NCBI GenBank assembly: GCA_000403475.2
Contig: KE159795.1
Span: 1,373,965-1,437,964, forward strand
Direction: 5' to 3'
Source: Lachnospiraceae bacterium MD308
GTDB taxonomy: Bacteria; Bacillota; Clostridia; Lachnospirales; Lachnospiraceae
DNA length: 64,000 nt
In this document: positions 1 through 64,000 of the stretch, one piece after another
Numbering within the stretch: position 1 is the stretch's first letter
How the letters are laid out: the number at the start of each line of letters is the position of its first letter
Translations under genes and position numbers: made by a program
The notes under the pieces: model-generated
The model's input: the letters and a program-made list of their open reading frames with translations, nothing else
Databases searched by the model: none
What the model was told of the DNA's origin: nothing

Positions 1-870
1 TTTTCCAAGAAAAGAAGCGATAACAATCGGAAACTGCATCAATGAAGAAGAAAAGATGATCGGGATAACACCCGCTGTGTTGATTCTTAACGGAATGTGC
101 GTTGACTGTCCGCCAAAAGTCCTTCTGCCTGTAGTTTTCTGTGAATACTGAACGGCAATCCTTCTTTCACCATCCTGGAGAACAACAACAAATACTACCA
201 GTGCAATAATAATTGCAATGATAATAATCACTGCCAATCCTCCCTTAGCGATGCTCTTATCCTTCACAAACTGTTCGAATAAAGTTGCCATATCATTCGG
301 GATACGGGAAATAATATTTATTACCAACACCATGGAAATACCATTTCCAATACCCTTTTCTGTAATCCTCTCACCAATCCACATAAGGAAAGCCGAACCT
401 GCTGTCAGCGTCAGAACAACACTTGCGGCATTTACAAAATTGTAATCTATAAGAAGTCCCTGACGTCCAAATCCAACTGCCATGGCAGTAGACTCAAGAA
501 GCGCAAGCGCAACTGTCAGATAACGTGTCATTGCTACAATCTTTTTCCTGCCATCCTCACCGTCTTTTTGCATCTCTTCAAGTGCCGGAATAGCAATTGT
601 AAGAAGCTGCATGATAATTGAAGACGTGATATACGGAGTAATACTGAGGGCAAATACTGACATCCTTTCAAAAGAACCGCCGGTGAAAGCGTTAAACAAG
701 TTAAACGCTTCACCAGTATTCTGTGCAAAGAAGTTCTGAATATATGTTGGATCTACTCCAGGCGTCGGAAGGCCCGAACCAATCCTTATTACGATTAACA
801 TCAAAAACGTATATCCGATTTTTCTGCGAATATCTTTAATCCCCCATGCCCTTCGGAAAGTTTCTAACAT
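1..870 (-). CDS. secY: Protein translocase subunit SecY (partial, C-terminus outside window)
   Basis: Forms the membrane channel of the Sec translocon with SecE and SecG. Reading minus from ATG at 868-870 gives [17 protein letters not shown], then hydrophobic spans and the plug-region text GLPTPGVDP, typical of SecY. The frame stays open to the window edge, so about 290 N-terminal residues are seen and the C-terminal helices are missing. The start codon overlaps the rplO stop (TAATG), indicating translational coupling. secY as the last visible gene of the spc segment is the usual Firmicutes order. Confidence 0.96.
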   Translation of the reverse strand, partial: MLETFRRAWGIKDIRRKIGYTFLMLIVIRIGSGLPTPGVDPTYIQNFFAQNTGEAFNLFNAFTGGSFERMSVFALSITPYITSSIIMQLLTIAIPALEEMQKDGEDGRKKIVAMTRYLTVALALLESTAMAVGFGRQGLLIDYNFVNAASVVLTLTAGSAFLMWIGERITEKGIGNGISMVLVINIISRIPNDMATLFEQFVKDKSIAKGGLAVIIIIAIIIALVVFVVVLQDGERRIAVQYSQKTTGRRTFGGQSTHIPLRINTAGVIPIIFSSSLMQFPIVIASFLGK

Positions 871-1310
871 TAGATCACCTCTGCTTTTCCACCTACAGCC
901 TCGATTTTTGTTATTGCGCCTGCACTAAATGCATTTGCCTTCACAGTCAATTTCTTTGTAAGTTCACCGTTACCGAGAATCTTAACGCCATCTCTTGGGT
1001 TTTTAATAATTCCCTGCTCTAATAATGTTTCTACAGAAACTACTGCATCATTATCAAATACTTCGAGAACACTTACATTAATACCGATAATCTCCTTAGA
1101 ATTCCTGTTCGTGAATCCTCTCTTCGGTATTCTTCTATATAACGGCATCTGACCGCCTTCAAAACCTGGTCTTGTACCTCCGGAACGAGCTCTCTGACCT
1201 TTATGTCCTTTACCAGCAGTTTTACCATTTCCAGAACCGTGTCCACGTCCTCTTCTGAAATTATCATTGTGCTTTGCCCCATCAGCAGGTCTTAAATTTG
1301 ATAAATCCAT
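870..1310 (-). CDS. rplO: 50S ribosomal protein L15
   Basis: Large-subunit protein that binds 23S rRNA. The 146 aa are of normal length; the N-terminus [14 protein letters not shown] and the glycine/arginine-rich stretch after it are typical of bacterial L15. It has a good ribosome-binding site (AAGGAGGTG before the ATG). It lies between rpmD and secY and shares one base of its stop with the secY start. Confidence 0.98.
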
Positions 1311-1337
1311 TGTGACACCTCCTTATCTGAATATTTT

Positions 1338-1517
1338 CTATGCTTCTTCCACCTTTACAAGATGCTCAACCTGTTTAACCATACCTCTTGTTGCTGCGTT
1401 ATCCGGCAGTTCAACTGTCTTGTTTACTTTACGAAGCCCTAAAGCTTCTACAGTTTTCTTATGCTTCGGTACAGCTCCAATTGTAGATTTTACCAATGTA
1501 ACTTTTAAATTTGCCAT
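1338..1517 (-). CDS. rpmD: 50S ribosomal protein L30
   Basis: A 59-aa protein starting [20 protein letters not shown], with the L30 landmarks ([15 protein letters not shown], and [13 protein letters not shown] near the end). Start ATG at 1515-1517 follows a TAAGGAGGTAGATTAAG leader. Position between rpsE and rplO is the standard spc order. Confidence 0.97.
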
Positions 1518-1531
1518 CTTAATCTACCTCC

Positions 1532-2041
1532 TTAGCCTAAGATTTCTTCTACCGACTTACCGCGAAGTCTTGCCACCTCTTCCGGTGTCTTAACCTGACT
1601 TAATCCGTTAATGGTAGCGAGAACAACATTCTGCTTATTGTTTGAGCCAAGAGATTTTGTACGGATGTTCTTAATTCCTGCCATCTCGATAACGGCACGC
1701 GCCGGACCTCCGGCGATAACTCCTGTACCTTCCGGTGCCTTCTTAAGCAATACAGATGCCCCTCCGAACTTACCGGTAAAGTCATGTGTAATACTCTCGT
1801 TCTCATCTAATGCCACTGTAATAAGGTGCTTTGCCGCATCCTCTTTTCCTTTACGGATTGCTTCCGGAATCTCAGTAGCTTTTCCCAAGCCTGCACCAAC
1901 ATGGCCATTTCCATCGCCGACAACAACTAAAGCTGTGAATCTCATATTACGGCCACCCTTAACAACCTTGGTTACACGCTTGATTGATACCACTTTTTCT
2001 GTTAATTCTAATGAACTAGCATCAATACGTTCCTGTTTCAT
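1532..2041 (-). CDS. rpsE: 30S ribosomal protein S5
   Basis: Small-subunit protein involved in decoding accuracy. The 169 aa contain the S5 N-terminal double-stranded RNA-binding region ([19 protein letters not shown], residues about 25-43) and the C-terminal part with [13 protein letters not shown] and [10 protein letters not shown]. Strong RBS GAAGGAGGAG. Normal length. Confidence 0.98.
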
Positions 2042-2055
2042 GTGTGCTCCTCCTT

Positions 2056-2424
2056 CTAGAAATTCAATCCAGCTTCTCTAGCTGCATCTGCTAATGCCTG
2101 AATCTTACCATGATATATGAAGCCGCCTCTGTCAAAGACAACATCCTTAATACCCTTTTCAATCGCTTTCTCAGCAATCACTTTGCCCAAATATGCTGCT
2201 GCTTCAACATTATTTGTTTTTTCCAGGTTTGCTTTCACATCTTTCTGAAGAGTGGAAGCAGAAACCAGTGTATGATGAGCTGTGTCATCAATAATCTGCG
2301 CGTACATGTGATTATTGCTTCTAAATACTGCCAGACGCGGACACTGTGCCGTCCCGCTCAAACGGTTACGTAATTTTCTGTGCTTATTTGCACGAACAAC
2401 ACTTCTTGATTTTTTGCTGACCAT
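2056..2424 (-). CDS. rplR: 50S ribosomal protein L18
   Basis: Binds 5S rRNA in the central protuberance. The product of 122 aa ([19 protein letters not shown]) ends with the typical [22 protein letters not shown] region. A GTG codon two positions upstream (2430) is in frame but only about 3 nt from the AAAGGAG ribosome-binding site, so the ATG at 2422-2424 is preferred. Confidence 0.97.
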
Positions 2425-2441
2425 TTTCACACTCTCCTTTC

Positions 2442-2984
2442 TTATTTCTTACCTGTCTTGCCGACTTTACGTCTGATTACTTCGTCAGAGTACTTGATAC
2501 CCTTGCCCTTATATGGCTCCGGTCTTCTCTTGTCTCTGATCTCAGCCGCATACTGTCCGACTTTTTCTTTGTTGATACCTTTAACGATGATCTTATTCTG
2601 GCCTTCTAAAACTGTCTCAACGCCTTCCGGGTCGATCATCTCTACCGGGTGGGAATATCCTAAGCTCAAGGTCAGCTTGTTGCCGGATTTTGCTGCTCTG
2701 TAACCGACACCGTTAACCTCAAGAATCTTCTGGTATCCTTCTGTAACACCGACAACCATGTTGTTGATCAGTGTTCTTGTAAGTCCGTGAAGGGACTTCA
2801 TCTTCTTTAAATCATTCGGTCTTGTTACGATGATCTCTTCGCCTTCTTTTTTAATTTCCATCTCTGTAGGAAGTTCTCTTTCAAGAGTTCCCTTTGGACC
2901 TGTTACAGTCACTTTATTATTCTCTGCGATTTCAACAGTAACTCCTGCTGGAACCTTTACTGGCAGTCTGCCTATACGTGACAT
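2442..2984 (-). CDS. rplF: 50S ribosomal protein L6
   Basis: 180-aa L6 with the [15 protein letters not shown] start and the C-terminal signature [19 protein letters not shown]. Two L6 repeats can be followed. AAGGAGG precedes the ATG. Its upstream side (2985-3383) is an unusually long, repeat-filled gap before rpsH. Confidence 0.98.
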
Positions 2985-3383
2985 TGCCTTTTCCTCCTTA
3001 ACTTAGATTTTCGGAACAAATCATAGTTTGCTCTGTTTTCAGTTGCTGTGAACACTTAACGAGGTTTTTTCGAGTTTAGTGTGAACGCACACCTCGACAC
3101 TTAACGAGGTTTTTCACGAGTTTAGTGACGACGGTGTTTCCCTCCGTCTTGTATTCAGTATAAGGAAGTTCTTTTCGCTAAGCTCGTGAAAAACCTCGCT
3201 AAGCTCAAAGAACAACCTCGCACTAAGTTCATCCTGCGCGAAACCGCTTGGATTCACTAAGTTGCTTTCGGTTTAAGGAAGTTCTTTTCGCTAAGCTCGT
3301 GAAAGACCTCGCTAATCTCAAAGAACGACCTTCTCACTAGGCTCAGCCGGCGCTGACGCTTGGCTTTGCCAAGTGTTCAGTGT
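2985..3383. repeat. Repeat-filled gap between rplF and rpsH
   Basis: No gene is visible in this 399-nt gap. It contains two copies of a CACTTAACGAGGTTTTT..CGAGTTTAGTG unit (about 3053-3126) followed by two direct copies (3161-3225 and 3274-3338) of a unit that reads TAAGGAAGTTCTTTTCGC then TAAGCTCGTGAAA, ACCTCGCTAA and CTCAAAGAAC. The first pair is the same motif in opposite orientation, so the transcript could form long hairpins. Related units occur at 3840-4057 and 8805-8899. Confidence 0.8.
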
Positions 3384-3785
3384 CTACCAAATAAAGCACA
3401 AAACCTCGCCGCCGACGCCAAGCTTTCTTGCCTGTTTATCGGTAATTACGCCTTCATTTGTTGAAATGATCGCTGTTCCAAGTCCTCCGAATACCTTCGG
3501 CACCTTGTCGCTGCCTGCGTATACACGAAGACCTGGTTTGGAGATTCTCTTAAGACCTGTGATGACTTTTTCGTTCTTGTCCGCGCCGTATTTTAACGTA
3601 ATGCGGATTGTCTTGAATACTCCGTCTTCAACCATGTCGTATTTCTCAATATAGCCTTCATCCAGTAAAATGTTTGCGATAGCAAGTTTCATCTTGGATG
3701 ACGGTACATCTACTGTATCATGTTTTGCAGTATTCGCATTACGGATTCTTGTAAGCATATCTGCAATTGGATCGCTCATAGTCAT
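3384..3785 (-). CDS. rpsH: 30S ribosomal protein S8
   Basis: 133 aa starting [17 protein letters not shown], the S8 N-terminus. The C-terminus GGEVLCFIW is typical of S8, whose terminus contacts rRNA. In many bacteria S8 autoregulates the spc operon by binding its mRNA. The gene is flanked on both sides by repeat-filled gaps, unlike the tightly packed neighbours. Confidence 0.98.
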
Positions 3786-4057
3786 GAAATATTTCCTCTC
3801 TTTCTTCCAATATTGTTCTTGTCGCTATAGGCCGGCTTCCTTAAAGGAAAAAGTTTCTTGTTGTTTAAGGAAGGTTCCTGGCCTGCGGGGAGGTTCTTCT
3901 CGCTAAGCTCGAAAGGACCTCGCTAAGCTCCAAGAACGCCCTCGCACTAAGCATTGCAGCATCCCGTCATTGCATTCCGGGATGGGCTTTCTCACTAAGT
4001 TCAAGCTTCACCTTACGGCTCGCTTTCACTAAGTGTTCAATGCCAGTTGCTTTCGGG
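3786..4057. repeat. Repeat-filled gap between rpsH and rpsZ
   Basis: 272 nt with no gene. It repeats the family seen at 2985-3383: a unit at about 3860-3955 with GGTTCTTCTCGCTAAGCTCG, ACCTCGCTAAGCTC and CAAGAACG, then GCACTAAGCA. It ends with TTACGGCTCGCTTTCACTAA shortly before rpsZ. Confidence 0.75.
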
Positions 4058-4243
4058 CTACCAACTTGCTTTCTTTACACCTGGAATCTGTCCTTTGTAT
4101 GCCAGTTCGCGGAAGCAAACACGGCAGATGCCATATTTTCTCAAATATGCATGCGGACGTCCACAAATTCTGCAGCGGCTGTACTCTCTTGTGGAGAATT
4201 TCTGGGGACGCTGCTGTTTGATCTTCATTGCTGTCTTAGCCAT
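4058..4243 (-). CDS. rpsZ: 30S ribosomal protein S14 type Z (zinc-ribbon form)
   Basis: 61-aa S14 of the short, zinc-binding type. The two CxxC pairs are CRIC and CRVC about 16 residues apart (residues about 24-43). This form is the constitutive one in most Firmicutes and replaces the longer zinc-free S14. RBS AGGAGGTAAATT is close upstream. It follows rplE in the standard order. Confidence 0.97.
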
Positions 4244-4253
4244 AATTTACCTC

Positions 4254-4793
4254 CTACTTTGTAAACGGCATATTGAACTGTGTAAGCAGCTCTCTCGCCT
4301 CTTCGTCAGTTTTTGCAGTTGTAACAAAGATAACATCCATACCTCTTACTTTATCAACTTTGTCATACTCAATCTCCGGGAAGATAAGCTGCTCTTTGAT
4401 ACCAAGGGCATAGTTTCCTCTTCCGTCAAATGCGTTCGGGTTAACACCCCTGAAGTCACGTACACGAGGCAGTGCAAGATTAATCAGACGGTCAACGAAT
4501 TCATACATCCTTTCGCCTCTCAGCGTAACCTTGCATCCGATTGCCATACCTTCTCTTAACTTGAAGTTGGCAACTGACTTCTTAGCTTTACATATAACTG
4601 CTTTCTGTCCTGTAATCTTCTCCAGATCAGCAACTGCTGAATCTAAGATTTTTGCATTATCTTTTGCTTCGCCGACACCCATATTGATAACAACCTTATC
4701 AAGCTTCGGCACTTCCATAATATTTTTATAACCGAACTTCTTCGTCAAAGCGTCAACGATCTCGTTCTGGTACTGTTCTTTCAGTCTACTCAA
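4254..4793 (-). CDS. rplE: 50S ribosomal protein L5
   Basis: 179 aa with L5 landmarks: N-terminus [20 protein letters not shown], the internal [14 protein letters not shown], and the C-terminal [17 protein letters not shown]. It binds 5S rRNA together with L18. AAGGAGG lies just upstream. Confidence 0.98.
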
Positions 4794-4816
4794 AGCCTTG
4801 AACCTCCTTCCTCAAA

Positions 4817-5128
4817 TTAATCGATAACATCGCCTGTTGATTTTGCGTAACGTACCTTCTTATCTCCGTCCATCTTGATGCCGACTCTTGTAACTTTTCC
4901 CTTGTGAATATACATTACATTAGACGCATCAACCGGTGCTTCCTGATGGATGATTCCGCCGTTTGGATTAGCAGCGTTCGGCTTTGCATGTTTCGTGATC
5001 ATATTCACGCCTTCTACAACTACCTTACCATCCTTCTGGTTCACAGCAATGACCTTGCCTTCTTTGTCTTTATCTTTCCCGGCGATTACTTTTACAGTAT
5101 CACCTTTTTTAATCTTTAACATTGACAT
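4817..5128 (-). CDS. rplX: 50S ribosomal protein L24
   Basis: 103 aa with a KOW motif (KKGDTVKVIAGKDKDKEGKV, residues about 7-26), the hallmark of L24, an early assembly protein. Two closely spaced ATGs (5128 and 5122) are possible; the first has 9 nt to the AAGGAGG and is used here. Confidence 0.97.
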   Translation of the reverse strand: MSMLKIKKGDTVKVIAGKDKDKEGKVIAVNQKDGKVVVEGVNMITKHAKPNAANPNGGIIHQEAPVDASNVMYIHKGKVTRVGIKMDGDKKVRYAKSTGDVID

Positions 5129-5142
5129 CCTCTTGCACCTCC

Positions 5143-5511
5143 TTAAAGAACTTCCGGAGCCAGAGAAACAATCCTCATGAACTGTTTGTCACGAAGCTCT
5201 CTCGCTACTGGTCCAAAAATACGGGTTCCTCTTGGTGTCTTATCTTCTTTTATAATTACGGCAGCATTCTCATCAAAACGGATATAGGAACCGTCTTTAC
5301 GGCGGGTGCTGTTTACTGTACGAACAACTACAGCTTTTACTACATCACCTTTTTTAACAACGCCGCCTGGTGTTGCATCTTTAACAGTCGCAACGATAAT
5401 GTCGCCGATACTTGCATATCTTCTTGTAGAACCGCCAAGTACACGGATACATAACAATTCTTTTGCACCTGTGTTGTCTGCCACTCTCAGTCTGCTTTCT
5501 TGCTGTATCAT
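5143..5511 (-). CDS. rplN: 50S ribosomal protein L14
   Basis: 122 aa starting [20 protein letters not shown], the nearly invariant L14 N-terminus. The reading frame extends 16 codons upstream (to 5559) into the rpsQ end, but the AAGGAGG before the MIQQ codon and family length fix the start at 5511. Confidence 0.98.
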
Positions 5512-5530
5512 GCAGGTTTCCCTCCTTATA

Positions 5531-5785
5531 CTATTTTGCTTTTTCCATAACCTCGACAAGTCTCCATCTCTTATCCTTAGATAACGGTCTTGTCTCCATA
5601 ACCTTTACTTTGTCACCAATGTTGCACTCATTTGCTTCATCATGTGCTTTCAGCTTATAAGTTCTCTTTACAATCTTTTTGTAAAGCGGATGTTTTACAT
5701 GATCCTCGACTGCAACTACTATGGTTTTATCCATTTTATCACTGATAACCTTGCCAACACGGGTTTTTCTAAGATTTCTTTCCAC
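5531..5785 (-). CDS. rpsQ: 30S ribosomal protein S17
   Basis: 84 aa, starts [20 protein letters not shown], with the S17 OB-fold signature [20 protein letters not shown] near the C-terminus. Normal length and position between rpmC and rplN. Confidence 0.98.
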
Positions 5786-5850
5786 AGTCTGTCTCCTTTC
5801 GGGAATATTGTTTGTAAGAAGAAGTTTTCTTCACTTTGTTTATAAGGAAG

Positions 5851-6063
5851 CTAAGCTTTCTGTGCCTGGGTTAAAAGCGTCTGAATTCTGGCAATATTTC
5901 TTCTTACTTCTTTAATTCTGCTTGTATTATCTAACTGGTTTGTTGCGTTCTGGAATCTTAAATTAAAAAGTTCCTTTTTAGCAGCTACTAATTCTTCGTT
6001 CAGCTCTGCAGCTGATTTTGTTTTTAAATCTTCTACAAATGCATTAATTTTCACTGTTATCAC
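5851..6063 (-). CDS. rpmC: 50S ribosomal protein L29
   Basis: 70-aa helical protein with L29 motifs ([20 protein letters not shown] and [15 protein letters not shown]). It begins inside the end of rplP (20-nt overlap), so translation is probably coupled. L29 sits near the exit tunnel. Confidence 0.96.
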
Positions 6064-6481
6064 CGCCTTCTAAGTCTGCGCGAGAAACTACTTTACATTT
6101 ACACGGCAGCTTGTGTGTTGCAAGACGAAGCGCTTCCCTTGCTACTTCCTCCGGTACGCCGGCAATCTCGAACATAACGCGTCCCGGCTTAACAACTGCT
6201 ACCCAGTATTCCAAAGTTCCTTTACCGGAACCCATACGTGTCTCTGCTGGTTTTGTAGTTACAGGTTTATCCGGGAATATCTTGATCCAAACTTTACCGC
6301 CACGCTTGATGTAACGTGTCATAGCGATACGGGCAGCCTCGATCTGATTGGAGCGAATCCAGCATGGCTCCATTGCAATGATACCATATTCACCGTTTGT
6401 AATCTGATTTCCGCGAAGTGCTTTTCCCTTCATGGAACCGCGGAACTGTTTACGACGTTTTACTCTCTTTGGCATTAACAT
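6044..6481 (-). CDS. rplP: 50S ribosomal protein L16
   Basis: 145 aa, [19 protein letters not shown] start and the conserved [16 protein letters not shown] segment. Binds near the peptidyl-transferase centre. Its 3' end overlaps rpmC. RBS GGAAGGGAG precedes the ATG. Confidence 0.98.
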
Positions 6482-6483
6482 GA

Positions 6484-7137
6484 TTAATCTCTCCCTTCCT
6501 TAGCTGCTTTTTCCGGAAGAATTTCGCCCTTGTAAACCCATACCTTAACGCCGACTTTTCCGTAAGTCGTATTGGCCTCAGCGAATCCGTAGTCAATGTC
6601 TGCTCTCAGTGTCTGAAGAGGAATCGTTCCCTCGCTGTAAAACTCTGTACGAGCCATATCCGCTCCGCCAAGACGTCCTGATACAGAAGTCTTAACTCCG
6701 AGCGCTCCAGCCTTCATCGTTCTGGACATGCAGGACTTCATAGCTCTTCTGAAGGAGATACGGTTCTCAAGCTGCAGAGCGATGTTCTCTGCCACTAACT
6801 GAGCATCTTTATCCGGTCTCTTGATTTCCTTGATATCAACAATTAACTTCTTGTCAGTGAACTTTGCAAGCTCACCTTTCACTTTCTCAATCTCGGCGCC
6901 GCCCTTACCGATTACGACACCAGGCTTTGCTGTATAGATAATGATCTTAGCGCGGTCAGATGCCCTCTCGATCTCGATTCTGGAAATACCGGCGCTGTAT
7001 AATCTTTTCTTAAGATACGTTCTGATTTCATGGTCTTCCACTAAATTGTCAGCGAAATCTTTCTCTGCATACCACTTGGAATCCCAGTCTTTGATTATGC
7101 CGACCCTTAAACCATGAGGATTAACTTTCTGTCCCAT
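6484..7137 (-). CDS. rpsC: 30S ribosomal protein S3
   Basis: 217 aa. Starts [20 protein letters not shown]; the KH RNA-binding motif ([17 protein letters not shown]) lies near residues 74-90; the C-terminal S3 domain ends in [12 protein letters not shown]. Helps position mRNA at the ribosome entry. Confidence 0.98.
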
Positions 7138-7148
7138 GTCTGCCCTCC

Positions 7149-7535
7149 TTATCTTTCATCAAGCACAAGTGTAATATGGCTCATTCTCTTCTCTATTCTG
7201 TAAGCCCTGCCCTGTGCCCTCGGTCTGATTCTCTTCATTGTTGGTCCTTTGTTTGCATATGCCTCCGCAATATAAAGGTTTTCAGCATTCATACCATTAT
7301 TATTCTCAGCGTTAGCAATCGCAGACTCCAGTAACTTCTTTATCAAGCTTGACGCGTATCTTGGACTGTAAGTTAAAATACCAAGTGCTGCATTTACATC
7401 CTTGCCTCTGATGGCATCTAATACGAAACATGCTTTCTGAACAGAAACTCTTGCATAAGACAGCTTAGCAGAAGGTCTTGTATCTTTATTAGCATTTCTT
7501 TCTCTTTTAATTTGGGATCTATGTCCTTTTGCCAT
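7149..7535 (-). CDS. rplV: 50S ribosomal protein L22
   Basis: 128 aa with the L22 core and the extended beta-hairpin segment ([18 protein letters not shown]) that lines the exit tunnel and is where macrolide-resistance changes can occur. No obvious deletion or duplication is seen there. Strong RBS GAAAGGAGGG. Confidence 0.98.
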
Positions 7536-7560
7536 GGATGAACCCTCCTTTCACCATTAA

Positions 7561-7842
7561 TTATCTTACCTTTGATTTCTTCTCGTCTTTTCCATGTCCT
7601 CTGTATGTTCTGGTTGCAACGAACTCACCGAGCTTATGTCCAACCATATCTTCTGTAACATATACCGGAACATGCTTTCTTCCGTCATGAACAGCAATTG
7701 TATGCCCAATCATGCTCGGAAAGATTGTGGAACGGCGGGACCATGTCTTGATCACAGACTTGCTTCCCGATTCGTTCATAGCATCAACCTTCTTAAGCAG
7801 GCTTGCGTCTGCAAATGGTCCTTTTTTAATTGAACGTGCCAT
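7561..7842 (-). CDS. rpsS: 30S ribosomal protein S19
   Basis: 93 aa, [20 protein letters not shown] start, [20 protein letters not shown] core and [12 protein letters not shown] near the end; all typical S19. Normal length, AAGGAGG RBS. Confidence 0.98.
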
Positions 7843-7865
7843 AGGTTCTAACCTCCTTATGAAAA

Positions 7866-8708
7866 TTATTTGATTGCTCTACCGTCTCTTCTTCTTACGA
7901 TCAGTTTGTTAGAAGCTTTATTTTTCTTTCTTGTCTTAAGACCAAGTGCCGGTTTGCCCCAAGGTGTACACGGACCCGGACGGCCGATTCCAGTCTTACC
8001 TTCTCCACCACCATGCGGATGGTCATTCGGGTTCATAACAGAACCACGGACTGTCGGTCTGATACCCATATGGCGCTTACGTCCTGCTTTACCGATATTG
8101 ATCAAGCTGTGGTCACCGTTTCCTACAACTCCTACAGAAGCTCTGCAGATAATCGGAACCATTCTCATCTCTCCTGACGGAAGTCTTAATGTTGCGTATT
8201 TTCCTTCCTTTGCCATGAGCTGCGCGCTGTTTCCCGCGGAACGAACTAACTGTCCGCCTCTGCCCGGATACAGCTCAATATTATGAATCTGTGTACCTAC
8301 CGGAATCTCTGAAAGAGGAAGGCAGTTACCGATTCTTACTTCTGCTTCCGGTCCGTTCATAATCTTCATCCCTACCTTAAGTCCTTCCGGAGCAAGGATG
8401 TATGCTTTCGCACCGTCTTCATAGCAGATAAGAGCGATGTTTGCCGTTCTGTTCGGATCATACTCGATACCGATTACTTTAGCAGCAACACCATCTTTAT
8501 TTCTCTTAAAATCAATAATTCTGTATTTCTTCTTAGCTCCGCCTCCGCGGTGTCTAACTGTGATCTTTCCCTGATTGTTACGTCCTGCCTGTCTGCTCTT
8601 TGAAGCTAACAGTGACTTCTCCGGCGTTGACTTTGTAATCTCTGCAAAATCAGAACCAGTCATCTGTCTTCTGGAAGGCGTATATGGGTTATATGTTTTA
8701 ATTCCCAT
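7866..8708 (-). CDS. rplB: 50S ribosomal protein L2
   Basis: 280 aa. Starts [16 protein letters not shown]; contains the conserved [13 protein letters not shown] loop near the peptidyl-transferase centre (about residues 225-237). A longer frame begins at 8726 but that ATG lies within the AAAGGAG ribosome-binding sequence, so ATG 8708 is chosen. The 191-nt gap upstream contains another unit of the operon's repeat family. Confidence 0.98.
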
Positions 8709-8899
8709 GATTACTTCTCCTTTCAATACTGTTTATTATCACGGTTTCTGTCCGTATGATTTTGATATGCTCGTTTTTCACTACACATTATCATGTTTTA
8801 CAGGTTCGGTTCGCTAAGCTCGAAAAGACCTCGCTAAGCTCTCCGAACGGGGCCCGACTAGACCTCGGCCTTCGCCTTACGGCTCGCCCTCGCCAAGTC
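8709..8899. repeat. Repeat-bearing gap between rplB and rplW
   Basis: Contains TTCGCTAAGCTCGAAAAGAC followed by CTCGCTAAGCTC (about 8809-8843) and a TTACGGCTCGCCCTCGCCAA tail before rplW. The same order of blocks occurs in the two gaps around rpsH. No gene is visible. Confidence 0.7.
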
Positions 8900-9205
8900 T
8901 TATAACCCCTCAAAAATCTCGATATCTGCGCTGTCTTCTGTCAGCTGGACAATCGCTTTCTTTGTCTTAGCTGTCTTGCCAAACTGCATCGTTCCACGAA
9001 CTCTCTTTTTCTTTCCTTCGCAGTTCATTGTGTTAACGCCTGCTACTTTTGTTCCATCGAACATCTTCTCAACAGCTTCCTTTACCTGAGACTTAGTAGC
9101 CTGTGGGTGAACCAAAAACGTATATTTTTTCTCGCCCATAAGCTCCATGCTTTTCTCCGTAACAACCGGTTTAAGGATTACATCATAATATTTAATATCA
9201 GCCAT
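8900..9205 (-). CDS. rplW: 50S ribosomal protein L23
   Basis: 101 aa; [16 protein letters not shown] near the N-terminus and the [19 protein letters not shown] core are L23 signatures. It forms part of the docking site at the tunnel exit. Its start shares one base with the rplD stop (TAATG). Confidence 0.97.
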
Positions 9206-9828
9206 TATGCGTACACCTCCTCAATATTCTGAACAGCAGCCTTTGTAGCGATTACTGTGTTGTATTTCATAACATCAAATACGTTGAGCGTGCCGGCCTT
9301 AGCTGTCTTTACATCAGCAATATTCCTTGCAGAAAGTTCCGCATTCACATTACCGTCCTCTAATACAACAAGTGCTTTCGCCACATTTAAGTTCTTCAGC
9401 ATATTAGCGAAGTTCTTTGTCTTAATCTCGCCAAATGCAATCTCATCAACAACGATGAACTTCTTTTCTTCTACTCTTGAAGTAAGGGCAGATTTCAGCG
9501 CTGCTCTCTTCTCTTTCTTATTCATCTTAAAGGAATAGTCTCTCGGCACTGGAGCAAATACAACTCCGCCGCCCGTCCACTGCGGAGCTCTTGTAGAACC
9601 CTGTCTTGCGTGGCCTGTTCCTTTCTGTCTCCACGGTTTTCTTCCACCGCCAGACACTTCAGAACGCGTCTTTGCCTTCTGTGTTCCCTGACGGTTATTT
9701 GCAAGCTGGTTCACAACTGCCATGTGTAAAAGATGCTCGTTAACCTCAACACCAAATACCGCATCGCTCAGATCGATTGTGCCAACTTCATTACCTTCGA
9801 TATTATAAACAGATACGTTTGTTGCCAT
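9205..9828 (-). CDS. rplD: 50S ribosomal protein L4
   Basis: 207 aa. L4 signatures include the extended loop [20 protein letters not shown] (about residues 56-75) and the following [12 protein letters not shown]. In enteric bacteria L4 represses the S10 operon through the leader; a long leader is also present here, but its control is unknown. Confidence 0.98.
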
Positions 9829-9856
9829 CTTAAGTCTTCCTCCTTCCCGTCAAATC

Positions 9857-10537
9857 CTAATTAGATTTTACTGCTTCTTTAATAGTTACCAAAGATTTCT
9901 TCGGTCCCGGAACAGAACCTTTTACTAAAAGCAAGTTGTTCTCCACATCTACGCGTACAACTTCAAGATTCTGGACTGTAACCTTCTCGCTTCCCATATG
10001 TCCCGGCATCTTTTTGCCTTTAAATACCTTGCTCGGATCGGAAGCCGCACCATTGGAACCAGCATGACGGTGATATTTAGAACCATGTGTCATAGGTCCT
10101 CTATGCTGATTATGTCTCTTAATCGCACCCTGGAAACCTTTACCTTTAGAAATTGCGGTAGCATCAATCTTATCTCCCGCTTCAAATATATCAACTTTGA
10201 TTTCCTGCGCAAGCTGATACTCACTTGCATTCTCTAATTTAAACTCTCTGACAAATCTCTTGCCGGAAACACCCGCTTTTGCAAAATGTCCCTGTTCAGC
10301 CTTTGTCACTCCGTGACGGTGAACAATCTCTTTTTTTCCACTCTTGTCCTTGTTTACAATCTTGTCTTTTTTGTCAACGAATCCAACCTGAACAGCTTCA
10401 TAACCGTCATTCTCTACCGTCTTCACCTGTGTTACTACACAAGGACCAGCCTGCAGAACCGTTACCGGTGTCAGTGTGCCGTCTTCGCTAAAGATCTGGG
10501 TCATGCCGACCTTTGTAGCTAAAATAGCTTTCTTCAT
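9857..10537 (-). CDS. rplC: 50S ribosomal protein L3
   Basis: 226 aa; starts [20 protein letters not shown] and contains [20 protein letters not shown] and [17 protein letters not shown], the L3 landmarks. One of the first proteins in large-subunit assembly. Good RBS (AAGGAGGTAATT). Confidence 0.98.
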
Positions 10538-10607
10538 TATAATTACCTCCTTGATTTACAGCGGAACGCACTTTTGCGCTCATCCTAAACTTTAGGAATA
10601 CTGTGTG

Positions 10608-10925
10608 TTATTGATTTTTCATCTTGATATCGATATACACACCCGCGGGCATCTCCAATCTTGATAATGCATCAACTGTCTTCTGTGTTGGTGTGATGAT
10701 ATCAATCAGTCTCTTATGAGTCCTTTGCTCAAACTGCTCTCTGGAATCTTTATATTTGTGAACAGCTCTTAAGATAGTTACAACTTCCTTTTTAGTCGGA
10801 AGAGGTACCGGGCCACTCACCTTTGCCCCATTCTTCTTAACAGTTTCGATGATTTTCTTCGCGGATGCATCAACCAGTTGATGATCATACGCTTTCAAAG
10901 TGATTCTCATTACTTGACTTGCCAT
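10608..10925 (-). CDS. rpsJ: 30S ribosomal protein S10
   Basis: 105 aa with the S10 core [26 protein letters not shown]-like segment [12 protein letters not shown] and [11 protein letters not shown]. It is the first gene of the operon. S10 also acts as NusE in antitermination. RBS GGAGG lies 11 nt upstream of the ATG at 10923-10925. Confidence 0.98.
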
Positions 10926-11165
10926 AAAAAAAGTCGCCTCCTTTTCGTACTATAAACCCCAGTACGACAAGCGGTGACTGTACACTCTGCCGTGTGTGTC
11001 GTGAGAACCTTACACGGGCTATATGTGATACAGTGACTTGTCGCCAGTTTCCTAACTTGACATTCGCTCCACGGAAAACCTGCCATATCTTTTCTCAAAC
11101 TGCTGTTGTTTCAGAAGTCCCGGCAGCAACCTCACGCTTCATTGCTATCATGTCACAGCTTTTTT
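10926..11165 (-). ncRNA. Structured 5' leader of the S10 operon
   Basis: About 230 nt of transcript precede rpsJ. Reading minus, GCGACAAG (ends near 11044) can pair with CTTGTCGT (near 10965), ACTGT with ACAGT inside it, and CCGTGT with ACACGG in the apical part, giving a long multi-helix stem just upstream of the rpsJ ribosome-binding site. A 62-codon open frame across it looks like chance. A role in autogenous control is inferred from the known behaviour of S10 leaders. Confidence 0.6.
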
Positions 11166-11194
11166 AGTATATATGATGAAAGAACTGATTTCAA
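11166..11194 (-). promoter_or_regulatory. S10 operon sigma-A promoter
   Basis: On the minus strand TTGAAA (11189-11194) and TATACT (11166-11171) are separated by exactly 17 nt, close to consensus and AT-rich upstream. It is the only strong promoter seen ahead of rpsJ. Confidence 0.85.
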
Positions 11195-11267
11195 GCCCTT
11201 TTATCGAATTATTGTATTTTTTTTCATACAATCAGTGTTCACTGAGGGTAGCCATTCATAAGAAAAA

Positions 11268-11294
11268 GCCCCTTCACTTCAGCGGGGCTTTTCC
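11268..11294 (-). terminator. putP rho-independent terminator
   Basis: On the minus strand AAAAGCCCC, a 12-nt loop, then GGGGCTTTTT. It lies directly after the putP stop and before the S10 promoter. Confidence 0.88.
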
Positions 11295-11311
11295 TTCCTT
11301 ATTATATGCAT

Positions 11312-12841
11312 TTATTTCTTTACAACATTAACACTTTCAAACTCGTCAATAATCTCCTGGCTCGGTGCTTTCGTTGCCAGACTTACGATGACGATCATAG
11401 CAAGGGATACTAAGAATGCCGGAAGCAATTCATAGATATCAAGGATTCCGCCCATCGGACGAACCCCGTACTTCCAGATAAATACCATCGCACCACCTGA
11501 AACCATACCTGCCAGCGCTCCCTGCAGTGTTGTACGTTTCCAGAACAGGGCGCAGATCATAACTCCCGCAAACGCTGCTCCCATACCTGCCCACGCGAAG
11601 GACACGATACCGAACACGCTGGAATTCGGATCTTTTGCCAGGAATAATCCAATTGCGGCAATTGCAAGAATTGTTCCGCGGGCAACCATAAGACTCTGCT
11701 TCTCTGTAAGCTTTTTGCCGAAGAAATCCTGCACAATATTCTCAGATACACCGGAAGCCGCCACAAGCATCTGACTGTCCGCAGTAGACATCGTAGCTGC
11801 AAGAATACCGGCAAGGATCACACCGCCGAGAACTGCCGCCAGGAATCCGTTCTGGCTCAAGATATCAGTAAGTGCAATAATAACACGCTCACTGTCCTCT
11901 AACGGGGCCATGTTTCCGGCTTTGACAACTCCAAGACCTACAACACCGATGAATATTGCAACACCCATAGCAATTGTTACCCATATAGAAGCAACACGCC
12001 TGGACAGCACCAGTTTATTCTCGTCTTCAATTGCCATAAACCTTACTAAGATATGAGGCATACCGAAGTATCCGATACCCCAGGCAAACAGTGAAACTGC
12101 TGACAATGCAGAATACGGAACTGCCGTTCCCGCCACCGCATCATGAATTGCAGAGAGTGAAAAATAACCCGGCAAGGACTTTGCATTATCCATAACTGCT
12201 CCAAATCCGCCTGCGCTGCTCACACCAAATGTAACAATTGAGATCAAAGCGATAGACATTACGATACTTTGAATCAAGTCGTTCGTAGCTACACTCGTAA
12301 ACCCGCCCATAATCGTATAGATAACAATAATAATCGCAAACAGAATTACGCCCGTCATATAGTCAAGTCCGAACAATGAGTTAAAAAGCTTACCGCACGC
12401 TGCAAATCCGGAGGCTACATAAGGAATAAAGAATACTACAATGATAACAGCAGAGATTGCCGTGATAATGTTCTTCTCGTCATGGAATCTTTTCGCAAAA
12501 AAGTTCGGAACAGTAATTGCATCAATCTTCTCCGAATAACGTCTCAGCCTTCTGGAAGTAAAGAGCCAGTTCAGATATGTACCAACCGCAAGGCCTGCTG
12601 CCGTCCAGAACGCATCTGCAATACCCGTCAGGTAAGCAACTCCCGGAAGGCCCATCAGAAGCCAGCTCGACATATCACTCGCCTCAGCACTCATGGCAAC
12701 GACAAGCGCGCCCATTCTTCTTCCTCCAAGGTAGAAATCCTCACTGGTGCTGTTCTTCTTTGAATTGTAAATACCAACGCCGATCAACAAACACATGTAC
12801 ACTAAAATTGCGCACAAAATAATAATACTAGTTCCGCTCAT
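11312..12841 (-). CDS. putP: Sodium/proline symporter
   Basis: 509-aa membrane protein of the sodium:solute symporter family, taking up proline with sodium. Recognisable: N-terminal STSEDFYLGGRRMG, then AEASDMSSWLLMGLPG (about residues 50-66), typical of PutP, and many hydrophobic helices to the C-terminus. Length matches PutP (about 500). Its location next to the proline-reductase cluster fits a supply role for Stickland fermentation. The promoter upstream is covered by a perfect palindrome, so regulation is likely. A related substrate cannot be excluded from sequence alone. Confidence 0.92.
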   Translation of the reverse strand: MSGTSIIILCAILVYMCLLIGVGIYNSKKNSTSEDFYLGGRRMGALVVAMSAEASDMSSWLLMGLPGVAYLTGIADAFWTAAGLAVGTYLNWLFTSRRLRRYSEKIDAITVPNFFAKRFHDEKNIITAISAVIIVVFFIPYVASGFAACGKLFNSLFGLDYMTGVILFAIIIVIYTIMGGFTSVATNDLIQSIVMSIALISIVTFGVSSAGGFGAVMDNAKSLPGYFSLSAIHDAVAGTAVPYSALSAVSLFAWGIGYFGMPHILVRFMAIEDENKLVLSRRVASIWVTIAMGVAIFIGVVGLGVVKAGNMAPLEDSERVIIALTDILSQNGFLAAVLGGVILAGILAATMSTADSQMLVAASGVSENIVQDFFGKKLTEKQSLMVARGTILAIAAIGLFLAKDPNSSVFGIVSFAWAGMGAAFAGVMICALFWKRTTLQGALAGMVSGGAMVFIWKYGVRPMGGILDIYELLPAFLVSLAMIVIVSLATKAPSQEIIDEFESVNVVKK

Positions 12842-12981
12842 AAGCTACACCTCATTTCTTTCCTGCAATCAGGAATTCTTGTTCTCCCGTTCTTTTTTAT
12901 TTGGAAAACATAAAGATAAGATAAGCCATTCCACAAATTCGACATACCATTTTTAATGGCTCTCTTATCTGTTCTTGATAT

Positions 12982-13010
12982 ATTTTAACACTCTGTTAAA
13001 CGTGTGTCAA
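12982..13010 (-). promoter_or_regulatory. putP promoter with overlapping palindrome
   Basis: TTGACA (13005-13010, minus) and TAAAAT (12982-12987) are 17 nt apart. TTAACA-CTC-TGTTAA (12985-12999), a perfect 6-3-6 palindrome, covers the -10 box and the adjoining spacer, a position suited to a repressor. The cognate regulator is not identified. Confidence 0.75.
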
Positions 13011-13058
13011 TAAAAACATTATATTTCTTAATGCCGCCATAACAATTTATTATAGCTC

Positions 13059-13087
13059 TTGACAGACATTTTACTTAAATATATACT
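13059..13087 (+). promoter_or_regulatory. Promoter of the first TauE/SafE permease
   Basis: TTGACA (13059-13064), 17-nt spacer, TATACT (13082-13087). Near-consensus. The start codon follows at 13133 with AGGAGG ahead of it. It is divergent from the putP promoter 50 nt away. Confidence 0.85.
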
Positions 13088-13132
13088 GAAAATCGGAAAA
13101 AACATTAATATCTTAGGAGGATTTATTATTTT

Positions 13133-14005
13133 ATGAGTGCAGCAACTATTTTACTTATTATTATGTGGATTTTCGGAGCCGTCTATTTTTTCATTCTGGC
13201 CAAGGACGTACGGGCACATAAGGATGAACTTGTAAAGGATAAGATGGCGCACAACGTAATCATCAGTGCGGTGGCGAACTTTTTTGATACTCTGGGTATC
13301 GGAAGCTACGCTATCGCAACTACTGCCTGGAAATTTACCAAGTCCAATACCGACGACTTAATTCCCGGAACTCTCAATGTCGCTTTCGGTATCCCAATTA
13401 TGGTCGAGGCAACTATCTTTATTCAAAAAATCGAGATGGACACACTTACGTTAGTACTTATGATTGCTTCCTCTGTTGTCGGAGCCGCTGTCGGAGCAAA
13501 ATTCATCTCCAGGCTTGACATTATGAAAATCCGTGTAATCATGGGTATTGCTCTGCTTATTGTAGCGGCAATCACTCTATGCAAAATTAACGCTGTTGGA
13601 CCTTTCGGCATTATCGGAACCGAGAGAGGCCTAGAAGGCGGCATGCTTGTAATTGCCGTTATTGCAAACTTTATCTTAGGCGTACTTATGACTGCCGGTA
13701 TCGGCCTGTACGCTCCGTGTATGGCAGTCGTGCTGCTTCTGGGTATGAGCGCCGATGTCGCTTTCCCGGTTATGATGGGTTCCTGTGCATACCTTTGTCC
13801 GGCAGCCGGCATTGCTTTTGTCAAAGAAGGAAAATACCACCGTGGCGCTACGATTCCTATGATTATCAGCGGATGCGTCGGTGTGTTGATCGCAGGATTC
13901 ATCGTAACATCCCTGCCCCTTACACTGCTGACTTACCTTGTCTGTGTAGTAATGGTAGTCTGCGCCATCCTTTTCTTTAATGATGCAAGAAAAAAGAAAC
14001 AATAA
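13133..14005 (+). CDS. TauE/SafE-family membrane permease (paralogue 1)
   Basis: 290-aa integral membrane protein of about eight hydrophobic spans. The two-fold repeated architecture, short charged N-terminal loop (ILAKDVRAHKDELVKDKMAH) and glycine-rich segments such as ANFFDTLGIGSYA and GIGLYAPCMAVVLLLGMSAD fit the TauE/SafE (sulfite/organic-anion exporter, DUF81) family. It closely resembles the next gene (shared GTLNV, NAVGPFGIIGT/NTGVGPFGTVGT, GLYAPCMA and MGSCA), so the two arose by duplication. The substrate is unknown; placement beside putP and the prd cluster suggests a role in amino-acid fermentation, which is inference. Confidence 0.78.
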   Translation: MSAATILLIIMWIFGAVYFFILAKDVRAHKDELVKDKMAHNVIISAVANFFDTLGIGSYAIATTAWKFTKSNTDDLIPGTLNVAFGIPIMVEATIFIQKIEMDTLTLVLMIASSVVGAAVGAKFISRLDIMKIRVIMGIALLIVAAITLCKINAVGPFGIIGTERGLEGGMLVIAVIANFILGVLMTAGIGLYAPCMAVVLLLGMSADVAFPVMMGSCAYLCPAAGIAFVKEGKYHRGATIPMIISGCVGVLIAGFIVTSLPLTLLTYLVCVVMVVCAILFFNDARKKKQ

Positions 14006-14094
14006 GCAAAAATCATTTTTATTAAAAGTGCACTATATTTCTTAAAATACCGCAAAAAATATAATCATTTTATATATTTTAGCATAAGAAAACA

Positions 14095-14124
14095 TTGACC
14101 TTTCCTGTCTGTTTATGGTATATT
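14095..14124 (+). promoter_or_regulatory. Promoter of the second TauE/SafE permease
   Basis: TTGACC (14095-14100), 18-nt spacer, TATATT (14119-14124). The upstream stretch CTATATTTCTTAAAATACCG (14032-14051) resembles a sequence ahead of the first permease (ATATTTCTTAATGCCGCC, about 13021-13038). Confidence 0.7.
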
Positions 14125-14206
14125 TATATATATCGGAGATGACAAATCGGGGTGTTGTCTTCGAAAGTTTATAGTAATCATATATCTAGGGATTGGAGGA
14201 AAGATT

Positions 14207-15097
14207 ATGTTATTAGCACTTCAGGTTTTATTTGGTGTCCTGGCAGCAGGAACCGGTCTTGGTCTCATTGTTGACGTAGCCAAGAATCGTATGGATGATC
14301 TTCGGAAAGCGACAGGAAAGCAGTGGGCGGCAGGATTTACAGTAGGAATTATAGCCAACTTCCTTGACACACTCGGCTGTGGTTCTTATGCGCCGTCAAC
14401 ATTCATGTACAAATTGTTCAACCAAATGGACGATATCGACATTCCTGGCACACTGAATGTCGGAGATACTTTCCCGGTTATTTTCGAAGCATTTATCTTT
14501 ACCGCTTCTGTTACCTGCGATCCTATATTCCTTTGGATCATGTACATATGTGCAGCCATCGGTTCTTTCGGATTTGCAACTATCGTTACGAAGTGGCCGC
14601 GGAACAAGATTAGGTACGCTCTTGGATTTATCATGATTCCTCTTGCACTGATTATGCTTTGCAAGAATACAGGCGTTGGTCCTTTCGGGACAGTGGGTAC
14701 TCTTACCGGTCTGACAGGCTGGAAACTGATCGTAGCTGCCGGGCTTAACATTTTGTGGGGCGCTCTTATGGATATCGGATTTGGTCTGTACGCACCATGT
14801 ATGGCTACCTGCCTTCTGCTCGGTGTTGACGGCACAGCTTGTTTCCCGGTATTCATGGGATCTTGTGCATGTCTGATGCCGGCTTGTTCTATCCAGTTCA
14901 TCAAAACACACAGATACGATGTGCCGCATACCATCGGTAATGCACTCGGCGGATGTATCGGTGTATTCATTGCATGGAAGCTTATTACAGAGCTGCCGAT
15001 GTTCTGGCTGATCAACCTTATTTGTGTAGTTCTTCTGTGGACTTCTTACACATTGCTCAGCGCTGCCAACAAAGATAGAAAAGCTGGAATAGCTTAG
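14207..15097 (+). CDS. TauE/SafE-family membrane permease (paralogue 2)
   Basis: 296-aa paralogue of the preceding permease with the same motif order: GIIANFLDTLGCGSYAPSTF near residue 50, DIPGTLNVGDTFPV, GVGPFGTVGTLTGLTGW, GFGLYAPCMATCLLLGVDG and FMGSCACLMPACSIQFIKT. It has its own promoter and a good RBS (GGAGGAAAGATT). It is probably a multi-span inner-membrane transporter. Whether the two act as a pair or separately cannot be told from sequence. Confidence 0.78.
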   Translation: MLLALQVLFGVLAAGTGLGLIVDVAKNRMDDLRKATGKQWAAGFTVGIIANFLDTLGCGSYAPSTFMYKLFNQMDDIDIPGTLNVGDTFPVIFEAFIFTASVTCDPIFLWIMYICAAIGSFGFATIVTKWPRNKIRYALGFIMIPLALIMLCKNTGVGPFGTVGTLTGLTGWKLIVAAGLNILWGALMDIGFGLYAPCMATCLLLGVDGTACFPVFMGSCACLMPACSIQFIKTHRYDVPHTIGNALGGCIGVFIAWKLITELPMFWLINLICVVLLWTSYTLLSAANKDRKAGIA

Positions 15098-15120
15098 ATT
15101 ATCATATACTTTGATCGTAT

Positions 15121-15156
15121 AGATGGCTGTCCAAAAGGGTGGCCATCTATGTGATT
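15121..15156 (+). terminator. Hairpin after the second permease
   Basis: AGATGGC (15121-15127) pairs with GCCATCT (15142-15148), followed by a T-rich GTGATTTT. Reasonable intrinsic terminator. Confidence 0.6.
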
Positions 15157-15214
15157 TTAGGGGTTCCGGTTTTATGTACCCGCAAAATATGCAGTAAAAA
15201 ACGGAGATAATATT

Positions 15215-15754
15215 ATGTTTGTAAATGAATATGTAATGGATCGGAGACGTTATGATAAATGGGCAACTCCCAAGTTTTGGAAGTTACCTGTTTTTTATGT
15301 ATGGTGCTTAATTTTTGTTGCCGGAGTTTTTGGCTGGATTTATTTCGAAAGCGTAAATGCGTCTGCAAGATGGCAGTCCATCGGTGCTTTCTTAACTTTT
15401 GTTGCCGTTTACAGGGGTGTATTTTTCAGATGGATGCACGCCGACAAGACTTTTCGCCTCACACGCGCAAATTACTTTAATGGCAAAAACTGGACATGCA
15501 AGACAATTGTCGGAGAGAAGAATATTTCTTTGTATATTAATGGCAAAGCCAACAATAAAGTCGAGTGGAAAGATATACTAAGATTTGAAGAAGCCAAGAC
15601 CTTTTTTAAGCTGGCAACAGATGAGTATAACGAAGGTGTCATGCTTGACAAAGCCTGCTTCACTGAAGGCGATGCTGACAGCTTCCGGCAATGGATGTTA
15701 GATAACCATCCTGAGATCAAATACGGCCCTGTTGCTCCGCCTTTTAACAAATGA
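15215..15754 (+). CDS. Small two-helix membrane protein, YcxB-like
   Basis: 179 aa. Two hydrophobic spans at about residues 25-45 and 55-75 are followed by a soluble C-terminal domain with the pattern of YcxB-like proteins (IVGEKNISLYINGKANNKVE, WKDILRFEEAKTFFKLATDE, and a terminal SFRQWMLDNHP). The function of this group is not known. It has AGGAG-like GGAGATAAT before the ATG and ends just before the next gene, whose ribosome-binding site lies past its stop. Not strongly linked to neighbours by sequence. Confidence 0.6.
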   Translation: MFVNEYVMDRRRYDKWATPKFWKLPVFYVWCLIFVAGVFGWIYFESVNASARWQSIGAFLTFVAVYRGVFFRWMHADKTFRLTRANYFNGKNWTCKTIVGEKNISLYINGKANNKVEWKDILRFEEAKTFFKLATDEYNEGVMLDKACFTEGDADSFRQWMLDNHPEIKYGPVAPPFNK

Positions 15755-15770
15755 TAAGAGGATTGCGCAC

Positions 15771-16406
15771 ATGAATACTGGAAAATTGATTAAAAAATAT
15801 ATCCTTGTTACATTTTTTGTTGTCATGATGGCTGTTTCCCAGACTCTATGCATGAAAGCAGACATCGGCCTGTGCGCCTGCTGGGACTCTGTCAGCCTGA
15901 ACGTCTGGCAAATCACCGGATTGAAGGCCGGCACCTTTAGTATTATCGGAAATTTAATTTGTATTGTAATTCAGATTTTGATGCTGCGGAAGGATTTCCA
16001 TCCCATACGTCTTTTACAAATTCCGGTAGCAATCATATTTGGCGTAGTCGTGAATTTTGTCTATTATCAAGTACTTTTATTTGATCTTCACAGTTATCCG
16101 GTAAGAGTCTTATTTTGGGCAGTCTCCTACCTGGGACTGGCAGTCTTCATCGGAGGATTAAATCTTCTAGGAGCCGTCCAGATTCCCGTAGAGAGCACTT
16201 ACTACACGGCAAGCAGCAAGTTCGGAATTGATTTTGCAAAGCTCCACATCACCTGTGACGCACTTCTCATCATCACTTCCATAACCCTCTCCCTCATGTT
16301 CGGACTTTCCTTTAAGGTCCGCGAGGGAACAATCGGTGGAATGCTTGTTCTTGGCCCTCTCACCAAATGGTGTATGGGATGGGAGAAAAAGTTCATACAT
16401 GAATAA
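15771..16406 (+). CDS. YitT/YczE-family membrane protein
   Basis: 211 aa with five hydrophobic spans. The N-terminal part (VSQTLCMKADIGLCACWDS) and the later ALGVPVE-like segment are those of YczE/YitT-type proteins, whose substrate is unknown. An in-frame start at 15732 lies inside the previous gene; the ATG at 15771, with AAGAGGA ahead of it, is used. It probably forms an operon with the upstream YcxB-like gene (gap 16 nt). Confidence 0.65.
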   Translation: MNTGKLIKKYILVTFFVVMMAVSQTLCMKADIGLCACWDSVSLNVWQITGLKAGTFSIIGNLICIVIQILMLRKDFHPIRLLQIPVAIIFGVVVNFVYYQVLLFDLHSYPVRVLFWAVSYLGLAVFIGGLNLLGAVQIPVESTYYTASSKFGIDFAKLHITCDALLIITSITLSLMFGLSFKVREGTIGGMLVLGPLTKWCMGWEKKFIHE

Positions 16407-16784
16407 ATACTCACGCGAAAGGGACGCGGCATCTTAAAATGCCACGCCCCTTCCTTTGGTATGTCATTGAGAGGTTTTTCCTCGTTGCATTGCAGTTTTG
16501 TCATATACAAAGCTGGGGAATGCTCCTCTATAAAGAGAAAAGTATATATTAATTGGAGTTCACCGCCGCAAGATTGTTCTTGGGGAAAACAATCGGCGGA
16601 AGCGTAACTGCAATAACAACCATTGATTAAGCGTTATTAATATACCACTTCTCAATTTCCACGTCAATACTTTATAAAGCAAAAGTAAATCTTTATGCAT
16701 ATTAACAAAAATTTAACGATTTTTTCGTCACAATTAAACACTTTACTACACCAAATCGATAAATTTTCTCACTGCTGCAACGCT
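16407..16784. other. Non-coding gap with two hairpins between convergent genes
   Basis: No gene is visible. 16418-16452 is an imperfect inverted repeat (GGGACGCGGCAT / ATGCCACGCCCC), likely the terminator of the plus-strand pair. 16563-16599 is a stronger stem: CCGCC pairs with GGCGG and GATTGTT with AACAATC around a short loop. The remaining 180 nt up to prdE are AT-rich and featureless. Confidence 0.6.
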
Positions 16785-17264
16785 TTATCTGCTCTCCTGC
16801 TCTTTCTTTCTCATCTTGAGCTTTAACAATGCCTTCGCTTTCAGGCAATCGATGCGGTCCATGTTGTTTTCCCCAACCACATCTGTCTCTTCTCCGCTTT
16901 CGCTCTTGTTGATATCTACAATCGCGTCCAGATAGTCGTTGACGACTACAAACTGAGCAACCGTGCCGTTAAAAGTGATTCCCGTCACTGGTATTCCTCT
17001 TGTGCCTATCTGTTCAATCGTATTCGTATAATCCACATGGCTGTTTCCCCATCCGTCGCAGGAGAGGATCACGCCGTCCGCCCGCATACACTCTGCCCAC
17101 ACGGCAGCTCTCGTTCCAACCAGCATCTTATCCTCATTGCCGTCCGGAGAGCCCACAAGCATAACTCCCATCAGGTCAAGGTCAGTGTCCTCTGCCACAA
17201 CCTCCAGAAGAGGGTCCCTAAAATGATGCAATGATGTTTCCTTTGTTGAAGGGCCGATTCCCAT
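16785..17264 (-). CDS. prdE: Proline reductase cluster protein PrdE (C-terminal PrdA-like half)
   Basis: 159 aa. Starts MGIGPSTKETSLHHFRDPLL and aligns by eye with the part of PrdA after its predicted pyruvoyl cysteine (IGPASKEMSRHYWREPL onward): GVMLVGSPDGNEDKMLVG, DGWGNSHVDYTNTIEQIGTR, GIPVTGITFNGTVAQFVV and VDINKSESGEE all have counterparts. PrdE is therefore homologous to the C-terminal (pyruvoyl) part of PrdA but starts with Met at the Cys position. Exact role unproven; it is thought to assist or assemble with the reductase. RBS GTAGGAGGTG overlaps the prdD end. Confidence 0.85.
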   Translation of the reverse strand: MGIGPSTKETSLHHFRDPLLEVVAEDTDLDLMGVMLVGSPDGNEDKMLVGTRAAVWAECMRADGVILSCDGWGNSHVDYTNTIEQIGTRGIPVTGITFNGTVAQFVVVNDYLDAIVDINKSESGEETDVVGENNMDRIDCLKAKALLKLKMRKKEQESR

Positions 17265-17277
17265 ACTCTTTCACCTC

Positions 17278-18045
17278 CTACTGCATAGAACGGATAATGC
17301 CGTCGCGGTACTCATTCGGAGACACGATGATCGGCATATTACCCATGTCAATAATTGATTTTCCGCCTTCTACACCAGAAGGTTCTTTTGCAAACAAGTG
17401 CGTGTCATACATTGCTCCCTGCCCGGCGACCTGTTTGATGATCAGCACTTTCTTCTTTCCCGGCCTTACGATGTCATGATACTCGTGACGCTCCGTACAT
17501 TTCTCGCCCTTAAACTTCTTTAACTTGTCACGGTAGCTCTGGATGAACTTATCGCATGCCCGGTGCGCCGCCGTCGGACCCGGCCGCTCCTGGCCCATGC
17601 CTGCCGCCAGCGTTACGTCAAAGGATATGATGTAATCATTATCGCCCGGCGTGCCTGCCCGGTTCAGGTATAGCTGCTCCTTTAAGTTCCCTTCCGAAGA
17701 GCCGAACTCATGGCACTGCTTGCCGTTCACATCTACCCCTGTAAGGATGACATACACCCCCGTAATCGTGTGTGTAATGCCCTCACCCAGCTTTCCAAGG
17801 ACTTTTGTGGAGATAGGCACGATATCCATCATCGTATTCGTCCAGCGATCATGGTCGCCCGGCTTAATAATCTGGATGTCAATCTTTTCGATATGCTCCT
17901 CCGCAGCCACAAGCTCACCAATCATCTCTTTGCTGACTGTCATGCGACCATCCGTAGTGATGTCATTATGTTCGCCCCACTCCACTTCGCTCATGTGAAA
18001 CGCCTTAATCACAAGTCTTCTTAAATCTTTTACTTCATCTGCCAA
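17278..18045 (-). CDS. prdD: Proline reductase cluster protein PrdD (N-terminal PrdA-like half)
   Basis: About 255 aa, homologous to PrdA residues about 165-413: WTNTMMDIVPISTKVLGKLG, GVYVILTGVDVNGKQCHEFG, GSSEGNLKE, MGQERPGPTAAHRACD, RRPGKKK-like RPGKKKVLIIKQVAGQGAMY and the end MGNMPIIVSPNEYRDGIIRS. It stops exactly where PrdA continues into its cleavage site. The start is uncertain: a GTG at 18057 is inside the GGAGGTG ribosome-binding site, so TTG at 18045 with 9-nt spacing is preferred. A terminator hairpin lies between prdB and prdD. Confidence 0.85.
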   Translation of the reverse strand: MADEVKDLRRLVIKAFHMSEVEWGEHNDITTDGRMTVSKEMIGELVAAEEHIEKIDIQIIKPGDHDRWTNTMMDIVPISTKVLGKLGEGITHTITGVYVILTGVDVNGKQCHEFGSSEGNLKEQLYLNRAGTPGDNDYIISFDVTLAAGMGQERPGPTAAHRACDKFIQSYRDKLKKFKGEKCTERHEYHDIVRPGKKKVLIIKQVAGQGAMYDTHLFAKEPSGVEGGKSIIDMGNMPIIVSPNEYRDGIIRSMQ

Positions 18046-18066
18046 CTTTACTTTCACCTCCGTTTT

Positions 18067-18095
18067 AAAAAAGAGCAGATGAAAACCATCTGCTC
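18067..18095 (-). terminator. Intrinsic terminator/attenuator between prdB and prdD
   Basis: Reading minus, GAGCAGATG, short loop, CATCTGCTC and then six Ts. A perfect 9-bp stem with a U tract in the middle of the prd operon. A second weaker stem (GTTCACAC / GTGTGAAC, 18110-18172) lies just before it. Confidence 0.85.
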
Positions 18096-18184
18096 CGAAA
18101 CTTTAATCTGTTCACACCGCGCCATTCGCAAAACGCAGCTATTTTTACTCATAAACCGGCTGACGTGTGAACTAAAAATTAAAA

Positions 18185-18910
18185 TTAAATCTTAGCTACA
18201 TACTCAAATGGCAGCGGAACAATCTTTCCAGGTGTCTGGATTTCCATTAACTGCTCAAGAGTTGCTTTAACGATCTGTGTCTGCTGTTCAACATTGTGCG
18301 GTCCACCTGCATTAGCACCCATAGGTACCAACGGAGCAACTGCACGAGGAGTACCGGTCTGACGAACAACCGGCGGAAGAGCTGCAATAATAATTGTAGG
18401 AATTCCAGCTTCTTCAATCGCTCTCTGCACCAATACTGCAGAGCGGTGGCAGGTACCTCAGCCAGCGGTGAGGACAACTGCATCAACATCCTCTTCTTTG
18501 AACATCTGAGCGATAGCCGGACCAGTCTCGCCTTTGAACTTCTCCTGGTTTCCGCCGCCGCCCATGAATCCGGCATGTACCGGAGCACAAGCTCTGATAA
18601 AGCCTTCTGCAGCCAATTCGTGAATTCTGTCAATCGGGAACATGCAGTTAATGTCTTTGTTAACATCACTGTTATCATATCCGCCGTGGGATACCATCAG
18701 ATCATCTGACGGAGTTGTGTTCTCTATCTTTCTCCATGTGAAGTCACCGGCAAGATTAAATCTTTCCTGATCTTTCTTGTGAACGCCTGCTGCTGTTGCA
18801 AGAGCGATAGACATGTCTTTAAGCTCTTTTGTTACAGGAGTCCATACAGACGGCGGAGTAATAGGAACGAATATTTCTGATTGTAAACCTTTAACAACCG
18901 TTAAACTCAT
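18185..18910 (-). CDS. prdB: D-proline reductase subunit PrdB, selenocysteine-containing
   Basis: Catalytic selenoprotein subunit of D-proline reductase, which reduces D-proline to 5-aminovalerate. The frame runs from ATG at 18908-18910 through an in-frame TGA at 18458-18460 to a true stop at 18185, 241 aa in total. The TGA is codon 151, in the context AG-U-GTCHRSAVLVQRAI, matching the known selenocysteine position of PrdB (about 152 in C. sticklandii). Two separate open frames either side of the TGA are in the same frame, and both fit PrdB: LVSHGGYDNSDVNKDINCMF before, and VAPLVPMGANAGGPHN after. A stem-loop follows the TGA. AAGGAGG RBS. Confidence 0.96.
18419..18457 (-). promoter_or_regulatory. 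Candidate bacterial SECIS hairpin in prdB
   Basis: Immediately 3' of the UGA: CGCTCTGCA (18445-18437), 7-nt loop GTATTGG, TGCAGAGAGCG (18429-18419) with a two-base bulge. Its distance (about 12 nt) and small apical loop with G and U residues fit bacterial SECIS elements read by SelB. Confidence 0.75.
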
Positions 18911-18912
18911 TT

Positions 18913-19209
18913 TTAGACCTCCTTATTATCCAAACGTTTACTCATTTCTTGTTTTTTGCGTCTTTCTTTTTCAATGTTGCTGACGTAGTGTTCATTTATC
19001 TCCGGCCCTAACTGCTCCGGAAAACTCATATTCCATCCGAATTCCTGCCCCACTTTCGGTTCAGTATCGCAGATAAACATTCTTTTCGGAGCTTTGAAGA
19101 ACCCCAGGCGCCCTTTCAGGTCAACGCTGATGCTGCAGTCATCGACTTCTACTACAACGCCCTCCATATAAATGATCCTGTCGCCGTAATTCAAACGTTC
19201 ATTATTCAT
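18913..19209 (-). CDS. Small conserved protein of the prd cluster
   Basis: 98 aa: MNNERLNYGDRIIYMEGVVV, VDDCSISVDLKGRLGFFKAP, then a charged C-terminus rich in E/K/R. It looks like a small beta-rich domain followed by a helix. Small hypothetical genes sit between prdA and prdB in other Clostridia, so it is probably a conserved accessory of unknown function (recalled, not verified). It is co-directional with close spacing on both sides (2 nt to prdB). Confidence 0.65.
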   Translation of the reverse strand: MNNERLNYGDRIIYMEGVVVEVDDCSISVDLKGRLGFFKAPKRMFICDTEPKVGQEFGWNMSFPEQLGPEINEHYVSNIEKERRKKQEMSKRLDNKEV

Positions 19210-19225
19210 TCAGCACACCTTTGGC

Positions 19226-21076
19226 TTAGCTGTATTTTAATCTACGCTTCTCACTCATCGGGAGCTCCTGCTCATTTCCAACAAGATCGATCTTTGTGCC
19301 GCATGCGCCCTCAATTAACTCTACGTTTGTAGACTTAACGTTTGGATTCCACTTCTTCTCAGCAGCCTTAACGTCTTCTCCGGCCATAGCTGCTTTCAGC
19401 ATAGCAAGTGCGCGGATAGCGTCTTCCTGACAAAGTGTGTTGTTACCAAGAATCTCATTCTCGATACCTGCTTCAGATTTGTTGTTATCAACCATGTACT
19501 GCATGTACTTATTACCAACAACGAGAGCGCCCTGTACTGCACAGTAAGACATACCTACTGTCGGAACTCCTCTCATACCAATCTGCTCGATATGGCTTGC
19601 GAAGTCAATATGGTTGTTTCCAAATCCTTCAGTCGTAACGAATGCACCATCAGCATCCATCATCTCTACTGTGTGTCCTACACGGCGGGATACGTAGAAT
19701 TTCTCAGCGTTGATCTGAGGAGATCCAACGAATACAACACCGCAAAGGTCAACTTCTTCATCATGAAGAGCCTCGAGAACAAGCGGCTCTCTCCAGTAAT
19801 GTCTGGACATCTCTTTCGATGCAGGTCCGATACATGTCAAAGCATGGATACATCCGTCAAGAACCTCAAGCGGAGATACGCAAACAGGAACGTTTCCTAA
19901 GTCTACGTTAGCTCTTGCGCCAAGGATACCAACCGGCTCTACAGGAAGGATGAAGTTATCATGCATAGCTCCCTGTCCCATGATCTCTTTAACGATTACA
20001 ACTTTCTTCTTACCCGGACGACGGATAGATTTCAGTTCCTGAGTATCAACTACAAGGCTCTCGTCAAGTTTCTTCATAACCTCACGGATCTCCTGTGTGA
20101 TGATATCAAATGCTGTATGAGCAGCCATAGGCCCGCGGCGCTCCATGTTTGTCTTCTCCTGGATAACAATGTTACCTTTGATGAAGATCTCGCCTTTATC
20201 CGGACATCCCGGACGCCCCCACATAATGTTCTCGTCAAGGTATCCTTCGGAAGAACCGAACTCACCGATCTGAACTCCGCCTTCGTCAACACCTGTCAGC
20301 ATCATAACAACGCCGTCAAGTACTCTTGTCACGCCGCTTCCGAGTTCATCATCGCCCTCTTTTGTAGCGATTGGCTGTACGTCCATAACTGTCTCAGAAT
20401 ATGTGTGATATAACTCAGGAGTGATGATCTCAAGTTTGAAATCTTTCACTAATTCCTGATCTGCGATAACGTCTGCTTCGATTCCTTCACGGATGTAAAG
20501 AGTCGTTCCCTCAATCTTTGTCTCAGGCCCTCTCTTAACTTCTGTGATATTGAAGTGCTTTCTTGTAAGAGTTCCTACGATTTTCTCTTCTCCAACCGCT
20601 GCCGGTGCTGCCGCGTCTACTGCTGCAGCTGCTGCTGCCGGAACCGGTGCAACTGCTGCGCCGCCGCCAAGTGCTCCAACAGGAATCTCAAGGTCGATAT
20701 CCTTACCCTCTCCGATGTGGATCTTAAGCATGCCGCCTGCTACCGGTGCTGCCGGTGCTACTGGTGCCGCAACCGGCGCTGCCTCTGCGACCTCTTCTTC
20801 TGCTGCTGCCACCGGTGCGCTAGGAGCCTTAGCTCCGTCAAGAACATCTGCGGTAAGCGGGGCAAGAGAATCACAGGTTTTTGTAAGTTTTGCTCCTAAT
20901 ACTTCCTCGATGGTCAGGCAACCGTCAAGGTTTAATAATCCTGAATCTACCAAATCGTCAAAAATTGCCGGATCTTCCAGATTCGCAGGCTCGATTGTAA
21001 TGCCGGCCTCGGCTCTACAACATAAAACCGCAGGATCATGAGCATGTGCTTTAGCTGTTTCAGCTGTGATAGACAT
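19226..21076 (-). CDS. prdA: D-proline reductase proprotein PrdA
   Basis: 616 aa. PrdA is processed to a pyruvoyl-bearing subunit and an N-terminal subunit (known for C. sticklandii). The predicted cleavage is at LT-C, Cys415 here (HALTCIGPASKE), close to the described Cys421. Layout: N-terminal cysteine-rich domain (about 1-84), an Ala/Pro/Val linker (about 85-163), the core to residue 414, then the pyruvoyl part with GVVFVGSPQINAEKFYV and FGNNHIDFASHIEQIGMRGV. Length is normal. The gene is preceded by prdC and followed by a 98-aa gene and prdB. RBS AAGGAGG. Confidence 0.96.
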   Translation of the reverse strand: MSITAETAKAHAHDPAVLCCRAEAGITIEPANLEDPAIFDDLVDSGLLNLDGCLTIEEVLGAKLTKTCDSLAPLTADVLDGAKAPSAPVAAAEEEVAEAAPVAAPVAPAAPVAGGMLKIHIGEGKDIDLEIPVGALGGGAAVAPVPAAAAAAVDAAAPAAVGEEKIVGTLTRKHFNITEVKRGPETKIEGTTLYIREGIEADVIADQELVKDFKLEIITPELYHTYSETVMDVQPIATKEGDDELGSGVTRVLDGVVMMLTGVDEGGVQIGEFGSSEGYLDENIMWGRPGCPDKGEIFIKGNIVIQEKTNMERRGPMAAHTAFDIITQEIREVMKKLDESLVVDTQELKSIRRPGKKKVVIVKEIMGQGAMHDNFILPVEPVGILGARANVDLGNVPVCVSPLEVLDGCIHALTCIGPASKEMSRHYWREPLVLEALHDEEVDLCGVVFVGSPQINAEKFYVSRRVGHTVEMMDADGAFVTTEGFGNNHIDFASHIEQIGMRGVPTVGMSYCAVQGALVVGNKYMQYMVDNNKSEAGIENEILGNNTLCQEDAIRALAMLKAAMAGEDVKAAEKKWNPNVKSTNVELIEGACGTKIDLVGNEQELPMSEKRRLKYS

Positions 21077-21230
21077 ATTGTTTTCCCTCCTTGTTTGGAT
21101 TTCTTAATTATATATACAGCCGCTTCCGGCAGGCGAAAACCTCTCACTTCGCCGTCACGCAAAAAGGAATCGGGGAACCTTTTTTACGCGCCGCAAGCAG
21201 CAGTAATACCTTTAAAATCATGTGCGTTTT

Positions 21231-22637
21231 CTAAAAATCGATATCCTGGCTTACCTGTTTGGATACTTTGAGCGTCCTGTACAGAGCATGGCCAACAGAC
21301 CTCATCACATGGTCTGTCTGGTGGAATACCTTAAGGCCCATCTTCGGACCGGATGCCATAACAGTATTGGAACAGTCAGAGCAGTTGCCGATGATAATGT
21401 ACTCACACTTATCTTTCTTGAACTGCATGTTGTTCTTAACCTGTCCGGGGCAGTTGCCAGGCCTTAAGCACTTAAGCGGTGCGCCCGGCTTATTCTCGAT
21501 AGCCTGCTTGCATCTTGCCACAGACACGACCTTGCCGTTCATCTTCTCACAGATCTCACGCATGCGCTCTTCATTGCCTCCGCATGCACATACAAGAAGG
21601 CCCACGTTCGCCCCGTGAAGATCCGGGAACTCAACCGTAACAAGAATTCCTCCTGTCGTCTTTGTGATCGGCGCGTCAAAGTCTGTAGACTTTCCCGTAA
21701 ACGCTCCGCCCATAACGATCTCGCCGTACTTTCCGTCGATACCGCCGGCTCTTTCAATCAATTCCCCAACACTGGTTCCAACCGGAACGTCCATGAAAAC
21801 GTGTGCGCCGTTTCCGCCGTTGAGTTTGCCGCGGACAGTCAGATTCTTTGTAATGCAAGGTTTCTTCTCGTCAATCGCCTCTGCAACCTTTGCTGCCGTC
21901 TCAAGATTGACAACAACAGACTTTGCCGCAGACGGAAGCTGCATCGTCGTAAGGTTCACGCCAAGGCACTCTCTTACTACAGCACGCTCCTCGCCCATCG
22001 GGTAGATATCTGGAAGAAGATGCATGGAAATAGCAGATTCGCCCTCTAACGCTTTCTGCAGCGTCTTGATCGCTTTCTGGTTTTTCTTCTTAATGGCAAA
22101 GATCGCCTTGTCGGCATTGGTAATCTCCATGCAGTATTTCACGCCGCGAATCACCTTGTCGCACTGCTCCTCAATCTGCTTGATATTATGTTCTAATCCA
22201 GGCTCGCACTCAGCCGCGTTGATCAGGATATAGCCTTTCTCGCAATCCAGCTTAAAGTCAGCCGGCAGTTCCGGGTTGATCTCCGGGTCAAGCTCGCCCA
22301 TCGGTGTCTCCGCCAGATTGATATTAAGCTTGATTCCTGTCGGGAATCCTGCGCCTCCAAGCCCTACGACTCCTGCCGCCTTCACCATGTCAAGCTTGCT
22401 TGCATCCTCAGGCACATCAATCGGCACAAACTCATCCGGCTGCTCCTCGGAAGGCTCGATGATGATCCTGTCGTCCGTAACCTCAGCCACTTTCCCGTAC
22501 ACACTAGAAAAAATGTTAGCGCCAAGCCCCGTAGGCGTTGCAATCAATGTACCTTTTTTTACCTCGTCTCCGGCCTTAACGATTGCTGCACATGGTGCCC
22601 CAACATGCTGACGTAATAACATCTGTACATTTCCCAT
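21231..22637 (-). CDS. prdC: Proline reductase-associated electron transfer protein PrdC (RnfC-like)
   Basis: 468 aa, resembling RnfC/NqrA-type proteins: the GGAGFPTGIKLN motif (nucleotide/flavin-binding region), INAAECEPGLEHNIKQIEEQ, the PDIYPMGEERAVV segment, a soluble-ligand-like domain and a cysteine-rich end (KCLRPGNCPGQVKNN, IIIGNCSDCSNTVMASG). PrdC delivers electrons to the reductase; some relatives are selenoproteins but no internal UGA is seen here. Two ATGs compete: the outer (22646) is inside the AAGGAG ribosome-binding site, so the inner (22637) is chosen. Confidence 0.92.
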   Translation of the reverse strand: MGNVQMLLRQHVGAPCAAIVKAGDEVKKGTLIATPTGLGANIFSSVYGKVAEVTDDRIIIEPSEEQPDEFVPIDVPEDASKLDMVKAAGVVGLGGAGFPTGIKLNINLAETPMGELDPEINPELPADFKLDCEKGYILINAAECEPGLEHNIKQIEEQCDKVIRGVKYCMEITNADKAIFAIKKKNQKAIKTLQKALEGESAISMHLLPDIYPMGEERAVVRECLGVNLTTMQLPSAAKSVVVNLETAAKVAEAIDEKKPCITKNLTVRGKLNGGNGAHVFMDVPVGTSVGELIERAGGIDGKYGEIVMGGAFTGKSTDFDAPITKTTGGILVTVEFPDLHGANVGLLVCACGGNEERMREICEKMNGKVVSVARCKQAIENKPGAPLKCLRPGNCPGQVKNNMQFKKDKCEYIIIGNCSDCSNTVMASGPKMGLKVFHQTDHVMRSVGHALYRTLKVSKQVSQDIDF

Positions 22638-22810
22638 GTCAAACATCTCCTTTTCTTTGTTTATATTAGTAAAAAACGAATCTATCCGTCCGTTTCATTA
22701 CCTCTCAATAACACACATCTTAAGTTTCTCCTGACGTCTTTAATGTTCCCCAAAAGCGTCTTTTCATTTATAAATATTTTCTATAATAACAAGCCGTCAA
22801 ATTCTTAACA

Positions 22811-22842
22811 GCCAAAAACCGCTTAAAACTGCACTTTTTGGC
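22811..22842 (-). terminator. Hairpin after tRNA-Sec
   Basis: GCCAAAAA (overlapping the tRNA CCA end) can pair with TTTTTGGC 24 nt later. It may serve as a terminator or processing hairpin for the tRNA transcript. The U run is inside the stem, so the call is weak. Confidence 0.4.
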
Positions 22843-22936
22843 GAGGGCATGTGGGAATCGAACCCACCCAGGACGCTCTTAACGCCCCACACTGGTTTTG
22901 AAGACCAGGAGGCACACCAGTCACCCATCTACCCCC
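22839..22936 (-). tRNA. selC: tRNA-Sec (anticodon UCA)
   Basis: 98 nt ending in encoded CCA. The anticodon stem CTGGT/ACCAG encloses CTTCAAA with anticodon TCA. A long variable arm (GGGCG / CGTCC) and a T arm (GTGGG TTCGATT CCCAC) are clear. The 8-bp acceptor (GGGGGTAG with ATGCCCTC) is typical of selenocysteine tRNA, allowing G-U pairs and one mismatch. Position between prdC and the proline racemase puts it beside a selenoprotein user. Confidence 0.94.
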
Positions 22937-23024
22937 ATATTCTTTGTTCATGCGAAATAACCTTAACATATTCCACGGTATATTTCAACAGTTTTTATTT
23001 AGTTTTTATAATACCAAAAAACCG

Positions 23025-23053
23025 TTGACTTTTCAAGGTTTTTCCCTCATAAT
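23025..23053 (+). promoter_or_regulatory. Promoter of the proline racemase gene
   Basis: TTGACT (23025-23030), 17 nt, CATAAT (23048-23053). Transcription from here leaves a leader of about 170 nt that contains a terminator-like hairpin. Confidence 0.7.
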
Positions 23054-23123
23054 AGTGTTAAATGATTGAACCGCGTACTAGAACGCAGTCTATTCGTTAT
23101 TTTTCTGTCAAATTTTGATGTGC

Positions 23124-23180
23124 CACGGCACTTGCTTTACGGAAAAAGGCATGGCAGGATATCCTTTCCGCCGTGTTTTT
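23124..23180 (+). promoter_or_regulatory. Terminator-like hairpin in the racemase leader
   Basis: CACGG (near 23124) pairs with CCGTG (near 23172), and CGGAAA with TTTCCG inside it, followed by TTTTT. It lies between promoter and ribosome-binding site, so it may be an attenuator. Upstream GTGCC-AC-GGCAC (23120-23131) could form an alternative stem with overlapping bases. Confidence 0.55.
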
Positions 23181-23231
23181 ATAAAGAAACTATAGATTTT
23201 ATCTATGAGTATGTTTAAGGAGGTAATTATT

Positions 23232-24266
23232 ATGGAGTTGAAAGCTAATGTAAACTTCGACCGGTTTGAGAGCGCCCTTCAGGTAGTAGATTCTCACACC
23301 GTCGGCGAGTTCTGCCGCATCGTTATCGGCGGATTCCCGGAGCCGGAAGGCAGCACCATGATCGAGAAGAAGAAATGGATGGAGGACAATTACGATCATG
23401 TTCGTACAGCCCTCATGTTCGAGCCAAGAGGACATCACGACATGTTCGGCGCGTTCCTCTGCAAGCCGGTTAACCCGGAGGCACAGTTCGGCGTTATGTT
23501 CATGGACACGGGCGGATACCTGAACATGTGCGGCCACTGCACCATCGGCGCGGTTACAGTAGCAGTTGAGGCAGGCCTTGTAGAATCCAAAGAAGGGGAA
23601 AACGATGTGATTCTTGAAGCTCCTGCAGGACTGATCCGCACAAAGGCTATCGTAAAAGACGGCAAGGTTGAAAGCGTTACCCTGACCAATGTTCCGGCGT
23701 TTGTTTACAAAGAAAACCAGAAAGTTACGATTGACGGCAAGGAAATCGAATTCACGATTTCTTTCGGCGGAAGTTTCTTCGCGCTGGTTGACACCACCAA
23801 GCTTGACCTCGGCGAGATCAATGCAAAATCCGTTCCTGCATATGCAGATCTGGGCATGAAGATGTTAGAGATCATCAACAAAGAGATTCCGGTACAGCAT
23901 CCAGAGCTTGACATTACAAGCGTTGACCTGGTTGAGTTCTACGGGCCGACACCAAATCCGGAAAAAGCTAACATGAGAAATGTTGTTATCTTTGGCGAGC
24001 ACATGGCTGACCGCTCACCGTGCGGAACCGGAACAAGCGCGAAGCTCGCAACTCTTCACCACTGGGGAGAGATTGGCGTAGGCGAAGAATTTATCTACGA
24101 AAGCTTTATCGGCAGCCTGTTCAAAGGCGTTATCAAAGAAACCACCAAGGTTGGAGACTTTGACGCCGTCATCCCGATGATTACAGGAAGCTGCTACCTG
24201 ACAGGCGTTGCTACATATTTGATCGACCCGACAGATCCGCTTAAGTATGGTTTCCAGGTAGGCTAA
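23232..24266 (+). CDS. prdF: Proline racemase
   Basis: 344 aa; converts L- and D-proline, supplying D-proline to the reductase. The two catalytic cysteines of the family are present: Cys100 in MCGHCTIGAV and Cys264 in DRSPCGTGTSAK. Related epimerases act on hydroxyproline or diaminopimelate, but the prd neighbours support proline. The in-frame start at 23205 lacks a ribosome-binding site; ATG at 23232 has AAGGAGG 8 nt upstream. Divergent in orientation from the rest of the prd genes, with tRNA-Sec between. Confidence 0.92.
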   Translation: MELKANVNFDRFESALQVVDSHTVGEFCRIVIGGFPEPEGSTMIEKKKWMEDNYDHVRTALMFEPRGHHDMFGAFLCKPVNPEAQFGVMFMDTGGYLNMCGHCTIGAVTVAVEAGLVESKEGENDVILEAPAGLIRTKAIVKDGKVESVTLTNVPAFVYKENQKVTIDGKEIEFTISFGGSFFALVDTTKLDLGEINAKSVPAYADLGMKMLEIINKEIPVQHPELDITSVDLVEFYGPTPNPEKANMRNVVIFGEHMADRSPCGTGTSAKLATLHHWGEIGVGEEFIYESFIGSLFKGVIKETTKVGDFDAVIPMITGSCYLTGVATYLIDPTDPLKYGFQVG

Positions 24267-24281
24267 TCCTAAGGCGCCAAG

Positions 24282-24447
24282 CTAGTGTGCTGACACGATT
24301 ATATTTAGCTAAAATTCCTTGCCTATTTTCCCGATAGAACTATTCCCCAAGCCTCAGCGTAGCCCGCTACGCCTACGTTTGGGAAACAGCACTCTCAGAA
24401 AAATATTCTGCGGAGTTTAGCTAAATATAATTCGGTCAGTACACTAG
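24282..24447. repeat. 166-bp inverted-repeat element
   Basis: A 32-bp left arm (24282-24313) beginning CTAGTGT and ending ATTATATTTAGCTAAA matches the reverse complement of the right arm (24416-24447) at 28 of 32 positions. Inside it TTCCCCAAGC / TTTGGGAA and GCGTAG / CTACGC form nested stems, so the whole element could fold as one hairpin. No open frame or transposase is inside. Confidence 0.85.
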
Positions 24448-24462
24448 TATGTATATAATTGC

Positions 24463-24496
24463 AGAAGCGGATTAATAACAATCCGCTTCTCTTTTT
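24463..24496 (+). terminator. Terminator downstream of the proline racemase
   Basis: AGAAGCGGAT (24463-24472), short loop, ATCCGCTTCT (24481-24490), then CTTTTT. Perfect 10-bp stem. Confidence 0.88.
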
Positions 24497-24525
24497 ATAA
24501 AAAACAGAAAAGGAAGGTACATTCG

Positions 24526-25113
24526 ATGCCGAGGAAACGACAACCAACGAAGACCCGCATCGTGAAAGCCGCATGGAATCTCTTTTATAAAAATGGTTAC
24601 GACCACACTACGGTCGAGGATATTATTGCAGCCTCTAAGACTTCTAAAGGAACATTTTATCACTATTTTAAAGGCAAGGAAGCTCTCCTTAACAGCTTGT
24701 CCTACCTGTTTGATGAAAAATACGAGGAGCTTTACAACACGATAGACCATAGTCTATCCAGTTATGATAAGCTATTGCTTCTGAACCGTGAGCTGTTCTG
24801 CATGATTGAAGAAAGCGTTGACATACATCTTTTAGCTTATCTTTATTCCTCACAGCTTATAACTAAGGACAAGAAATCTTTGTCTGACAAAAAGCGTTTT
24901 TATTTTAAATGGATTACCGAGATTATATCTGATGGTTTAGAACGAGGCGAGTTCAGGAATACGAGCACTGCCGAAGAGCTCATGGACATCTACGCCATGT
25001 ACGAACGGGCACTTCTATATGACTGGGCACTGTTCAAGGGCAGTTTCTCTCTATCTGAATACAGTAACAGACTGCTTCCGCACGTACTAGATACTTTTAT
25101 AGAAGGAGTATAG
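24526..25113 (+). CDS. TetR/AcrR-family transcriptional regulator
   Basis: 195 aa. The N-terminal helix-turn-helix (residues about 10-52) reads KTRIVKAAWNLFYKNGYDHT, TVEDIIAASKTSKGTFYHYF and KGKEALL, the usual TetR pattern. The C-terminal ligand domain is not recognisable beyond that. RBS GGAAGG. It is isolated, with terminators on both sides, so the target is unknown; the convergent selenium genes are not obvious targets. Confidence 0.9.
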   Translation: MPRKRQPTKTRIVKAAWNLFYKNGYDHTTVEDIIAASKTSKGTFYHYFKGKEALLNSLSYLFDEKYEELYNTIDHSLSSYDKLLLLNRELFCMIEESVDIHLLAYLYSSQLITKDKKSLSDKKRFYFKWITEIISDGLERGEFRNTSTAEELMDIYAMYERALLYDWALFKGSFSLSEYSNRLLPHVLDTFIEGV

Positions 25114-25140
25114 TTATGAAGATTTCTGATGGACCCGAAA

Positions 25141-25191
25141 AGGGTACTTTCATCCGGTAGTTTTTCCGCCGCATCAAAGTACCCTTTTTTT
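25141..25191 (+). terminator. Terminator downstream of the TetR gene
   Basis: GGGTACTTT (25142-25150) pairs with AAAGTACCC (25176-25184), then seven Ts. The loop of 25 nt includes a small GC-rich stretch. Confidence 0.85.
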
Positions 25192-25209
25192 ATTGCCTGT
25201 CTAATGTTA

Positions 25210-25446
25210 TCATACCAGACATTCGTGGATTTCTTCTTCCTCAATCCCTGTCTTTTTCATCATCGCCATAATCTGTTCTCTATCCGAAAGCCCGGCGCAC
25301 CACGCCAAACCACACCCTGCCGAAATCGCCCGAGGAACCGGTATAATCCTTCCCGGCACCTCCTGCTCCTTACACGCCTTCTCCATCGCCATAGCATCTG
25401 CCGTCGTGTGGAATGTAACCACAAGCTTAAGCTCTTTTTTCTTCAT
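25210..25446 (-). CDS. Se/S carrier-like protein (DUF3343)
   Basis: 78 aa. A ferredoxin-like small domain starting with VTFHTTADAMAMEKACKEQ and containing the AISAGCGLAWCAG segment with two cysteines, typical of DUF3343 proteins. Such proteins are found with selenium or sulfur handling genes (family knowledge). It is the last gene of the selenium operon and overlaps the desulfurase stop by one base. Likely carries selenium or sulfur as a persulfide/perselenide (inference). Confidence 0.82.
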   Translation of the reverse strand: MKKKELKLVVTFHTTADAMAMEKACKEQEVPGRIIPVPRAISAGCGLAWCAGLSDREQIMAMMKKTGIEEEEIHECLV

Positions 25447-26591
25447 TACGATTCATCCTCCTGCGCAAGCTCTCTGACAGCACAGATTGCCGTCCTGACT
25501 TCCTCTTCTGTATTATAATGGCAAAAACTGAACCTCACTGCTCCCTGCTCCACTGTCCCGAGGGCCTCATGCATAAGCGGCGCACAGTGTCCGCCTGATC
25601 TTGTAGAGATTCCATAATCAGTGAGAAGCGCGTCGCTCACCTCTCCGGAATCATAATTACCGATATTAAGCGTGACAATCGGGCATCGCTCTTTAACAGA
25701 AAAATCACCATATACCGTAACTTCCGGAATATCCTTCACGCCTTCATAAAACATCTGCATCAATTCCTGCTCCCTGGCGCGAATCGTATCAATCCCCGTC
25801 TCCAAAAGATACCCCAGAGCCGCATGAAGCCCTGCAATCCCATGTCCGTTAAGTGTTCCCGCCTCCAAACATGTCGGCATCTCCTTTGGCTGTGATTTAT
25901 TATAGGTCTGCACGCCGGTTCCGCCGCATTTTAAAGGACGCACAAAAAGGCCCTCCCTCACATACAGCCCGCCGGTCCCCTGAGGCCCTAAAAGCCCCTT
26001 ATGGCCCGTAAAACAGAGCACGTCAATGTTCATACGCTCCACATCAATCGGAAATACACCCGCCGTCTGAGAAGCGTCCACAACAAACAGCACGCCATGG
26101 GCTTTCGCAATTTTTCCCACAGCTTCTACATCCACATAATTTCCCGTCAGATTCGACCCGTTCGTACAGACAATCATCCGCGTCTCCTCACAGAGCGCTT
26201 CTTCAATCCGCGAAAGTTCAAGTCTTCCCTGGCGGTCACTCTCCACAATCGTAAGCCTCACACCCTGCCTTTCCATATCATACAATGGACGCAGAACAGA
26301 ATTATGCTCCAGCATCGTAGTAATCACATGGTCGCCAGGCTTTAAAAGGCCTCTGATCGCAATATTCAGACTCTCCGTAGAATTACAGGTGAACGCCACC
26401 TGTTTTGGATTCGTCCCGCCGAAAAGGCGGCATAGCCTCTCTCTCGTATCATAAATAATCCTGGAAGCGCTGAGTGACGCCTCATTCGCTCCCCTGCCGG
26501 CGTTTCCCATAGAACCCATGGCGCCGACAACTGCATCGATCACACATTGCGGCTTATGCATTGTTGTTGCCGCATTATCCAGATATATCAT
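25446..26591 (-). CDS. Cysteine desulfurase / selenocysteine lyase-like aminotransferase class V
   Basis: 381 aa PLP enzyme. Signatures: N-terminal MIYLDNAATT, the PLP-lysine region CFTGHKGLLGPQGTGG, and the cysteine loop RSGGHCAPLMHEALGT near the end. Enzymes of this type supply sulfur or selenium; this subfamily sits in selenium clusters with selD and DUF3343 genes in other Firmicutes. An upstream in-frame ATG (26606) lacks spacing to the GGGGGATGGAG ribosome-binding site; 26591 is used. Substrate (Cys or Sec) cannot be settled by sequence. Confidence 0.85.
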   Translation of the reverse strand: MIYLDNAATTMHKPQCVIDAVVGAMGSMGNAGRGANEASLSASRIIYDTRERLCRLFGGTNPKQVAFTCNSTESLNIAIRGLLKPGDHVITTMLEHNSVLRPLYDMERQGVRLTIVESDRQGRLELSRIEEALCEETRMIVCTNGSNLTGNYVDVEAVGKIAKAHGVLFVVDASQTAGVFPIDVERMNIDVLCFTGHKGLLGPQGTGGLYVREGLFVRPLKCGGTGVQTYNKSQPKEMPTCLEAGTLNGHGIAGLHAALGYLLETGIDTIRAREQELMQMFYEGVKDIPEVTVYGDFSVKERCPIVTLNIGNYDSGEVSDALLTDYGISTRSGGHCAPLMHEALGTVEQGAVRFSFCHYNTEEEVRTAICAVRELAQEDES

Positions 26592-26615
26592 AGCTCCATC
26601 CCCCAATCACTGCAT

Positions 26616-27524
26616 CTAACTGCGGTATATCTCTTTAATCACTTTAATAAATCGCTCCACATTCGCTGTCAGCGGCGTGTTTTTGTTGTAAACAAAATTT
26701 ATATCCCGCCCTTCGTCCGATTCGGGAATCATAAACTCCAATATATGTCCATCCTGCACCTCTTCCTTTGTTGCCAGCCGCGACAATATAGACACACCCA
26801 TTCCCTGCCGCACCGAACGCTTAATCGTCTCTTGATTATCAATACTCGCAATAACATCCAAAGCCCCCATATCTATCCCGGCCTTCCGAAGCTGCTTCTG
26901 TGCCTCCTTGCGTGTACCGGAGCCTTCCTCGCGCAGGATAAGGCGCTCTTCTTTAAGCCACGAGATATCGCCTTTTTTTTCTTCCTGCAAAGCCTGATAT
27001 TTTTCTTCATTCGGCGTGATAATCGAAAGTTTATCCTTGTAGAACGGAATATATCTGCAATGTTTTTTCTCCAGCACAGTTCCGGTAAACCCAACGTCCG
27101 CCATGCCGTCCACAATCTGGGACACCACCTCGCTGCTGTCCGTCTCTATCAGCTTGAACTGTTCTTCCGGATACCGGTTCTTAAACACCATCAGCACATC
27201 CGGAAGAAGATACTGCGCCGGAATCGTGGACGCGGCAATCGTAATACAATGATTCGCAGAATCCCTTTTCTGTACATTAAAATGCTCTGCAATCTGACAT
27301 TCCAGTTCAAACATCTGCCTCGCATATTTGTACAAATCCTGTCCCGCTTCCGACATCGTCACTTCTTTCGTATTGCGGATAAACAATCTGGTCTTAAGCT
27401 CTCTCTCAAGGGCAGAGATATGCGCGCTGACCGTCGGCTGTGTCAGATACAATTCTTTTGCGGCCTTTGAAAAGCTTCCTGTCTCGACCACCTTTACAAA
27501 AGCCTCCAATTGTTTCAAATTCAT
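26616..27524 (-). CDS. LysR-family regulator of the selenium operon
   Basis: 302 aa. N-terminal winged helix: [40 protein letters not shown] (residues about 1-60), then the substrate-binding domain with ISIDNQETIKRSVRQGMGVS-like text. It lies inside the selenium operon between selB and the desulfurase, overlapping selB by 4 nt. It fits the group of LysR proteins described as selenium-metabolism associated. Effector unknown; control of the operon or of neighbouring genes is inferred from position. Confidence 0.85.
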   Translation of the reverse strand: MNLKQLEAFVKVVETGSFSKAAKELYLTQPTVSAHISALERELKTRLFIRNTKEVTMSEAGQDLYKYARQMFELECQIAEHFNVQKRDSANHCITIAASTIPAQYLLPDVLMVFKNRYPEEQFKLIETDSSEVVSQIVDGMADVGFTGTVLEKKHCRYIPFYKDKLSIITPNEEKYQALQEEKKGDISWLKEERLILREEGSGTRKEAQKQLRKAGIDMGALDVIASIDNQETIKRSVRQGMGVSILSRLATKEEVQDGHILEFMIPESDEGRDINFVYNKNTPLTANVERFIKVIKEIYRS

Positions 27525-29437
27525 CTATAAGCTACCCTTTCACTTTCTCCGCCCGTCTTTTTCGTCACTTTGACACTGTCCATATATTCAAGAATCGGCT
27601 TCGCGCTCTTCCGGCTTGTAGAAAACAAATCCCGCACCTGGGCAATGGTGATAACGGGATTTTCTGCAAGCTTCTCCAAAATCACCTTTTTTGCCTCCTC
27701 CATATAGGTCTTAAGCGTATACATATCCTCAGCAACTTTCACAGCCTTGCCTTCCTGAAGCAGTATATTCAATATATCATCTTGTATCTCCTGCGAGACA
27801 CCTTTACAGTTAATCTCCGAGTAACGCATAAAATCAAAGCGGCTCTTTTCAAATGTATCAAGAAGTGTTCCTGATACTGTGTTATATGTTTCATCTCTAC
27901 GTATTTCATAGTCCGCAGAGCACAAGAATTCATCAACCTTCTTAATTCTCCCGCTCTCTGTCATCATCTCAATCATACGGTCAAATACATTCGGTTTCAT
28001 CTTAGAAAAATACATCGCCTGCACTTCCGCCTTCTTCATGCCGAAGCGATACGGATATTTCTTTTCATAAGAAGCCAAAGCTCCCCCAAGCACCTTTTCT
28101 GCCTCATCTGCCGCCTCAACATGCCAGACATAAGTATCTTTGCGCATAGCGAAGGTAAGGACCCTCTTTTGCTCTTGAAGCTCCTTCACATCTTCTTTTA
28201 CTTCCTCAGCGGAGAGCGCAGTAAGACGCGCAAGTTCTGCCACGGTAATCATCGTCTCTCTGTGCCCTTTCACATGAAGCTCAATAACATCCGCGCTGGA
28301 TCCTGATTCTTTTCTCTGCAGCTCCTCAATAACATCTTCACGGAAACGCTTTTTAAAAGCAGGATTAGGCTCTAAGATAACGCCGCCGCCAATCGTCTCC
28401 ATGGGTGAATAGAATCTGACGATAAATTTGTCACCGCGGCGCACAGCTATGCTCTCTTCCAGCCGAAGCTGCACAAGCCCGCTCTCTCCCGGCCCAATCT
28501 CCTCTTTATCGAGAAGAACCGCCCGGCACAAAATCTCGCTGGTCCCGGTAAAAAAATGAAGCCTGCTGTGATTCGTCAGTACACGCATAGAGCTCTCAAG
28601 CACATTCAGGCGCACGTCTAAAAGATCCGCCGTCTTCATACTTCCGGGGGAAGCAAGAACGCAGCCCCTTTGTATCTCTTTCTTCTTAATGTTCGACAAA
28701 TTAATTGCCACACGCTGTCCTGCATAACAGGCGGGCCTGTCTTCCCCGTGTACCTGTATACTCCGAATCTTGCTTTCCTTCCCAATCGGATACATCTCCA
28801 GCGTATCTTCTTTGCGAATTGTACCGGAGACAAGAGTCCCCGTGATCACAGTTCCGAATCCGGACAACGAAAAAGCCCGGTCAATGGGAAGCCGGGGTAT
28901 CGTATGAATATCCTTCTGCACCAGCTCGTCACTGGTCATATGGTCAATAAGCTCCACAAGTGCCGGCAATCCTTCGCCTGTAACTGCGGACACCTTGACG
29001 ACCGGCGCCCTCTCAAGGAATGTGCCTTCAAGCTCCTCCTTAATCTCTTCCTCCACAAGCTCAAGCCACTCCTCATCCACAAGGTCACATTTATTCAGCA
29101 CAATAATGCTTTTCTCAATCCCAAGCAGGTTCAATATATCCACGTGCTCTCTCGTCTGCGGCATAATTCCTTCATCCGCAGCAACAACAAGGAGCACCAA
29201 ATCCATCCCCACAACGCCTGCGACCATATTGTTGATAAACTTCTCATGTCCCGGAACATCAATAATCCCTGCCCGGTCTCCACCCGGCAAGTCAAAATAA
29301 GTAAAGCCGAGGTCAATCGTAATTCCTCTTCTCTGTTCTTCTTCCCAGCGGTCTGTATTTCTCCCGGTCAAAGCTTTGATCAAAGTAGTCTTTCCGTGGT
29401 CGATATGCCCTGCCGTTCCAATAATTACATTCTTCAT
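27521..29437 (-). CDS. selB: Selenocysteine-specific elongation factor SelB
   Basis: 638 aa. GTPase domain with [16 protein letters not shown] (P-loop, residues about 10-25), DVPGHEKF and NKCD motifs; central EF-Tu-like domains; C-terminal winged helices ending [13 protein letters not shown] that would bind the SECIS hairpin. Normal length. It overlaps selA upstream by 4 nt (ATGA) and lysR downstream by 4 nt, suggesting coupled translation. Confidence 0.96.
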
Positions 29438-30846
29438 CTCTTCTCCAGCACCTCATATTCCTTTAACTGATCTGCCACCAGCTTGATATCTCTCTGCTTT
29501 ATAGTCCTTGCATCCAAAATAATCGTATCATTAGCCGTCCTTGGAATAATCGGAACCGGAAGACAGCGCATGCGCTCTTCTAGCTCTGTCACGCTGATCT
29601 TTTCCGGCCGGATCATCACCGCCATACTCGGAATCCGCTCCAAAGGCAGGGAACCTCCGCCAATCTGAGACTCGCAGGGCTTTACTACAATCTGCGCCGG
29701 AAGCCTCGCCGCTCTCATCTTTCTGGCAAGCAGCCTCGCCCGCTTCTCTACCTCCGCAAGCGGCTCCGTGATCATCCGGAGCACCGGGATATTCTTTACT
29801 GCCTTTTCCTCAGACAAATATTCCTGAAGCACCAGCTCTAACGTCGCCGCCGTAAATTTATCAATCCGAAGAGCACGAGTTAATTGATTCTTCTTCATCA
29901 TGTCAATATATTTCTTCTTACCGATGATAATCCCGGCCTGAGGCCCCCCAAGCAGCTTGTCGCCGCTGAAGCACACTACATCCGCGCCCTTTGCGATAGA
30001 TTCCTGCACTGTCGGTTCGTGAGTCAGGCCGTATTTCGCAAGGTCTATGAGCACGCCGCTGCCCAAATCCTCCACTACCGGAAGGTCATGCTCCTTCGCC
30101 AAAGGAATCAGCTCGTCAATCGTCACTGAATCTGTAAATCCGACAATCCGGTAATTACTCGTATGTACTTTAAGAAGTGCCTTTGTATTCTCTGTTATGG
30201 CAGACTCATAGTCATCATAGTGTGTCTTATTGGTCGTCCCAACTTCCACAAGCGCTGCCCCGCTCTGCTCCATCACATCCGGAATCCGAAATTTCCCGCC
30301 GATTTCAATAAGCTCTCCGCGGGATACAACTACCTCTCCGCCTTTCGCCAGAGAGCTTAGAATAAGCAGCACAGAAGACGCATTATTGTTCACCGCCATG
30401 GCTGCCTCGGCTCCTGTGAGCTTACAGAGCAGCTTTTCAAAATGTGAATAACGCTCTCCTCTTTTTCCTGCCTCAAGATTATATTCCAGATTCGAGTAGC
30501 CCGACACCAGCGCCATCACCTGTTTCATATGCTCATCGCTTATGGGCGCACGCCCCAGGTTCGTGTGGAGGATCGTTCCTGTACCATTTACCACCATCCG
30601 CATATTAGGCGTATGCATATCAGCAACCGCGCAGTCTATCTGAGGCACCAGAAGTTCGATTCTGTGTTTTATCTCTTCCTCGTCAGAAGACGCCGCAATA
30701 AACTTACGAAGCTTGTCTGTCTCTGTATGAATCGCCTCCATAACCGTCTCTCTGCTATAACATGCGATCATCTCCTGAATCGCCTTATCCTCCAGCAGCA
30801 CATCCACCTTCGGAATACTTCTGTATAAAAGATTCTTGTTCATCAC
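29434..30846 (-). CDS. selA: L-seryl-tRNA(Sec) selenium transferase SelA
   Basis: 470 aa PLP enzyme that converts seryl-tRNA-Sec to selenocysteinyl-tRNA using selenophosphate. Recognised by the PLP-lysine segment CFSGDKLLGGPQAGIIIGKK (Lys in SGDKLLGG), MRMVVNGTGTILHTNLGRAP near residue 83 and the C-terminal LDARTIKQRDI. It is preceded by selD (gap 74 nt) and overlaps selB. RBS GAAGGGGAATG is present. Confidence 0.96.
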   Translation of the reverse strand: MMNKNLLYRSIPKVDVLLEDKAIQEMIACYSRETVMEAIHTETDKLRKFIAASSDEEEIKHRIELLVPQIDCAVADMHTPNMRMVVNGTGTILHTNLGRAPISDEHMKQVMALVSGYSNLEYNLEAGKRGERYSHFEKLLCKLTGAEAAMAVNNNASSVLLILSSLAKGGEVVVSRGELIEIGGKFRIPDVMEQSGAALVEVGTTNKTHYDDYESAITENTKALLKVHTSNYRIVGFTDSVTIDELIPLAKEHDLPVVEDLGSGVLIDLAKYGLTHEPTVQESIAKGADVVCFSGDKLLGGPQAGIIIGKKKYIDMMKKNQLTRALRIDKFTAATLELVLQEYLSEEKAVKNIPVLRMITEPLAEVEKRARLLARKMRAARLPAQIVVKPCESQIGGGSLPLERIPSMAVMIRPEKISVTELEERMRCLPVPIIPRTANDTIILDARTIKQRDIKLVADQLKEYEVLEKR

Positions 30847-30920
30847 ATTCCCCTTCTTTTTGCATATTCTGCTTAAATATGCTTTCTCCTGCGTATTATC
30901 TTTTCCCGGTCTCCGGCTCC

Positions 30921-31961
30921 TTAAAACAATCGAATCAGCTTATTGCTCTTTTCTGCCACTTTTCCGATAACCGACACCTTCGTATCCAGATGTGCCGCCT
31001 GAAAATCAGCCATCATCTCCTCTAAATGCTCGGCCGATACACTGATCAATAGTCCTCCGGATGTCTGCGGGTCATAGAAAAGATCTAAGAAATGCTCCTC
31101 CACCGCCCCCGCTTCCACATGTTTCATGGAATATCCGCGGTTTTTATATGCCCCTGCCGGAACCAGCCCCATCTTTGCATAATCGACAGCATCTTCCAGA
31201 TATGCAATGTCCTTCACCTTAAGTTCAAAAGTAACCTCACTGGCAAAAGCCATCTCCACACAATGTCCTAAAAGTCCGAAGCCGGTAATGTCTGTACATG
31301 CAGATACATCATACTTTTCTACCACCTGTTTCCCCAGCTTATTCAGGGACGCCATGACCGTCTGCGCTTCTCTGACCGCCGCAGGCGACGCCATCTTTGC
31401 TTTGATAGCGGTATTGACAATCCCGCTTCCAATCTGCTTTGTCAGGACAAGAATATCTCCCGGCCTGCAGCCATAATTTTTAAATATCTTATCAGGGTGT
31501 ACAAAACCGGACACACACAGTCCATACTTCGGCTCATCGTCCTGTACAGAGTGTCCGCCTACCAGTACCGCACCTGCTTCTTTCACCTTCGCCGCTCCAC
31601 CCGCAAGGATGTCGCCCAAAATCGCCGGGTCCAAACAATTCGGGAACCCGACTATGTTAAGTGCCACCGCCGGCTCGCCTCCCATAGCCCACACATCGCT
31701 CAAGGAGTTGGCAGCCGCAATCTGTCCAAACATATAAGGATCATCGACGATCGGTGTAAAGAAATCGACAGTCTGAATCATAGCGATTTCGTCTGTAACC
31801 TTGTATATAGCCGCATCATCGGACGTCTCAATTCCAACGAGCAGATTATCATCCTGGAATTTCGGCAGCTTACCCAGAACCTGGGCAAGGGTCTCCGGAC
31901 CAATCTTGGCCGCTCAGCCTCCGGTCTTACTTAAACTTGTTAATCTGACATCTGATTTCAT
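30921..31961 (-). CDS. selD: Selenide, water dikinase SelD, a selenocysteine-containing form
   Basis: 346 aa; makes selenophosphate from selenide and ATP. The ordinary frame starts at MIQTVDFFTPIVDD (31781), but upstream in-frame sequence through a TGA reads MKSDVRLTSLSKTGG-U-AAKIGPETLAQV, which is the SelD active-site region (Cys/Sec-x-x-Lys, Sec16 and Lys19). TGA is at 31914-31916 and the ATG at 31959-31961, preceded by AGGAGG. GGHSVQDDEPKYGLCVSG and TDITGFGLLGHCVEMA are family motifs. A selenoprotein SelD depends on the product of its own pathway. Confidence 0.95.
31884..31913 (-). promoter_or_regulatory. Candidate SECIS hairpin in selD
   Basis: Directly 3' of the UGA: GGC-C-AAG, ATT bulge, GGTC, CGGA loop, GACC, CTT, GCC. 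A bulged U close to a small loop resembles bacterial SECIS elements. Confidence 0.6.
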
Positions 31962-31994
31962 ACGTCAACAATCCTCCTGTTATTTATTGAAAAT

Positions 31995-32030
31995 AAGAGC
32001 CATGCCTCTGCTTTTGAAGTATGGCTCTTT
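31995..32030 (-). terminator. Hairpin between yedF and selD
   Basis: AAGAGCCAT (31995-32003) and ATGGCTCTT (32021-32029) form a 9-bp stem followed on minus by ATTTTC. It may partly separate yedF from selD transcription. Confidence 0.65.
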
Positions 32031-32054
32031 TTCCTGCAAAATATTACAATTCAC

Positions 32055-32657
32055 TTATGGTTTTACAATTCTTCCGGCTTTCGCCATCGTCTCAACTATA
32101 CTGTACATATTCGTCACTGTACCTACCTGAAGCTTTTCTTTCAATCCATAGTAATCAAGGCATGTCCCACATGTCATGATCTCTACGCCTTGTGCCTCAA
32201 GAGACTTAAGATCCTCAAGAGAATCCGAGCCCTCCGCAGTCAGTGTCGCTCCTCCGTTATAGAAAAGCATCGTCTTCGGCAATGTATCAAGCTGCGTTAC
32301 CGCAAAGATAAATCCTTTGATCAGCACCTTGCCAAGTTCATCATTACCCTCACCCATACGATCCGAGGACACCACGATTACTGTATTATCTCTTGCATCC
32401 GGCATACAGCCTGCCTCTTCTTCCTCTGCCGAAAGCGCTCCTTCCATCTGAACCGTGATCTTAAACTCCCCGTCAGTAATCTTCTGGGAGGATACCTGTC
32501 CGCCGGAAGCCGTCGCCATCTTTGTCACATTCTGGACAGCAATCTCGTTGTCTACAAGCACCTCGATCGTCTCCGGGCCGGTAAGCGCCTGCATTGCCTT
32601 TTTGGTCTTGATAACCGGGATCGGACAATTATCTCCCATTGCGTTGACTGTAATCAT
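32055..32657 (-). CDS. yedF: Selenium metabolism protein YedF
   Basis: 200 aa. The N-terminal TusA-like domain (MITVNAMGDNCPIPVIKTKK, with the CPIP motif, residues 11-14) is followed by a DsrE-like domain (VVSSDRMGEGNDELGKVLIK and MTCGTCLDYYGLKEKL). This fusion is the selenium-associated YedF form. First gene of the selenium operon. RBS GGTGG is weak-looking but properly spaced. Confidence 0.92.
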   Translation of the reverse strand: MITVNAMGDNCPIPVIKTKKAMQALTGPETIEVLVDNEIAVQNVTKMATASGGQVSSQKITDGEFKITVQMEGALSAEEEEAGCMPDARDNTVIVVSSDRMGEGNDELGKVLIKGFIFAVTQLDTLPKTMLFYNGGATLTAEGSDSLEDLKSLEAQGVEIMTCGTCLDYYGLKEKLQVGTVTNMYSIVETMAKAGRIVKP

Positions 32658-32738
32658 AATGTTACCACCTTTCCACCCATTTCCCAGCCACCGTGATACC
32701 GGCGGATTCCTCCGCCTTCTACATTCTCACTAATAGAG

Positions 32739-32757
32739 ATATTCTATCACCGAATAT
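32739..32757 (-). promoter_or_regulatory. Palindrome upstream of yedF
   Basis: ATATTC-N7-GAATAT, a perfect 6-7-6 inverted repeat about 85 nt upstream of the yedF ATG. The promoter itself is not clearly defined. Confidence 0.5.
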
Positions 32758-32825
32758 ACAAAAGGTAAATGGGAATTTAAAAAATTTATACCTGAAAGGC
32801 CCCTTCTAAAAGAAGCCCTTTGGTT

Positions 32826-33452
32826 TTAAGTGAATATCTTATATTCCCCATCCTCATAGTAAGCCGGTTTCATATCTCCTTTACAAAATGCGGCGAGAAA
32901 TTCCTCGAACGTCCGAATCTCCTCCGGAAAATAGGTAACGCATACCCCGACTTTTTCCGGCACATGGCAATCACTGGCTCCAAGAGTAAAAAGCCCCAGC
33001 TCTTTCGCGTACTCAGCCGCCTTTTTACATGCTTCCTTTGACGTGCTGCCATTCAAGACCTCCAGACCGTCAAGCCCTTTTACTTCCCGAAGATGTTCTT
33101 CAAGCCCCCGGCGGTTGTTGCGGAACGGGTGCGCCGCAAAGCATACGCCGCCCTGCGCCTTCACCATATCGATAAACTCTTGTGCCGAAACCCGCTCCTT
33201 TGGATAATTGTCTATTCCGAAAGCAACAATATCTCCCTGCAGCGAAAAAAATTCAATTCCCACAAATACAGGATATCCCGTCTTCCTCGTGTACTCCTTT
33301 GCCAGCTCTTTAAAACCCATACTGTCATGATCTGTGATACATATAGCCCCAAGCCCTTTTTCTTTGGCAATTCTCACAATCTCATCCAACTTTAAAAAGC
33401 TGTCCTTTGAATATGTCATCTCATGCATATGTACATCTATAAACATCTGCAA
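32826..33452 (-). CDS. PHP-domain phosphoesterase-like protein
   Basis: 208 aa. Metal ligands of the PHP fold are visible: HVHMHEM-type HxH near residue 6 (DVHMHEM), ITDHDSMG, GIEF, AAHPFR and a C-terminal SDCH (about residue 171). PHP proteins are often phosphatases or nucleases. Substrate unknown. A hairpin downstream (near 32789-32815) may end it. It is separate from the selenium operon. Confidence 0.75.
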   Translation of the reverse strand: MQMFIDVHMHEMTYSKDSFLKLDEIVRIAKEKGLGAICITDHDSMGFKELAKEYTRKTGYPVFVGIEFFSLQGDIVAFGIDNYPKERVSAQEFIDMVKAQGGVCFAAHPFRNNRRGLEEHLREVKGLDGLEVLNGSTSKEACKKAAEYAKELGLFTLGASDCHVPEKVGVCVTYFPEEIRTFEEFLAAFCKGDMKPAYYEDGEYKIFT

Positions 33453-33663
33453 TTCCCCGCTTTATTATATCTATTGCATTTATTATATAATCAGTGAACG
33501 AACTGTTCAAATAGAGAATTATTATATATGACGTTATATATAGATGTTTTCTATAAGCATAACGATTTACACCAACAATAATAAATATTATCCATTTCAC
33601 AAATCTCCGGAACGTGGTATACTATTTTTAAACAAACTAATTTTCAAGAAGGGGGTAATTGTC

Positions 33664-33825
33664 ATGACGAAAGAATTAATCAAAGAAGTTAAACATATCC
33701 AGCAATGCCTGATTGACAAGGAGATGGAGGGCGAAGAGTGGGAGGAAAAGATGGAGATTGTGCGCAAGCTTGAAGATGTATCTTCCTACTTAAAGGATTC
33801 TCTCGGACGGGGGATTGAGTTTTGA
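33664..33825 (+). CDS. Small acidic hypothetical protein
   Basis: 53 aa starting MTKELIKEVKHIQQCLIDKE, highly charged and probably helical. A longer frame begins at 33544, but ATG 33664 has AAGGGGG 6-8 nt upstream. A -10-like TATACT (33618-33623) precedes it. It overlaps the next gene (TTG start), so it is likely co-transcribed with the HAD phosphatase. No recognised family. Confidence 0.6.
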   Translation: MTKELIKEVKHIQQCLIDKEMEGEEWEEKMEIVRKLEDVSSYLKDSLGRGIEF

Positions 33826-34472
33826 TAAAAGGACTTGTATTCGATATGGACGGGCTTCTTCTGGATTCTGAGCGGATTGTACAGCGCTCGTGGTATGAGG
33901 CCGGGGAAGTTATGGGCATCCCAGACTTAGGCGAACATATCTATCATACGCTCGGGCTTAACCGCAAGGCGCGCGACGGTTATTTCAGACATGCTTTCGG
34001 ACTGGATTTTCCGCTGGAAGAATTTAATCAAAAAACAAGCGACATCTTTTTCCGGATTGCCGGGGACACTGGTATTCCGCTGAAGTCAGGGGCGCGAAAT
34101 CTTCTGGAATACGCAAAGGAACATGGCTATAAAATCGCCGTTGCCACTTCATCCAGTCGGAAATATGCCATAAAAGAACTTACGAATGCCGGAATCTGGA
34201 CATTTTTTGACAACGGAATCTTCGGGGATATGATTGAAAATACCAAACCAGACCCGGAAATCTATCTGAAAGCCTGTGAAAGCATCCGATTAAAACCGTA
34301 CGAATGTCTTGCATTGGAAGATGCACCGGCAGGCATCCGCTCTGCACATGCAGCCGGGCTAAGAGTAATCGCCGTACCGGACTTAGTACAGCCAGATGAA
34401 GCAATACTGGCTCTTACATACAAAAAACTGGATACATTGCATGACGTAATTCCATTACTAAAAGAAGAATAG
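33822..34472 (+). CDS. HAD-superfamily phosphatase (HAD-IA, phosphoglucomutase/phosphatase-like)
   Basis: 216 aa. HAD motif I FDMDGLLLDSE (residues about 6-16), motif II VATSSSRKYA, motif III/IV NTKPDPEIYLKACE and ALEDAPAGIRSAHAAG. Substrate not clear from sequence; sugar phosphates are common. Start is TTG at 33822, overlapping the previous stop (TTGA). The gene ends inside a 12-bp perfect hairpin shared with rubredoxin. Confidence 0.9.
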   Translation: MIKGLVFDMDGLLLDSERIVQRSWYEAGEVMGIPDLGEHIYHTLGLNRKARDGYFRHAFGLDFPLEEFNQKTSDIFFRIAGDTGIPLKSGARNLLEYAKEHGYKIAVATSSSRKYAIKELTNAGIWTFFDNGIFGDMIENTKPDPEIYLKACESIRLKPYECLALEDAPAGIRSAHAAGLRVIAVPDLVQPDEAILALTYKKLDTLHDVIPLLKEE

Positions 34473-34490
34473 GCTTACGCCTATTCTTCT
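34463..34490. terminator. Shared hairpin over convergent gene ends
   Basis: AGAAGAATAGGC (34463-34474), a TTAC loop, GCCTATTCTTCT (34479-34490). Perfect 12-bp stem. Both HAD and rubredoxin end in a Glu-Glu-stop encoded within the stem. Probably terminates both strands. Confidence 0.85.
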
Positions 34491-34639
34491 ACAAATACAT
34501 CTTTACCCATTCCGCAGATGGGACATACCCAATCATCCGGAATATCTTCAAATGCTGTTCCCGGAGCAATTCCGCCGTCCGGGTCTCCAACCTCCGGGTC
34601 ATATACATATCCACATGGTTCACATACATATTTTTTCAT
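34481..34639 (-). CDS. Rubredoxin
   Basis: 52-aa small iron protein. [40 protein letters not shown]: the two CxxC motifs (CEPC, CPIC) that bind the iron. Acts in anaerobic electron transfer or oxygen defence. An in-frame ATG 8 codons upstream exists, but the GGAGG 8 nt before ATG 34639 decides the start. Confidence 0.97.
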
Positions 34640-34784
34640 TGTCACAAGCCTCCATTTCATCATAAATACAATCTATGATAATTACTTTCTATCTGTATCA
34701 TAGTGTTTCTTGATACGTTTTAAATTATAAATGATTATGATAAAAAATAAAAGAAAAATTCTATAAATTTTCTCTTGATTTTTT

Positions 34785-35669
34785 CTATTCTGCCTCCCAA
34801 CGACCGGACGCACCGCAGGGCAGCACAAGCCCCGACTCAGTGACCGGAATCCCGATTTCCTGGGAATCTACGTGGCCTTTCCATCTTCTCAGCTCCACGG
34901 AAAGCATGTAGGTCAAAACAGCAGGTGCAAGCCCCGTTGTATAAGAATTGACCAGAAAAAACAGAGGTCTGTCCGACAGAATCTTTGTACAAAGCCGAAT
35001 AAACTGATGAATAGAATCTTCAATCTTCCATATCTCGCCTTTCGGCCCTCTGCCGTAAGACGGTGGATCCATAATGATTCCGTCATAGTGATTGCCCCTG
35101 CGGATCTCACGCTCTACAAACTTCACGCAGTCATCCACAAGCCAGCGGACGGGCTTGTCTGAAAGACCTGAGGACGCAGCGTTCTCCTTTGCCCAGTTCA
35201 CCATGCCCTTCGATGCATCTACATGAGTAACATTCGCCCCGGCCGCTGCCGCCGCAAGCGTAGCTCCTCCTGTATATGCAAACAAGTTCAGAACTTTCAC
35301 CGGCCGGTTCGCATATCTTATCTTTTCCGAGAACCAATCCCAGTTCGCCGCCTGCTCCGGAAAAAGTCCTGTATGCTTAAAGCTAAACGGCTTCAAATTA
35401 AACGTCAGCTCCCTATAATGAATCTGCCATTGCTCCGGAAGAGAAAAAAATTCCCACTCACCGCCGCCCTTTTTGCTTCGATGGTAATGGCCATTCGGAC
35501 GTTTCCACCCTTTGTCCGTCTTCGACGTATCCCAGATTACTTGCGGGTCCGGACGCACTAAGACATAATCACCCCAACGCTCTAATTTTTCTCCGCCACT
35601 GCAATCTATAATCTCATAATCTTTCCAATTATCTGCAATCCACATCGTATGAAAGCTCCCTTTAACCAC
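34785..35669 (-). CDS. Class I SAM-dependent RNA methyltransferase (RlmI-like)
   Basis: 294 aa. SAM-binding motif LNLFAYTGGATLAAAAAGAN (about residues 130-150), VDASKGMVNWAKEN, and the catalytic-type DPPSYGRGPKGE. The fold matches 23S rRNA cytosine methyltransferases of the RlmI/RsmJ class but an N-terminal PUA domain is not obvious. Target unproven. No close operon partners. Confidence 0.82.
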   Translation of the reverse strand: MVKGSFHTMWIADNWKDYEIIDCSGGEKLERWGDYVLVRPDPQVIWDTSKTDKGWKRPNGHYHRSKKGGGEWEFFSLPEQWQIHYRELTFNLKPFSFKHTGLFPEQAANWDWFSEKIRYANRPVKVLNLFAYTGGATLAAAAAGANVTHVDASKGMVNWAKENAASSGLSDKPVRWLVDDCVKFVEREIRRGNHYDGIIMDPPSYGRGPKGEIWKIEDSIHQFIRLCTKILSDRPLFFLVNSYTTGLAPAVLTYMLSVELRRWKGHVDSQEIGIPVTESGLVLPCGASGRWEAE

Positions 35670-35992
35670 TGTTATTCCTCTTATTTAACGGTCTCATTAT
35701 ATCAGAAGAATGCCGGCAGTGTAAAGCATAATTAAACGTGTTGATGACGTTCCTGATGAGGATTTAGAAGTTCTAGATGACATGAAACAGGAGCATAAAA
35801 AGGAAGTAAAGTAAAAAAGCCTGCAAAGCAGACTTTTCTTCCGCACACTGCGGGTCATCTAAGATGACGGTTTGAATAAATTCTTATTTGAACTTATGAT
35901 GTAAAATTTAGTATGGTACTAAACTTATCCTCATCATACCTTTTTTACCCCTGGGTGTCAAGAGTTTCCTTCGGTTTCCCCTGCTCCTGCCT
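35670..35992. other. Gap with a 29-codon gene remnant
   Basis: Between the methyltransferase and DMT gene. A short open stretch (35725-35814) reads SIIKRVDDVPDEDLEVLDDM and ends with a run of Lys, but has no start codon; it looks like the tail of a lost gene. AAGCCTGC-AAA-GCAGACTT (around 35817-35836) is a weak hairpin. Nothing else seen. Confidence 0.45.
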
Positions 35993-36829
35993 CTACATAT
36001 TCAAAAGCAGAAGAGCCGCCAGCACCAGCGCCACTGCCGCCTTCCGCCTCCCGTTCATCTTCTCATGGAACAGAATAACACCTGCCGCACTTACAATCAC
36101 GATAGAAGAAACGCTGTATGTCGGATACGCCACGATCGCCGGAACATGAGACAGAGACTTCAGCAAAAATCTGGCGGAGTAATAGTTCGGAATGCCGATA
36201 AGCGCTCCAAAAAGCACATCCATTCTGGTCAGGCGCTGCCCCTTCCCAAGGGTAAGCGCCGCGCATAAAAGAAACGCCGCGGCAAACGTACAGCAGAGAA
36301 AATATTCTGCGAACTCCGCCTTCCCCATCTCTTCATACACTTTCGCCATCGCGTCCCCGCTGCCGCCCATAATAAGGAGTAAGATAAGCCCTCCTTTAAA
36401 TGTGATGTCTGCCTGGTCTTTCTCCAGATGAATCAGCACAATTGCCGCCAGCGCTATCACAAAGCCGCACACCTGAACCGCTGCGGGCCTTTCCCCGAAA
36501 AACAGGATTGCCGTCGCAGCCGGCACCATCACGCCAAGTTTCATAAAGACGGTAGAAAGCACAACTCCGTTTTTCCTTACATTCATCTGCATCAGGATAA
36601 AAGCCGTCAGATACAGGAATCCATTAGCGGCTCCCAACCCCGCTGCCACCCCCGCGCCTTCGCCATGCACCGCCATGCCGCGCAGCCCCGTATAGAATAC
36701 CGCAAGCAATATGCACACGGCATAATTTACCGCAAGCACGCTGAGATTGTTTTTAACGCGCCCTTCGCTCAGGCGCATCATAATTGAAACCAGTGAACTG
36801 CTCACAATTGCCAATAACAGATAAATCAT
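35993..36829 (-). CDS. EamA/DMT-family transporter
   Basis: 278 aa with ten predicted helices, the DMT fold: MIYLLLAIVSSSLVSIMMRL at the start and two EamA-like halves (TAFILMQMNVRKNGVVLSTV; YYSARFLLKSLSHVPAIVAY). Small-molecule exporter of unknown substrate. It overlaps the HD gene upstream by 4 nt, so the two are probably co-expressed. Confidence 0.85.
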   Translation of the reverse strand: MIYLLLAIVSSSLVSIMMRLSEGRVKNNLSVLAVNYAVCILLAVFYTGLRGMAVHGEGAGVAAGLGAANGFLYLTAFILMQMNVRKNGVVLSTVFMKLGVMVPAATAILFFGERPAAVQVCGFVIALAAIVLIHLEKDQADITFKGGLILLLIMGGSGDAMAKVYEEMGKAEFAEYFLCCTFAAAFLLCAALTLGKGQRLTRMDVLFGALIGIPNYYSARFLLKSLSHVPAIVAYPTYSVSSIVIVSAAGVILFHEKMNGRRKAAVALVLAALLLLNM

Positions 36830-37590
36830 AATTCCTCCCCAATATACAGCGCAAGCATTTTCCTGACCTCTTCCATCTGCCTTGCCGTCTTAGGATTCGT
36901 ATATGGAATCCGGTCTATAATACGCTGTACATATCTTTTCTCCCGGATAATATCCAGTGTTTCGTTGAAATTGATGTCAAAGAAATACGCAAGATAGGAA
37001 AGCCAGTAATCCATCTTCGTTTTTCGCGTGGGAGACAGTATCGATTCTTTTCTCATAAACTGCTCCATCACTTCCGGGCTTATCTCCTCCCCGCCTACTT
37101 GCTCCTCCGTCACTCCAATGATGGTTTCCACGGCATCCGCAATCTTCACCCGGCAGTTGTCAAGCTTGTCCGCATCCCGGATGATTTTCGCATGGAGCAG
37201 CGCCCTCTCGTCCGTGATGCCCTCAAGCTTAAAATCACTATGCTTTGCAATCGCCGCGCGGATAATGCCGTCCCAATCGTCTTTTTTTATAAATCTTCTA
37301 AGAAGTCCTTCCTCAAAAAGAATCTGCACCCCAAACGCCGCGTGATCCATCACATCCGGCTCAAAGCTGTCAAACCGCTTGATCTGCTCAAACCTCCCGA
37401 TATCGTGCAAAAGGCCGATGAGCTGCGCCAGCCTGCAGTCTTCCTCCGAAAGCCCCATGCGCTCTGCAATCTGGCGGCTGCATTCTGTCACCCCATAAGT
37501 GTGTGCAATCTTAAGCCGCACCTTGTCATCCGCCCGGTCATAATTGTCAAGATACCGTTCAAACTGCTGTTTTGCATATTGTAAATCCAT
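36826..37590 (-). CDS. HD-domain phosphohydrolase
   Basis: 254 aa. HD motif HTYGVTECSRQIAERM ... GLLHDIGRFEQIK (His-Asp at about residues 60-64), followed by a helical domain. Such enzymes hydrolyse phosphate bonds of nucleotides or related compounds; the substrate is unknown. Overlaps the DMT gene end. Confidence 0.85.
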   Translation of the reverse strand: MDLQYAKQQFERYLDNYDRADDKVRLKIAHTYGVTECSRQIAERMGLSEEDCRLAQLIGLLHDIGRFEQIKRFDSFEPDVMDHAAFGVQILFEEGLLRRFIKKDDWDGIIRAAIAKHSDFKLEGITDERALLHAKIIRDADKLDNCRVKIADAVETIIGVTEEQVGGEEISPEVMEQFMRKESILSPTRKTKMDYWLSYLAYFFDINFNETLDIIREKRYVQRIIDRIPYTNPKTARQMEEVRKMLALYIGEEL

Positions 37591-37628
37591 CGCTCATTCT
37601 CCCGTACATATATCTTTTCCTAAAACTT

Positions 37629-37657
37629 TTGACTAATTCTGCCCTATACGGTATAGT
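37629..37657 (+). promoter_or_regulatory. Promoter of the 81-aa gene
   Basis: TTGACT (37629-37634), 17 nt, TATAGT (37652-37657). It is divergent from the HD gene, 65 nt before the ATG. Confidence 0.75.
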
Positions 37658-37721
37658 GTACTGTATCATTCACGATTCGTCAAATGACACCGTATATTAA
37701 ATCTGTAAGGAGTATTATATT

Positions 37722-37967
37722 ATGAACATGAATTTAAACCAGCTTGCCATGCTGCAGAAACTTAAGTCCGGCATTGACCGTTTCCGGGCAAATCACCCCA
37801 AATTCCCGTTGTTTTTAAAAGCAGTCTCCCAGGATGCGCTGAAGGAAGGCTCTGTCATCGAAATCAGCGTCACGACTCCCGAAGGGAAGAATTACTGCTC
37901 CAACGTCAGGCTGAACGCCGACGATATGGAACTTATGGAGACTCTGAAAAACCTGAATGTCCATTAA
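37722..37967 (+). CDS. Small conserved-looking protein
   Basis: 81 aa starting MNMNLNQLAMLQKLKSGIDRF, with a hydrophobic helix pattern and VIEISVTTPEGKNYCSNVRL near the end. No family recognised. It has a convincing promoter and GTAAGGAG-like RBS. It stands upstream of purC, same strand, but a 90-nt gap separates them. Confidence 0.7.
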   Translation: MNMNLNQLAMLQKLKSGIDRFRANHPKFPLFLKAVSQDALKEGSVIEISVTTPEGKNYCSNVRLNADDMELMETLKNLNVH

Positions 37968-38066
37968 AATTCATTTTGCCAAAGAAAACCTTGAAATAAT
38001 GCGGCATTTAGGCTAAAATCTGAATAGTTATCCAAAAAGATAAAAATACTTAGCGAGGTGTATAAG

Positions 38067-38927
38067 ATGAAACCGATAAAAGAGGGAAAAGTCCGTGAGA
38101 TTTACGATAACGGAGACAGCCTGATCATGGTTGCCACCGACCGTATCAGCTGCTTTGATGTGATTTTAAAAAATGAAGTGACAAAGAAAGGAACTGTCCT
38201 TACCCAGATGTCCAAATTCTGGTTCGACATGACCAGGAACATCCTGCCAAACCATATGATTTCCGTAAATGTGGAAGATATGCCGGAATTTTTCCGCCAG
38301 CCTCAGTATGACGGCAACAGCATGATGTGCAAAAAGCTTGAGATGCTGCCCATCGAGTGCATCGTGCGGGGCTACATCACCGGCAGCGGCTGGGCAAGCT
38401 ACCAGAAAGACGGCACAGTATGCGGGATTACGCTCCCGGAAGGGCTTAAAGAATCTGACAAGCTCCCGGAGCCAATCTACACGCCGTCCACCAAGGCGGA
38501 AATCGGCGACCATGACGAGAATATTTCTTACGAGCAGAGCATCGCCCATCTTGAGAAATATTTCCCGGGGAAAGGGGAAGAGTATGCCGCAAAGCTGCGT
38601 GACTGCACCCTTGCTCTCTATAAAAAATGCGCCGACTATGCATTAAGCAAAGGAATTATCATCGCCGACACAAAATTTGAATTCGGCCTTGACGAAGACG
38701 GCAATATCGTAATCGGCGACGAGATGCTCACCCCCGACAGCTCCAGGTTCTGGCCTGCCGACGGGTACGAACCGGGCCATGGACAGCCGTCCTTTGACAA
38801 GCAGTTTGCAAGAGACTGGCTGAAAGCCAACCCGGGCAATGACTGGACACTGCCGGAGGATATCGTGGAAAAGACGATTGGCAAATACCTTCAGGGGTAT
38901 GAGATGCTGACAGGAGAAAAGCTTTAA
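38067..38927 (+). CDS. purC: Phosphoribosylaminoimidazole-succinocarboxamide synthase
   Basis: 286 aa; purine biosynthesis, joins aspartate to CAIR. KEGKVREIYDNGDSLIMVATDR, VRGYITGSGWASYQKDG, ISYEQSIAHLEKYF and LTPDSSRFWPADGYEPG are SAICAR synthase landmarks. The outer start (GTG, 38058) is within the ribosome-binding site region; ATG 38067 is preferred. Length fits the bacterial (long) form. Confidence 0.96.
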   Translation: MKPIKEGKVREIYDNGDSLIMVATDRISCFDVILKNEVTKKGTVLTQMSKFWFDMTRNILPNHMISVNVEDMPEFFRQPQYDGNSMMCKKLEMLPIECIVRGYITGSGWASYQKDGTVCGITLPEGLKESDKLPEPIYTPSTKAEIGDHDENISYEQSIAHLEKYFPGKGEEYAAKLRDCTLALYKKCADYALSKGIIIADTKFEFGLDEDGNIVIGDEMLTPDSSRFWPADGYEPGHGQPSFDKQFARDWLKANPGNDWTLPEDIVEKTIGKYLQGYEMLTGEKL

Positions 38928-38948
38928 GCAAAGTGCCTTATATGACGC

Positions 38949-38972
38949 GAAAAAGCCCCTCGGGGCTTTTTC
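38949..38972. terminator. Bidirectional terminator
   Basis: AAAAAGCCCC, TC, GGGGCTTTTT: strong, and U-rich in both directions. It lies between the convergent purC and M15 peptidase genes. Confidence 0.93.
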
Positions 38973-39910
38973 TATTTTTCTTTTTCAAAATGCTGGTAAT
39001 CCTTTGAGCTGTTCCAGTCGCCGCCCCAGGTAAATCCATGCTTTTCGAATATCTTGTAGCAGATGTCGCTGTGGGTGATCATATGCTTTCCCTTTTGTTC
39101 CCGGTCGGTATATTTTTCCATGTCTTTGTAATACTTGGCAAAGCTGCCGTCGCTGTTATATTTTACATAGGGGTTCTGCAGCGGGTTAATGTCAATGGCA
39201 AATCCTGCCGCATGGTTGGACAGACGGTCTGTGTTCGGAACTACCCGGTAATTAAAAGCCGACGTATTGTTGTTCTCAATAGAGTTCGTGTCTGAATTCA
39301 CGCTGTCTCCCGTCCAGAATCTGTCAATTAAATACATGGATTCAATCTCATACCCTACCGAAAACAACTCCCAAAAGATCTCTTTTACGTCCTCTGCAAT
39401 CTTCTTATTCACAATCAGTTCTCCCACCTGAATCTCGTGGTCATAATTGTAGTGCAGAAGTTTTAAGTATCTGAGGTCATCCAAACCGATATGATCATTT
39501 TCAACATATGATTTTCCATTTATGTACTGCAAAACAGCATCGCTAATTTCACTGACCGTAAAATACTTCTTCTCCTGCGTCAGGTCAAGCTCCCCGGCAG
39601 CCAGCACCGTTCCCACCTCCACATCATAAAGGTTCTTAATATATGACTGCCTGCCATTCTGCCCGGCCTCTTTCGCCCTGTCTTTCCTGGCTTTCTCTTT
39701 CTTCCCCTTTTCCTTTATCTCTTCCCCGGAGCCGTCTCCGTCCGGCTCAGAAACGGATTGCCTGATATCCGTATCATCTCCGCCGCTGTTTCCTATATCC
39801 TCACCATAAAAAAGCATGATTCCCATAAGGAGCAAAAACATGACGCCTGTAAAAAACCACGCCCTTTGCTCCGCTTTTTTTCGTCTCCTGATCCTTCTTC
39901 GCCTTCTCAT
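38972..39910 (-). CDS. M15-family D-alanyl-D-alanine carboxypeptidase-like protein
   Basis: 312 aa. N-terminus is basic (MRRRRRIRRRKKAEQRA) followed by a hydrophobic segment (FTGVMFLLLMGIMLFYG, about 20-36): a membrane anchor. A Ser/Lys/Glu-rich linker follows, then a peptidase domain: VPNTDRLSNHAAGFAIDINP, then GFTWGGDWNSSKDYQHFEK with the zinc-type His and Asp of M15 enzymes. Cell-wall peptide trimming likely. Substrate specificity cannot be read. Confidence 0.86.
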   Translation of the reverse strand: MRRRRRIRRRKKAEQRAWFFTGVMFLLLMGIMLFYGEDIGNSGGDDTDIRQSVSEPDGDGSGEEIKEKGKKEKARKDRAKEAGQNGRQSYIKNLYDVEVGTVLAAGELDLTQEKKYFTVSEISDAVLQYINGKSYVENDHIGLDDLRYLKLLHYNYDHEIQVGELIVNKKIAEDVKEIFWELFSVGYEIESMYLIDRFWTGDSVNSDTNSIENNNTSAFNYRVVPNTDRLSNHAAGFAIDINPLQNPYVKYNSDGSFAKYYKDMEKYTDREQKGKHMITHSDICYKIFEKHGFTWGGDWNSSKDYQHFEKEK

Positions 39911-39929
39911 CGCTCCCCCTTAAACACCT

Positions 39930-40373
39930 TCACTCCTCCACAATTTCCTGCACTTTCTCACAGGACATCTCCACAAAATCCGCAATTTCTTCTATCGAAA
40001 CACCTTTCCTGTATTTTCTCACAATCAGCTCCCTTATCCCCTGCTCAATTCCCTGGCCAATTCCTTCCTCGTACAAATCCTGCAGCGCCTTACACATATC
40101 TATCTCATCCTCCTCTGATTCGTCTTTCATAACCTGCCTGAGCCTTGTCTCCGAATTCAAAAACGCCTGTACTGCATGGTAGGTATCTAAATCCAGCTTA
40201 CTGAAATATTCTCTGTGCTGATTCACATAGCCTACCAGCTCCTCCATTTTATTTCTATATTGTAACATGCCCAAAATTAGTTGTAAATCCGTATGAAACG
40301 CGCAGAGTTTTTCTGGGTCTGACGCATCGATCAGATTAATGGAATACGGGAGTTTGACAATTGAATAATCCAA
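39930..40373 (-). pseudogene. Fragment of an Rpn-family recombination-promoting nuclease
   Basis: About 147 aa of the C-terminal part: DLQLILGMLQYRNKMEELVG, then a helical end with EGIGQGIEQGIRELIV, typical of the Rpn/PD-(D/E)XK transposase-like family. The usual N-terminal nuclease domain is absent. Upstream codons are blocked near a terminator hairpin and an IS, so the gene was probably cut by the insertion. Its expression is doubtful. Confidence 0.75.
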
Positions 40374-40382
40374 AAAGTACTC

Positions 40383-40409
40383 GCAGGTCGCACAAAACCT
40401 GCTTTTTTT
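40383..40409 (+). terminator. Hairpin at the insertion-sequence edge
   Basis: GCAGGT, 8-nt loop, ACCTGC, seven Ts. Located between the Rpn remnant and the transposase promoter region. Confidence 0.7.
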
Positions 40410-40457
40410 GTATCAATTAATTTGTTTTTATATATGTTATTTTATGTTATTGTGTGG

Positions 40458-40480
40458 TATAATAAAAGGTAGGAGGGATG
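40458..40480 (+). promoter_or_regulatory. Transposase extended -10 promoter and RBS
   Basis: TGGTATAAT (TATAAT at 40458-40463) is an extended -10; no good -35. AGGAGGG is centred near 40474, before ATG 40485. Confidence 0.6.
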
Positions 40481-40484
40481 ATAT

Positions 40485-42212
40485 ATGAATCTTCACATAA
40501 CAAAATCTAAAAATGCAGAGTCTTTTTATATCTGCAAATCTTATGTAAAAGCAAATGGTAGCACTACTTCTACAATTGTACGTAAGCTGGGAACTTTAGA
40601 ACAGCTTCTTCCTGAACATGGCCCTACAAGAGATGATGTCGTTGCATGGGCAAGAAATGAAGCAAAAATAGAGACCGAAAAATACAAAAAGGAAAATGAA
40701 GCAAAAACAGTATTGATTCCTTTCCGCGCTGACAGGCAATTAGATTATGGTAAACAGGCCTTCTTCCGCGGCGGCTATCTTTTTCTCCAATCCGTTTATT
40801 ATCAGCTGCAAATGAATAAGATCTGCCGGAAGTTAAAACAAAAATATAAATTCAAGTATGATATCAACGCAATTCTGTCTGACTTGATCTATACAAGGAT
40901 TCTGGAGCCTTGCAGCAAGCGTTCTTCTTACAAGGCAGCATCCGAGTTTTTAGAGAAACCTTCTTACGAACTCCATGATGTGTACCGGGCATTAGATGTC
41001 CTTGGGGCTGAATGCGACCTCATCCAAGCAGAAGTCTATAAAAACAGCCATTATCTTGGAAAGAGAAATGACAAGATCCTTTATTATGACTGCTCGAATT
41101 ATTACTTCGAAATTGAACAGGAAGATGGAGCTAAAAAATACGGAAAAAGTAAAGAACACAGGCCAAACCCGATCATTCAAATGGGGCTGTTTATGGACGG
41201 GGATGGAATCCCCCTTGCTTTCTCACTCTTTCCGGGAAATGCAAATGAGCAGACATCCCTGAAGCCATTAGAAAAGAAAGTCCTTGGGGATTTCGGATGC
41301 CAGAAATTCATTTATTGCAGTGATGCCGGACTGGGTTCTGAATCCATCAGGGAATACAATCACATGGGGGAACGAGCTTACATTGTAACTCAGTCCATCA
41401 AAAAGCTAAAGAAAGAAGAAAAAGAATGGGCGTTAAATCCGCAGGGCTTTAAAAGAGTATCTGATGATACTCCTGTCGATATCACAAAGCTTTCTGAGGA
41501 TGACAAAGGGCTTTATTACAAAGACGAACCCTATACCACAAAGAAGCTGCATCAGCGCTTGATCATCACGTATTCCCCTAAATATGCCCTTTACCAGAAG
41601 TCTCTCCGTGACAAACAGGTAGAGCGGGCACAGAAGATGCTCGACTCAGGGAAATCCAAAAAGAACCGAAAAAATCCCAATGACCCGGCCCGGTTTATTG
41701 GAAAAATAGCAGTTACAGAAGAAGGGGAAGCTGCTGATATCCAACATTATCTGGATGAAAAGAAGATTTCTGACGAGGCTCAGTACGACGGGCTCTATGC
41801 AGTATGCACAGACCTTTTGGATGATGAGGTCAGTGATATCCTGAAAGTAAGTGAGGGCAGATGGCAGATAGAGGAATGCTTCCGGATCATGAAAACAGAT
41901 TTTTCTGCAAGGCCTGTTTATTTACAGGATGAAAACCGGATCAAAGCACATTTCCTGATTTGTTTTCTCGCATTAACACTCTACCGTTTTCTTGAGAAAA
42001 AACTGGATGATAAGTATACCTGCGGAGAATTATTAGATACGCTAAAAGCAATGAATTTCGCCGAAATACAGGAGCAGGGATTTATCCCACTATACAGGCG
42101 GGAGCATATCACGGATGCTCTCCATGAAGCCTGTGGTTTCCGAACGGATTATCAATTCATAACCAAAAGCAGCATGAGAACCATTCAGAAAAAAAGTAAA
42201 GGGAAAGAATAA
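40485..42212 (+). CDS. IS1634-family transposase
   Basis: 575 aa. Matches the pattern of IS1634-like transposases: N-terminal MNLHITKSKNAESFYICKSY, central YYDCSNYYFEIEQEDGAKKY, IQMGLFMDGDGIPLAFSLFP, catalytic-region segments DAGLGSESIREYN, and C-terminal EGRWQIEECFRIMKTDFSAR and HFLICFLALTLYRFLEKKLD. Full-length, no internal stop. It likely is active or recently active. Left of it is a truncated Rpn gene; the terminal inverted repeats could not be identified. Confidence 0.9.
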   Translation: MNLHITKSKNAESFYICKSYVKANGSTTSTIVRKLGTLEQLLPEHGPTRDDVVAWARNEAKIETEKYKKENEAKTVLIPFRADRQLDYGKQAFFRGGYLFLQSVYYQLQMNKICRKLKQKYKFKYDINAILSDLIYTRILEPCSKRSSYKAASEFLEKPSYELHDVYRALDVLGAECDLIQAEVYKNSHYLGKRNDKILYYDCSNYYFEIEQEDGAKKYGKSKEHRPNPIIQMGLFMDGDGIPLAFSLFPGNANEQTSLKPLEKKVLGDFGCQKFIYCSDAGLGSESIREYNHMGERAYIVTQSIKKLKKEEKEWALNPQGFKRVSDDTPVDITKLSEDDKGLYYKDEPYTTKKLHQRLIITYSPKYALYQKSLRDKQVERAQKMLDSGKSKKNRKNPNDPARFIGKIAVTEEGEAADIQHYLDEKKISDEAQYDGLYAVCTDLLDDEVSDILKVSEGRWQIEECFRIMKTDFSARPVYLQDENRIKAHFLICFLALTLYRFLEKKLDDKYTCGELLDTLKAMNFAEIQEQGFIPLYRREHITDALHEACGFRTDYQFITKSSMRTIQKKSKGKE

Positions 42213-42299
42213 ATTACTATAATTCGTAACAACGACAACAATCGCTGTAACCCAGAAAACACAAATGTTTACGGTTAGAGGGAAGTAATTTCAGATTAG

Positions 42300-42338
42300 G
42301 CGGTATAGCCCCGATTACAAGGGCTGTACCGTCTTTTT
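42300..42338 (+). terminator. Hairpin downstream of the transposase
   Basis: CGGTATAGCCC (42301-42311) pairs with GGGCTGTACCG (42321-42331), then TCTTTTT. It ends transcripts from the IS and separates it from the convergent serine recombinase. Confidence 0.7.
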
Positions 42339-42344
42339 GAGTTC

Positions 42345-43574
42345 CTATGCGCCTTGCCGTTTCGGCTGCGTGTCAGAAAGGAAATTGAGTTCACCCACAA
42401 AATTGAAAACAATATCTACTTTCTGTACCCGTTTCCCGTTCACCTTTTCCGGCGCATGGACTATGATTTTTTTGATAAATTCATTGACGATTGCGGGGGT
42501 GAGTTCCTTTATCCCCACATACTTGCGGATAATCGCGGCGAAGCTGTCAAAATCGCTCTTATTCTGTTCGTAAGTATCGACTTCCTGCTGGTCTGCCTTA
42601 ACTTTTTCTTCCAGTTCCCGCTGTTCCGTTTCATACTCTGCGGACAGCTTCAAAAATCTGTCATGGCTGATTGCACCGCTTATGTCGTCCTCATAAATCC
42701 GCTTGAAGATACGGTCAAGTTCCGCTATCCGCTTCCTCGCCTGTCCGACTTCCGGCTTCCTGCGCTTCATTTCCTTTTCCGTTTCGGCAGAGCGTTGTGC
42801 ATACATCATTTCATGGAAAGCCATGATGTCATCAAAGAAAAGAGCGGTCACGTCAAATATCCTGCTCCATACGATTTGCTTCAACACTTCCTCGCGGATA
42901 AAGTGAGCCGTACAGCTTCCCGTATTGCTCTTGTACTTTGCACAGCGGTAATGGTCTTGTGAACCGTTAAAACTTTTACAAGTAGCGAAATGCAGCTTAC
43001 TCCCACAGTCCGCACAATATACCAAGCCGGAAAACAATCCCTGTCTGTCCGCTTTTGTGGGGCGGCGTTTGTTCGCCCTTAGTTCCTGCACCCGTTCAAA
43101 AACAGCGTCCTCTACAATCGCTTCATGGGTATTAAAAAAAATAGCCTGCTGTTCCTTTGTGGTTGGAATCCGCTTCTTCAATTTATGGGATTTGGAATAG
43201 CTTTTGAAATTTACGGTATGTCCGCAATAGTCCATACGTTCCAAAATGCCGACAATCGTGCTGTCTTTCCAGTTGTACGGATTTTCGGGAAGTGCTTTCC
43301 CCTTTTTCTTTGCGTAGTGGGCTTTGGCAGTCAGTACCTTATCTTCTTTGAGGATTTTTGCTATCTGCATGGGACCTTTCCCACCGATACATAAATCAAA
43401 AACCCGTTTCACCACAGCGGCGGCTTCCTCGTCTACAATCCATTGCTTTTTGTCCGCAGAGCTTACCATGTAGCCATAGGGCGGCTTTGTCAGATGTTCC
43501 CCCGCCTGTCCTTGCGCCCGCTTGATTGCCCGTACCTTTTTGCTTGTGTCTTTGGCGTAAAAATCATTGAACAC
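42345..43574 (-). pseudogene. Serine recombinase lacking its N-terminal catalytic domain
   Basis: 409 aa of the C-terminal part of a large serine recombinase: EHLTKPPYGYMVSSADKKQW, the recombinase domain, a zinc-ribbon (CADCGSKLHF...CAKYKSNTGSCTAHF) and a coiled-coil helix near the end. The resolvase-type catalytic domain (about 130-150 residues with the Ser nucleophile) is absent: in-frame codons upstream of 43574 run into TAA at 43578-43580. It is therefore a broken integrase, probably inactive. Confidence 0.88.
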
Positions 43575-43700
43575 AGGTTATTGGGGAAAGGGAAAGCAAA
43601 CAGGCAAAAATCCAGTATTCATGCGGGTTTGCGGCGAGATGGCTCTCAAAAGCTAACCTCACAAAAGACAGATTATTGCACAATCACATATCGTTTCTAA

Positions 43701-43738
43701 GGGAGAATGTTGATTCCGGTCACATTCTCCCTTTTTTC
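43701..43738 (+). terminator. Terminator ahead of parA
   Basis: GGGAGAATGT, loop, ACATTCTCCC, six Ts. Located just upstream of the parA remnant, typical of an insulated operon start. Confidence 0.8.
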
Positions 43739-43762
43739 ATACCAAGAAACGAGGTGATTATC

Positions 43763-43804
43763 TTGAACACGCAAATCATCGCCATCGCCAACCAAAAGGG
43801 AGGT
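43763..43804 (+). pseudogene. parA: parA, left fragment (start to Walker A)
   Basis: TTG start followed by MNTQIIAIANQKGG(V)G, the beginning of a ParA ATPase up to its deviant Walker A box. The frame then enters the inserted element and stops at 43838-43840. The matching continuation is at 47267. A gene of about 260-270 aa has been split. Confidence 0.9.
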
Positions 43805-43940
43805 GTGGGTTATGAAAAGCTATACATTATGCAAAGTTAATGATAGAAATCCTTATAAATAAAGGATTCTTTAGTTGATTTACTTTCCATAATCTATCAC
43901 GATTTAAGTGTATTTTATCAAATCACTTAAGGAGGAACAC

Positions 43941-45155
43941 ATGATGGAAAAATCAACTTTGCAGCAACTGATCAACCAAACCGGGGAAGCACTCGTACAG
44001 GCAGGTGCATCCAGCTATTACCAAAAAGTATTTAAAACTCTTACAAAACAGCTTTTGCTCTACTCCCACGAACAAGGTACTGATTCTTTCAGCATGGATT
44101 TTGGATTACAGTTTTTAGAAGACCATTATTCTATGTCATCTAAGATAGCGTTGAAAAAATGGTGTACAGCCTATTCCCGTTGTATAAATGCTTTGGCAGA
44201 ATACCAGCGTTCAGGGAATGTAGTTCTTTATCTTGCCATGGATAAAAGAGCATACACTTTCCCAGAGGGATTTAGATATAGCGCAGAAGCATATATTTCC
44301 CATCGAGAAGATATCGGGATAATAAAAAAATCAAATAAGATTTTCAGTTTATATTTGGAGCGCTTTTTTGCGTTTTTAAGCAGGAAGAACATTACTTCTT
44401 TAGATACACTGTCTCTCAAAGACGTTTTGGATTTCATGGCATCTTTGAACTGTTATGAAAAGCCAACCATAAATCATACAATGCGTGCGGTGCGCTATTA
44501 TCTGAAATACTGCTATGAACATGGTCTTATGGAGCAGGAGATGTTTTCAAAACTTCCAAACCCTCATTACAACAGGCAGAGCCGATTACCTTCTTCGTAT
44601 TCTGCGAATGAGGTGACAAAACTTCTTGACTCGATTGACCTTGGGAATCCCTGTGGAATCCGTGATTATGCAATCATTCTTCTGATTGCAAGACTTGGAT
44701 TACGCAGTAGTGATGTCGCAAATTTAAGGTTTTCCAATATCGACTGGGAAAGAGAAGTAATCCATTTGAACCAGGTAAAAACAGGAAATCCGTTAGAACT
44801 TCCTCTTTTAGAAGATGTTGGCGAAGCGATCATTAACTATCTGAAGAACGCAAGGCCTAAAACCGGCTCGGATCACGTTTTTGTGAGACAGGTTCCTCCT
44901 TATACGGATTTCAATCCGGGTGCGGTCGGCGCCCTTGTAAGGGTACGTCTCCAGAGATCGGGAATCCATCTTGAAGGGAAAAAGAAAGGCTCCCACACAC
45001 TCCGCCACAGCCTTGCGAGCCGCCTGTTGGAGCATGAGATTCCGCTTCCGGTCATTTCAGAAATCCTGGGGCACACAACTACTGAAACTACGATGGCATA
45101 TCTTCGTATTGATATCACCGAGCTTCGGAAATGTGCATTGGAGGTGGCAATCTAA
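43941..45155 (+). CDS. Tyrosine recombinase 1 of the trio
   Basis: 404 aa. The catalytic domain has LIARLGLRSSDVANLRF (first Arg), KGSHTLRHSLASRLLEHEIP (His-x-x-Arg), and the end HTTTETTMAYLRI with the Tyr. The N-terminal half is long, a feature of RIT recombinases. ATG 43941 follows AAGGAGGAAC; an upstream in-frame start at 43908 has no such site. It is followed by TAATG overlap with the second recombinase. Confidence 0.9.
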   Translation: MMEKSTLQQLINQTGEALVQAGASSYYQKVFKTLTKQLLLYSHEQGTDSFSMDFGLQFLEDHYSMSSKIALKKWCTAYSRCINALAEYQRSGNVVLYLAMDKRAYTFPEGFRYSAEAYISHREDIGIIKKSNKIFSLYLERFFAFLSRKNITSLDTLSLKDVLDFMASLNCYEKPTINHTMRAVRYYLKYCYEHGLMEQEMFSKLPNPHYNRQSRLPSSYSANEVTKLLDSIDLGNPCGIRDYAIILLIARLGLRSSDVANLRFSNIDWEREVIHLNQVKTGNPLELPLLEDVGEAIINYLKNARPKTGSDHVFVRQVPPYTDFNPGAVGALVRVRLQRSGIHLEGKKKGSHTLRHSLASRLLEHEIPLPVISEILGHTTTETTMAYLRIDITELRKCALEVAI

Positions 45156-46141
45156 TGACAAGAATCAGAAAATCTCCATCCATGACAGGTTCATTTGCGG
45201 AAGTTGCCCAGGAATTCATTCAGTACAAAAGAAGCACAGGTTTTAAATATGCAGATGAACCGAAATGTTTATCCCGGTTTTGTCGTTTCAGTGAAGAACA
45301 GAGTGTCACAGAAATAAAAATATCACGCTCCCTTGCAGAAAAATGGACAGCGCCCCGGGCAGGTGAATCCGAAAAAAGTCGGTCACACCGCATTACCTGC
45401 ATAAGACAGTTTGCCATATACCTTAATACCCTTGGTTATGACGCTTATATCGTGCCGGAAGTGAAGGGTTTGAATCACAGTTCATTTGTACCATATATAT
45501 TTACACATGAGCAGATAGCAGCTGTAATCAAAGCCGCTGATGAAACAGAACCCAAAGAAGTTGCAAGAAATATGCATCTGGCGTTACCAGTGATCTTCAG
45601 GATTCTTTATGGCTGTGGACTTCGTGTGTCAGAAGTTGTCGGACTTCGCTGCGGGGATGTAAATCTCGAAGATGGGATTCTTACGATCCGTGAAGCAAAG
45701 ACTGACCGTGACCGGTATATCCCATTATCAGATTCCGTAAAAGAAGCCTGTATATCCTATGCAGATAAAATCTGGTGGGAAAAAGACTGTGACTTTTTCT
45801 TCCCTGCTCCTGATAAGACCATGATCAGTCCGATGACTATCTATCAAAGGTACCGCAGGTATCTGGAAGCGGCAGGGATTTCACATGGAGGAAAAGGGCA
45901 GGGCCCCCGTCTGCATGATGTACGCCATACATTTGCGGTTCATGTTTTACAAAAGTGGATCAGGGAAGAAGCCGATTTAACGGCTATGCTCCCGATTCTT
46001 TCCACATATATGGGGCACAAAACAATACGCTCAACAGCAAGGTATCTGCGCCTGACAGCGGAAGTTTATCCAGACCTGATGAGGGAAGTGGAAAGGTCAT
46101 GTGCATACGTCATCCCGGAGGTATGCCATGAAGGAAACTGA
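45155..46141 (+). CDS. Tyrosine recombinase 2 of the trio
   Basis: 328 aa. Catalytic motifs: YGCGLRVSEVVGLRCGDVNL (Arg), LHDVRHTFAVHVLQ (His-x-x-Arg) and HKTIRSTARYLRLTAEVYP with Tyr. The start ATG at 45155 overlaps the previous stop, so translation is coupled. The sequence differs clearly from recombinases 1 and 3, as expected of the RIT trio. Confidence 0.9.
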   Translation: MTRIRKSPSMTGSFAEVAQEFIQYKRSTGFKYADEPKCLSRFCRFSEEQSVTEIKISRSLAEKWTAPRAGESEKSRSHRITCIRQFAIYLNTLGYDAYIVPEVKGLNHSSFVPYIFTHEQIAAVIKAADETEPKEVARNMHLALPVIFRILYGCGLRVSEVVGLRCGDVNLEDGILTIREAKTDRDRYIPLSDSVKEACISYADKIWWEKDCDFFFPAPDKTMISPMTIYQRYRRYLEAAGISHGGKGQGPRLHDVRHTFAVHVLQKWIREEADLTAMLPILSTYMGHKTIRSTARYLRLTAEVYPDLMREVERSCAYVIPEVCHEGN

Positions 46142-47141
46142 TTTTGCACAGTATTTAACGCAGTTCCTGTCAGTATATCTTCCCTGCCAGGTCGGCAGCA
46201 AACGTAATACCCAGTTAGCATACAGGGACTCATTCTCATTATTTTTAAGATACTGCAGAGATCAGGAGAACCTTTTGCCGGAAAAGCTGACAGTTGCAAA
46301 AATAAACAGGGATCTGATCCTCCGCTTTCTGCAATGGCTGGAAGAAGAACGTAACTGCAAAGCGGCGACAAGGAATCAACGTCTCGCTGCAATCCATTCA
46401 TTTTTCAGCTTTTTAATGGTAGAAGAACCACAGTATATACAGCAAAGCCAGAAAATCCTGGCTATTCCAATGAAAAAAACGGATACGGTGCCACTCATGT
46501 ATCTTCCATTGGATAGCATCAAGGGCCTGTTAGAACAACCCGACAGGACAACGATCCAGGGGAAAAGAGATGCTGTTCTGCTGTCACTTTTATATGATAC
46601 CGGAGCAAGGGTTCAGGAACTTGTGGATCTAAAAGTTTGTGATGTTGCTTTAAATGATACTGTCACCATCGTACTGACAGGCAAAGGCGGTAAAAGCCGC
46701 ATTGTTCCAGTCATGAGACCAACTGGGGAATTGTTGAAGCAGTATATGGAAGGTTCTGGTCTGGCTTCGCCTGTATATGGTCGCAATCCGTTATTTACCA
46801 ACCGGAGCAATAAACCCCTGACGAGAGCCGGAGTGACATATATTTTGAAAAAATATGCTGCACAGGCTCAAGCAATGGGAATAAAGGATATATCCGATGA
46901 AATCACACCGCATTGGCTGAGGCATAGCAAAGCAATGCATCTGCTTCAGTCCGGAGTCAATCTTGTTTATATCAGAGATCTACTGGGACATTCTGATATT
47001 TCAACAACCGAAATCTACGCACGGGCAGACGAAAAAATGAAGCGAAAAGCATTGACGGAAGCTTACAACAGTCCATCATCTGACGAACTGCCAGCGTGGA
47101 AAAAGGATAAAGACCTTCTTGATTGGTTGAAATCTTTATAA
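46128..47141 (+). CDS. Tyrosine recombinase 3 of the trio
   Basis: 337 aa. N-terminal core-binding region (RDSFSLFLRYCRDQENLLPE) and catalytic residues: YDTGARVQELVDLKVCDVAL, HWLRHSKAMHLLQSGVN and HSDISTTEIYARADEK (Tyr at IYAR). It starts within the end of recombinase 2 (14-nt overlap). Closest of the three to XerC/D-type recombinases. Confidence 0.9.
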   Translation: MKETDFAQYLTQFLSVYLPCQVGSKRNTQLAYRDSFSLFLRYCRDQENLLPEKLTVAKINRDLILRFLQWLEEERNCKAATRNQRLAAIHSFFSFLMVEEPQYIQQSQKILAIPMKKTDTVPLMYLPLDSIKGLLEQPDRTTIQGKRDAVLLSLLYDTGARVQELVDLKVCDVALNDTVTIVLTGKGGKSRIVPVMRPTGELLKQYMEGSGLASPVYGRNPLFTNRSNKPLTRAGVTYILKKYAAQAQAMGIKDISDEITPHWLRHSKAMHLLQSGVNLVYIRDLLGHSDISTTEIYARADEKMKRKALTEAYNSPSSDELPAWKKDKDLLDWLKSL

Positions 47142-47266
47142 GGGTTTACTCCTGATTATGCAAAGTTCAAAAGAGCCTATACCCTATAAAATCAGCAAAA
47201 GTGTAGGCTCAACTTTGCATAATAACTTACTTTTCATAACCGACTTTATGTGAAGCTTCACATAAG
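47142..47266. repeat. Right end of the RIT-like element
   Basis: TTATGCAAAGTT (47158) is followed by GAGCCTA and, in inverted order, TAGGCTC and AACTTTGCATAA (to 47222), forming a hairpin that overlaps the right terminal repeat. Beyond it lies a perfect 20-bp palindrome at 47246-47265 with an AAGCTT centre, which has no partner at the left end. Confidence 0.75.
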
Positions 47267-48046
47267 ACGGGCAAGACCACAACCTGTGCCAACTTAGGGA
47301 TAGGACTGGCGCAGGCCGGAAAGAAAGTGCTTCTCATTGACGGGGACCCGCAAGGGAGCCTGACCATCAGCCTGGGCAATCCCCAGCCGGATAAGCTGCC
47401 CTTTACCCTCTCTGACGCAATGGGCCGTATCCTGACCGATCAGCCGGTCCGCCCCGGCGAGGGGATTCTGCGCCACCCGGAGGGCGTGGACCTGATGCCG
47501 GCGGATATTCAGCTGTCCGGCATGGAGGTGTCGCTGGTAAACGCTATGAGCCGGGAAACGATTCTGCGGCAATACATGGATACCGTAAAGGGGCAATATT
47601 CCCATATCCTCATAGACTGCCAGCCCTCCCTGGGTATGCTCACCGTCAACGCGCTGGCCGCTGCCAACCGGATCATAATCCCCGTCCAGGCGGAGTATCT
47701 GCCCGCCAAAGGGCTGGAACAGCTGCTCTCTACGGTAGCCAAGGTCAAGCGGCAGATCAACCCGAAACTGCAAATAGACGGTATTCTGCTGACGATGGTG
47801 GACAACCGCACCAACTTTGCCAAAGAGATTGCCGCCCTGCTGCGGGAAACCTACGGCAGCAAAATCAAGGTATTCGGCACAGAGATTCCCCATTCTGTCC
47901 GGGCAAAGGAAACCAGCGCGGAGGGCAGGAGCATTTTCGCCCATGACCCAGGGGGCAAAGTAGCGGAAGGCTACGCAAATCTGACCAAGGAGGTGTTGAA
48001 ACTTGAAAAGCAGCGCGAAAAAAGTAGAGCTGGCATCGGTCGATGA
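47267..48046 (+). pseudogene. parA: parA, right fragment (from P-loop lysine)
   Basis: About 259 codons continuing TGKTTTCANLGIGLAQAGKK, VLLIDGDPQGSLTISLG, DCQPSLGMLTVNALAAANRI and ending EKSRAGIGR. Together with the left fragment it makes a full ParA/Soj ATPase. The first GTG in frame is at 47327, after the P-loop, so a translated product would lack ATP binding. It overlaps parB by 44 nt. Confidence 0.9.
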
Positions 48047-48938
48047 TCTGTTTACCACCGAGGAAAGCCGCGCCGACGCGGGGCGGGAAAAGGTGGTAGA
48101 AATCCCTTTAAGCGAGCTGCACTCGTTCAAGGGCCACCCTTTCAAGGTCAAAGATGATGATGCCATGATGGAAACAGCGGACAGCATCCGGCAGTACGGC
48201 GTTCTTGTTCCTGCTATCGCCCGTCCTGACCCGGAGGGCGGCTATGAGCTGGTAGCCGGACACAGGCGGCATCGGGCCAGTGAACTGGCAGAGAAAGAAA
48301 CCATGCCGGTGATTGTCCGGGATTTGGACGATGACGCCGCCACGATTATCATGGTTGACAGCAATTTACAACGGGAAAGCCTGCTCCCCAGCGAAAGGGC
48401 TTTTGCCTACAAAATGAAGCTGGAGGCCATGAAACATCAGGGAGAACGCATGGATTTAACTTCCGCCCAAGTTGGGCGGAAGTCCGCTGGTAAGGAATCC
48501 AGAGAAATTTTAGCGGAACAGGTTGGGCAAAGCCGCAATCAGATTTCGCGCTACATTCGCCTGACCGAGTTAATCCCCGAACTGCTGAACATGGTGGACG
48601 AAAAGAAAATTGCCCTGAACCCGGCCTATGAGCTGTCCTTTCTCAAAAAAGAAGAACAGACACAGCTTTTGGACGCGATGGACAGCGAACAGGCCACCCC
48701 CTCCCTTTCCCAAGCCCAGCGGCTCAAAAAATTCAGTCAGGAGGGGCATCTGTCCATAGATGTAATGCGGGCGATTATGGGCGAGGAAAAGAAAAGCGAT
48801 CTGGACAAGGTGACGTTTACCTCCGACACCCTGCGGAAGTATTTTCCCAAAAGCTATACCCCTGCCCGGATGCAGGAAACCATCATCAAACTGCTGGAAC
48901 AGTGGCAGAAAAAGCGTCAGAGAGATCAGGAACGCTGA
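48003..48938 (+). CDS. parB: ParB/Spo0J-like partition protein
   Basis: 311 aa. The nuclease-like ParB N-domain is clear: IPLSELHSFKGHPFKVKDDD, YGVLVPAIARPDPEGGYELV, AGHRRHRASELAE. A helix-turn-helix follows (VGQSRNQISRYIRLTELIPE). DNA segregation or regulation of the element. TTG start with AAGGAGG 9 nt upstream; it overlaps the parA end. With parA interrupted, it probably functions poorly or alone. Confidence 0.88.
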   Translation: MKSSAKKVELASVDDLFTTEESRADAGREKVVEIPLSELHSFKGHPFKVKDDDAMMETADSIRQYGVLVPAIARPDPEGGYELVAGHRRHRASELAEKETMPVIVRDLDDDAATIIMVDSNLQRESLLPSERAFAYKMKLEAMKHQGERMDLTSAQVGRKSAGKESREILAEQVGQSRNQISRYIRLTELIPELLNMVDEKKIALNPAYELSFLKKEEQTQLLDAMDSEQATPSLSQAQRLKKFSQEGHLSIDVMRAIMGEEKKSDLDKVTFTSDTLRKYFPKSYTPARMQETIIKLLEQWQKKRQRDQER

Positions 48939-48949
48939 AAGGAGCGCCT

Positions 48950-49225
48950 ATGAGAGATCACGTTGCCAGGGAGTTAAAGGGCCACAACATACTGGCTGTG
49001 GAACGGTTTCAGGATAAGACCCGCTGGATGGTGGAGTTTTCCGTCCTGCGGCCCCGCACCGCCTACGGCGCACCCGGCGATGAAACGCGCCTGTTTCTGG
49101 ACGAGGACGGCTACCAGGCCGTTCTCGCCAGCCAGAAACGCCGGGACATCAAAATCAAACGGTATGCCCGCGTCATTGAGGGGCATATCCTGGACTTCAA
49201 GCCCAAAAAGAAACGCCACCCGTAA
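48950..49225 (+). CDS. Small TRHMI-like domain protein (copy 1)
   Basis: 91 aa. AVERFQDKTRWMVEFSVLRP, LFLDEDGYQAVLASQKRRDI, KIKRYARVIEGHILDF: the same pattern recurs in proteins at 50813 and at the C-terminus of 58445. Small domain of unknown function; usually about 80 aa. RBS AAAGGAG before ATG 48950; an earlier frame start (48902) overlaps parB. Confidence 0.6.
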   Translation: MRDHVARELKGHNILAVERFQDKTRWMVEFSVLRPRTAYGAPGDETRLFLDEDGYQAVLASQKRRDIKIKRYARVIEGHILDFKPKKKRHP

Positions 49226-49254
49226 ACCCGACAAATTGAGAGGAAGGAATGAAT

Positions 49255-49440
49255 ATGTGTACCGTTAAGGAAATCAGAGAAGCCATCCGGGAGGACTGCC
49301 GCTCCCAGCGAAACATGGAAACCATTGAGATTGACCGGATTTTTCAAACCCTGACGTTTCCGCAGTTAGAGAGCCTGTTTGACAAACCGCCCATGCCGCC
49401 GTTTTTTCACCGGTACAGGCAGAAGTCAGCCAGCAAATGA
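49255..49440 (+). CDS. Small conserved element protein
   Basis: 61 aa: MCTVKEIREAIREDCRSQRN, then IDRIFQTLTFPQLESLFDKP. No family recognised. It sits between the two small genes of the module with a GAGAGGAAGG ribosome-binding site; ATG 49255 is preferred to 49249 because of spacing. Probably a transfer-associated accessory. Confidence 0.55.
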   Translation: MCTVKEIREAIREDCRSQRNMETIEIDRIFQTLTFPQLESLFDKPPMPPFFHRYRQKSASK

Positions 49441-49507
49441 ACGCCGCAATTCTTTTTACGGGATTGTGGCTTTTTTCATGCCCTGGGAAACGAAAGGAGT
49501 GCAGAAA

Positions 49508-50407
49508 ATGGCCGTTTTTCGCGTAGAACGCACACAGGGATACACCGTTATGAGCAACTATCATCTGCGGGACAAGAGCCTGAGCCTGAAAGCAAAGGGC
49601 CTGCTGTCCCAGATGCTTTCGCTGCCGGAGGATTGGGACTACACCCTTTCCGGCCTGGCTGTTATCAACCGGGAAAGCAAGGACGCGATCCGCTCCGCAG
49701 TCAATGAGCTGGAAAAGGCGGGGTACATCAAGCGCCGCCAGACCACCGACGCGGGCGGCAAGTTCAGCGCCAACGAGTATGTGATTTATGAGCGTCCGGT
49801 AACAGAGGAACCGCCCGCCCAACCGTTGCCTCCAAAACCGTTGTTGGAAAAACCGTTGTCGGGTTTTCCGACAACGGATAATCCGTCAACGGGAAAACCG
49901 TCAACGGAAAATCCAACGCAAATAAATATAGAGAAATCAAATACCCAAAAATCAATTACTGACGGATCAATTACCGATTCCATTCCCTTCCGGGGAACGG
50001 CGGCAAAGCCACCGGAACCGAAGCGAAGGGAAACGATGTCACTCACAGAGATGGAAAGTTATCGGAAGCTGATTTTGGAGAATATCGAGTATGATTTCCT
50101 CAAACAGCGGTTTGGGACCTACCGGGAGGATTTGGACGAGATCGTGGAGCTGCTGGTGGAAACGGTCTGCGCGAAGCGTAAGACCACCCGGATTGCCGGG
50201 GCGGACTTCCCCCATGAGGTGGTGCGTTCCCGCTTCTTAAAGCTGGACAGCTCCCACATCGAGTTTGTCATGGACTGCCTGCAAAAGAACACCACCGAGG
50301 TACGGAACATGAAACAGTACCTTTTGACGGTGCTGTTCAACGCGCCCACCACCATGAGCAACCATTACACCTCACAGGTCAACCACGATATGTACGGCGG
50401 CTTTTGA
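49508..50407 (+). CDS. DUF6017/RepA-like helix-turn-helix protein
   Basis: 299 aa. The N-terminal domain has MAVFRVERTQGYTVMSNYHL, SLKAKGLLSQMLSLPEDWDY and LSGLAVINRESKDAIRSAVN (winged helix, residues about 10-90), then a Pro/Thr-rich linker and a C-terminal domain (RETMSLTEMESYRKLILENI). It resembles RepA-N/DUF6017 replication or regulatory proteins of Tn1549-like elements. ATG 49508 follows GAAAGGAG. Likely element replication or regulation. Confidence 0.8.
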   Translation: MAVFRVERTQGYTVMSNYHLRDKSLSLKAKGLLSQMLSLPEDWDYTLSGLAVINRESKDAIRSAVNELEKAGYIKRRQTTDAGGKFSANEYVIYERPVTEEPPAQPLPPKPLLEKPLSGFPTTDNPSTGKPSTENPTQINIEKSNTQKSITDGSITDSIPFRGTAAKPPEPKRRETMSLTEMESYRKLILENIEYDFLKQRFGTYREDLDEIVELLVETVCAKRKTTRIAGADFPHEVVRSRFLKLDSSHIEFVMDCLQKNTTEVRNMKQYLLTVLFNAPTTMSNHYTSQVNHDMYGGF

Positions 50408-50457
50408 AGGCTGGCCGTTTTTGTCTGCCCGGAACTGCCGGGAGAAAGGAATCTGTT

Positions 50458-50820
50458 ATGAAACGACCGCTTGCGTATATCACCGCTCCCTGGAGCAAGA
50501 ACCCCCATGAAAACGCGGCAAGCGCCGCCAGCTACTGCCGCCAGGTGTATGACGCCGGATATTCCCCCGTCTGCCCTGTTTTGTTCCTGCCGCTGTTTTT
50601 GAAGGATGAAATCCCCCAGGAACACAAGGACGGAATCGACATCGCCAGAGATTACCTGCGCCGCTCCCATGTGCTGGTGGTCTGCGGACACTCGACCGAT
50701 GAAACGGTCAAAAACGATATTGCCACCGCGGAACGCCTGCGGATCACCGCCACCACACTGGACGGGATTCTGACGGTGAAAGGCCAGGGCCGGGAGAAAG
50801 GGGGCGCACACCATGCCTGA
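50458..50820 (+). CDS. DUF4406/DUF7768-like small protein
   Basis: 120 aa. MKRPLAYITAPWSKNPHENA, AASYCRQVYDAGYSPVCPVL and RRSHVLVVCGHSTDETVKND resemble the nucleoside 2-deoxyribosyltransferase-like DUF4406/DUF7768 fold. Found often in such elements; role unknown. ATG chosen by GAGAAAGGAA. Overlaps the next gene by 8 nt. Confidence 0.65.
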   Translation: MKRPLAYITAPWSKNPHENAASAASYCRQVYDAGYSPVCPVLFLPLFLKDEIPQEHKDGIDIARDYLRRSHVLVVCGHSTDETVKNDIATAERLRITATTLDGILTVKGQGREKGGAHHA

Positions 50821-51124
50821 AAAAAAGACCATCGGCCAGCTGATGGAGGAAATGCGGCTTAAAGCCGGGGCGCGGGAGTATTCCGGCCATAGTTACATGG
50901 ACTTAAACCGGTTCGCGGAGGACACCCGGCACATGATTATTTTTGATACCCTGACCGCTGATTCCCCTGTTGGCTGGAAAGGGGAACGCAGCCGCGCCTT
51001 TCTCACCGAGGAGGGATATAAAAAGTCCCTGGAACGCCAGGAACAGGGGCATATCAAGATTGTGAGCCATGCGAAGGTCCGAAACGGAAACCTGCGCTAT
51101 GACCGGCAAGACCAGCTCCGATAG
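50813..51124 (+). CDS. Small TRHMI-like domain protein (copy 2)
   Basis: 103 aa. Contains LNRFAEDTRHMIIFDTLTAD, GERSRAFLTEEGYKKSLERQ and GHIKIVSHAKVRNGNLRYDR, the same arrangement as the protein at 48950 and the C-terminus of 58445. Unknown function. Confidence 0.6.
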   Translation: MPEKKTIGQLMEEMRLKAGAREYSGHSYMDLNRFAEDTRHMIIFDTLTADSPVGWKGERSRAFLTEEGYKKSLERQEQGHIKIVSHAKVRNGNLRYDRQDQLR

Positions 51125-51166
51125 AGAAACCATGCAGAAAATCCATAGAGAGGAGGCGAAACACCC

Positions 51167-51658
51167 ATGCAGGACGAAGTGGAAAGCAAAACCCTGACGC
51201 TCATTGTCAGCGGCACAAAGTTCACCGGCAGGCTGTTCAAAGCGGCGATTATGAAGTATCTGGCGCACCTGAAAGAGCAAAAGATGCAGAAACAGCGGGA
51301 AAAGGGCGCGGAGGTCAAGCCCCAGGGAAAGCAGACGGTGAAGCAGCTCATCGGGCAGAACCAGGGCGTGTCCAATCTTGAGATCACAGACCCCTCCATC
51401 AAGGCGTTTGAACGGGTTGCCCGGAAGTACGGCGTGGATTACGCGGTAAAGAAGGACCGCAGCTGCTCCCCGCCCAAATACCTGGTCTTTTTCAAGGCCC
51501 GCGACGCGGACGCGCTGACCTCGGCATTTACTGAGTACACCCAGAAGAAGGTCCGCAAGGCGTCCCGCCCGTCTGTGCTGGCGAAGCTGAACCAGTTCAA
51601 GGAACTGGTGAAAAACGCGGTGGTGGACCGCACAAAGCGAAAGGAGCTGGAACGATGA
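51167..51658 (+). CDS. PcfB-like protein (DUF3801)
   Basis: 163 aa. VESKTLTLIVSGTKFTGRLF then KAFERVARKYGVDYAVKKDR and KYLVFFKARDADALTSAFTE are typical of the PcfB/DUF3801 family, which accompanies the coupling protein in conjugation. Overlaps virD4 start by 4 nt (ATGA). RBS GAGGAGGCG. Confidence 0.85.
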   Translation: MQDEVESKTLTLIVSGTKFTGRLFKAAIMKYLAHLKEQKMQKQREKGAEVKPQGKQTVKQLIGQNQGVSNLEITDPSIKAFERVARKYGVDYAVKKDRSCSPPKYLVFFKARDADALTSAFTEYTQKKVRKASRPSVLAKLNQFKELVKNAVVDRTKRKELER

Positions 51659-53490
51659 AAAAGCCCCTGAACATCAAGAAGCTCGTTTTGCTGAACCTGC
51701 CCTATATCCTGATGGGGCTGTTCGCCACCAACTTCGGGGAGGCGTGGCGGATGGCCCAGGGCGCGGACGCATCGGAAAAGGCGCTGTCGCTAATCTCCGT
51801 CCTTCCGGCGGCGCTTGGAAGTTTCTGGCCCAGCTTTCACCCGCTGGACCTGCTGGTCGGGCTGTGCTGCGGCGCGGCGCTCCGGCTGGCTGTTTACCTG
51901 AAAGGCAAAAACGCCAAGAAGTACCGCCCAAATATCGAGTACGGTTCTGCGAGATGGGGAAATTCCCAGGACATCGCCCCTTATGTTGATCCGGTATTCC
52001 AGAACAATGTAATCCTCACCCAGACGGAACGCCTTACCATGAGCAGCCGCCCCAAGGACCCCAAGACCGCCCGCAACAAAAATGTGCTGGTAATCGGCGG
52101 TTCCGGCTCCGGCAAGACCCGGTTCTGGCTCAAGCCCAACCTGATGCAGCTCCATAGCTCGTATGTGGTTACTGATCCGAAAGGCACAATCCTGGTCGAA
52201 TGTGGAAAGCTGCTCCAACGGGGCGCGCCGAAGCTGGATAAGGACGGAAAGCCCATGAAGGACAAGAACGGCAAAACCATCTATGAGCCGTACCGGATCA
52301 AGGTGCTGAATACCATCAACTTCAAAAAATCCATGAAATACAATCCTTTCGCCTATATCCACAGCGAAAAGGACATCTTGAAGCTGGTGACAACCTTAAT
52401 CGCCAACACCAAGGGCGAGGGGAAAGCCAGTGACGATTTCTGGGTCAAAGCGGAAACGCTGCTGTACTGCGCCCTGATTGGATATATCCACTACGAGGCC
52501 CCGGTGGAGGAACAGAACTTCTCCACCCTGATTGAGTTTATTAACGCGATGGAGGTCCGGGAGGACGATGAGGAATACAAAAACCCCGTTGACCTGATGT
52601 TTGACGCGCTGGAATCCGAGAAGCCCAACCATTTCGCGGTGCGGCAGTACAAAAAATATAAGCTGGCGGCGGGCAAAACCGCGAAGTCGATTCTGATTTC
52701 CTGCGGCGCGCGGCTGGCGGTATTCGATATTGCCGAGCTGCGGGAGGTCACAGCCTATGATGAGCTGGAACTGGACACCCTGGGGGACCGGAAAACCGCC
52801 TTATTTCTCATTATGAGCGATACCGATGACAGCTTTAACTTCCTGATTTCCATGTGCTACACCCAGCTGTTTAATCTGCTCTGTGAAAAAGCGGACGATG
52901 TGTACGGCGGCAGGCTCCCGGTCCATGTGCGCTGCCTGATTGACGAGTGCGCCAACATCGGGCAGATTCCAAAGCTGGAAAAGCTGGTCGCCACCATCCG
53001 AAGCCGGGAGATTTCCGCCTGTCTGGTATTGCAGGCGCAGTCCCAGTTAAAGGCCATCTACAAGGACAACGCCGACACCATCATCGGAAATATGGACACT
53101 TCCATCTTTCTGGGCGGCAAGGAACCTACCACCTTAAAGGAGTTAGCCGCCGCCCTGGGAAAAGAAACCATTGACACCTACAACACCGGGGAGAGCCGGG
53201 GGCGGGAAACCTCCCACTCTCTCAACTATCAGAAATTGGGCAAAGAACTGATGAGCCAGGATGAGCTTGCGGTTATGGACGGTGGAAAATGTATCCTCCA
53301 GCTGCGGGGCGTCCGCCCGTTTTTGTCGGATAAATATGACATCACCAGGCACCCCAATTTCCAGTACACTGCCGACGCGGACGATAAGAACGCCTTTGAC
53401 ATTGAAGCGTTTTTGTCCACCCGGCTCAAACCAAAACCCAACGAGGTCTACGATGTGTTTGAAGTTGACGTAGACACCGAGGGCGAATAA
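51655..53490 (+). CDS. VirD4/TraG-type conjugative coupling protein
   Basis: 611 aa. Two N-terminal hydrophobic stretches (LPYILMGLFATNF; SFHPLDLLVGLCCGAAL), then Walker A VIGGSGSGKTRFW (residues about 147-158), Walker B LIDECANIGQIPKLEKLVAT and the sensor-like LQAQSQLKAIYKDNADTIIG. It links the relaxosome to the mating channel. Full-length. It is followed by the Maff2 gene, but the rest of the T4SS is absent from the window. Confidence 0.92.
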   Translation: MKKPLNIKKLVLLNLPYILMGLFATNFGEAWRMAQGADASEKALSLISVLPAALGSFWPSFHPLDLLVGLCCGAALRLAVYLKGKNAKKYRPNIEYGSARWGNSQDIAPYVDPVFQNNVILTQTERLTMSSRPKDPKTARNKNVLVIGGSGSGKTRFWLKPNLMQLHSSYVVTDPKGTILVECGKLLQRGAPKLDKDGKPMKDKNGKTIYEPYRIKVLNTINFKKSMKYNPFAYIHSEKDILKLVTTLIANTKGEGKASDDFWVKAETLLYCALIGYIHYEAPVEEQNFSTLIEFINAMEVREDDEEYKNPVDLMFDALESEKPNHFAVRQYKKYKLAAGKTAKSILISCGARLAVFDIAELREVTAYDELELDTLGDRKTALFLIMSDTDDSFNFLISMCYTQLFNLLCEKADDVYGGRLPVHVRCLIDECANIGQIPKLEKLVATIRSREISACLVLQAQSQLKAIYKDNADTIIGNMDTSIFLGGKEPTTLKELAAALGKETIDTYNTGESRGRETSHSLNYQKLGKELMSQDELAVMDGGKCILQLRGVRPFLSDKYDITRHPNFQYTADADDKNAFDIEAFLSTRLKPKPNEVYDVFEVDVDTEGE

Positions 53491-53518
53491 TCCCGTTCCG
53501 CAAGAAAGGAGTGATTTT

Positions 53519-53671
53519 ATCTACCCGCCAGGGTCCCTGAAACCTGCCTCGGTTGAGGCCATTGGCGTACAAAGCGGACAGCTCAACAAAAAAATGAAGA
53601 AGGAGGATAGCCGGAATCGAGCCGCCCAAAACGCAGGGCGGTTTTGTTGTCCGGCTTTTGTATGCCTATGA
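53519..53671 (+). CDS. Possible small protein, non-ATG start
   Basis: A 50-codon frame starting ATC at 53519, 8 nt after AAAGGAG: IYPPGSLKPASVEAIGVQSG, then QLNKKMKKEDSRNRAAQNAG. It ends at 53669-53671, within the terminator hairpin. No ATG is available. It may be a real short gene or a coincidence. Confidence 0.22.
   Translation: MYPPGSLKPASVEAIGVQSGQLNKKMKKEDSRNRAAQNAGRFCCPAFVCL
53609..53660 (+). terminator. Terminator before the Maff2 gene
   Basis: AGCCGG with an inner GCCGCCC / GGGCGG stem, then CCGGCT and TTTTG. Two-part hairpin. Confidence 0.7.
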
Positions 53672-53711
53672 ACCAACACTAACCACAAAGCGATTCCGGC
53701 TAAATTAAAGT

Positions 53712-53870
53712 ATGGAATTTTTCAACAGCGCAATCGACGTTTTGCAGACCCTCGTTATCGCACTGGGAGCCGGCCTTGGAATCTGGGGCGTCATCAACCT
53801 GCTGGAAGGTTACGGCAATGATAACCCAGGCGCGAAAAGCCAGGGCATGAAGCAGGTCACGGCGAATTAG
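53712..53870 (+). pseudogene. Maff2-like small membrane protein, shortened
   Basis: 52 aa: MEFFNSAIDVLQTLVIALGA, then GLGIWGVINLLEGYG, a typical Maff2 transmembrane start and the GNDNPGAKSQGMKQ segment. The usual second hydrophobic segment is missing: the frame ends with VTAN and TAG at 53868-53870. The junction with the following module lies here, so it is likely a truncated product. Confidence 0.7.
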
Positions 53871-53935
53871 AGGTAATCAAAAGAGGAAAGGAAAAGCACA
53901 ATCCAGACGGAACCGGCGGTACAGTCAAGAAATAT

Positions 53936-53964
53936 TTGTGAGTTAGCAAGAATCCTGATATAAT
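53936..53964 (+). promoter_or_regulatory. Promoter of the helix-turn-helix/tnpV pair
   Basis: TTGTGA (53936-53941), 17 nt, TATAAT (53959-53964). Strong -10; -35 is 4 of 6 to consensus. Confidence 0.75.
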
Positions 53965-54005
53965 GGGTATAAGCGCCCATCCGGGGCAGAAAGGCAGGGA
54001 GAAAA

Positions 54006-54278
54006 ATGCACATTAGCTACAAACCGCTCTGGCACACACTGATAGAGCGAAACATGAGGAAAGAGGATTTAAGGCTTGCCGCTGGCCTGACCACAAATAT
54101 GATAGCCAACATGGGCAAAGAAGGGAAACACATCAGCATGGACACGCTGGCACGAATCTGCGAAACGCTGGATTGTGGCATTATGGACGTGATTGAACTG
54201 GCCAGTGACGAGCCTTCCACCACAGGAGGGAACGACAATGGAAAAACTGAAAGAAAGAATCACAGAGAACGGCATTGA
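54006..54278 (+). CDS. XRE-type helix-turn-helix protein
   Basis: 90 aa; YKPLWHTLIERNMRKEDLRL, then LTTNMIANMGKEGKHISMDT, LARICETLDCGIMDVIELAS: a compact Cro/CI-like fold (residues about 5-70). The tail (GGNDNGKTERKNHRERH) overlaps tnpV by 41 nt. Likely regulates the module it leads. Confidence 0.75.
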   Translation: MHISYKPLWHTLIERNMRKEDLRLAAGLTTNMIANMGKEGKHISMDTLARICETLDCGIMDVIELASDEPSTTGGNDNGKTERKNHRERH

Positions 54279-54618
54279 TTATATTCTGGTAGGCGACTAC
54301 TATATCCCGGACTTGAAGCTGCCAGAGGAGAACCGCCCCATCGGACGCTATGGGCGGCTGCACCGGGAATATCTCAAACAGGAACACCCGGCACGGTACA
54401 GCTCCCTTATCCTTACAGGGAAATTGTGGACATACCTTGCCGACCTGAACGAGCAGGCAGAGGAACGGCTTGACCTTATTATAGAGCAGATGAAAGCCGC
54501 CGAGGAAGTGACCGAGGAACTAAAAGCCCGGAACCAGCTTGAATGGGTAGGACGGATGAACAATATCCGAAGCCGGGCGGAGGAAATCATAAATAGTGAA
54601 CTTATCTATACCATGTAA
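54238..54618 (+). CDS. tnpV: TnpV-family transposon protein
   Basis: 126 aa. ITENGIDYILVGDYYIPDLK, PIGRYGRLHREYLKQEHPAR and SLILTGKLWTYLADLNEQAE are the standard TnpV pattern; function unknown, associated with Tn4451/Tn4453-type elements. RBS ACAGGAGGG before ATG 54238. Overlaps the HTH gene. Confidence 0.85.
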   Translation: MEKLKERITENGIDYILVGDYYIPDLKLPEENRPIGRYGRLHREYLKQEHPARYSSLILTGKLWTYLADLNEQAEERLDLIIEQMKAAEEVTEELKARNQLEWVGRMNNIRSRAEEIINSELIYTM

Positions 54619-54682
54619 TCAGGGTATAAAATGGCCAGCCAGAATATAAATGGCTGGTCATTTTAAGTTGAAAGCACCATTC

Positions 54683-54862
54683 CTATTCGGTCTGCCCGGT
54701 TTCAATCTCCCCATGTTCTCTTTCAATCTGTTCCAAATGCTGCATCAGCACATATTCAATGTAATTCGTCATTGAGCGATGTTCTTTGGTTGCCAGAAAT
54801 CCAATTTTATCAAATACTTCGTCTGATAGACGCAAGGTAAATACACGCTTGTTGGTTGCCAT
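54683..54862 (-). CDS. Ribbon-helix-helix protein A
   Basis: 59 aa. MATNKRVFTLRLSDEVFDKI then GFLATKEHRSMTNYIEYVLM: an Arc/CopG-type ribbon-helix-helix (N-terminal beta strand VFTLRL, two helices). Nearly the same as the next gene. ATG 54862 is chosen because GGAGGGG precedes it; a longer frame (to 54982) would extend into the promoter region. Confidence 0.82.
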   Translation of the reverse strand: MATNKRVFTLRLSDEVFDKIGFLATKEHRSMTNYIEYVLMQHLEQIEREHGEIETGQTE

Positions 54863-54978
54863 ATTTCTCCCCTCCATTCCGGGTATGAATTTATGGTAGC
54901 CCAAATCAGAAAAAATATATACGTTCACAAGACAGTCAAGTGATAGCATTTTATATCTAAAGACAGGAAACGCCATAA

Positions 54979-55161
54979 TCAATCTTTAGTTTGGTCAGTT
55001 ATAATTATGCCATGTTCCTTCTCTACTTTTTCCAAGTGCTGGATTAACACATATTCAATATAGTTGGTCAATGAGCGATGTTCACTTGTAGCCAAAATAC
55101 CGATTTTATCAAACACTTCGTCTGACAGACGCAAAGTGAATACTTTCTTATTGGTTGCCAT
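54979..55161 (-). CDS. Ribbon-helix-helix protein B (tandem duplicate)
   Basis: 60 aa, MATNKKVFTLRLSDEVFDKI, then GILATSEHRSLTNYIEYVLI and an acidic end. A tandem duplicate of protein A, including its upstream region (CCTCCATT..GGGTAT). Only a few positions differ. RHH dimers bind short palindromes; the inverted repeats upstream are probable targets, so autoregulation is likely. Confidence 0.82.
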   Translation of the reverse strand: MATNKKVFTLRLSDEVFDKIGILATSEHRSLTNYIEYVLIQHLEKVEKEHGIIITDQTKD

Positions 55162-55222
55162 ATCCCTGCCCTCCATTTTGGGTATGTATAAATGGTAATC
55201 GAATTTCGGCAAATAATATACA

Positions 55223-55256
55223 GTCACTTGACAGGTAAGTGACATCACTTTATAGT
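55223..55256 (+). promoter_or_regulatory. Divergent promoter with overlapping operators
   Basis: TTGACA (55228-55233), 17-nt spacer, TATAGT (55251-55256) reading plus. GTCACTT-N7-AAGTGAC (55223-55243) covers -35, and AAGTGA-CA-TCACTT (55237-55250) fills the spacer. The half-site recurs three times in alternating orientation: a plausible multi-site RHH operator. Confidence 0.8.
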
Positions 55257-55312
55257 ATAAGAGTGGTCAATCAACTAAAAATGTATATAAGTTTAAAGCG
55301 GAGGAATGGAAT

Positions 55313-56134
55313 GTGAAAGGTTTATGGCAAAAAGTGAAAGAAATGTGGTGGTATTTCTGGGAAGTGGACGAAAACGACAGCACAGAAGAAAGGCTAAGCT
55401 CATTTGATAAGCGGTGGCTCCTGTACTGGAATTTCATGACCTGTATGGGAGTGCTAATACTTTTCATGATAGTAATAGGAATCAATAATATCCGTGTAAC
55501 CCGTCAGAACGGAAAAGACGTAGAGGAAGCCATAAGCATGATTGCAACCTATATGGCATCCGCCACAAAGGACGAATATGACAAGATTGCCCAGACTATC
55601 CGGCATGATTTGGTATTCAGTGAATACGGCGAGGACATAGAGAATTTTATCCAGTATATCCCCAACACCGCCGAAACCTGCCGTATCTGCATGGAAAGCT
55701 ACCCGGCTCAGGCAGTCCTTGTCTGTGCCAATACAGGACAGTTCTATTCCTTAGATTTGTACGATATAGGAGAAAGCCCGGACAACAGCAGCCGAGGGGG
55801 AACCATCATGAATTTTGGTTATGATGAAGTCAGCCAGACCAGCGTCCATATCACCAAAAGCCCCGACCAAAAGACAGGATATGCGGAGATAGACCGTGGA
55901 CGTGGCATTGTCAGCGTCCATAGGATGAAGGCACTGTTTTGTGACGATTGTATCTGGGATATACTGAACACAGTTGAACACCAGTTGATAGAAGAATTTT
56001 TCATTTTCGACACAGAGAAAAGGACATTCTCTCCGATAGACGATAGTACGACATTACAGATAGGCGATTACCATCTGGATATTGAATATAAGGACAGTGA
56101 CTACAGAATTGACATCAACTATACCAGTGAATAA
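55313..56134 (+). CDS. Single-span membrane protein of unknown function
   Basis: 273 aa. One transmembrane segment (LLYWNFMTCMGVLILFMIVI, about residues 36-56) with short cytoplasmic N-terminus and a large C-terminal domain that is probably outside. That domain has CRICMESYPAQAVLVCANTG, VHRMKALFCDDCIWDIL, and aspartate-rich ends; the paired cysteines may form disulfides or bind metal. No family recognised. It is controlled by the operator-bearing promoter and divergent from the RHH genes. GTG start 55313 with GGAGG. Confidence 0.6.
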   Translation: MKGLWQKVKEMWWYFWEVDENDSTEERLSSFDKRWLLYWNFMTCMGVLILFMIVIGINNIRVTRQNGKDVEEAISMIATYMASATKDEYDKIAQTIRHDLVFSEYGEDIENFIQYIPNTAETCRICMESYPAQAVLVCANTGQFYSLDLYDIGESPDNSSRGGTIMNFGYDEVSQTSVHITKSPDQKTGYAEIDRGRGIVSVHRMKALFCDDCIWDILNTVEHQLIEEFFIFDTEKRTFSPIDDSTTLQIGDYHLDIEYKDSDYRIDINYTSE

Positions 56135-56181
56135 GAAGCTGCCGTTGCAGGAACCGCTAAATTTCCTGTAACGGCATTTCC

Positions 56182-56991
56182 TTATCTCCGCTTCATCCTG
56201 CTCAACGGGGAATCCTTATATGCCGGAGTTTTCTTCATAACATTCTTCAAAACCGTGCGCTCCTGCTCCGACAGCTTCTCATACCGGATTTGTAGCTGCG
56301 TACACATCAGGGCAGTGAACACATCCAGATAGGAACCCGGCACGGCCAGCGCCTTCTTTGCGTCCCTGATTAGCTTCATGCCATTGGAGCCGTCCGGCGC
56401 ACTGTCCGTATCATTCTTGTGCGCTTCCCTTATGGCATGGAGGATAGTGTCCCAAGTCCGGTGCGTGACCTGACAGAAATAATCTTCTTCCTGTACCTGC
56501 ATGGTTTCCAACGCCTTTAACGCAGCATCTTCCTCCACCGGCTGATATTGGGAAAGGACTTGCCCCCGCAGGACTTCCAGAAGGCTGTTGAAGTTTTGGA
56601 AGTGGGCGGTTGCCACACCATCTACATAAATTTCCGTGTCTGTTATCAGGGTAACAAAATCCTCATGTGTGGCAATCTCACACAGCAGCCGGTTGTTGAT
56701 ACGCCCGCTTTTCAACAACTCCACCATGCTGTCACTCAAATGCAGCTCCGTAAGTTCCATGCCCGGATGGTTCCGGTTCTCTGTCAGGCAGAGCAGGTAA
56801 TCCGTTGACACACCGTAAAACTTTGCCAGCTCCACAAGGTTTTTGTGGCTGATTTCCTTGAGTTCGTCATTCTCATAGCTTCCCAAGGCTGATTTGGAAA
56901 TCTTTGTAGCCGCCGCCAGTTCCTCTAATTTTAAATGCCGCTCCGTCCTTAAATCCTTTAACCGCTCCTGAATCGTTATCCCCTGTTTCAT
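56182..56991 (-). CDS. XRE-family transcriptional regulator
   Basis: 269 aa. N-terminal HTH: ITIQERLKDLRTERHLKLEE, LAAATKISKSALGSYENDEL (residues about 5-60). A larger C-terminal domain follows, containing a helical ligand/dimer region ending KTPAYKDSPLSRMKRR. Common regulator in this element class. ATG 56991 chosen by AAGGAGCAGG; a longer frame starts at 57045 with no ribosome-binding site. Confidence 0.82.
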   Translation of the reverse strand: MKQGITIQERLKDLRTERHLKLEELAAATKISKSALGSYENDELKEISHKNLVELAKFYGVSTDYLLCLTENRNHPGMELTELHLSDSMVELLKSGRINNRLLCEIATHEDFVTLITDTEIYVDGVATAHFQNFNSLLEVLRGQVLSQYQPVEEDAALKALETMQVQEEDYFCQVTHRTWDTILHAIREAHKNDTDSAPDGSNGMKLIRDAKKALAVPGSYLDVFTALMCTQLQIRYEKLSEQERTVLKNVMKKTPAYKDSPLSRMKRR

Positions 56992-57045
56992 GGCTTCCTG
57001 CTCCTTCCCTGCGGCCAGCTTTTGCCGCCATCCCCATTGTACCAC

Positions 57046-57642
57046 ATATCCATGCCGGGCGCATTTCCCTTTGTGATTCTTTTCAAAGGCGCAAAATGCG
57101 CTTTTGATTTGCCCGGATTTTCAGAAGTGCAAAATGCACATCTGATTTTGCACCCGTCCGGCAGAAAGCCTTTTCCGCAATCGTGGAATTTTTCAGATTT
57201 TGGGCTTTATTCCTGATTCGTGGACATACGGCACATGGTACAAAAATGTCATATGATATAGGCAGTTCATCGATGGATTATTCCAATCGAATGACCGGCC
57301 TGTATGGGATATGCTCCCCGGCGATGTAACGCAACGACTTCCGGCAGGGAAACGGAGGAACCCTGACCGGAACGAGCGTACCAAGGAGAGCGAAACGCCG
57401 CCAAAGACGGGGGCAGGAACGACAGCAGAGGGAACCGGCAAAATGAACACCGAAACGATACCGAAACACAACAATTTCACGGGGCATAGTCTGCCCTGCC
57501 CGTAATACCAAGGGGGATTTTGGGGCGGCTCTACGGCTGTATTTCTTCTGAAAATCGCCCCGAAACGATACACAAAAAACCACTGCCCGCCCATTCCGGC
57601 TGTACCTGCTGAATCGGGCGGTTTTTCTATGGAGGAGGCACT
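57046..57642. other. Long non-coding region, possible transfer or control region
   Basis: 597 nt without a convincing gene. It has an AT-rich first part, then a GC-rich stretch with CGAAACG-type repeats. A hairpin (AAAACC..GCCCG / CGGGC..GGTTTTT, 57574-57626) lies before the next gene. A 64-aa frame at 57311-57505 lacks family resemblance and codon-like structure. An oriT or regulatory region is possible. Confidence 0.5.
57574..57626 (+). terminator. Terminator-like hairpin
   Basis: AAAACC with GCCCG inside, 29-nt loop, CGGGC and GGTTTTT. Loop is long, so moderate confidence. Confidence 0.55.
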
Positions 57643-57834
57643 ATGCCGAGAATGTCAAAGAAGTTGAAGAAAGAGCTTGCTTTCTTCCTGAACGACCGGG
57701 GGCGCAGAAGCTACAACGGACTTTGCCGGAAATGCCAGCATGGGTGCAAGCAGAGTTTCCGGGCTGTCATTATCGACTGCCCCCACTACCTATCCAAACG
57801 AGCCAAAAGGAGGACACCATCCAATGAATTGTGA
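57643..57834 (+). CDS. Small Cys-rich element protein
   Basis: 63 aa: MPRMSKKLKKELAFFLNDRG, RRSYNGLCRKCQHGCKQSFR and a Lys/Arg-rich end. Cysteines C-x2-C-x3-C and a later C suggest metal binding. Common small protein of such elements (recalled). Ribosome-binding site GGAGGAGG. Overlaps the next frame by 11 nt. Confidence 0.6.
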   Translation: MPRMSKKLKKELAFFLNDRGRRSYNGLCRKCQHGCKQSFRAVIIDCPHYLSKRAKRRTPSNEL

Positions 57835-58162
57835 ATTTATGATAGCCAGTACGCCCCTGCCGCCCTATATGCCGCTCCCAAAGGCAATGCTCCGGCTTCC
57901 GGTCAGCAACACGGCAAAGGTCATGTATGCCCGCCTGCTGGATGAAATCCTGACAAGGGGAACCGAGGACAGCAACGGGATTCTGTTCATCCGCTTCCCC
58001 GTCATGGAGATAGCGGCGGCACTCTCCCGAAGCCCCCAGACCTGCAAGCGTTCCCTGAATGAGTTAGAACAGGCGGGAATGATTATGCGTGTCCGTCAGG
58101 GAATCGGGGAGGTCAGCCACATCTATATCCTGCTCCCGAAGGAGGACGCTGCCCATGAATGA
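57824..58162 (+). CDS. Winged-helix RepA-like short protein
   Basis: 112 aa. PLPKAMLRLPVSNTAKVMYA, RLLDEILTRGTEDSNGILFI and AAALSRSPQTCKRSLNELEQ form a compact winged helix similar to the N-domain of replication initiator RepA. It is far shorter than full RepA proteins, so it is probably a regulatory relative. ATG with AAAAGGAGGAC upstream. Confidence 0.7.
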   Translation: MNCEFMIASTPLPPYMPLPKAMLRLPVSNTAKVMYARLLDEILTRGTEDSNGILFIRFPVMEIAAALSRSPQTCKRSLNELEQAGMIMRVRQGIGEVSHIYILLPKEDAAHE

Positions 58163-58448
58163 GAAGCTGGAAAAACTGAATCAGGAGATTGAAAAGACCG
58201 AAGCCAGACTGCGGCGGGCGCAGCATAAGGAGAAAATGCTGGAACACCAGATAAAGACCCTGAACCGGAAGGAACGGACGCACCGGCTCTGCACCAGAGG
58301 GGCAATGCTGGAAAGCCATCTCCCCCACCCGGAAGCCGTGACGGATGAACAGGTCAGCACCATTTTAAAAGTATTGTTCCACCGGAGCGACACCAAATGT
58401 CTTTTGGAACAGGTTCTTGCAGAAAACCAGAAGGAGGATATGAAATGA
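58155..58448 (+). CDS. DUF3847-like mobilisation accessory protein
   Basis: 97 aa, mainly coiled coil: MNEKLEKLNQEIEKTEARLR then KMLEHQIKTLNRKERTHRLC and CLLEQVLAENQKEDMK. Matches DUF3847 proteins found next to MobQ relaxases. Overlaps neighbours on both sides (8 nt and 4 nt). Confidence 0.72.
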   Translation: MNEKLEKLNQEIEKTEARLRRAQHKEKMLEHQIKTLNRKERTHRLCTRGAMLESHLPHPEAVTDEQVSTILKVLFHRSDTKCLLEQVLAENQKEDMK

Positions 58449-58963
58449 AATTTTCAAAAAATGAGCTGAATGTTATTTGCCAAAATGCCGCACCGACCAA
58501 GGCGGAAACTCTTGCAGGCATAAAAGAAATCGTATCGGTAACAGCGGATTTAATGACAAAGTTAATCATGGAGAACGCCATCCGAAGACTGGAACGAATA
58601 CCAGAACCAGAGTGCAGCCAGTTTATTGCCAGTGTAAAAGCACAGTTCCCGACAGAACAAAACAACAATTCTATCCGTCAGCGGCTTGCGGCGGCAAAAG
58701 CACAGGAACAGATTTTACAGGGGCATGACCTGTCAGGAAAAGAACGGTTCCGCCCGGAAACCCGCCACATGATTATGGTGGAAGTACAGAAACAATGCTT
58801 TGTTGGCTTTAAAGGGGAACGGTTCCGCTTTTATCTCTCCGATGAAGGCTACAGGAACGCAAAGCGCAGCGAGCAGGAGGGAGAAATCAAAATAAAAAGC
58901 CATGCCGCCGTTGTTGACGGAAAGCTCTATCCTGACAAGAAGCCCCGACAGCAGGAACGATAA
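58445..58963 (+). CDS. DUF6103-like protein fused to TRHMI-like domain (copy 3)
   Basis: 172 aa. N-terminal helical part MKFSKNELNVICQNAAPTKA and QRLAAAKAQEQILQGHDLSG fits DUF6103. The C-terminal part RFRPETRHMIMVEVQKQCFV, GERFRFYLSDEGYRNAKRSE and GEIKIKSHAAVVDGKLYPDK repeats the domain of copies 1 and 2. So it is a fusion of two unrelated domains. ATGA overlap with the upstream gene. Confidence 0.65.
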   Translation: MKFSKNELNVICQNAAPTKAETLAGIKEIVSVTADLMTKLIMENAIRRLERIPEPECSQFIASVKAQFPTEQNNNSIRQRLAAAKAQEQILQGHDLSGKERFRPETRHMIMVEVQKQCFVGFKGERFRFYLSDEGYRNAKRSEQEGEIKIKSHAAVVDGKLYPDKKPRQQER

Positions 58964-59372
58964 AAAGCCTGTTCCAGAATCAAAGCGCGCCAGGCGCGTT
59001 CTGATTTATACCGCTTATGGCACAATCGGTACGGCTGATTCCTGACTTCTAGATATTTCGCTTGCAATTTTTACTTCCAAAGTGACAAGCTGGAAAATCT
59101 CCCTCTGAAAGAGGGCGCAATTATACACCACTTAGGGAAGTGGTGCATTGCGCCCTGCCGGGAGCGTCCTGCGGACAGCAGATGATTTCCACAGATTTTC
59201 AATCTGCTCCAATCATCACAGGGGAAGCTACCCTTCCCCTGCGCTGGCTTTGCCAGCTACCCCTTTGTGGCTTTGCCACCCGGAAATCTTTCAGAAAGCG
59301 TATTCCATTTAGCAAGTTAAAGCTGTATAATAGTGCCAGCGATAAATCAGGATTTGAGAGGAGGAGTTTTTT
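58964..59372. other. Non-coding gap with strong hairpins
   Basis: No gene seen. AGGGCGCAAT (59112-59121), CACCACTT / AAGTGGTG inside, ATTGCGCCCT (59147-59156): two nested stems, 45 nt. Downstream GCTGGC-TTT-GCCAGC and GTGGC-TTT-GCCAC form two small hairpins (about 59240-59285). Then a plain AT-rich approach to the lspA-like gene with AGGAGGAG at 59360-59367. Confidence 0.7.
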
Positions 59373-59894
59373 ATCATCAAACAGATTAAGCCATTTATTA
59401 TCCCTGTACTTTTTTTGACATTGATAGACCAAACTATAAAAATAATTATATTAAAGTTATTTATGCAAGACGAGTTTGATATAATATTTCATTTGTTGCG
59501 ATTTAACCCAGAACAAAATACAAATTTGTCATGGTTTGGAAATTTTGCTGATGTTTTTTCAAGTTCATTTCTTATGGTTGTTTTTAACATTCTTGCCATT
59601 TATATTATTCTATCAGGATATTTATTGTATAGAGCAAAAACGAAGAAAACTAAATTTTCAGTGAAAATAATTTTAGTTTTTGGGTTGGCAGGTTGTTTGT
59701 GTAGCTTAATAGATAAAATTTTTTGGGGAGGAAGTTTAGACTTTTTGCAGATACCAAACTTCTTTATTTTTGATATTAAGGACTGTTACCTTACAGTCGC
59801 AGGAATTATATTTGTTATCATCGGTATTTTACATAGTAAAGAAATAACCGTTAAAGAGTATTTGTACTTTTGTAGGAATAAATTCAAATTGTAA
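59373..59894 (+). CDS. lspA: LspA-like signal peptidase II (cargo gene, non-ATG start)
   Basis: About 173 aa if translated from ATC at 59373: IIKQIKPFIIPVLFLTLIDQ, TIKIIIL. The DQxxK motif, the GCLCSLIDKIFWGGSLDFLQ region with one catalytic Asp and FFIFDIKDCYLTVAG with the other fit lipoprotein signal peptidase. Four hydrophobic segments. TTG at 59415 leaves Asp at residue 5, too short for LspA, so the upstream ATC (8 nt from AGGAGGAG) or a mutated start is likely. Much more AT-rich than the surrounding mobilisation genes, so it looks like transferred cargo. Function as a second lipoprotein processor is inferred. Confidence 0.7.
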   Translation: MIKQIKPFIIPVLFLTLIDQTIKIIILKLFMQDEFDIIFHLLRFNPEQNTNLSWFGNFADVFSSSFLMVVFNILAIYIILSGYLLYRAKTKKTKFSVKIILVFGLAGCLCSLIDKIFWGGSLDFLQIPNFFIFDIKDCYLTVAGIIFVIIGILHSKEITVKEYLYFCRNKFKL

Positions 59895-60030
59895 AATTTA
59901 AGCTTATCAAACTGATAACTCATCAAAAACTAAATACCTGCCGCCCACCAGCGGCAACGCAAGCAGGAAACTGAAAAAAGGTATCCTGCTTTTTCTATGC
60001 CCGGAATCCGGGAGGAAGGAGGGCGCACAC

Positions 60031-61620
60031 TTGCCATGCCCGCACTGTAAAATCACCATCATTAAGCGGAGCAACAATGAATCCGCTGTTTCTGCCGCCG
60101 CCTACCAGAGCGGCGAAAAGCTGTTCTCTGAATACGACCAAGAGCAGAAATACTATCCCTACAAGAACGAAGTCACCCACAAAGAAATCATGCTCCCACC
60201 CCATGTGCCGCCGGAGTTTGCAGACCGCAATACCTTATGGAACTCTGCCGAAGCACAGGAGAAACAATGGAACTCCCAGCTTGCCCGGAGGTTCGTGCTT
60301 GCCATCCCAAGGGAAATCCCGCCGGGACAGTACGCCGACCTTATCCGTGACTACTGCCGGGAGTTTTTCGTTTCCAAAGGCATGATTGCTGACTTTGCCA
60401 TCCACGACAAGGGGGATGGCAACCCTCACGCCCATATCCTGCTTACCATGCGGGCGATGGACGAAAAAGGGAAATGGCTTCCCAAGTGCCGCAAGGTATA
60501 CGACCTCGACGGAAACGGCGAAAGAATCCGGCTCCCGTCCGGCAGATGGAAAAGCCACAAGGAGAACACCGTGGACTGGAACGACCAGAAGTACGCTGAA
60601 ATCTGGCGGCAGGGATGGGCGGACACGGCTAACCGCTATCTGGAAGCAAACGACCGCCCGGAACGCCTTGACCTGCGCTCCTATGCCCGGCAAGGGATTG
60701 ACCAAATCCCTACCGTCCACATGGGGCCTGCCGCCTGCCAGATGGAGAAGAAAGGAATCCAGACCAGCATCGGCAACCTGAACCGGGACATCAGAGCCGC
60801 CAACTCCCTCATGCAGTCCATCCGCCAGATGGTGCGCCACTTAAAAGGCTGGATTGCCGACTTAAAGGAGAAAAAAGCCGCTCTGATGGAAGCGTTGGAA
60901 CAGACGAAGGAGCCGACCATATCGGAGCTGCTCTCACAGTATTTAGAACTGCGGAGCGGACAGCGTGCCGACTGGACTTCCAGAGGGAAGCTCAAGGGCA
61001 CAGTTGCCGACTTCAACAAGGTACAGGCGGCTATGGATTTTCTGCGGAAAAAAGAAATCTCCACCGTAGAGAGCCTTGACACCCGGCTGGATGAAATCAG
61101 CCAGACCGCCGTTTCTGTCATGGCGAGCGTGAAAAAAAGCGAGAAGCGCATCAAAGCCATCAACACCATGCTGTCCTACATTGACAAATACGAAGCGGGC
61201 AAGCCAGTCCATAAGGAGTATGCCGCTATCGGCTGGAAGAAGAAAAAAGAGCAGTTTGCGGAGAGCCACCGGGAGGAACTGGACGCTTACTATGCCGCTA
61301 TCCGGTATTTGAAAGCCAACCTGAAAGGCAATACCTACTCCCGCAAAGATTTGGAAGCGGAACGGGAACAGCTTGCTTCTGCCCTGCCGGAACAGGGGGA
61401 GGAGCTGGAAGCGGTGCAGGCAGATGTAAAAGTTCTGCGGGATGTGCGCCGCTGGCTCAATCAGGTATTGCCGTCCGAGCAGTACCGCCAGACCGCCGAG
61501 CCGGGGAAGAAACCGTCCGTACAGGGGAACCTGAAAGGGCGGCAGGAACGCATCCGGCAGGAGAAGGCAGAGAAACGCCAGCCGCCCCGGACACAGAAAC
61601 AACAGAATATGGAACTTTAA
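60031..61620 (+). CDS. MobQ-family relaxase (MobA/MobL)
   Basis: 529 aa. N-terminal catalytic part: SAVSAAAYQSGEKLFSEYDQ with the active Tyr (about residue 25), and the metal motif AIHDKGDGNPHAHILLTMRA (about residues 122-141). A coiled-coil C-terminal half (AMDFLRKKEISTVESLDTRL onward) ends KRQPPRTQKQQNMEL. Nicks oriT for transfer. TTG start with GGAGGAAGGAGG; typical MPCP N-terminus supports it. The corresponding oriT is not identified. Confidence 0.92.
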   Translation: MPCPHCKITIIKRSNNESAVSAAAYQSGEKLFSEYDQEQKYYPYKNEVTHKEIMLPPHVPPEFADRNTLWNSAEAQEKQWNSQLARRFVLAIPREIPPGQYADLIRDYCREFFVSKGMIADFAIHDKGDGNPHAHILLTMRAMDEKGKWLPKCRKVYDLDGNGERIRLPSGRWKSHKENTVDWNDQKYAEIWRQGWADTANRYLEANDRPERLDLRSYARQGIDQIPTVHMGPAACQMEKKGIQTSIGNLNRDIRAANSLMQSIRQMVRHLKGWIADLKEKKAALMEALEQTKEPTISELLSQYLELRSGQRADWTSRGKLKGTVADFNKVQAAMDFLRKKEISTVESLDTRLDEISQTAVSVMASVKKSEKRIKAINTMLSYIDKYEAGKPVHKEYAAIGWKKKKEQFAESHREELDAYYAAIRYLKANLKGNTYSRKDLEAEREQLASALPEQGEELEAVQADVKVLRDVRRWLNQVLPSEQYRQTAEPGKKPSVQGNLKGRQERIRQEKAEKRQPPRTQKQQNMEL

Positions 61621-61690
61621 ACAGGCACTTGTTTTGTGATTGGAAACCGCAGACAAGTGCCTTTTATTTTGAACTGGAAAGATTTACAGA

Positions 61691-61721
61691 CAACGTGAGC
61701 GACATTGTGTCGCCCACGTTG
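61691..61721. repeat. Inverted repeat between relaxase and primase genes
   Basis: CAACGTG-A-GCGACA-TTG-TGTCGC-C-CACGTTG. Nearly perfect 31-bp palindrome with one A/C mismatch. It overlaps the leader of the primase gene. Confidence 0.75.
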
Positions 61722-61743
61722 GGATTATCAGGAGGAACGCCTA

Positions 61744-62391
61744 TTGAACGTATTTGAAGCCGTGAAGCAGTCCGTCACCACAAGGCAGGCTGCGGAGCGT
61801 TATGGAATTAAAGTGAACAGAAATGGGATGTGCGTCTGCCCGTTCCACAACGACAGGAACCCAAGCATGAAGGTTGACCGCCGCTTTTACTGTTTCGGCT
61901 GCGGAGCCACCGGGGACGTGATTGACTTTGTTTCCCGGCTCCACGGTATCGGCAGTAAAGAAGCCGCCCTCATGCTGGCGCAGGACTTCTCCATCCCTTA
62001 TGAGGACGGGAGGAACGCCGGGAAGCCGCCCATCCGTCCACGCCTGCGGAGGGAAACCGAGGAACAGAAATTTAAGCGCATGGAGCGGCACTGTTTCCGG
62101 GTGCTGTCCGACTATTACCATCTCCTGCGCCGCTGGAAGGAGGAATATGCCCCACGGCAGCCCGATGAAGCATGGAATCCCCGGTTTGTGGAAGCCCTGC
62201 AGAACATGAGCCGGGTGGAATACCTGATGGACGTGCTTCTCTCCGGGGACATTCAGGAGCGGGCAGCCCTTATTACAGGACACGGAAAGGAAGTGAGGAA
62301 CCTTGAAAGACGAATGGCAGAATTTACCGCCCCAGATACGGCAGGAAATAGCGAACATGGCAGACAGCGCCGAGCCGCCCCGGAGCGTTGA
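61744..62391 (+). CDS. CHC2-type DNA primase-like protein
   Basis: 215 aa. Zinc-finger pattern C-x2-H..C-x2-C: CVCPFHNDRN (Cys32, His35) and FYCFGCGATGDVIDFVSRLH (Cys50, Cys53), residues about 28-64. The catalytic TOPRIM domain is absent, so it is a primase-like accessory, probably with VapE. TTG start with AGGAGGAACG. Overlaps the next gene by 89 nt. Confidence 0.85.
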   Translation: MNVFEAVKQSVTTRQAAERYGIKVNRNGMCVCPFHNDRNPSMKVDRRFYCFGCGATGDVIDFVSRLHGIGSKEAALMLAQDFSIPYEDGRNAGKPPIRPRLRRETEEQKFKRMERHCFRVLSDYYHLLRRWKEEYAPRQPDEAWNPRFVEALQNMSRVEYLMDVLLSGDIQERAALITGHGKEVRNLERRMAEFTAPDTAGNSEHGRQRRAAPER

Positions 62392-63700
62392 GGAAGTCAA
62401 GGCCATGCTGGAAACCACCGAGAAAGGCGGCTTCCGCAACAGCATCCGCAACTGCCTGACCGTGTTCCAGTGCGACCCGCTCCTGTCCGGGGCGGTTGCC
62501 TATAACCTGCTGACCGACCGCACCGATATTTTAAAGCCCATCGGTTACAAAAGACCCCAAAACAGCCCCATGACCGACACGGACATGAAATATATCCGGC
62601 TGTATCTGGAAGAAACTTACGGCCTGACAAGCGAAAAGAAGATACAGGACGCCGCCGACCTTGCCGCCAATGAGAACAGTTACCACCCTGTCCGGGAGTA
62701 TCTGAACAGCCTGACATGGGACGGAACCGGGCGGGTGCGCTTCTGTCTGCGGCATTTTTTAGGGGCAGACACAGACCAGTACACCTATGAAGCCCTGCGC
62801 CTGTTTTTGTTGGGAGCCATCCACCGGGCATTTTTCCCCGGCTGTAAATTTGAGGTCATGCTCTGTCTGGTGGGCGGGCAGGGAGCCGGGAAGTCCACCT
62901 TCTTCCGTCTGCTGGCAGTCAAAGACGAGTGGTTTTCGGACGATTTGCGGAAGCTTGACGATGACAATGTATACCGGAAGCTGCAAGGTCACTGGATAAT
63001 CGAAATGTCGGAGATGATTGCCACCGCAAATGCAAAGAGCATAGAGGAAATCAAGTCCTTTTTGAGCCGTCAGAAGGAAGTCTACAAGATACCCTACGAA
63101 ACCCACCCGGCAGACCGCCCAAGGCAGTGTGTGTTCGGCGGCACATCCAACGCCCTTGACTTCCTGCCCCTTGACCGCTCCGGCAACCGCCGCTTTATCC
63201 CCATACAAGTATGCCCGGAACAGGCGGAAACGCACATTTTAGAGGACGAACCCGCTTCCAGAGCCTATATCAGCCAGGTGTGGGCAGAAGCGATGGAGAT
63301 TTACAAAAGCGGCAGATGGAAGCTGACATTCAGCCCGGAAATGGTGCGCCACCTAAAGGAACGCCAGCGGGACTTCATGCCGGAGGACACCAAGGCCGGG
63401 ATGATTCAGGCTTTCCTTGACAGCTACCCCGGCGATACCGTCTGCTCCAAACAGCTTTACAAAGAAGCCCTGAACCACTCCTTTGACGAGCCGAAACAAT
63501 GGGAAATCCGGGAAATCAACGAGATAATGAACCAGTGCGTCACCGGCTGGAATTATTTCTCCAACCCCCGGATGTTCGCCGGGTACGGCAGGCAGAAGGG
63601 ATGGGAACGGGAGCAACCGGCAACGGACATCAGCAACGGGCGTGGAAAAACCCCGGAGGGATTTACGCCAGTGCCGGAGCAAATGGAGCTTCCCTTCTGA
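62303..63700 (+). CDS. VapE-family P-loop helicase/primase protein
   Basis: 465 aa. Walker A LVGGQGAGKSTFFRLL (residues about 189-204), Walker B-like LQGHWIIEMSEMIATANAKS, and the sensor/arginine region PRQCVFGGTSNALDFLPLDR and SGNRRFIPIQ. Typical virulence-associated E (VapE) fold, found with primase-like genes in mobile elements. Starts TTG at 62303. Likely part of element replication. Confidence 0.88.
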   Translation: MKDEWQNLPPQIRQEIANMADSAEPPRSVEEVKAMLETTEKGGFRNSIRNCLTVFQCDPLLSGAVAYNLLTDRTDILKPIGYKRPQNSPMTDTDMKYIRLYLEETYGLTSEKKIQDAADLAANENSYHPVREYLNSLTWDGTGRVRFCLRHFLGADTDQYTYEALRLFLLGAIHRAFFPGCKFEVMLCLVGGQGAGKSTFFRLLAVKDEWFSDDLRKLDDDNVYRKLQGHWIIEMSEMIATANAKSIEEIKSFLSRQKEVYKIPYETHPADRPRQCVFGGTSNALDFLPLDRSGNRRFIPIQVCPEQAETHILEDEPASRAYISQVWAEAMEIYKSGRWKLTFSPEMVRHLKERQRDFMPEDTKAGMIQAFLDSYPGDTVCSKQLYKEALNHSFDEPKQWEIREINEIMNQCVTGWNYFSNPRMFAGYGRQKGWEREQPATDISNGRGKTPEGFTPVPEQMELPF

Positions 63701-63963
63701 AAAAAACCGGCAAATAACAGCCCAATGCTATCCCGTTGCACACTTCGTTGCTATCCCGTTGCCGGGCCGGTTGCCGGGCAAAATCCCGTAACTGCGGGCT
63801 TTTCTCCCCTTTAACAACCAAAGCAACAGAAAAATAAAAGAAAAAGTATAAAATACCCCAACCGCCAGACAAGGATTAGTTCCAAGGTTTTTTGAAGCCC
63901 GTTGCCGGACTTCGTTGCCGACCGTCCCTGTCTGGCCTTTTCATGTATGGAGGACAACTGCCT
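63701..63963. repeat. Iteron-like repeats downstream of the VapE gene
   Basis: No gene is visible in 263 nt. TGCTATCCCGTTGC occurs twice (63726-63739 and 63749-63762, 23 nt apart). GTTGC recurs at least six times in the gap, with CCGTTGCC and TTCGTTGC as variants. Short spaced repeats like this are common at replication or plasmid-type origins, but could be incidental. Confidence 0.5.
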
Positions 63964-64000
63964 ATGGCGAAAAATAAAACAGAGATTCATGTCACCACAG
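63964..64000 (+). CDS. Start of a further small element gene (partial)
   Basis: ATG at 63964 with GGAGG-like TATGGAGGACAACTGCCT before it: MAKNKTEIHVTT, then the window ends. A small transposon-associated protein is likely in this position; identity is not determinable. Confidence 0.45.
   Translation, partial: MAKNKTEIHVTT

Follow-up and report, generated by a model that had tools for sequence, protein, structure and literature searches.

The parA gene of a probable integrated mobile element in Lachnospiraceae bacterium MD308 is split between the KGGxG and GKT codons of its ATP-binding loop by a 3.43-kb unit of three tyrosine recombinase genes, and a comparison of insertion sites across many genomes points to a recombinase-in-trio (RIT) element that is very probably (we would say about 85%) site-specific for the deviant Walker A codons (KGGxGKT) of parA genes. 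The window analyzed here is the whole stretch of 64,000 nucleotides from contig KE159795.1, and all coordinates below are positions in it.

The parA frame opens with a TTG at 43763 and ends at 48046, reading MNTQIIAIANQKGGVG up to the insert and (T)GKTTTCANLGIG... beyond it, with the insert between KGGVG and GKT. The 5′ part (43763-43803, + strand) codes for MNTQIIAIANQKG and two bases of the next Gly codon, the start of the P-loop, and is followed on the same strand by a 6-bp spacer on the KGG side (TGTGGG, 43804-43809) and the left terminal arm of the element, TTATGAAAAG (43810-43819). The terminal inverted repeats (43805-43838 and 47211-47244; 34 nt, 82% identical) enclose three open genes, ritA (43944-45155), ritB (45155-46141) and ritC (46128-47141), all on the + strand and overlapping by 1 and 14 nt; the outermost arm on the right, CTTTTCATAA, lies at 47230-47239. 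From arm to arm the element thus spans 43810-47239, and the insert with its spacers and palindrome 43804-47271. The original prediction of a P-loop interrupted by a 3.4-kb unit with an overlapping recombinase trio and matching inverted repeats held in every part. On the parA 3′ side the insert also has three parts that the prediction did not mention: a perfect 20-bp palindrome, TTATGTGAAGCTTCACATAA (47246-47265), a 6-bp middle spacer (CCGACT, 47240-47245, + strand) whose opposite strand, AGTCGG, is a P-loop-type hexamer, and a 6-bp GKT-side spacer (GACGGG, 47266-47271, + strand). The parA 3′ part (47272-48046, +; PF13614) has no in-frame start directly upstream, as inspected by eye, and the insertion would break ParA. 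Downstream lies its partner gene parB (48003-48938, +; PF02195 and PF17762), and since a coupling protein and a MobQ-type relaxase are encoded further right, the window parA is most likely part of an integrated element, either conjugative or mobilizable. No resistance genes were seen among the window proteins scanned.

A relative (G018) carries the homologous parA without interruption (L165), the “empty site” expected by the original prediction. Its flanks match the window at 98% over 105 nt on the 5′ side of the gene and 96.5% over 774 nt on the other, and exactly 6 bp lie between the positions that correspond to 43803 and 47272; this spacer, TGTGGG, is the KGG-side spacer of the window, and the GKT-side spacer is different. 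Uninterrupted P-loops were found 25 times in 28 loci, by a search pattern that itself demands an uninterrupted motif. We considered the palindrome as part of the natural target and rejected this, both from these uninterrupted genes, which do not have it, and from the 397 family genomes, 395 of which have no copy at up to 1 mismatch; the remaining two both carry the element.

The assignment to the RIT family is supported by sequence comparison, and all RIT features that gave a clear outcome are present. Each of the three recombinases matches PF00589 in a profile search (E 5e-34 to 3e-24) and has the putative catalytic residues in a motif scan (G-L/A-R, H..RH, GH and the Tyr box); no other genes were found in the element. 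RitA, RitB and RitC best match the same-position proteins of C. necator pHG1 (30, 40 and 48%, the last over its full length, residues 1-337 aligning end to end with 1-336), a plasmid named as RIT-rich (Van Houdt, 2012; PMC3414803), and the best match of each is always the same-position protein of pHG1 or of B. finegoldii, with the A-B-C order kept. An AlphaFold model of RitA (mean pLDDT 68.7; over the N-terminal 190 residues, values for blocks of ten residues range from 52 to 93) predicts four-helix units at 5-89 and 107-191 ahead of the catalytic domain; the portion of PMC8138268 consulted gives two sequential core-binding domains as the hallmark of RitA and ascribes an extra C-terminal helix to RitC. 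A fold search returned generic tyrosine recombinases with low whole-chain TM-scores. The size and ends agree with the RIT description (about 3.5 kb, inverted repeats of 28-34 bp, an end palindrome), as do the identical multiple copies in one genome, here at six places. A palindrome also adjoins one end of the pHG1 RIT copy, and an end scan found none beside an end of the B. finegoldii copy. In a RitA tree of 37 rows, the 16 rows labeled parA (among them L070, L086 and L088, which have no visible flank) fall on a single branch with support 100/100; two more of the 16, L080 and L082, are collapsed contigs with parA junctions elsewhere in their genomes. The recombinases fall within RIT families, so the phylogeny agrees with the RIT identity first proposed from the layout.

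The host genome (4.46 Mb) carries a near-identical element at six places and at sites of four kinds: the window, C1:245-249 kb (L002), C4:339 kb (L003), and a parA locus present in nearly identical form at three contig ends, the two of C1 and that of C3 (L004-L006). Elements L060-L063 align to that of the window at 100, 99.97, 100 and 99.97% identity. Every visible host flank is a ParA-like P-loop half (one, at the C3 end, is cut off); L003 has a different parA 5′ half on each side, and its 3′ half was not recognized among the 12 PF13614 matches of the host. Six of these matches are pieces of interrupted genes; the other six belong to uninterrupted genes whose motif is KGGxGK(S/T) or KGGVAKT, including, as judged by eye, Soj-like, MinD-like and Mrp-like genes. 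Six host places with P-loop flanks, together with recurrence at the identical codons in other genomes, show that this is not a chance insertion.

This recurrence came from a survey whose queries were Rit protein, element DNA or the palindrome; parA itself was never a query. Of 397 genomes drawn from the family, 46 encode RitA-like proteins (E up to 1e-30). When genome contigs were searched with an alignment of four RitA sequences, 25 loci were confirmed, all labeled as Lachnospiraceae, Clostridia or genera of that group except for one labeled only “Bacterium.” In plasmids, the element DNA had one weak match; at the protein level, the hits in plasmids and phages were all distant relatives (<60% identity among the matches listed), and the survey therefore rests on genome and viral contigs. 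The KGG-side junction is a ParA P-loop half in 20 of 21 distinct cases (L004 and L005, near-identical loci, are both among the 20), and a more diverged relative outside this count (L009) reads NQKGGVG by eye; on the palindrome side, 35 of 39 distinct junctions are ParA-like. The proposal that insertion sites elsewhere share the P-loop codons was thus clearly upheld. Differences at wobble positions are tolerated, as the KGG side shows: Lys is encoded by AAA or AAG, and more than one codon is used for Gly and for Val. The exceptions are few: the KGG-side flank of L094, whose arm is diverged, is not ParA; on the palindrome side, the contig of L084 ends at once and is too short to judge (its 5′ half is ParA), and L122, L126 and L133 are not ParA, though each starts with VGK.

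A loosely targeting ordinary RIT could give the same picture by hitch-hiking, if a single insertion in the parA of one integrative conjugative element (ICE) had been inherited and copied and the P-loop were a historical accident. Such copying would leave what is seen for the parA type MCKIIAIANQKGGV, which is interrupted in five genomes and whose locus recurs in near-identical form at three contig ends of the host. As a full account it is already refuted by distinct parA genes and opposite orientations: the interrupted genes include 21 different ParA-like 16-residue 3′ sequences with differing spacers, the palindrome lies beside the left end of the element in 22 and beside the right end in 17 of the 39 junctions (the end for L122 rests on one base), and the elements at ParA P-loops, found in both orientations, share as little as ~64% RitA identity, a divergence of up to 36%. 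We regard it as highly improbable, and site-specific insertion into the P-loop codons remains the reading pursued below.

The junctions follow one plan: parA 5′ half, 6 bp, element, 6 bp, 20-bp palindrome, 6 bp, parA 3′ half, each junction having the format [arm]-6 bp-[arm], with palindrome halves (TTATGTGAAG) that resemble the terminal arm. The palindrome lies on the parA 3′ side; its far side is a KGG half in 0 of 39 junctions. The palindrome or a close variant of it was counted 99 times in the loci fetched up to that point, with duplicates; in 98 of these cases an element arm lies at a distance of 6 bp on one side, never on both, and the remaining copy stands at a contig start. Three genomes with close elements have no palindrome within 1 mismatch, one carrying a 2-mismatch variant (G304) and two having cut or collapsed contigs (G325 and G345); G441 (L129) has a 2-mismatch palindrome without an element. 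Both ends are visible in 12 of the 23 loci analyzed, and in nine of these the 5′ half is on one side and the palindrome with the 3′ half on the other. The remaining three (L062, L071 and L092) lack the palindrome and are flanked by a parA 5′ half at either end, and none of the 12 has 3′ halves on both sides. Under site-specific insertion these three need a rearrangement or misassembly, and they could be due to deletion between two copies, site-specific inversion or misassembly.

The spacers follow a rule as well. The pattern N(GT|AC)N(GG|GC|AG), with a chance expectation of 2.3% per spacer, fits all 39 target-side spacers, 38 of 39 middle spacers (the exception being TGCAGG in L122) and 18 of the 19 KGG-side cases listed (the exception being TGTGTC in L071). 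The middle spacer, between element and palindrome, touches no target and yet has the P-loop hexamer pattern, as would be expected of a coupling sequence inherited from earlier P-loop targets, and we read it so.

Taken together, these regularities suggest a mechanism in which the element moves as a circle, its ends joined through two core sites that flank the palindrome, (right arm)-6 bp-(palindrome half) and (palindrome half)-6 bp-(left arm). Exchange by the recombinases would take place between one or the other of these cores and a target core of the form (AARGGNGG)-6 bp-(NAARAC), and the 6-bp overlaps would not have to match. Because the two ends are alike and the palindrome is symmetric, the use of either core would yield both orientations, always with the palindrome between the element and the GKT half. 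The circle junction had no hits in viral contigs. In such an exchange the target's own spacer would tend to stay on the KGG side and the element-borne spacers would come to lie on the other, comparable to strand-biased circularizing integrative elements (SEs) and Tn554. Two uninterrupted genes of the MCKIIAIANQKGGV type (L187 and L193) have the spacer AGTCGG, and interrupted ones have the same spacer on the KGG side in the host, L024/L073, L078 and L087 (TGTGGG in L092); the 3′ half of this type, KTTTTSNLGIGLAKQG, is joined to five different spacers in five loci, one of them AGTCGG. The natural spacer is thus on the KGG side in four of five genomes and on the other side in one of five, a polarity that, judged from few genes, seems to resemble the SE rule as given in part of PMC10214605.

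A conservative cut-and-paste with spacers resolved randomly after a heteroduplex stage, as in Tn916, would produce an identical anatomy, and we see it as possible although rather doubtful: the polarity comes from few genes and the KGG-side spacer of L092 is not the natural one, but random resolution fits poorly both with the four-to-one bias in this gene type and with the window itself, where only the KGG-side spacer is that of the relative. Strand-biased exchange of the SE kind is the version that we carry forward.

Exchange between the outer junctions would be expected to leave a KGGxGKT-type P-loop, since nearly all spacers fit P-loop codons. Developmentally excised intervening elements are a model for a regulated, reversible switch of this sort, in which the element, to the benefit of the host or the ICE, would switch parA off and by precise excision on again. 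We think this very unlikely here, given the many different parA genes that are interrupted, the truncated copies also held in parA (L085, L091 and L093), which suggest a parasite, the finding of only three recombinase genes in the element, and the transposase genes interrupted by other RIT lineages. The idea, raised with the original prediction, that a P-loop target directs the element to other mobile elements fits the window, where parA adjoins conjugation genes, and the host, where the Soj-, MinD- and Mrp-like genes are uninterrupted; the sparing of these host genes could also be survivorship.

Other RIT lineages often have the layout in common and interrupt different conserved motifs, many of them in transposases, recombinases and phage genes. 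The exact palindrome occurs in 16 viral contigs, always with an element arm 6 bp away: two are in parA, five in a DUF4314-like gene (motif read by eye), and nine near the end of a putative portal-like gene; three viral-contig loci (L098, L109 and L108) were read as full trios. We fetched 20 further RitA-like family loci and placed the ends in 14; the unplaced ones are L208 and L214-L218, of which L215 and L217 may not be trios. A scan found a palindrome (arm 11 or more) beside an end in nine of the 14. Four have a Pfam domain interrupted from both sides, a tyrosine recombinase gene in L202 (profile 133|137) and rve transposases in L209, L213 and L220; one-sided Pfam support was obtained for L203 (reverse transcriptase), L205 (HATPase_c_4), L211 (IS66 Orf2) and L212 (rve, weak), and for L204, L206, L207 and L210 the motif was read by eye only. 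The HATPase_c_4 target of L205 is not evidently a mobile gene. We did not count as motif hits L219, whose junction lies beyond the DUF4314 domain, or L221, which has a relaxase nearby and an unlike other side.

The ParA P-loop RIT is likely one case of a broader principle. In its fullest form, which we hold to be evenly balanced between right and wrong, RITs would be parasites of mobile elements, each lineage specialized on the codons of one protein's signature motif—the ParA P-loop, the second Asp of DDE transposases, the HxxR or Tyr of tyrosine recombinases, a PDDEXK-like ExQ, or phage DUF4314-like and portal-like genes—under a common scheme of a two-core circle around a palindrome, wobble-tolerant target arms and spacers carried between targets, so that removal would leave a readable motif. 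The catalytic-motif reading of these target sites draws on general features of the protein families and on a small sample.

Dozens of natural insertions and a spacer rule tie one RIT lineage to a defined coding motif and give a place to the so far unexplained RIT palindrome, which makes transposition directly testable with a short target. If the wider pattern is true, plasmids, ICEs, phages and transposons would have in RITs a natural antagonist or passenger that breaks the very motif these carriers cannot change.

Compared with known RITs, as far as the consulted parts of PMC3414803 and PMC2864759 describe them, the window element has the same overlapping ritA-ritB-ritC, size of about 3.5 kb, inverted repeats with adjoining palindrome, identical multiple copies and intragenic insertion (in known RITs, radC, an IS66 gene and a Tn6049 gene). 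According to the C. metallidurans CH34 genome description, RITs have inactivated radC in two species as well as an IS66 gene (PMC2864759), the palindrome and inverted repeats were noted without a role (Van Houdt, 2012; PMC3414803), and a 2023 comparison rated RIT target specificity as not formally tested (PMC10214605, in the section used here). Unlike the RITs reported in those sections, this one shows a ParA P-loop target hit repeatedly by one RitA clade, a spacer rule and a fixed palindrome side; the portions of PMC3414803 and PMC2864759 at hand hold no ParA target or target-site rule. The literature searched, which did not cover Ricker 2013 (the main RIT paper), held no report of ParA P-loop or motif targeting by RITs, and within it the P-loop specificity, spacer rule and palindrome placement appear to be new.

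SEs, according to part of PMC10214605, are alike in target specificity and seem alike in having the target's 6 bp at one border and an element-borne 6 bp at the other, but differ in their four genes (IntA, Tfp, IntB and Srap), median size of 15.7 kb and occurrence in Gammaproteobacteria. The same source describes several cooperating recombinase genes and site preference in GInts and Tn554, and a 6-bp footprint in Tn554-related elements, all as here; their genes differ, being GinA-D, or TnpA-C with TnpC, vs. three RIT-type recombinases. Set against the SE gene set by its description, the window has three genes, all PF00589, and in place of a Tn554-like TnpC partner the third gene is a tyrosine recombinase with catalytic motifs. 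Inteins, homing elements and group II introns also colonize the codons of highly conserved motifs, which ensures many targets; the window element is like them in this choice of site, with different enzymes.

Near-identical copies of parA carrying the element lie at mirror-image ends of contig C1 and at an end of contig C3 in the host genome, G000 (loci L004, L005 and L006), and these contig-end loci are perhaps copies of one ICE, or else an assembly effect. Around a further host insertion, L002, the surrounding sequence (L060, G000 C1:230000-249999) carries RadC-, HerA- and dynamin-like genes.

Directly upstream of the window parA is a large serine recombinase frame (42345-43574, minus strand) that lacks the N-terminal resolvase domain; it is adjoined by an IS1634-family transposase (40485-42212, plus strand). 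Elsewhere in the window, 11312-31781 is occupied by a cluster of proline reductase and selenium genes, comprising a PutP-like symporter, PrdA, PrdC, a proline racemase-like protein, SelB, SelA and SelD (the SelD frame is missing the first 58 profile positions).

Three loci (L062, L071 and L092) had a parA 5' half on each side of the element and no palindrome; 3' halves on both sides were seen in none of the 12 loci in which both ends were visible. At L122 the palindrome-side junction is not ParA; it adjoins a reverse transcriptase frame that, judged by eye, is of the group II intron-like kind.

RIT trios also appear to occupy conserved motifs of other proteins, namely transposases, recombinases and one PDDEXK-like protein (L213, L220, L209, L202, L204, L206 and L212). 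The palindrome of the element in parA is shared by two further lineages in viral contigs: a separate RIT lineage within a DUF4314-like gene (L096, L097, L098, L104 and L109), with spacers of the form NGGNAC, and a third (L099, L101, L102, L105-L108, L110 and L111) inserted close to the 3' end of what we take to be a portal-like gene, ahead of a presumably protease-like gene.
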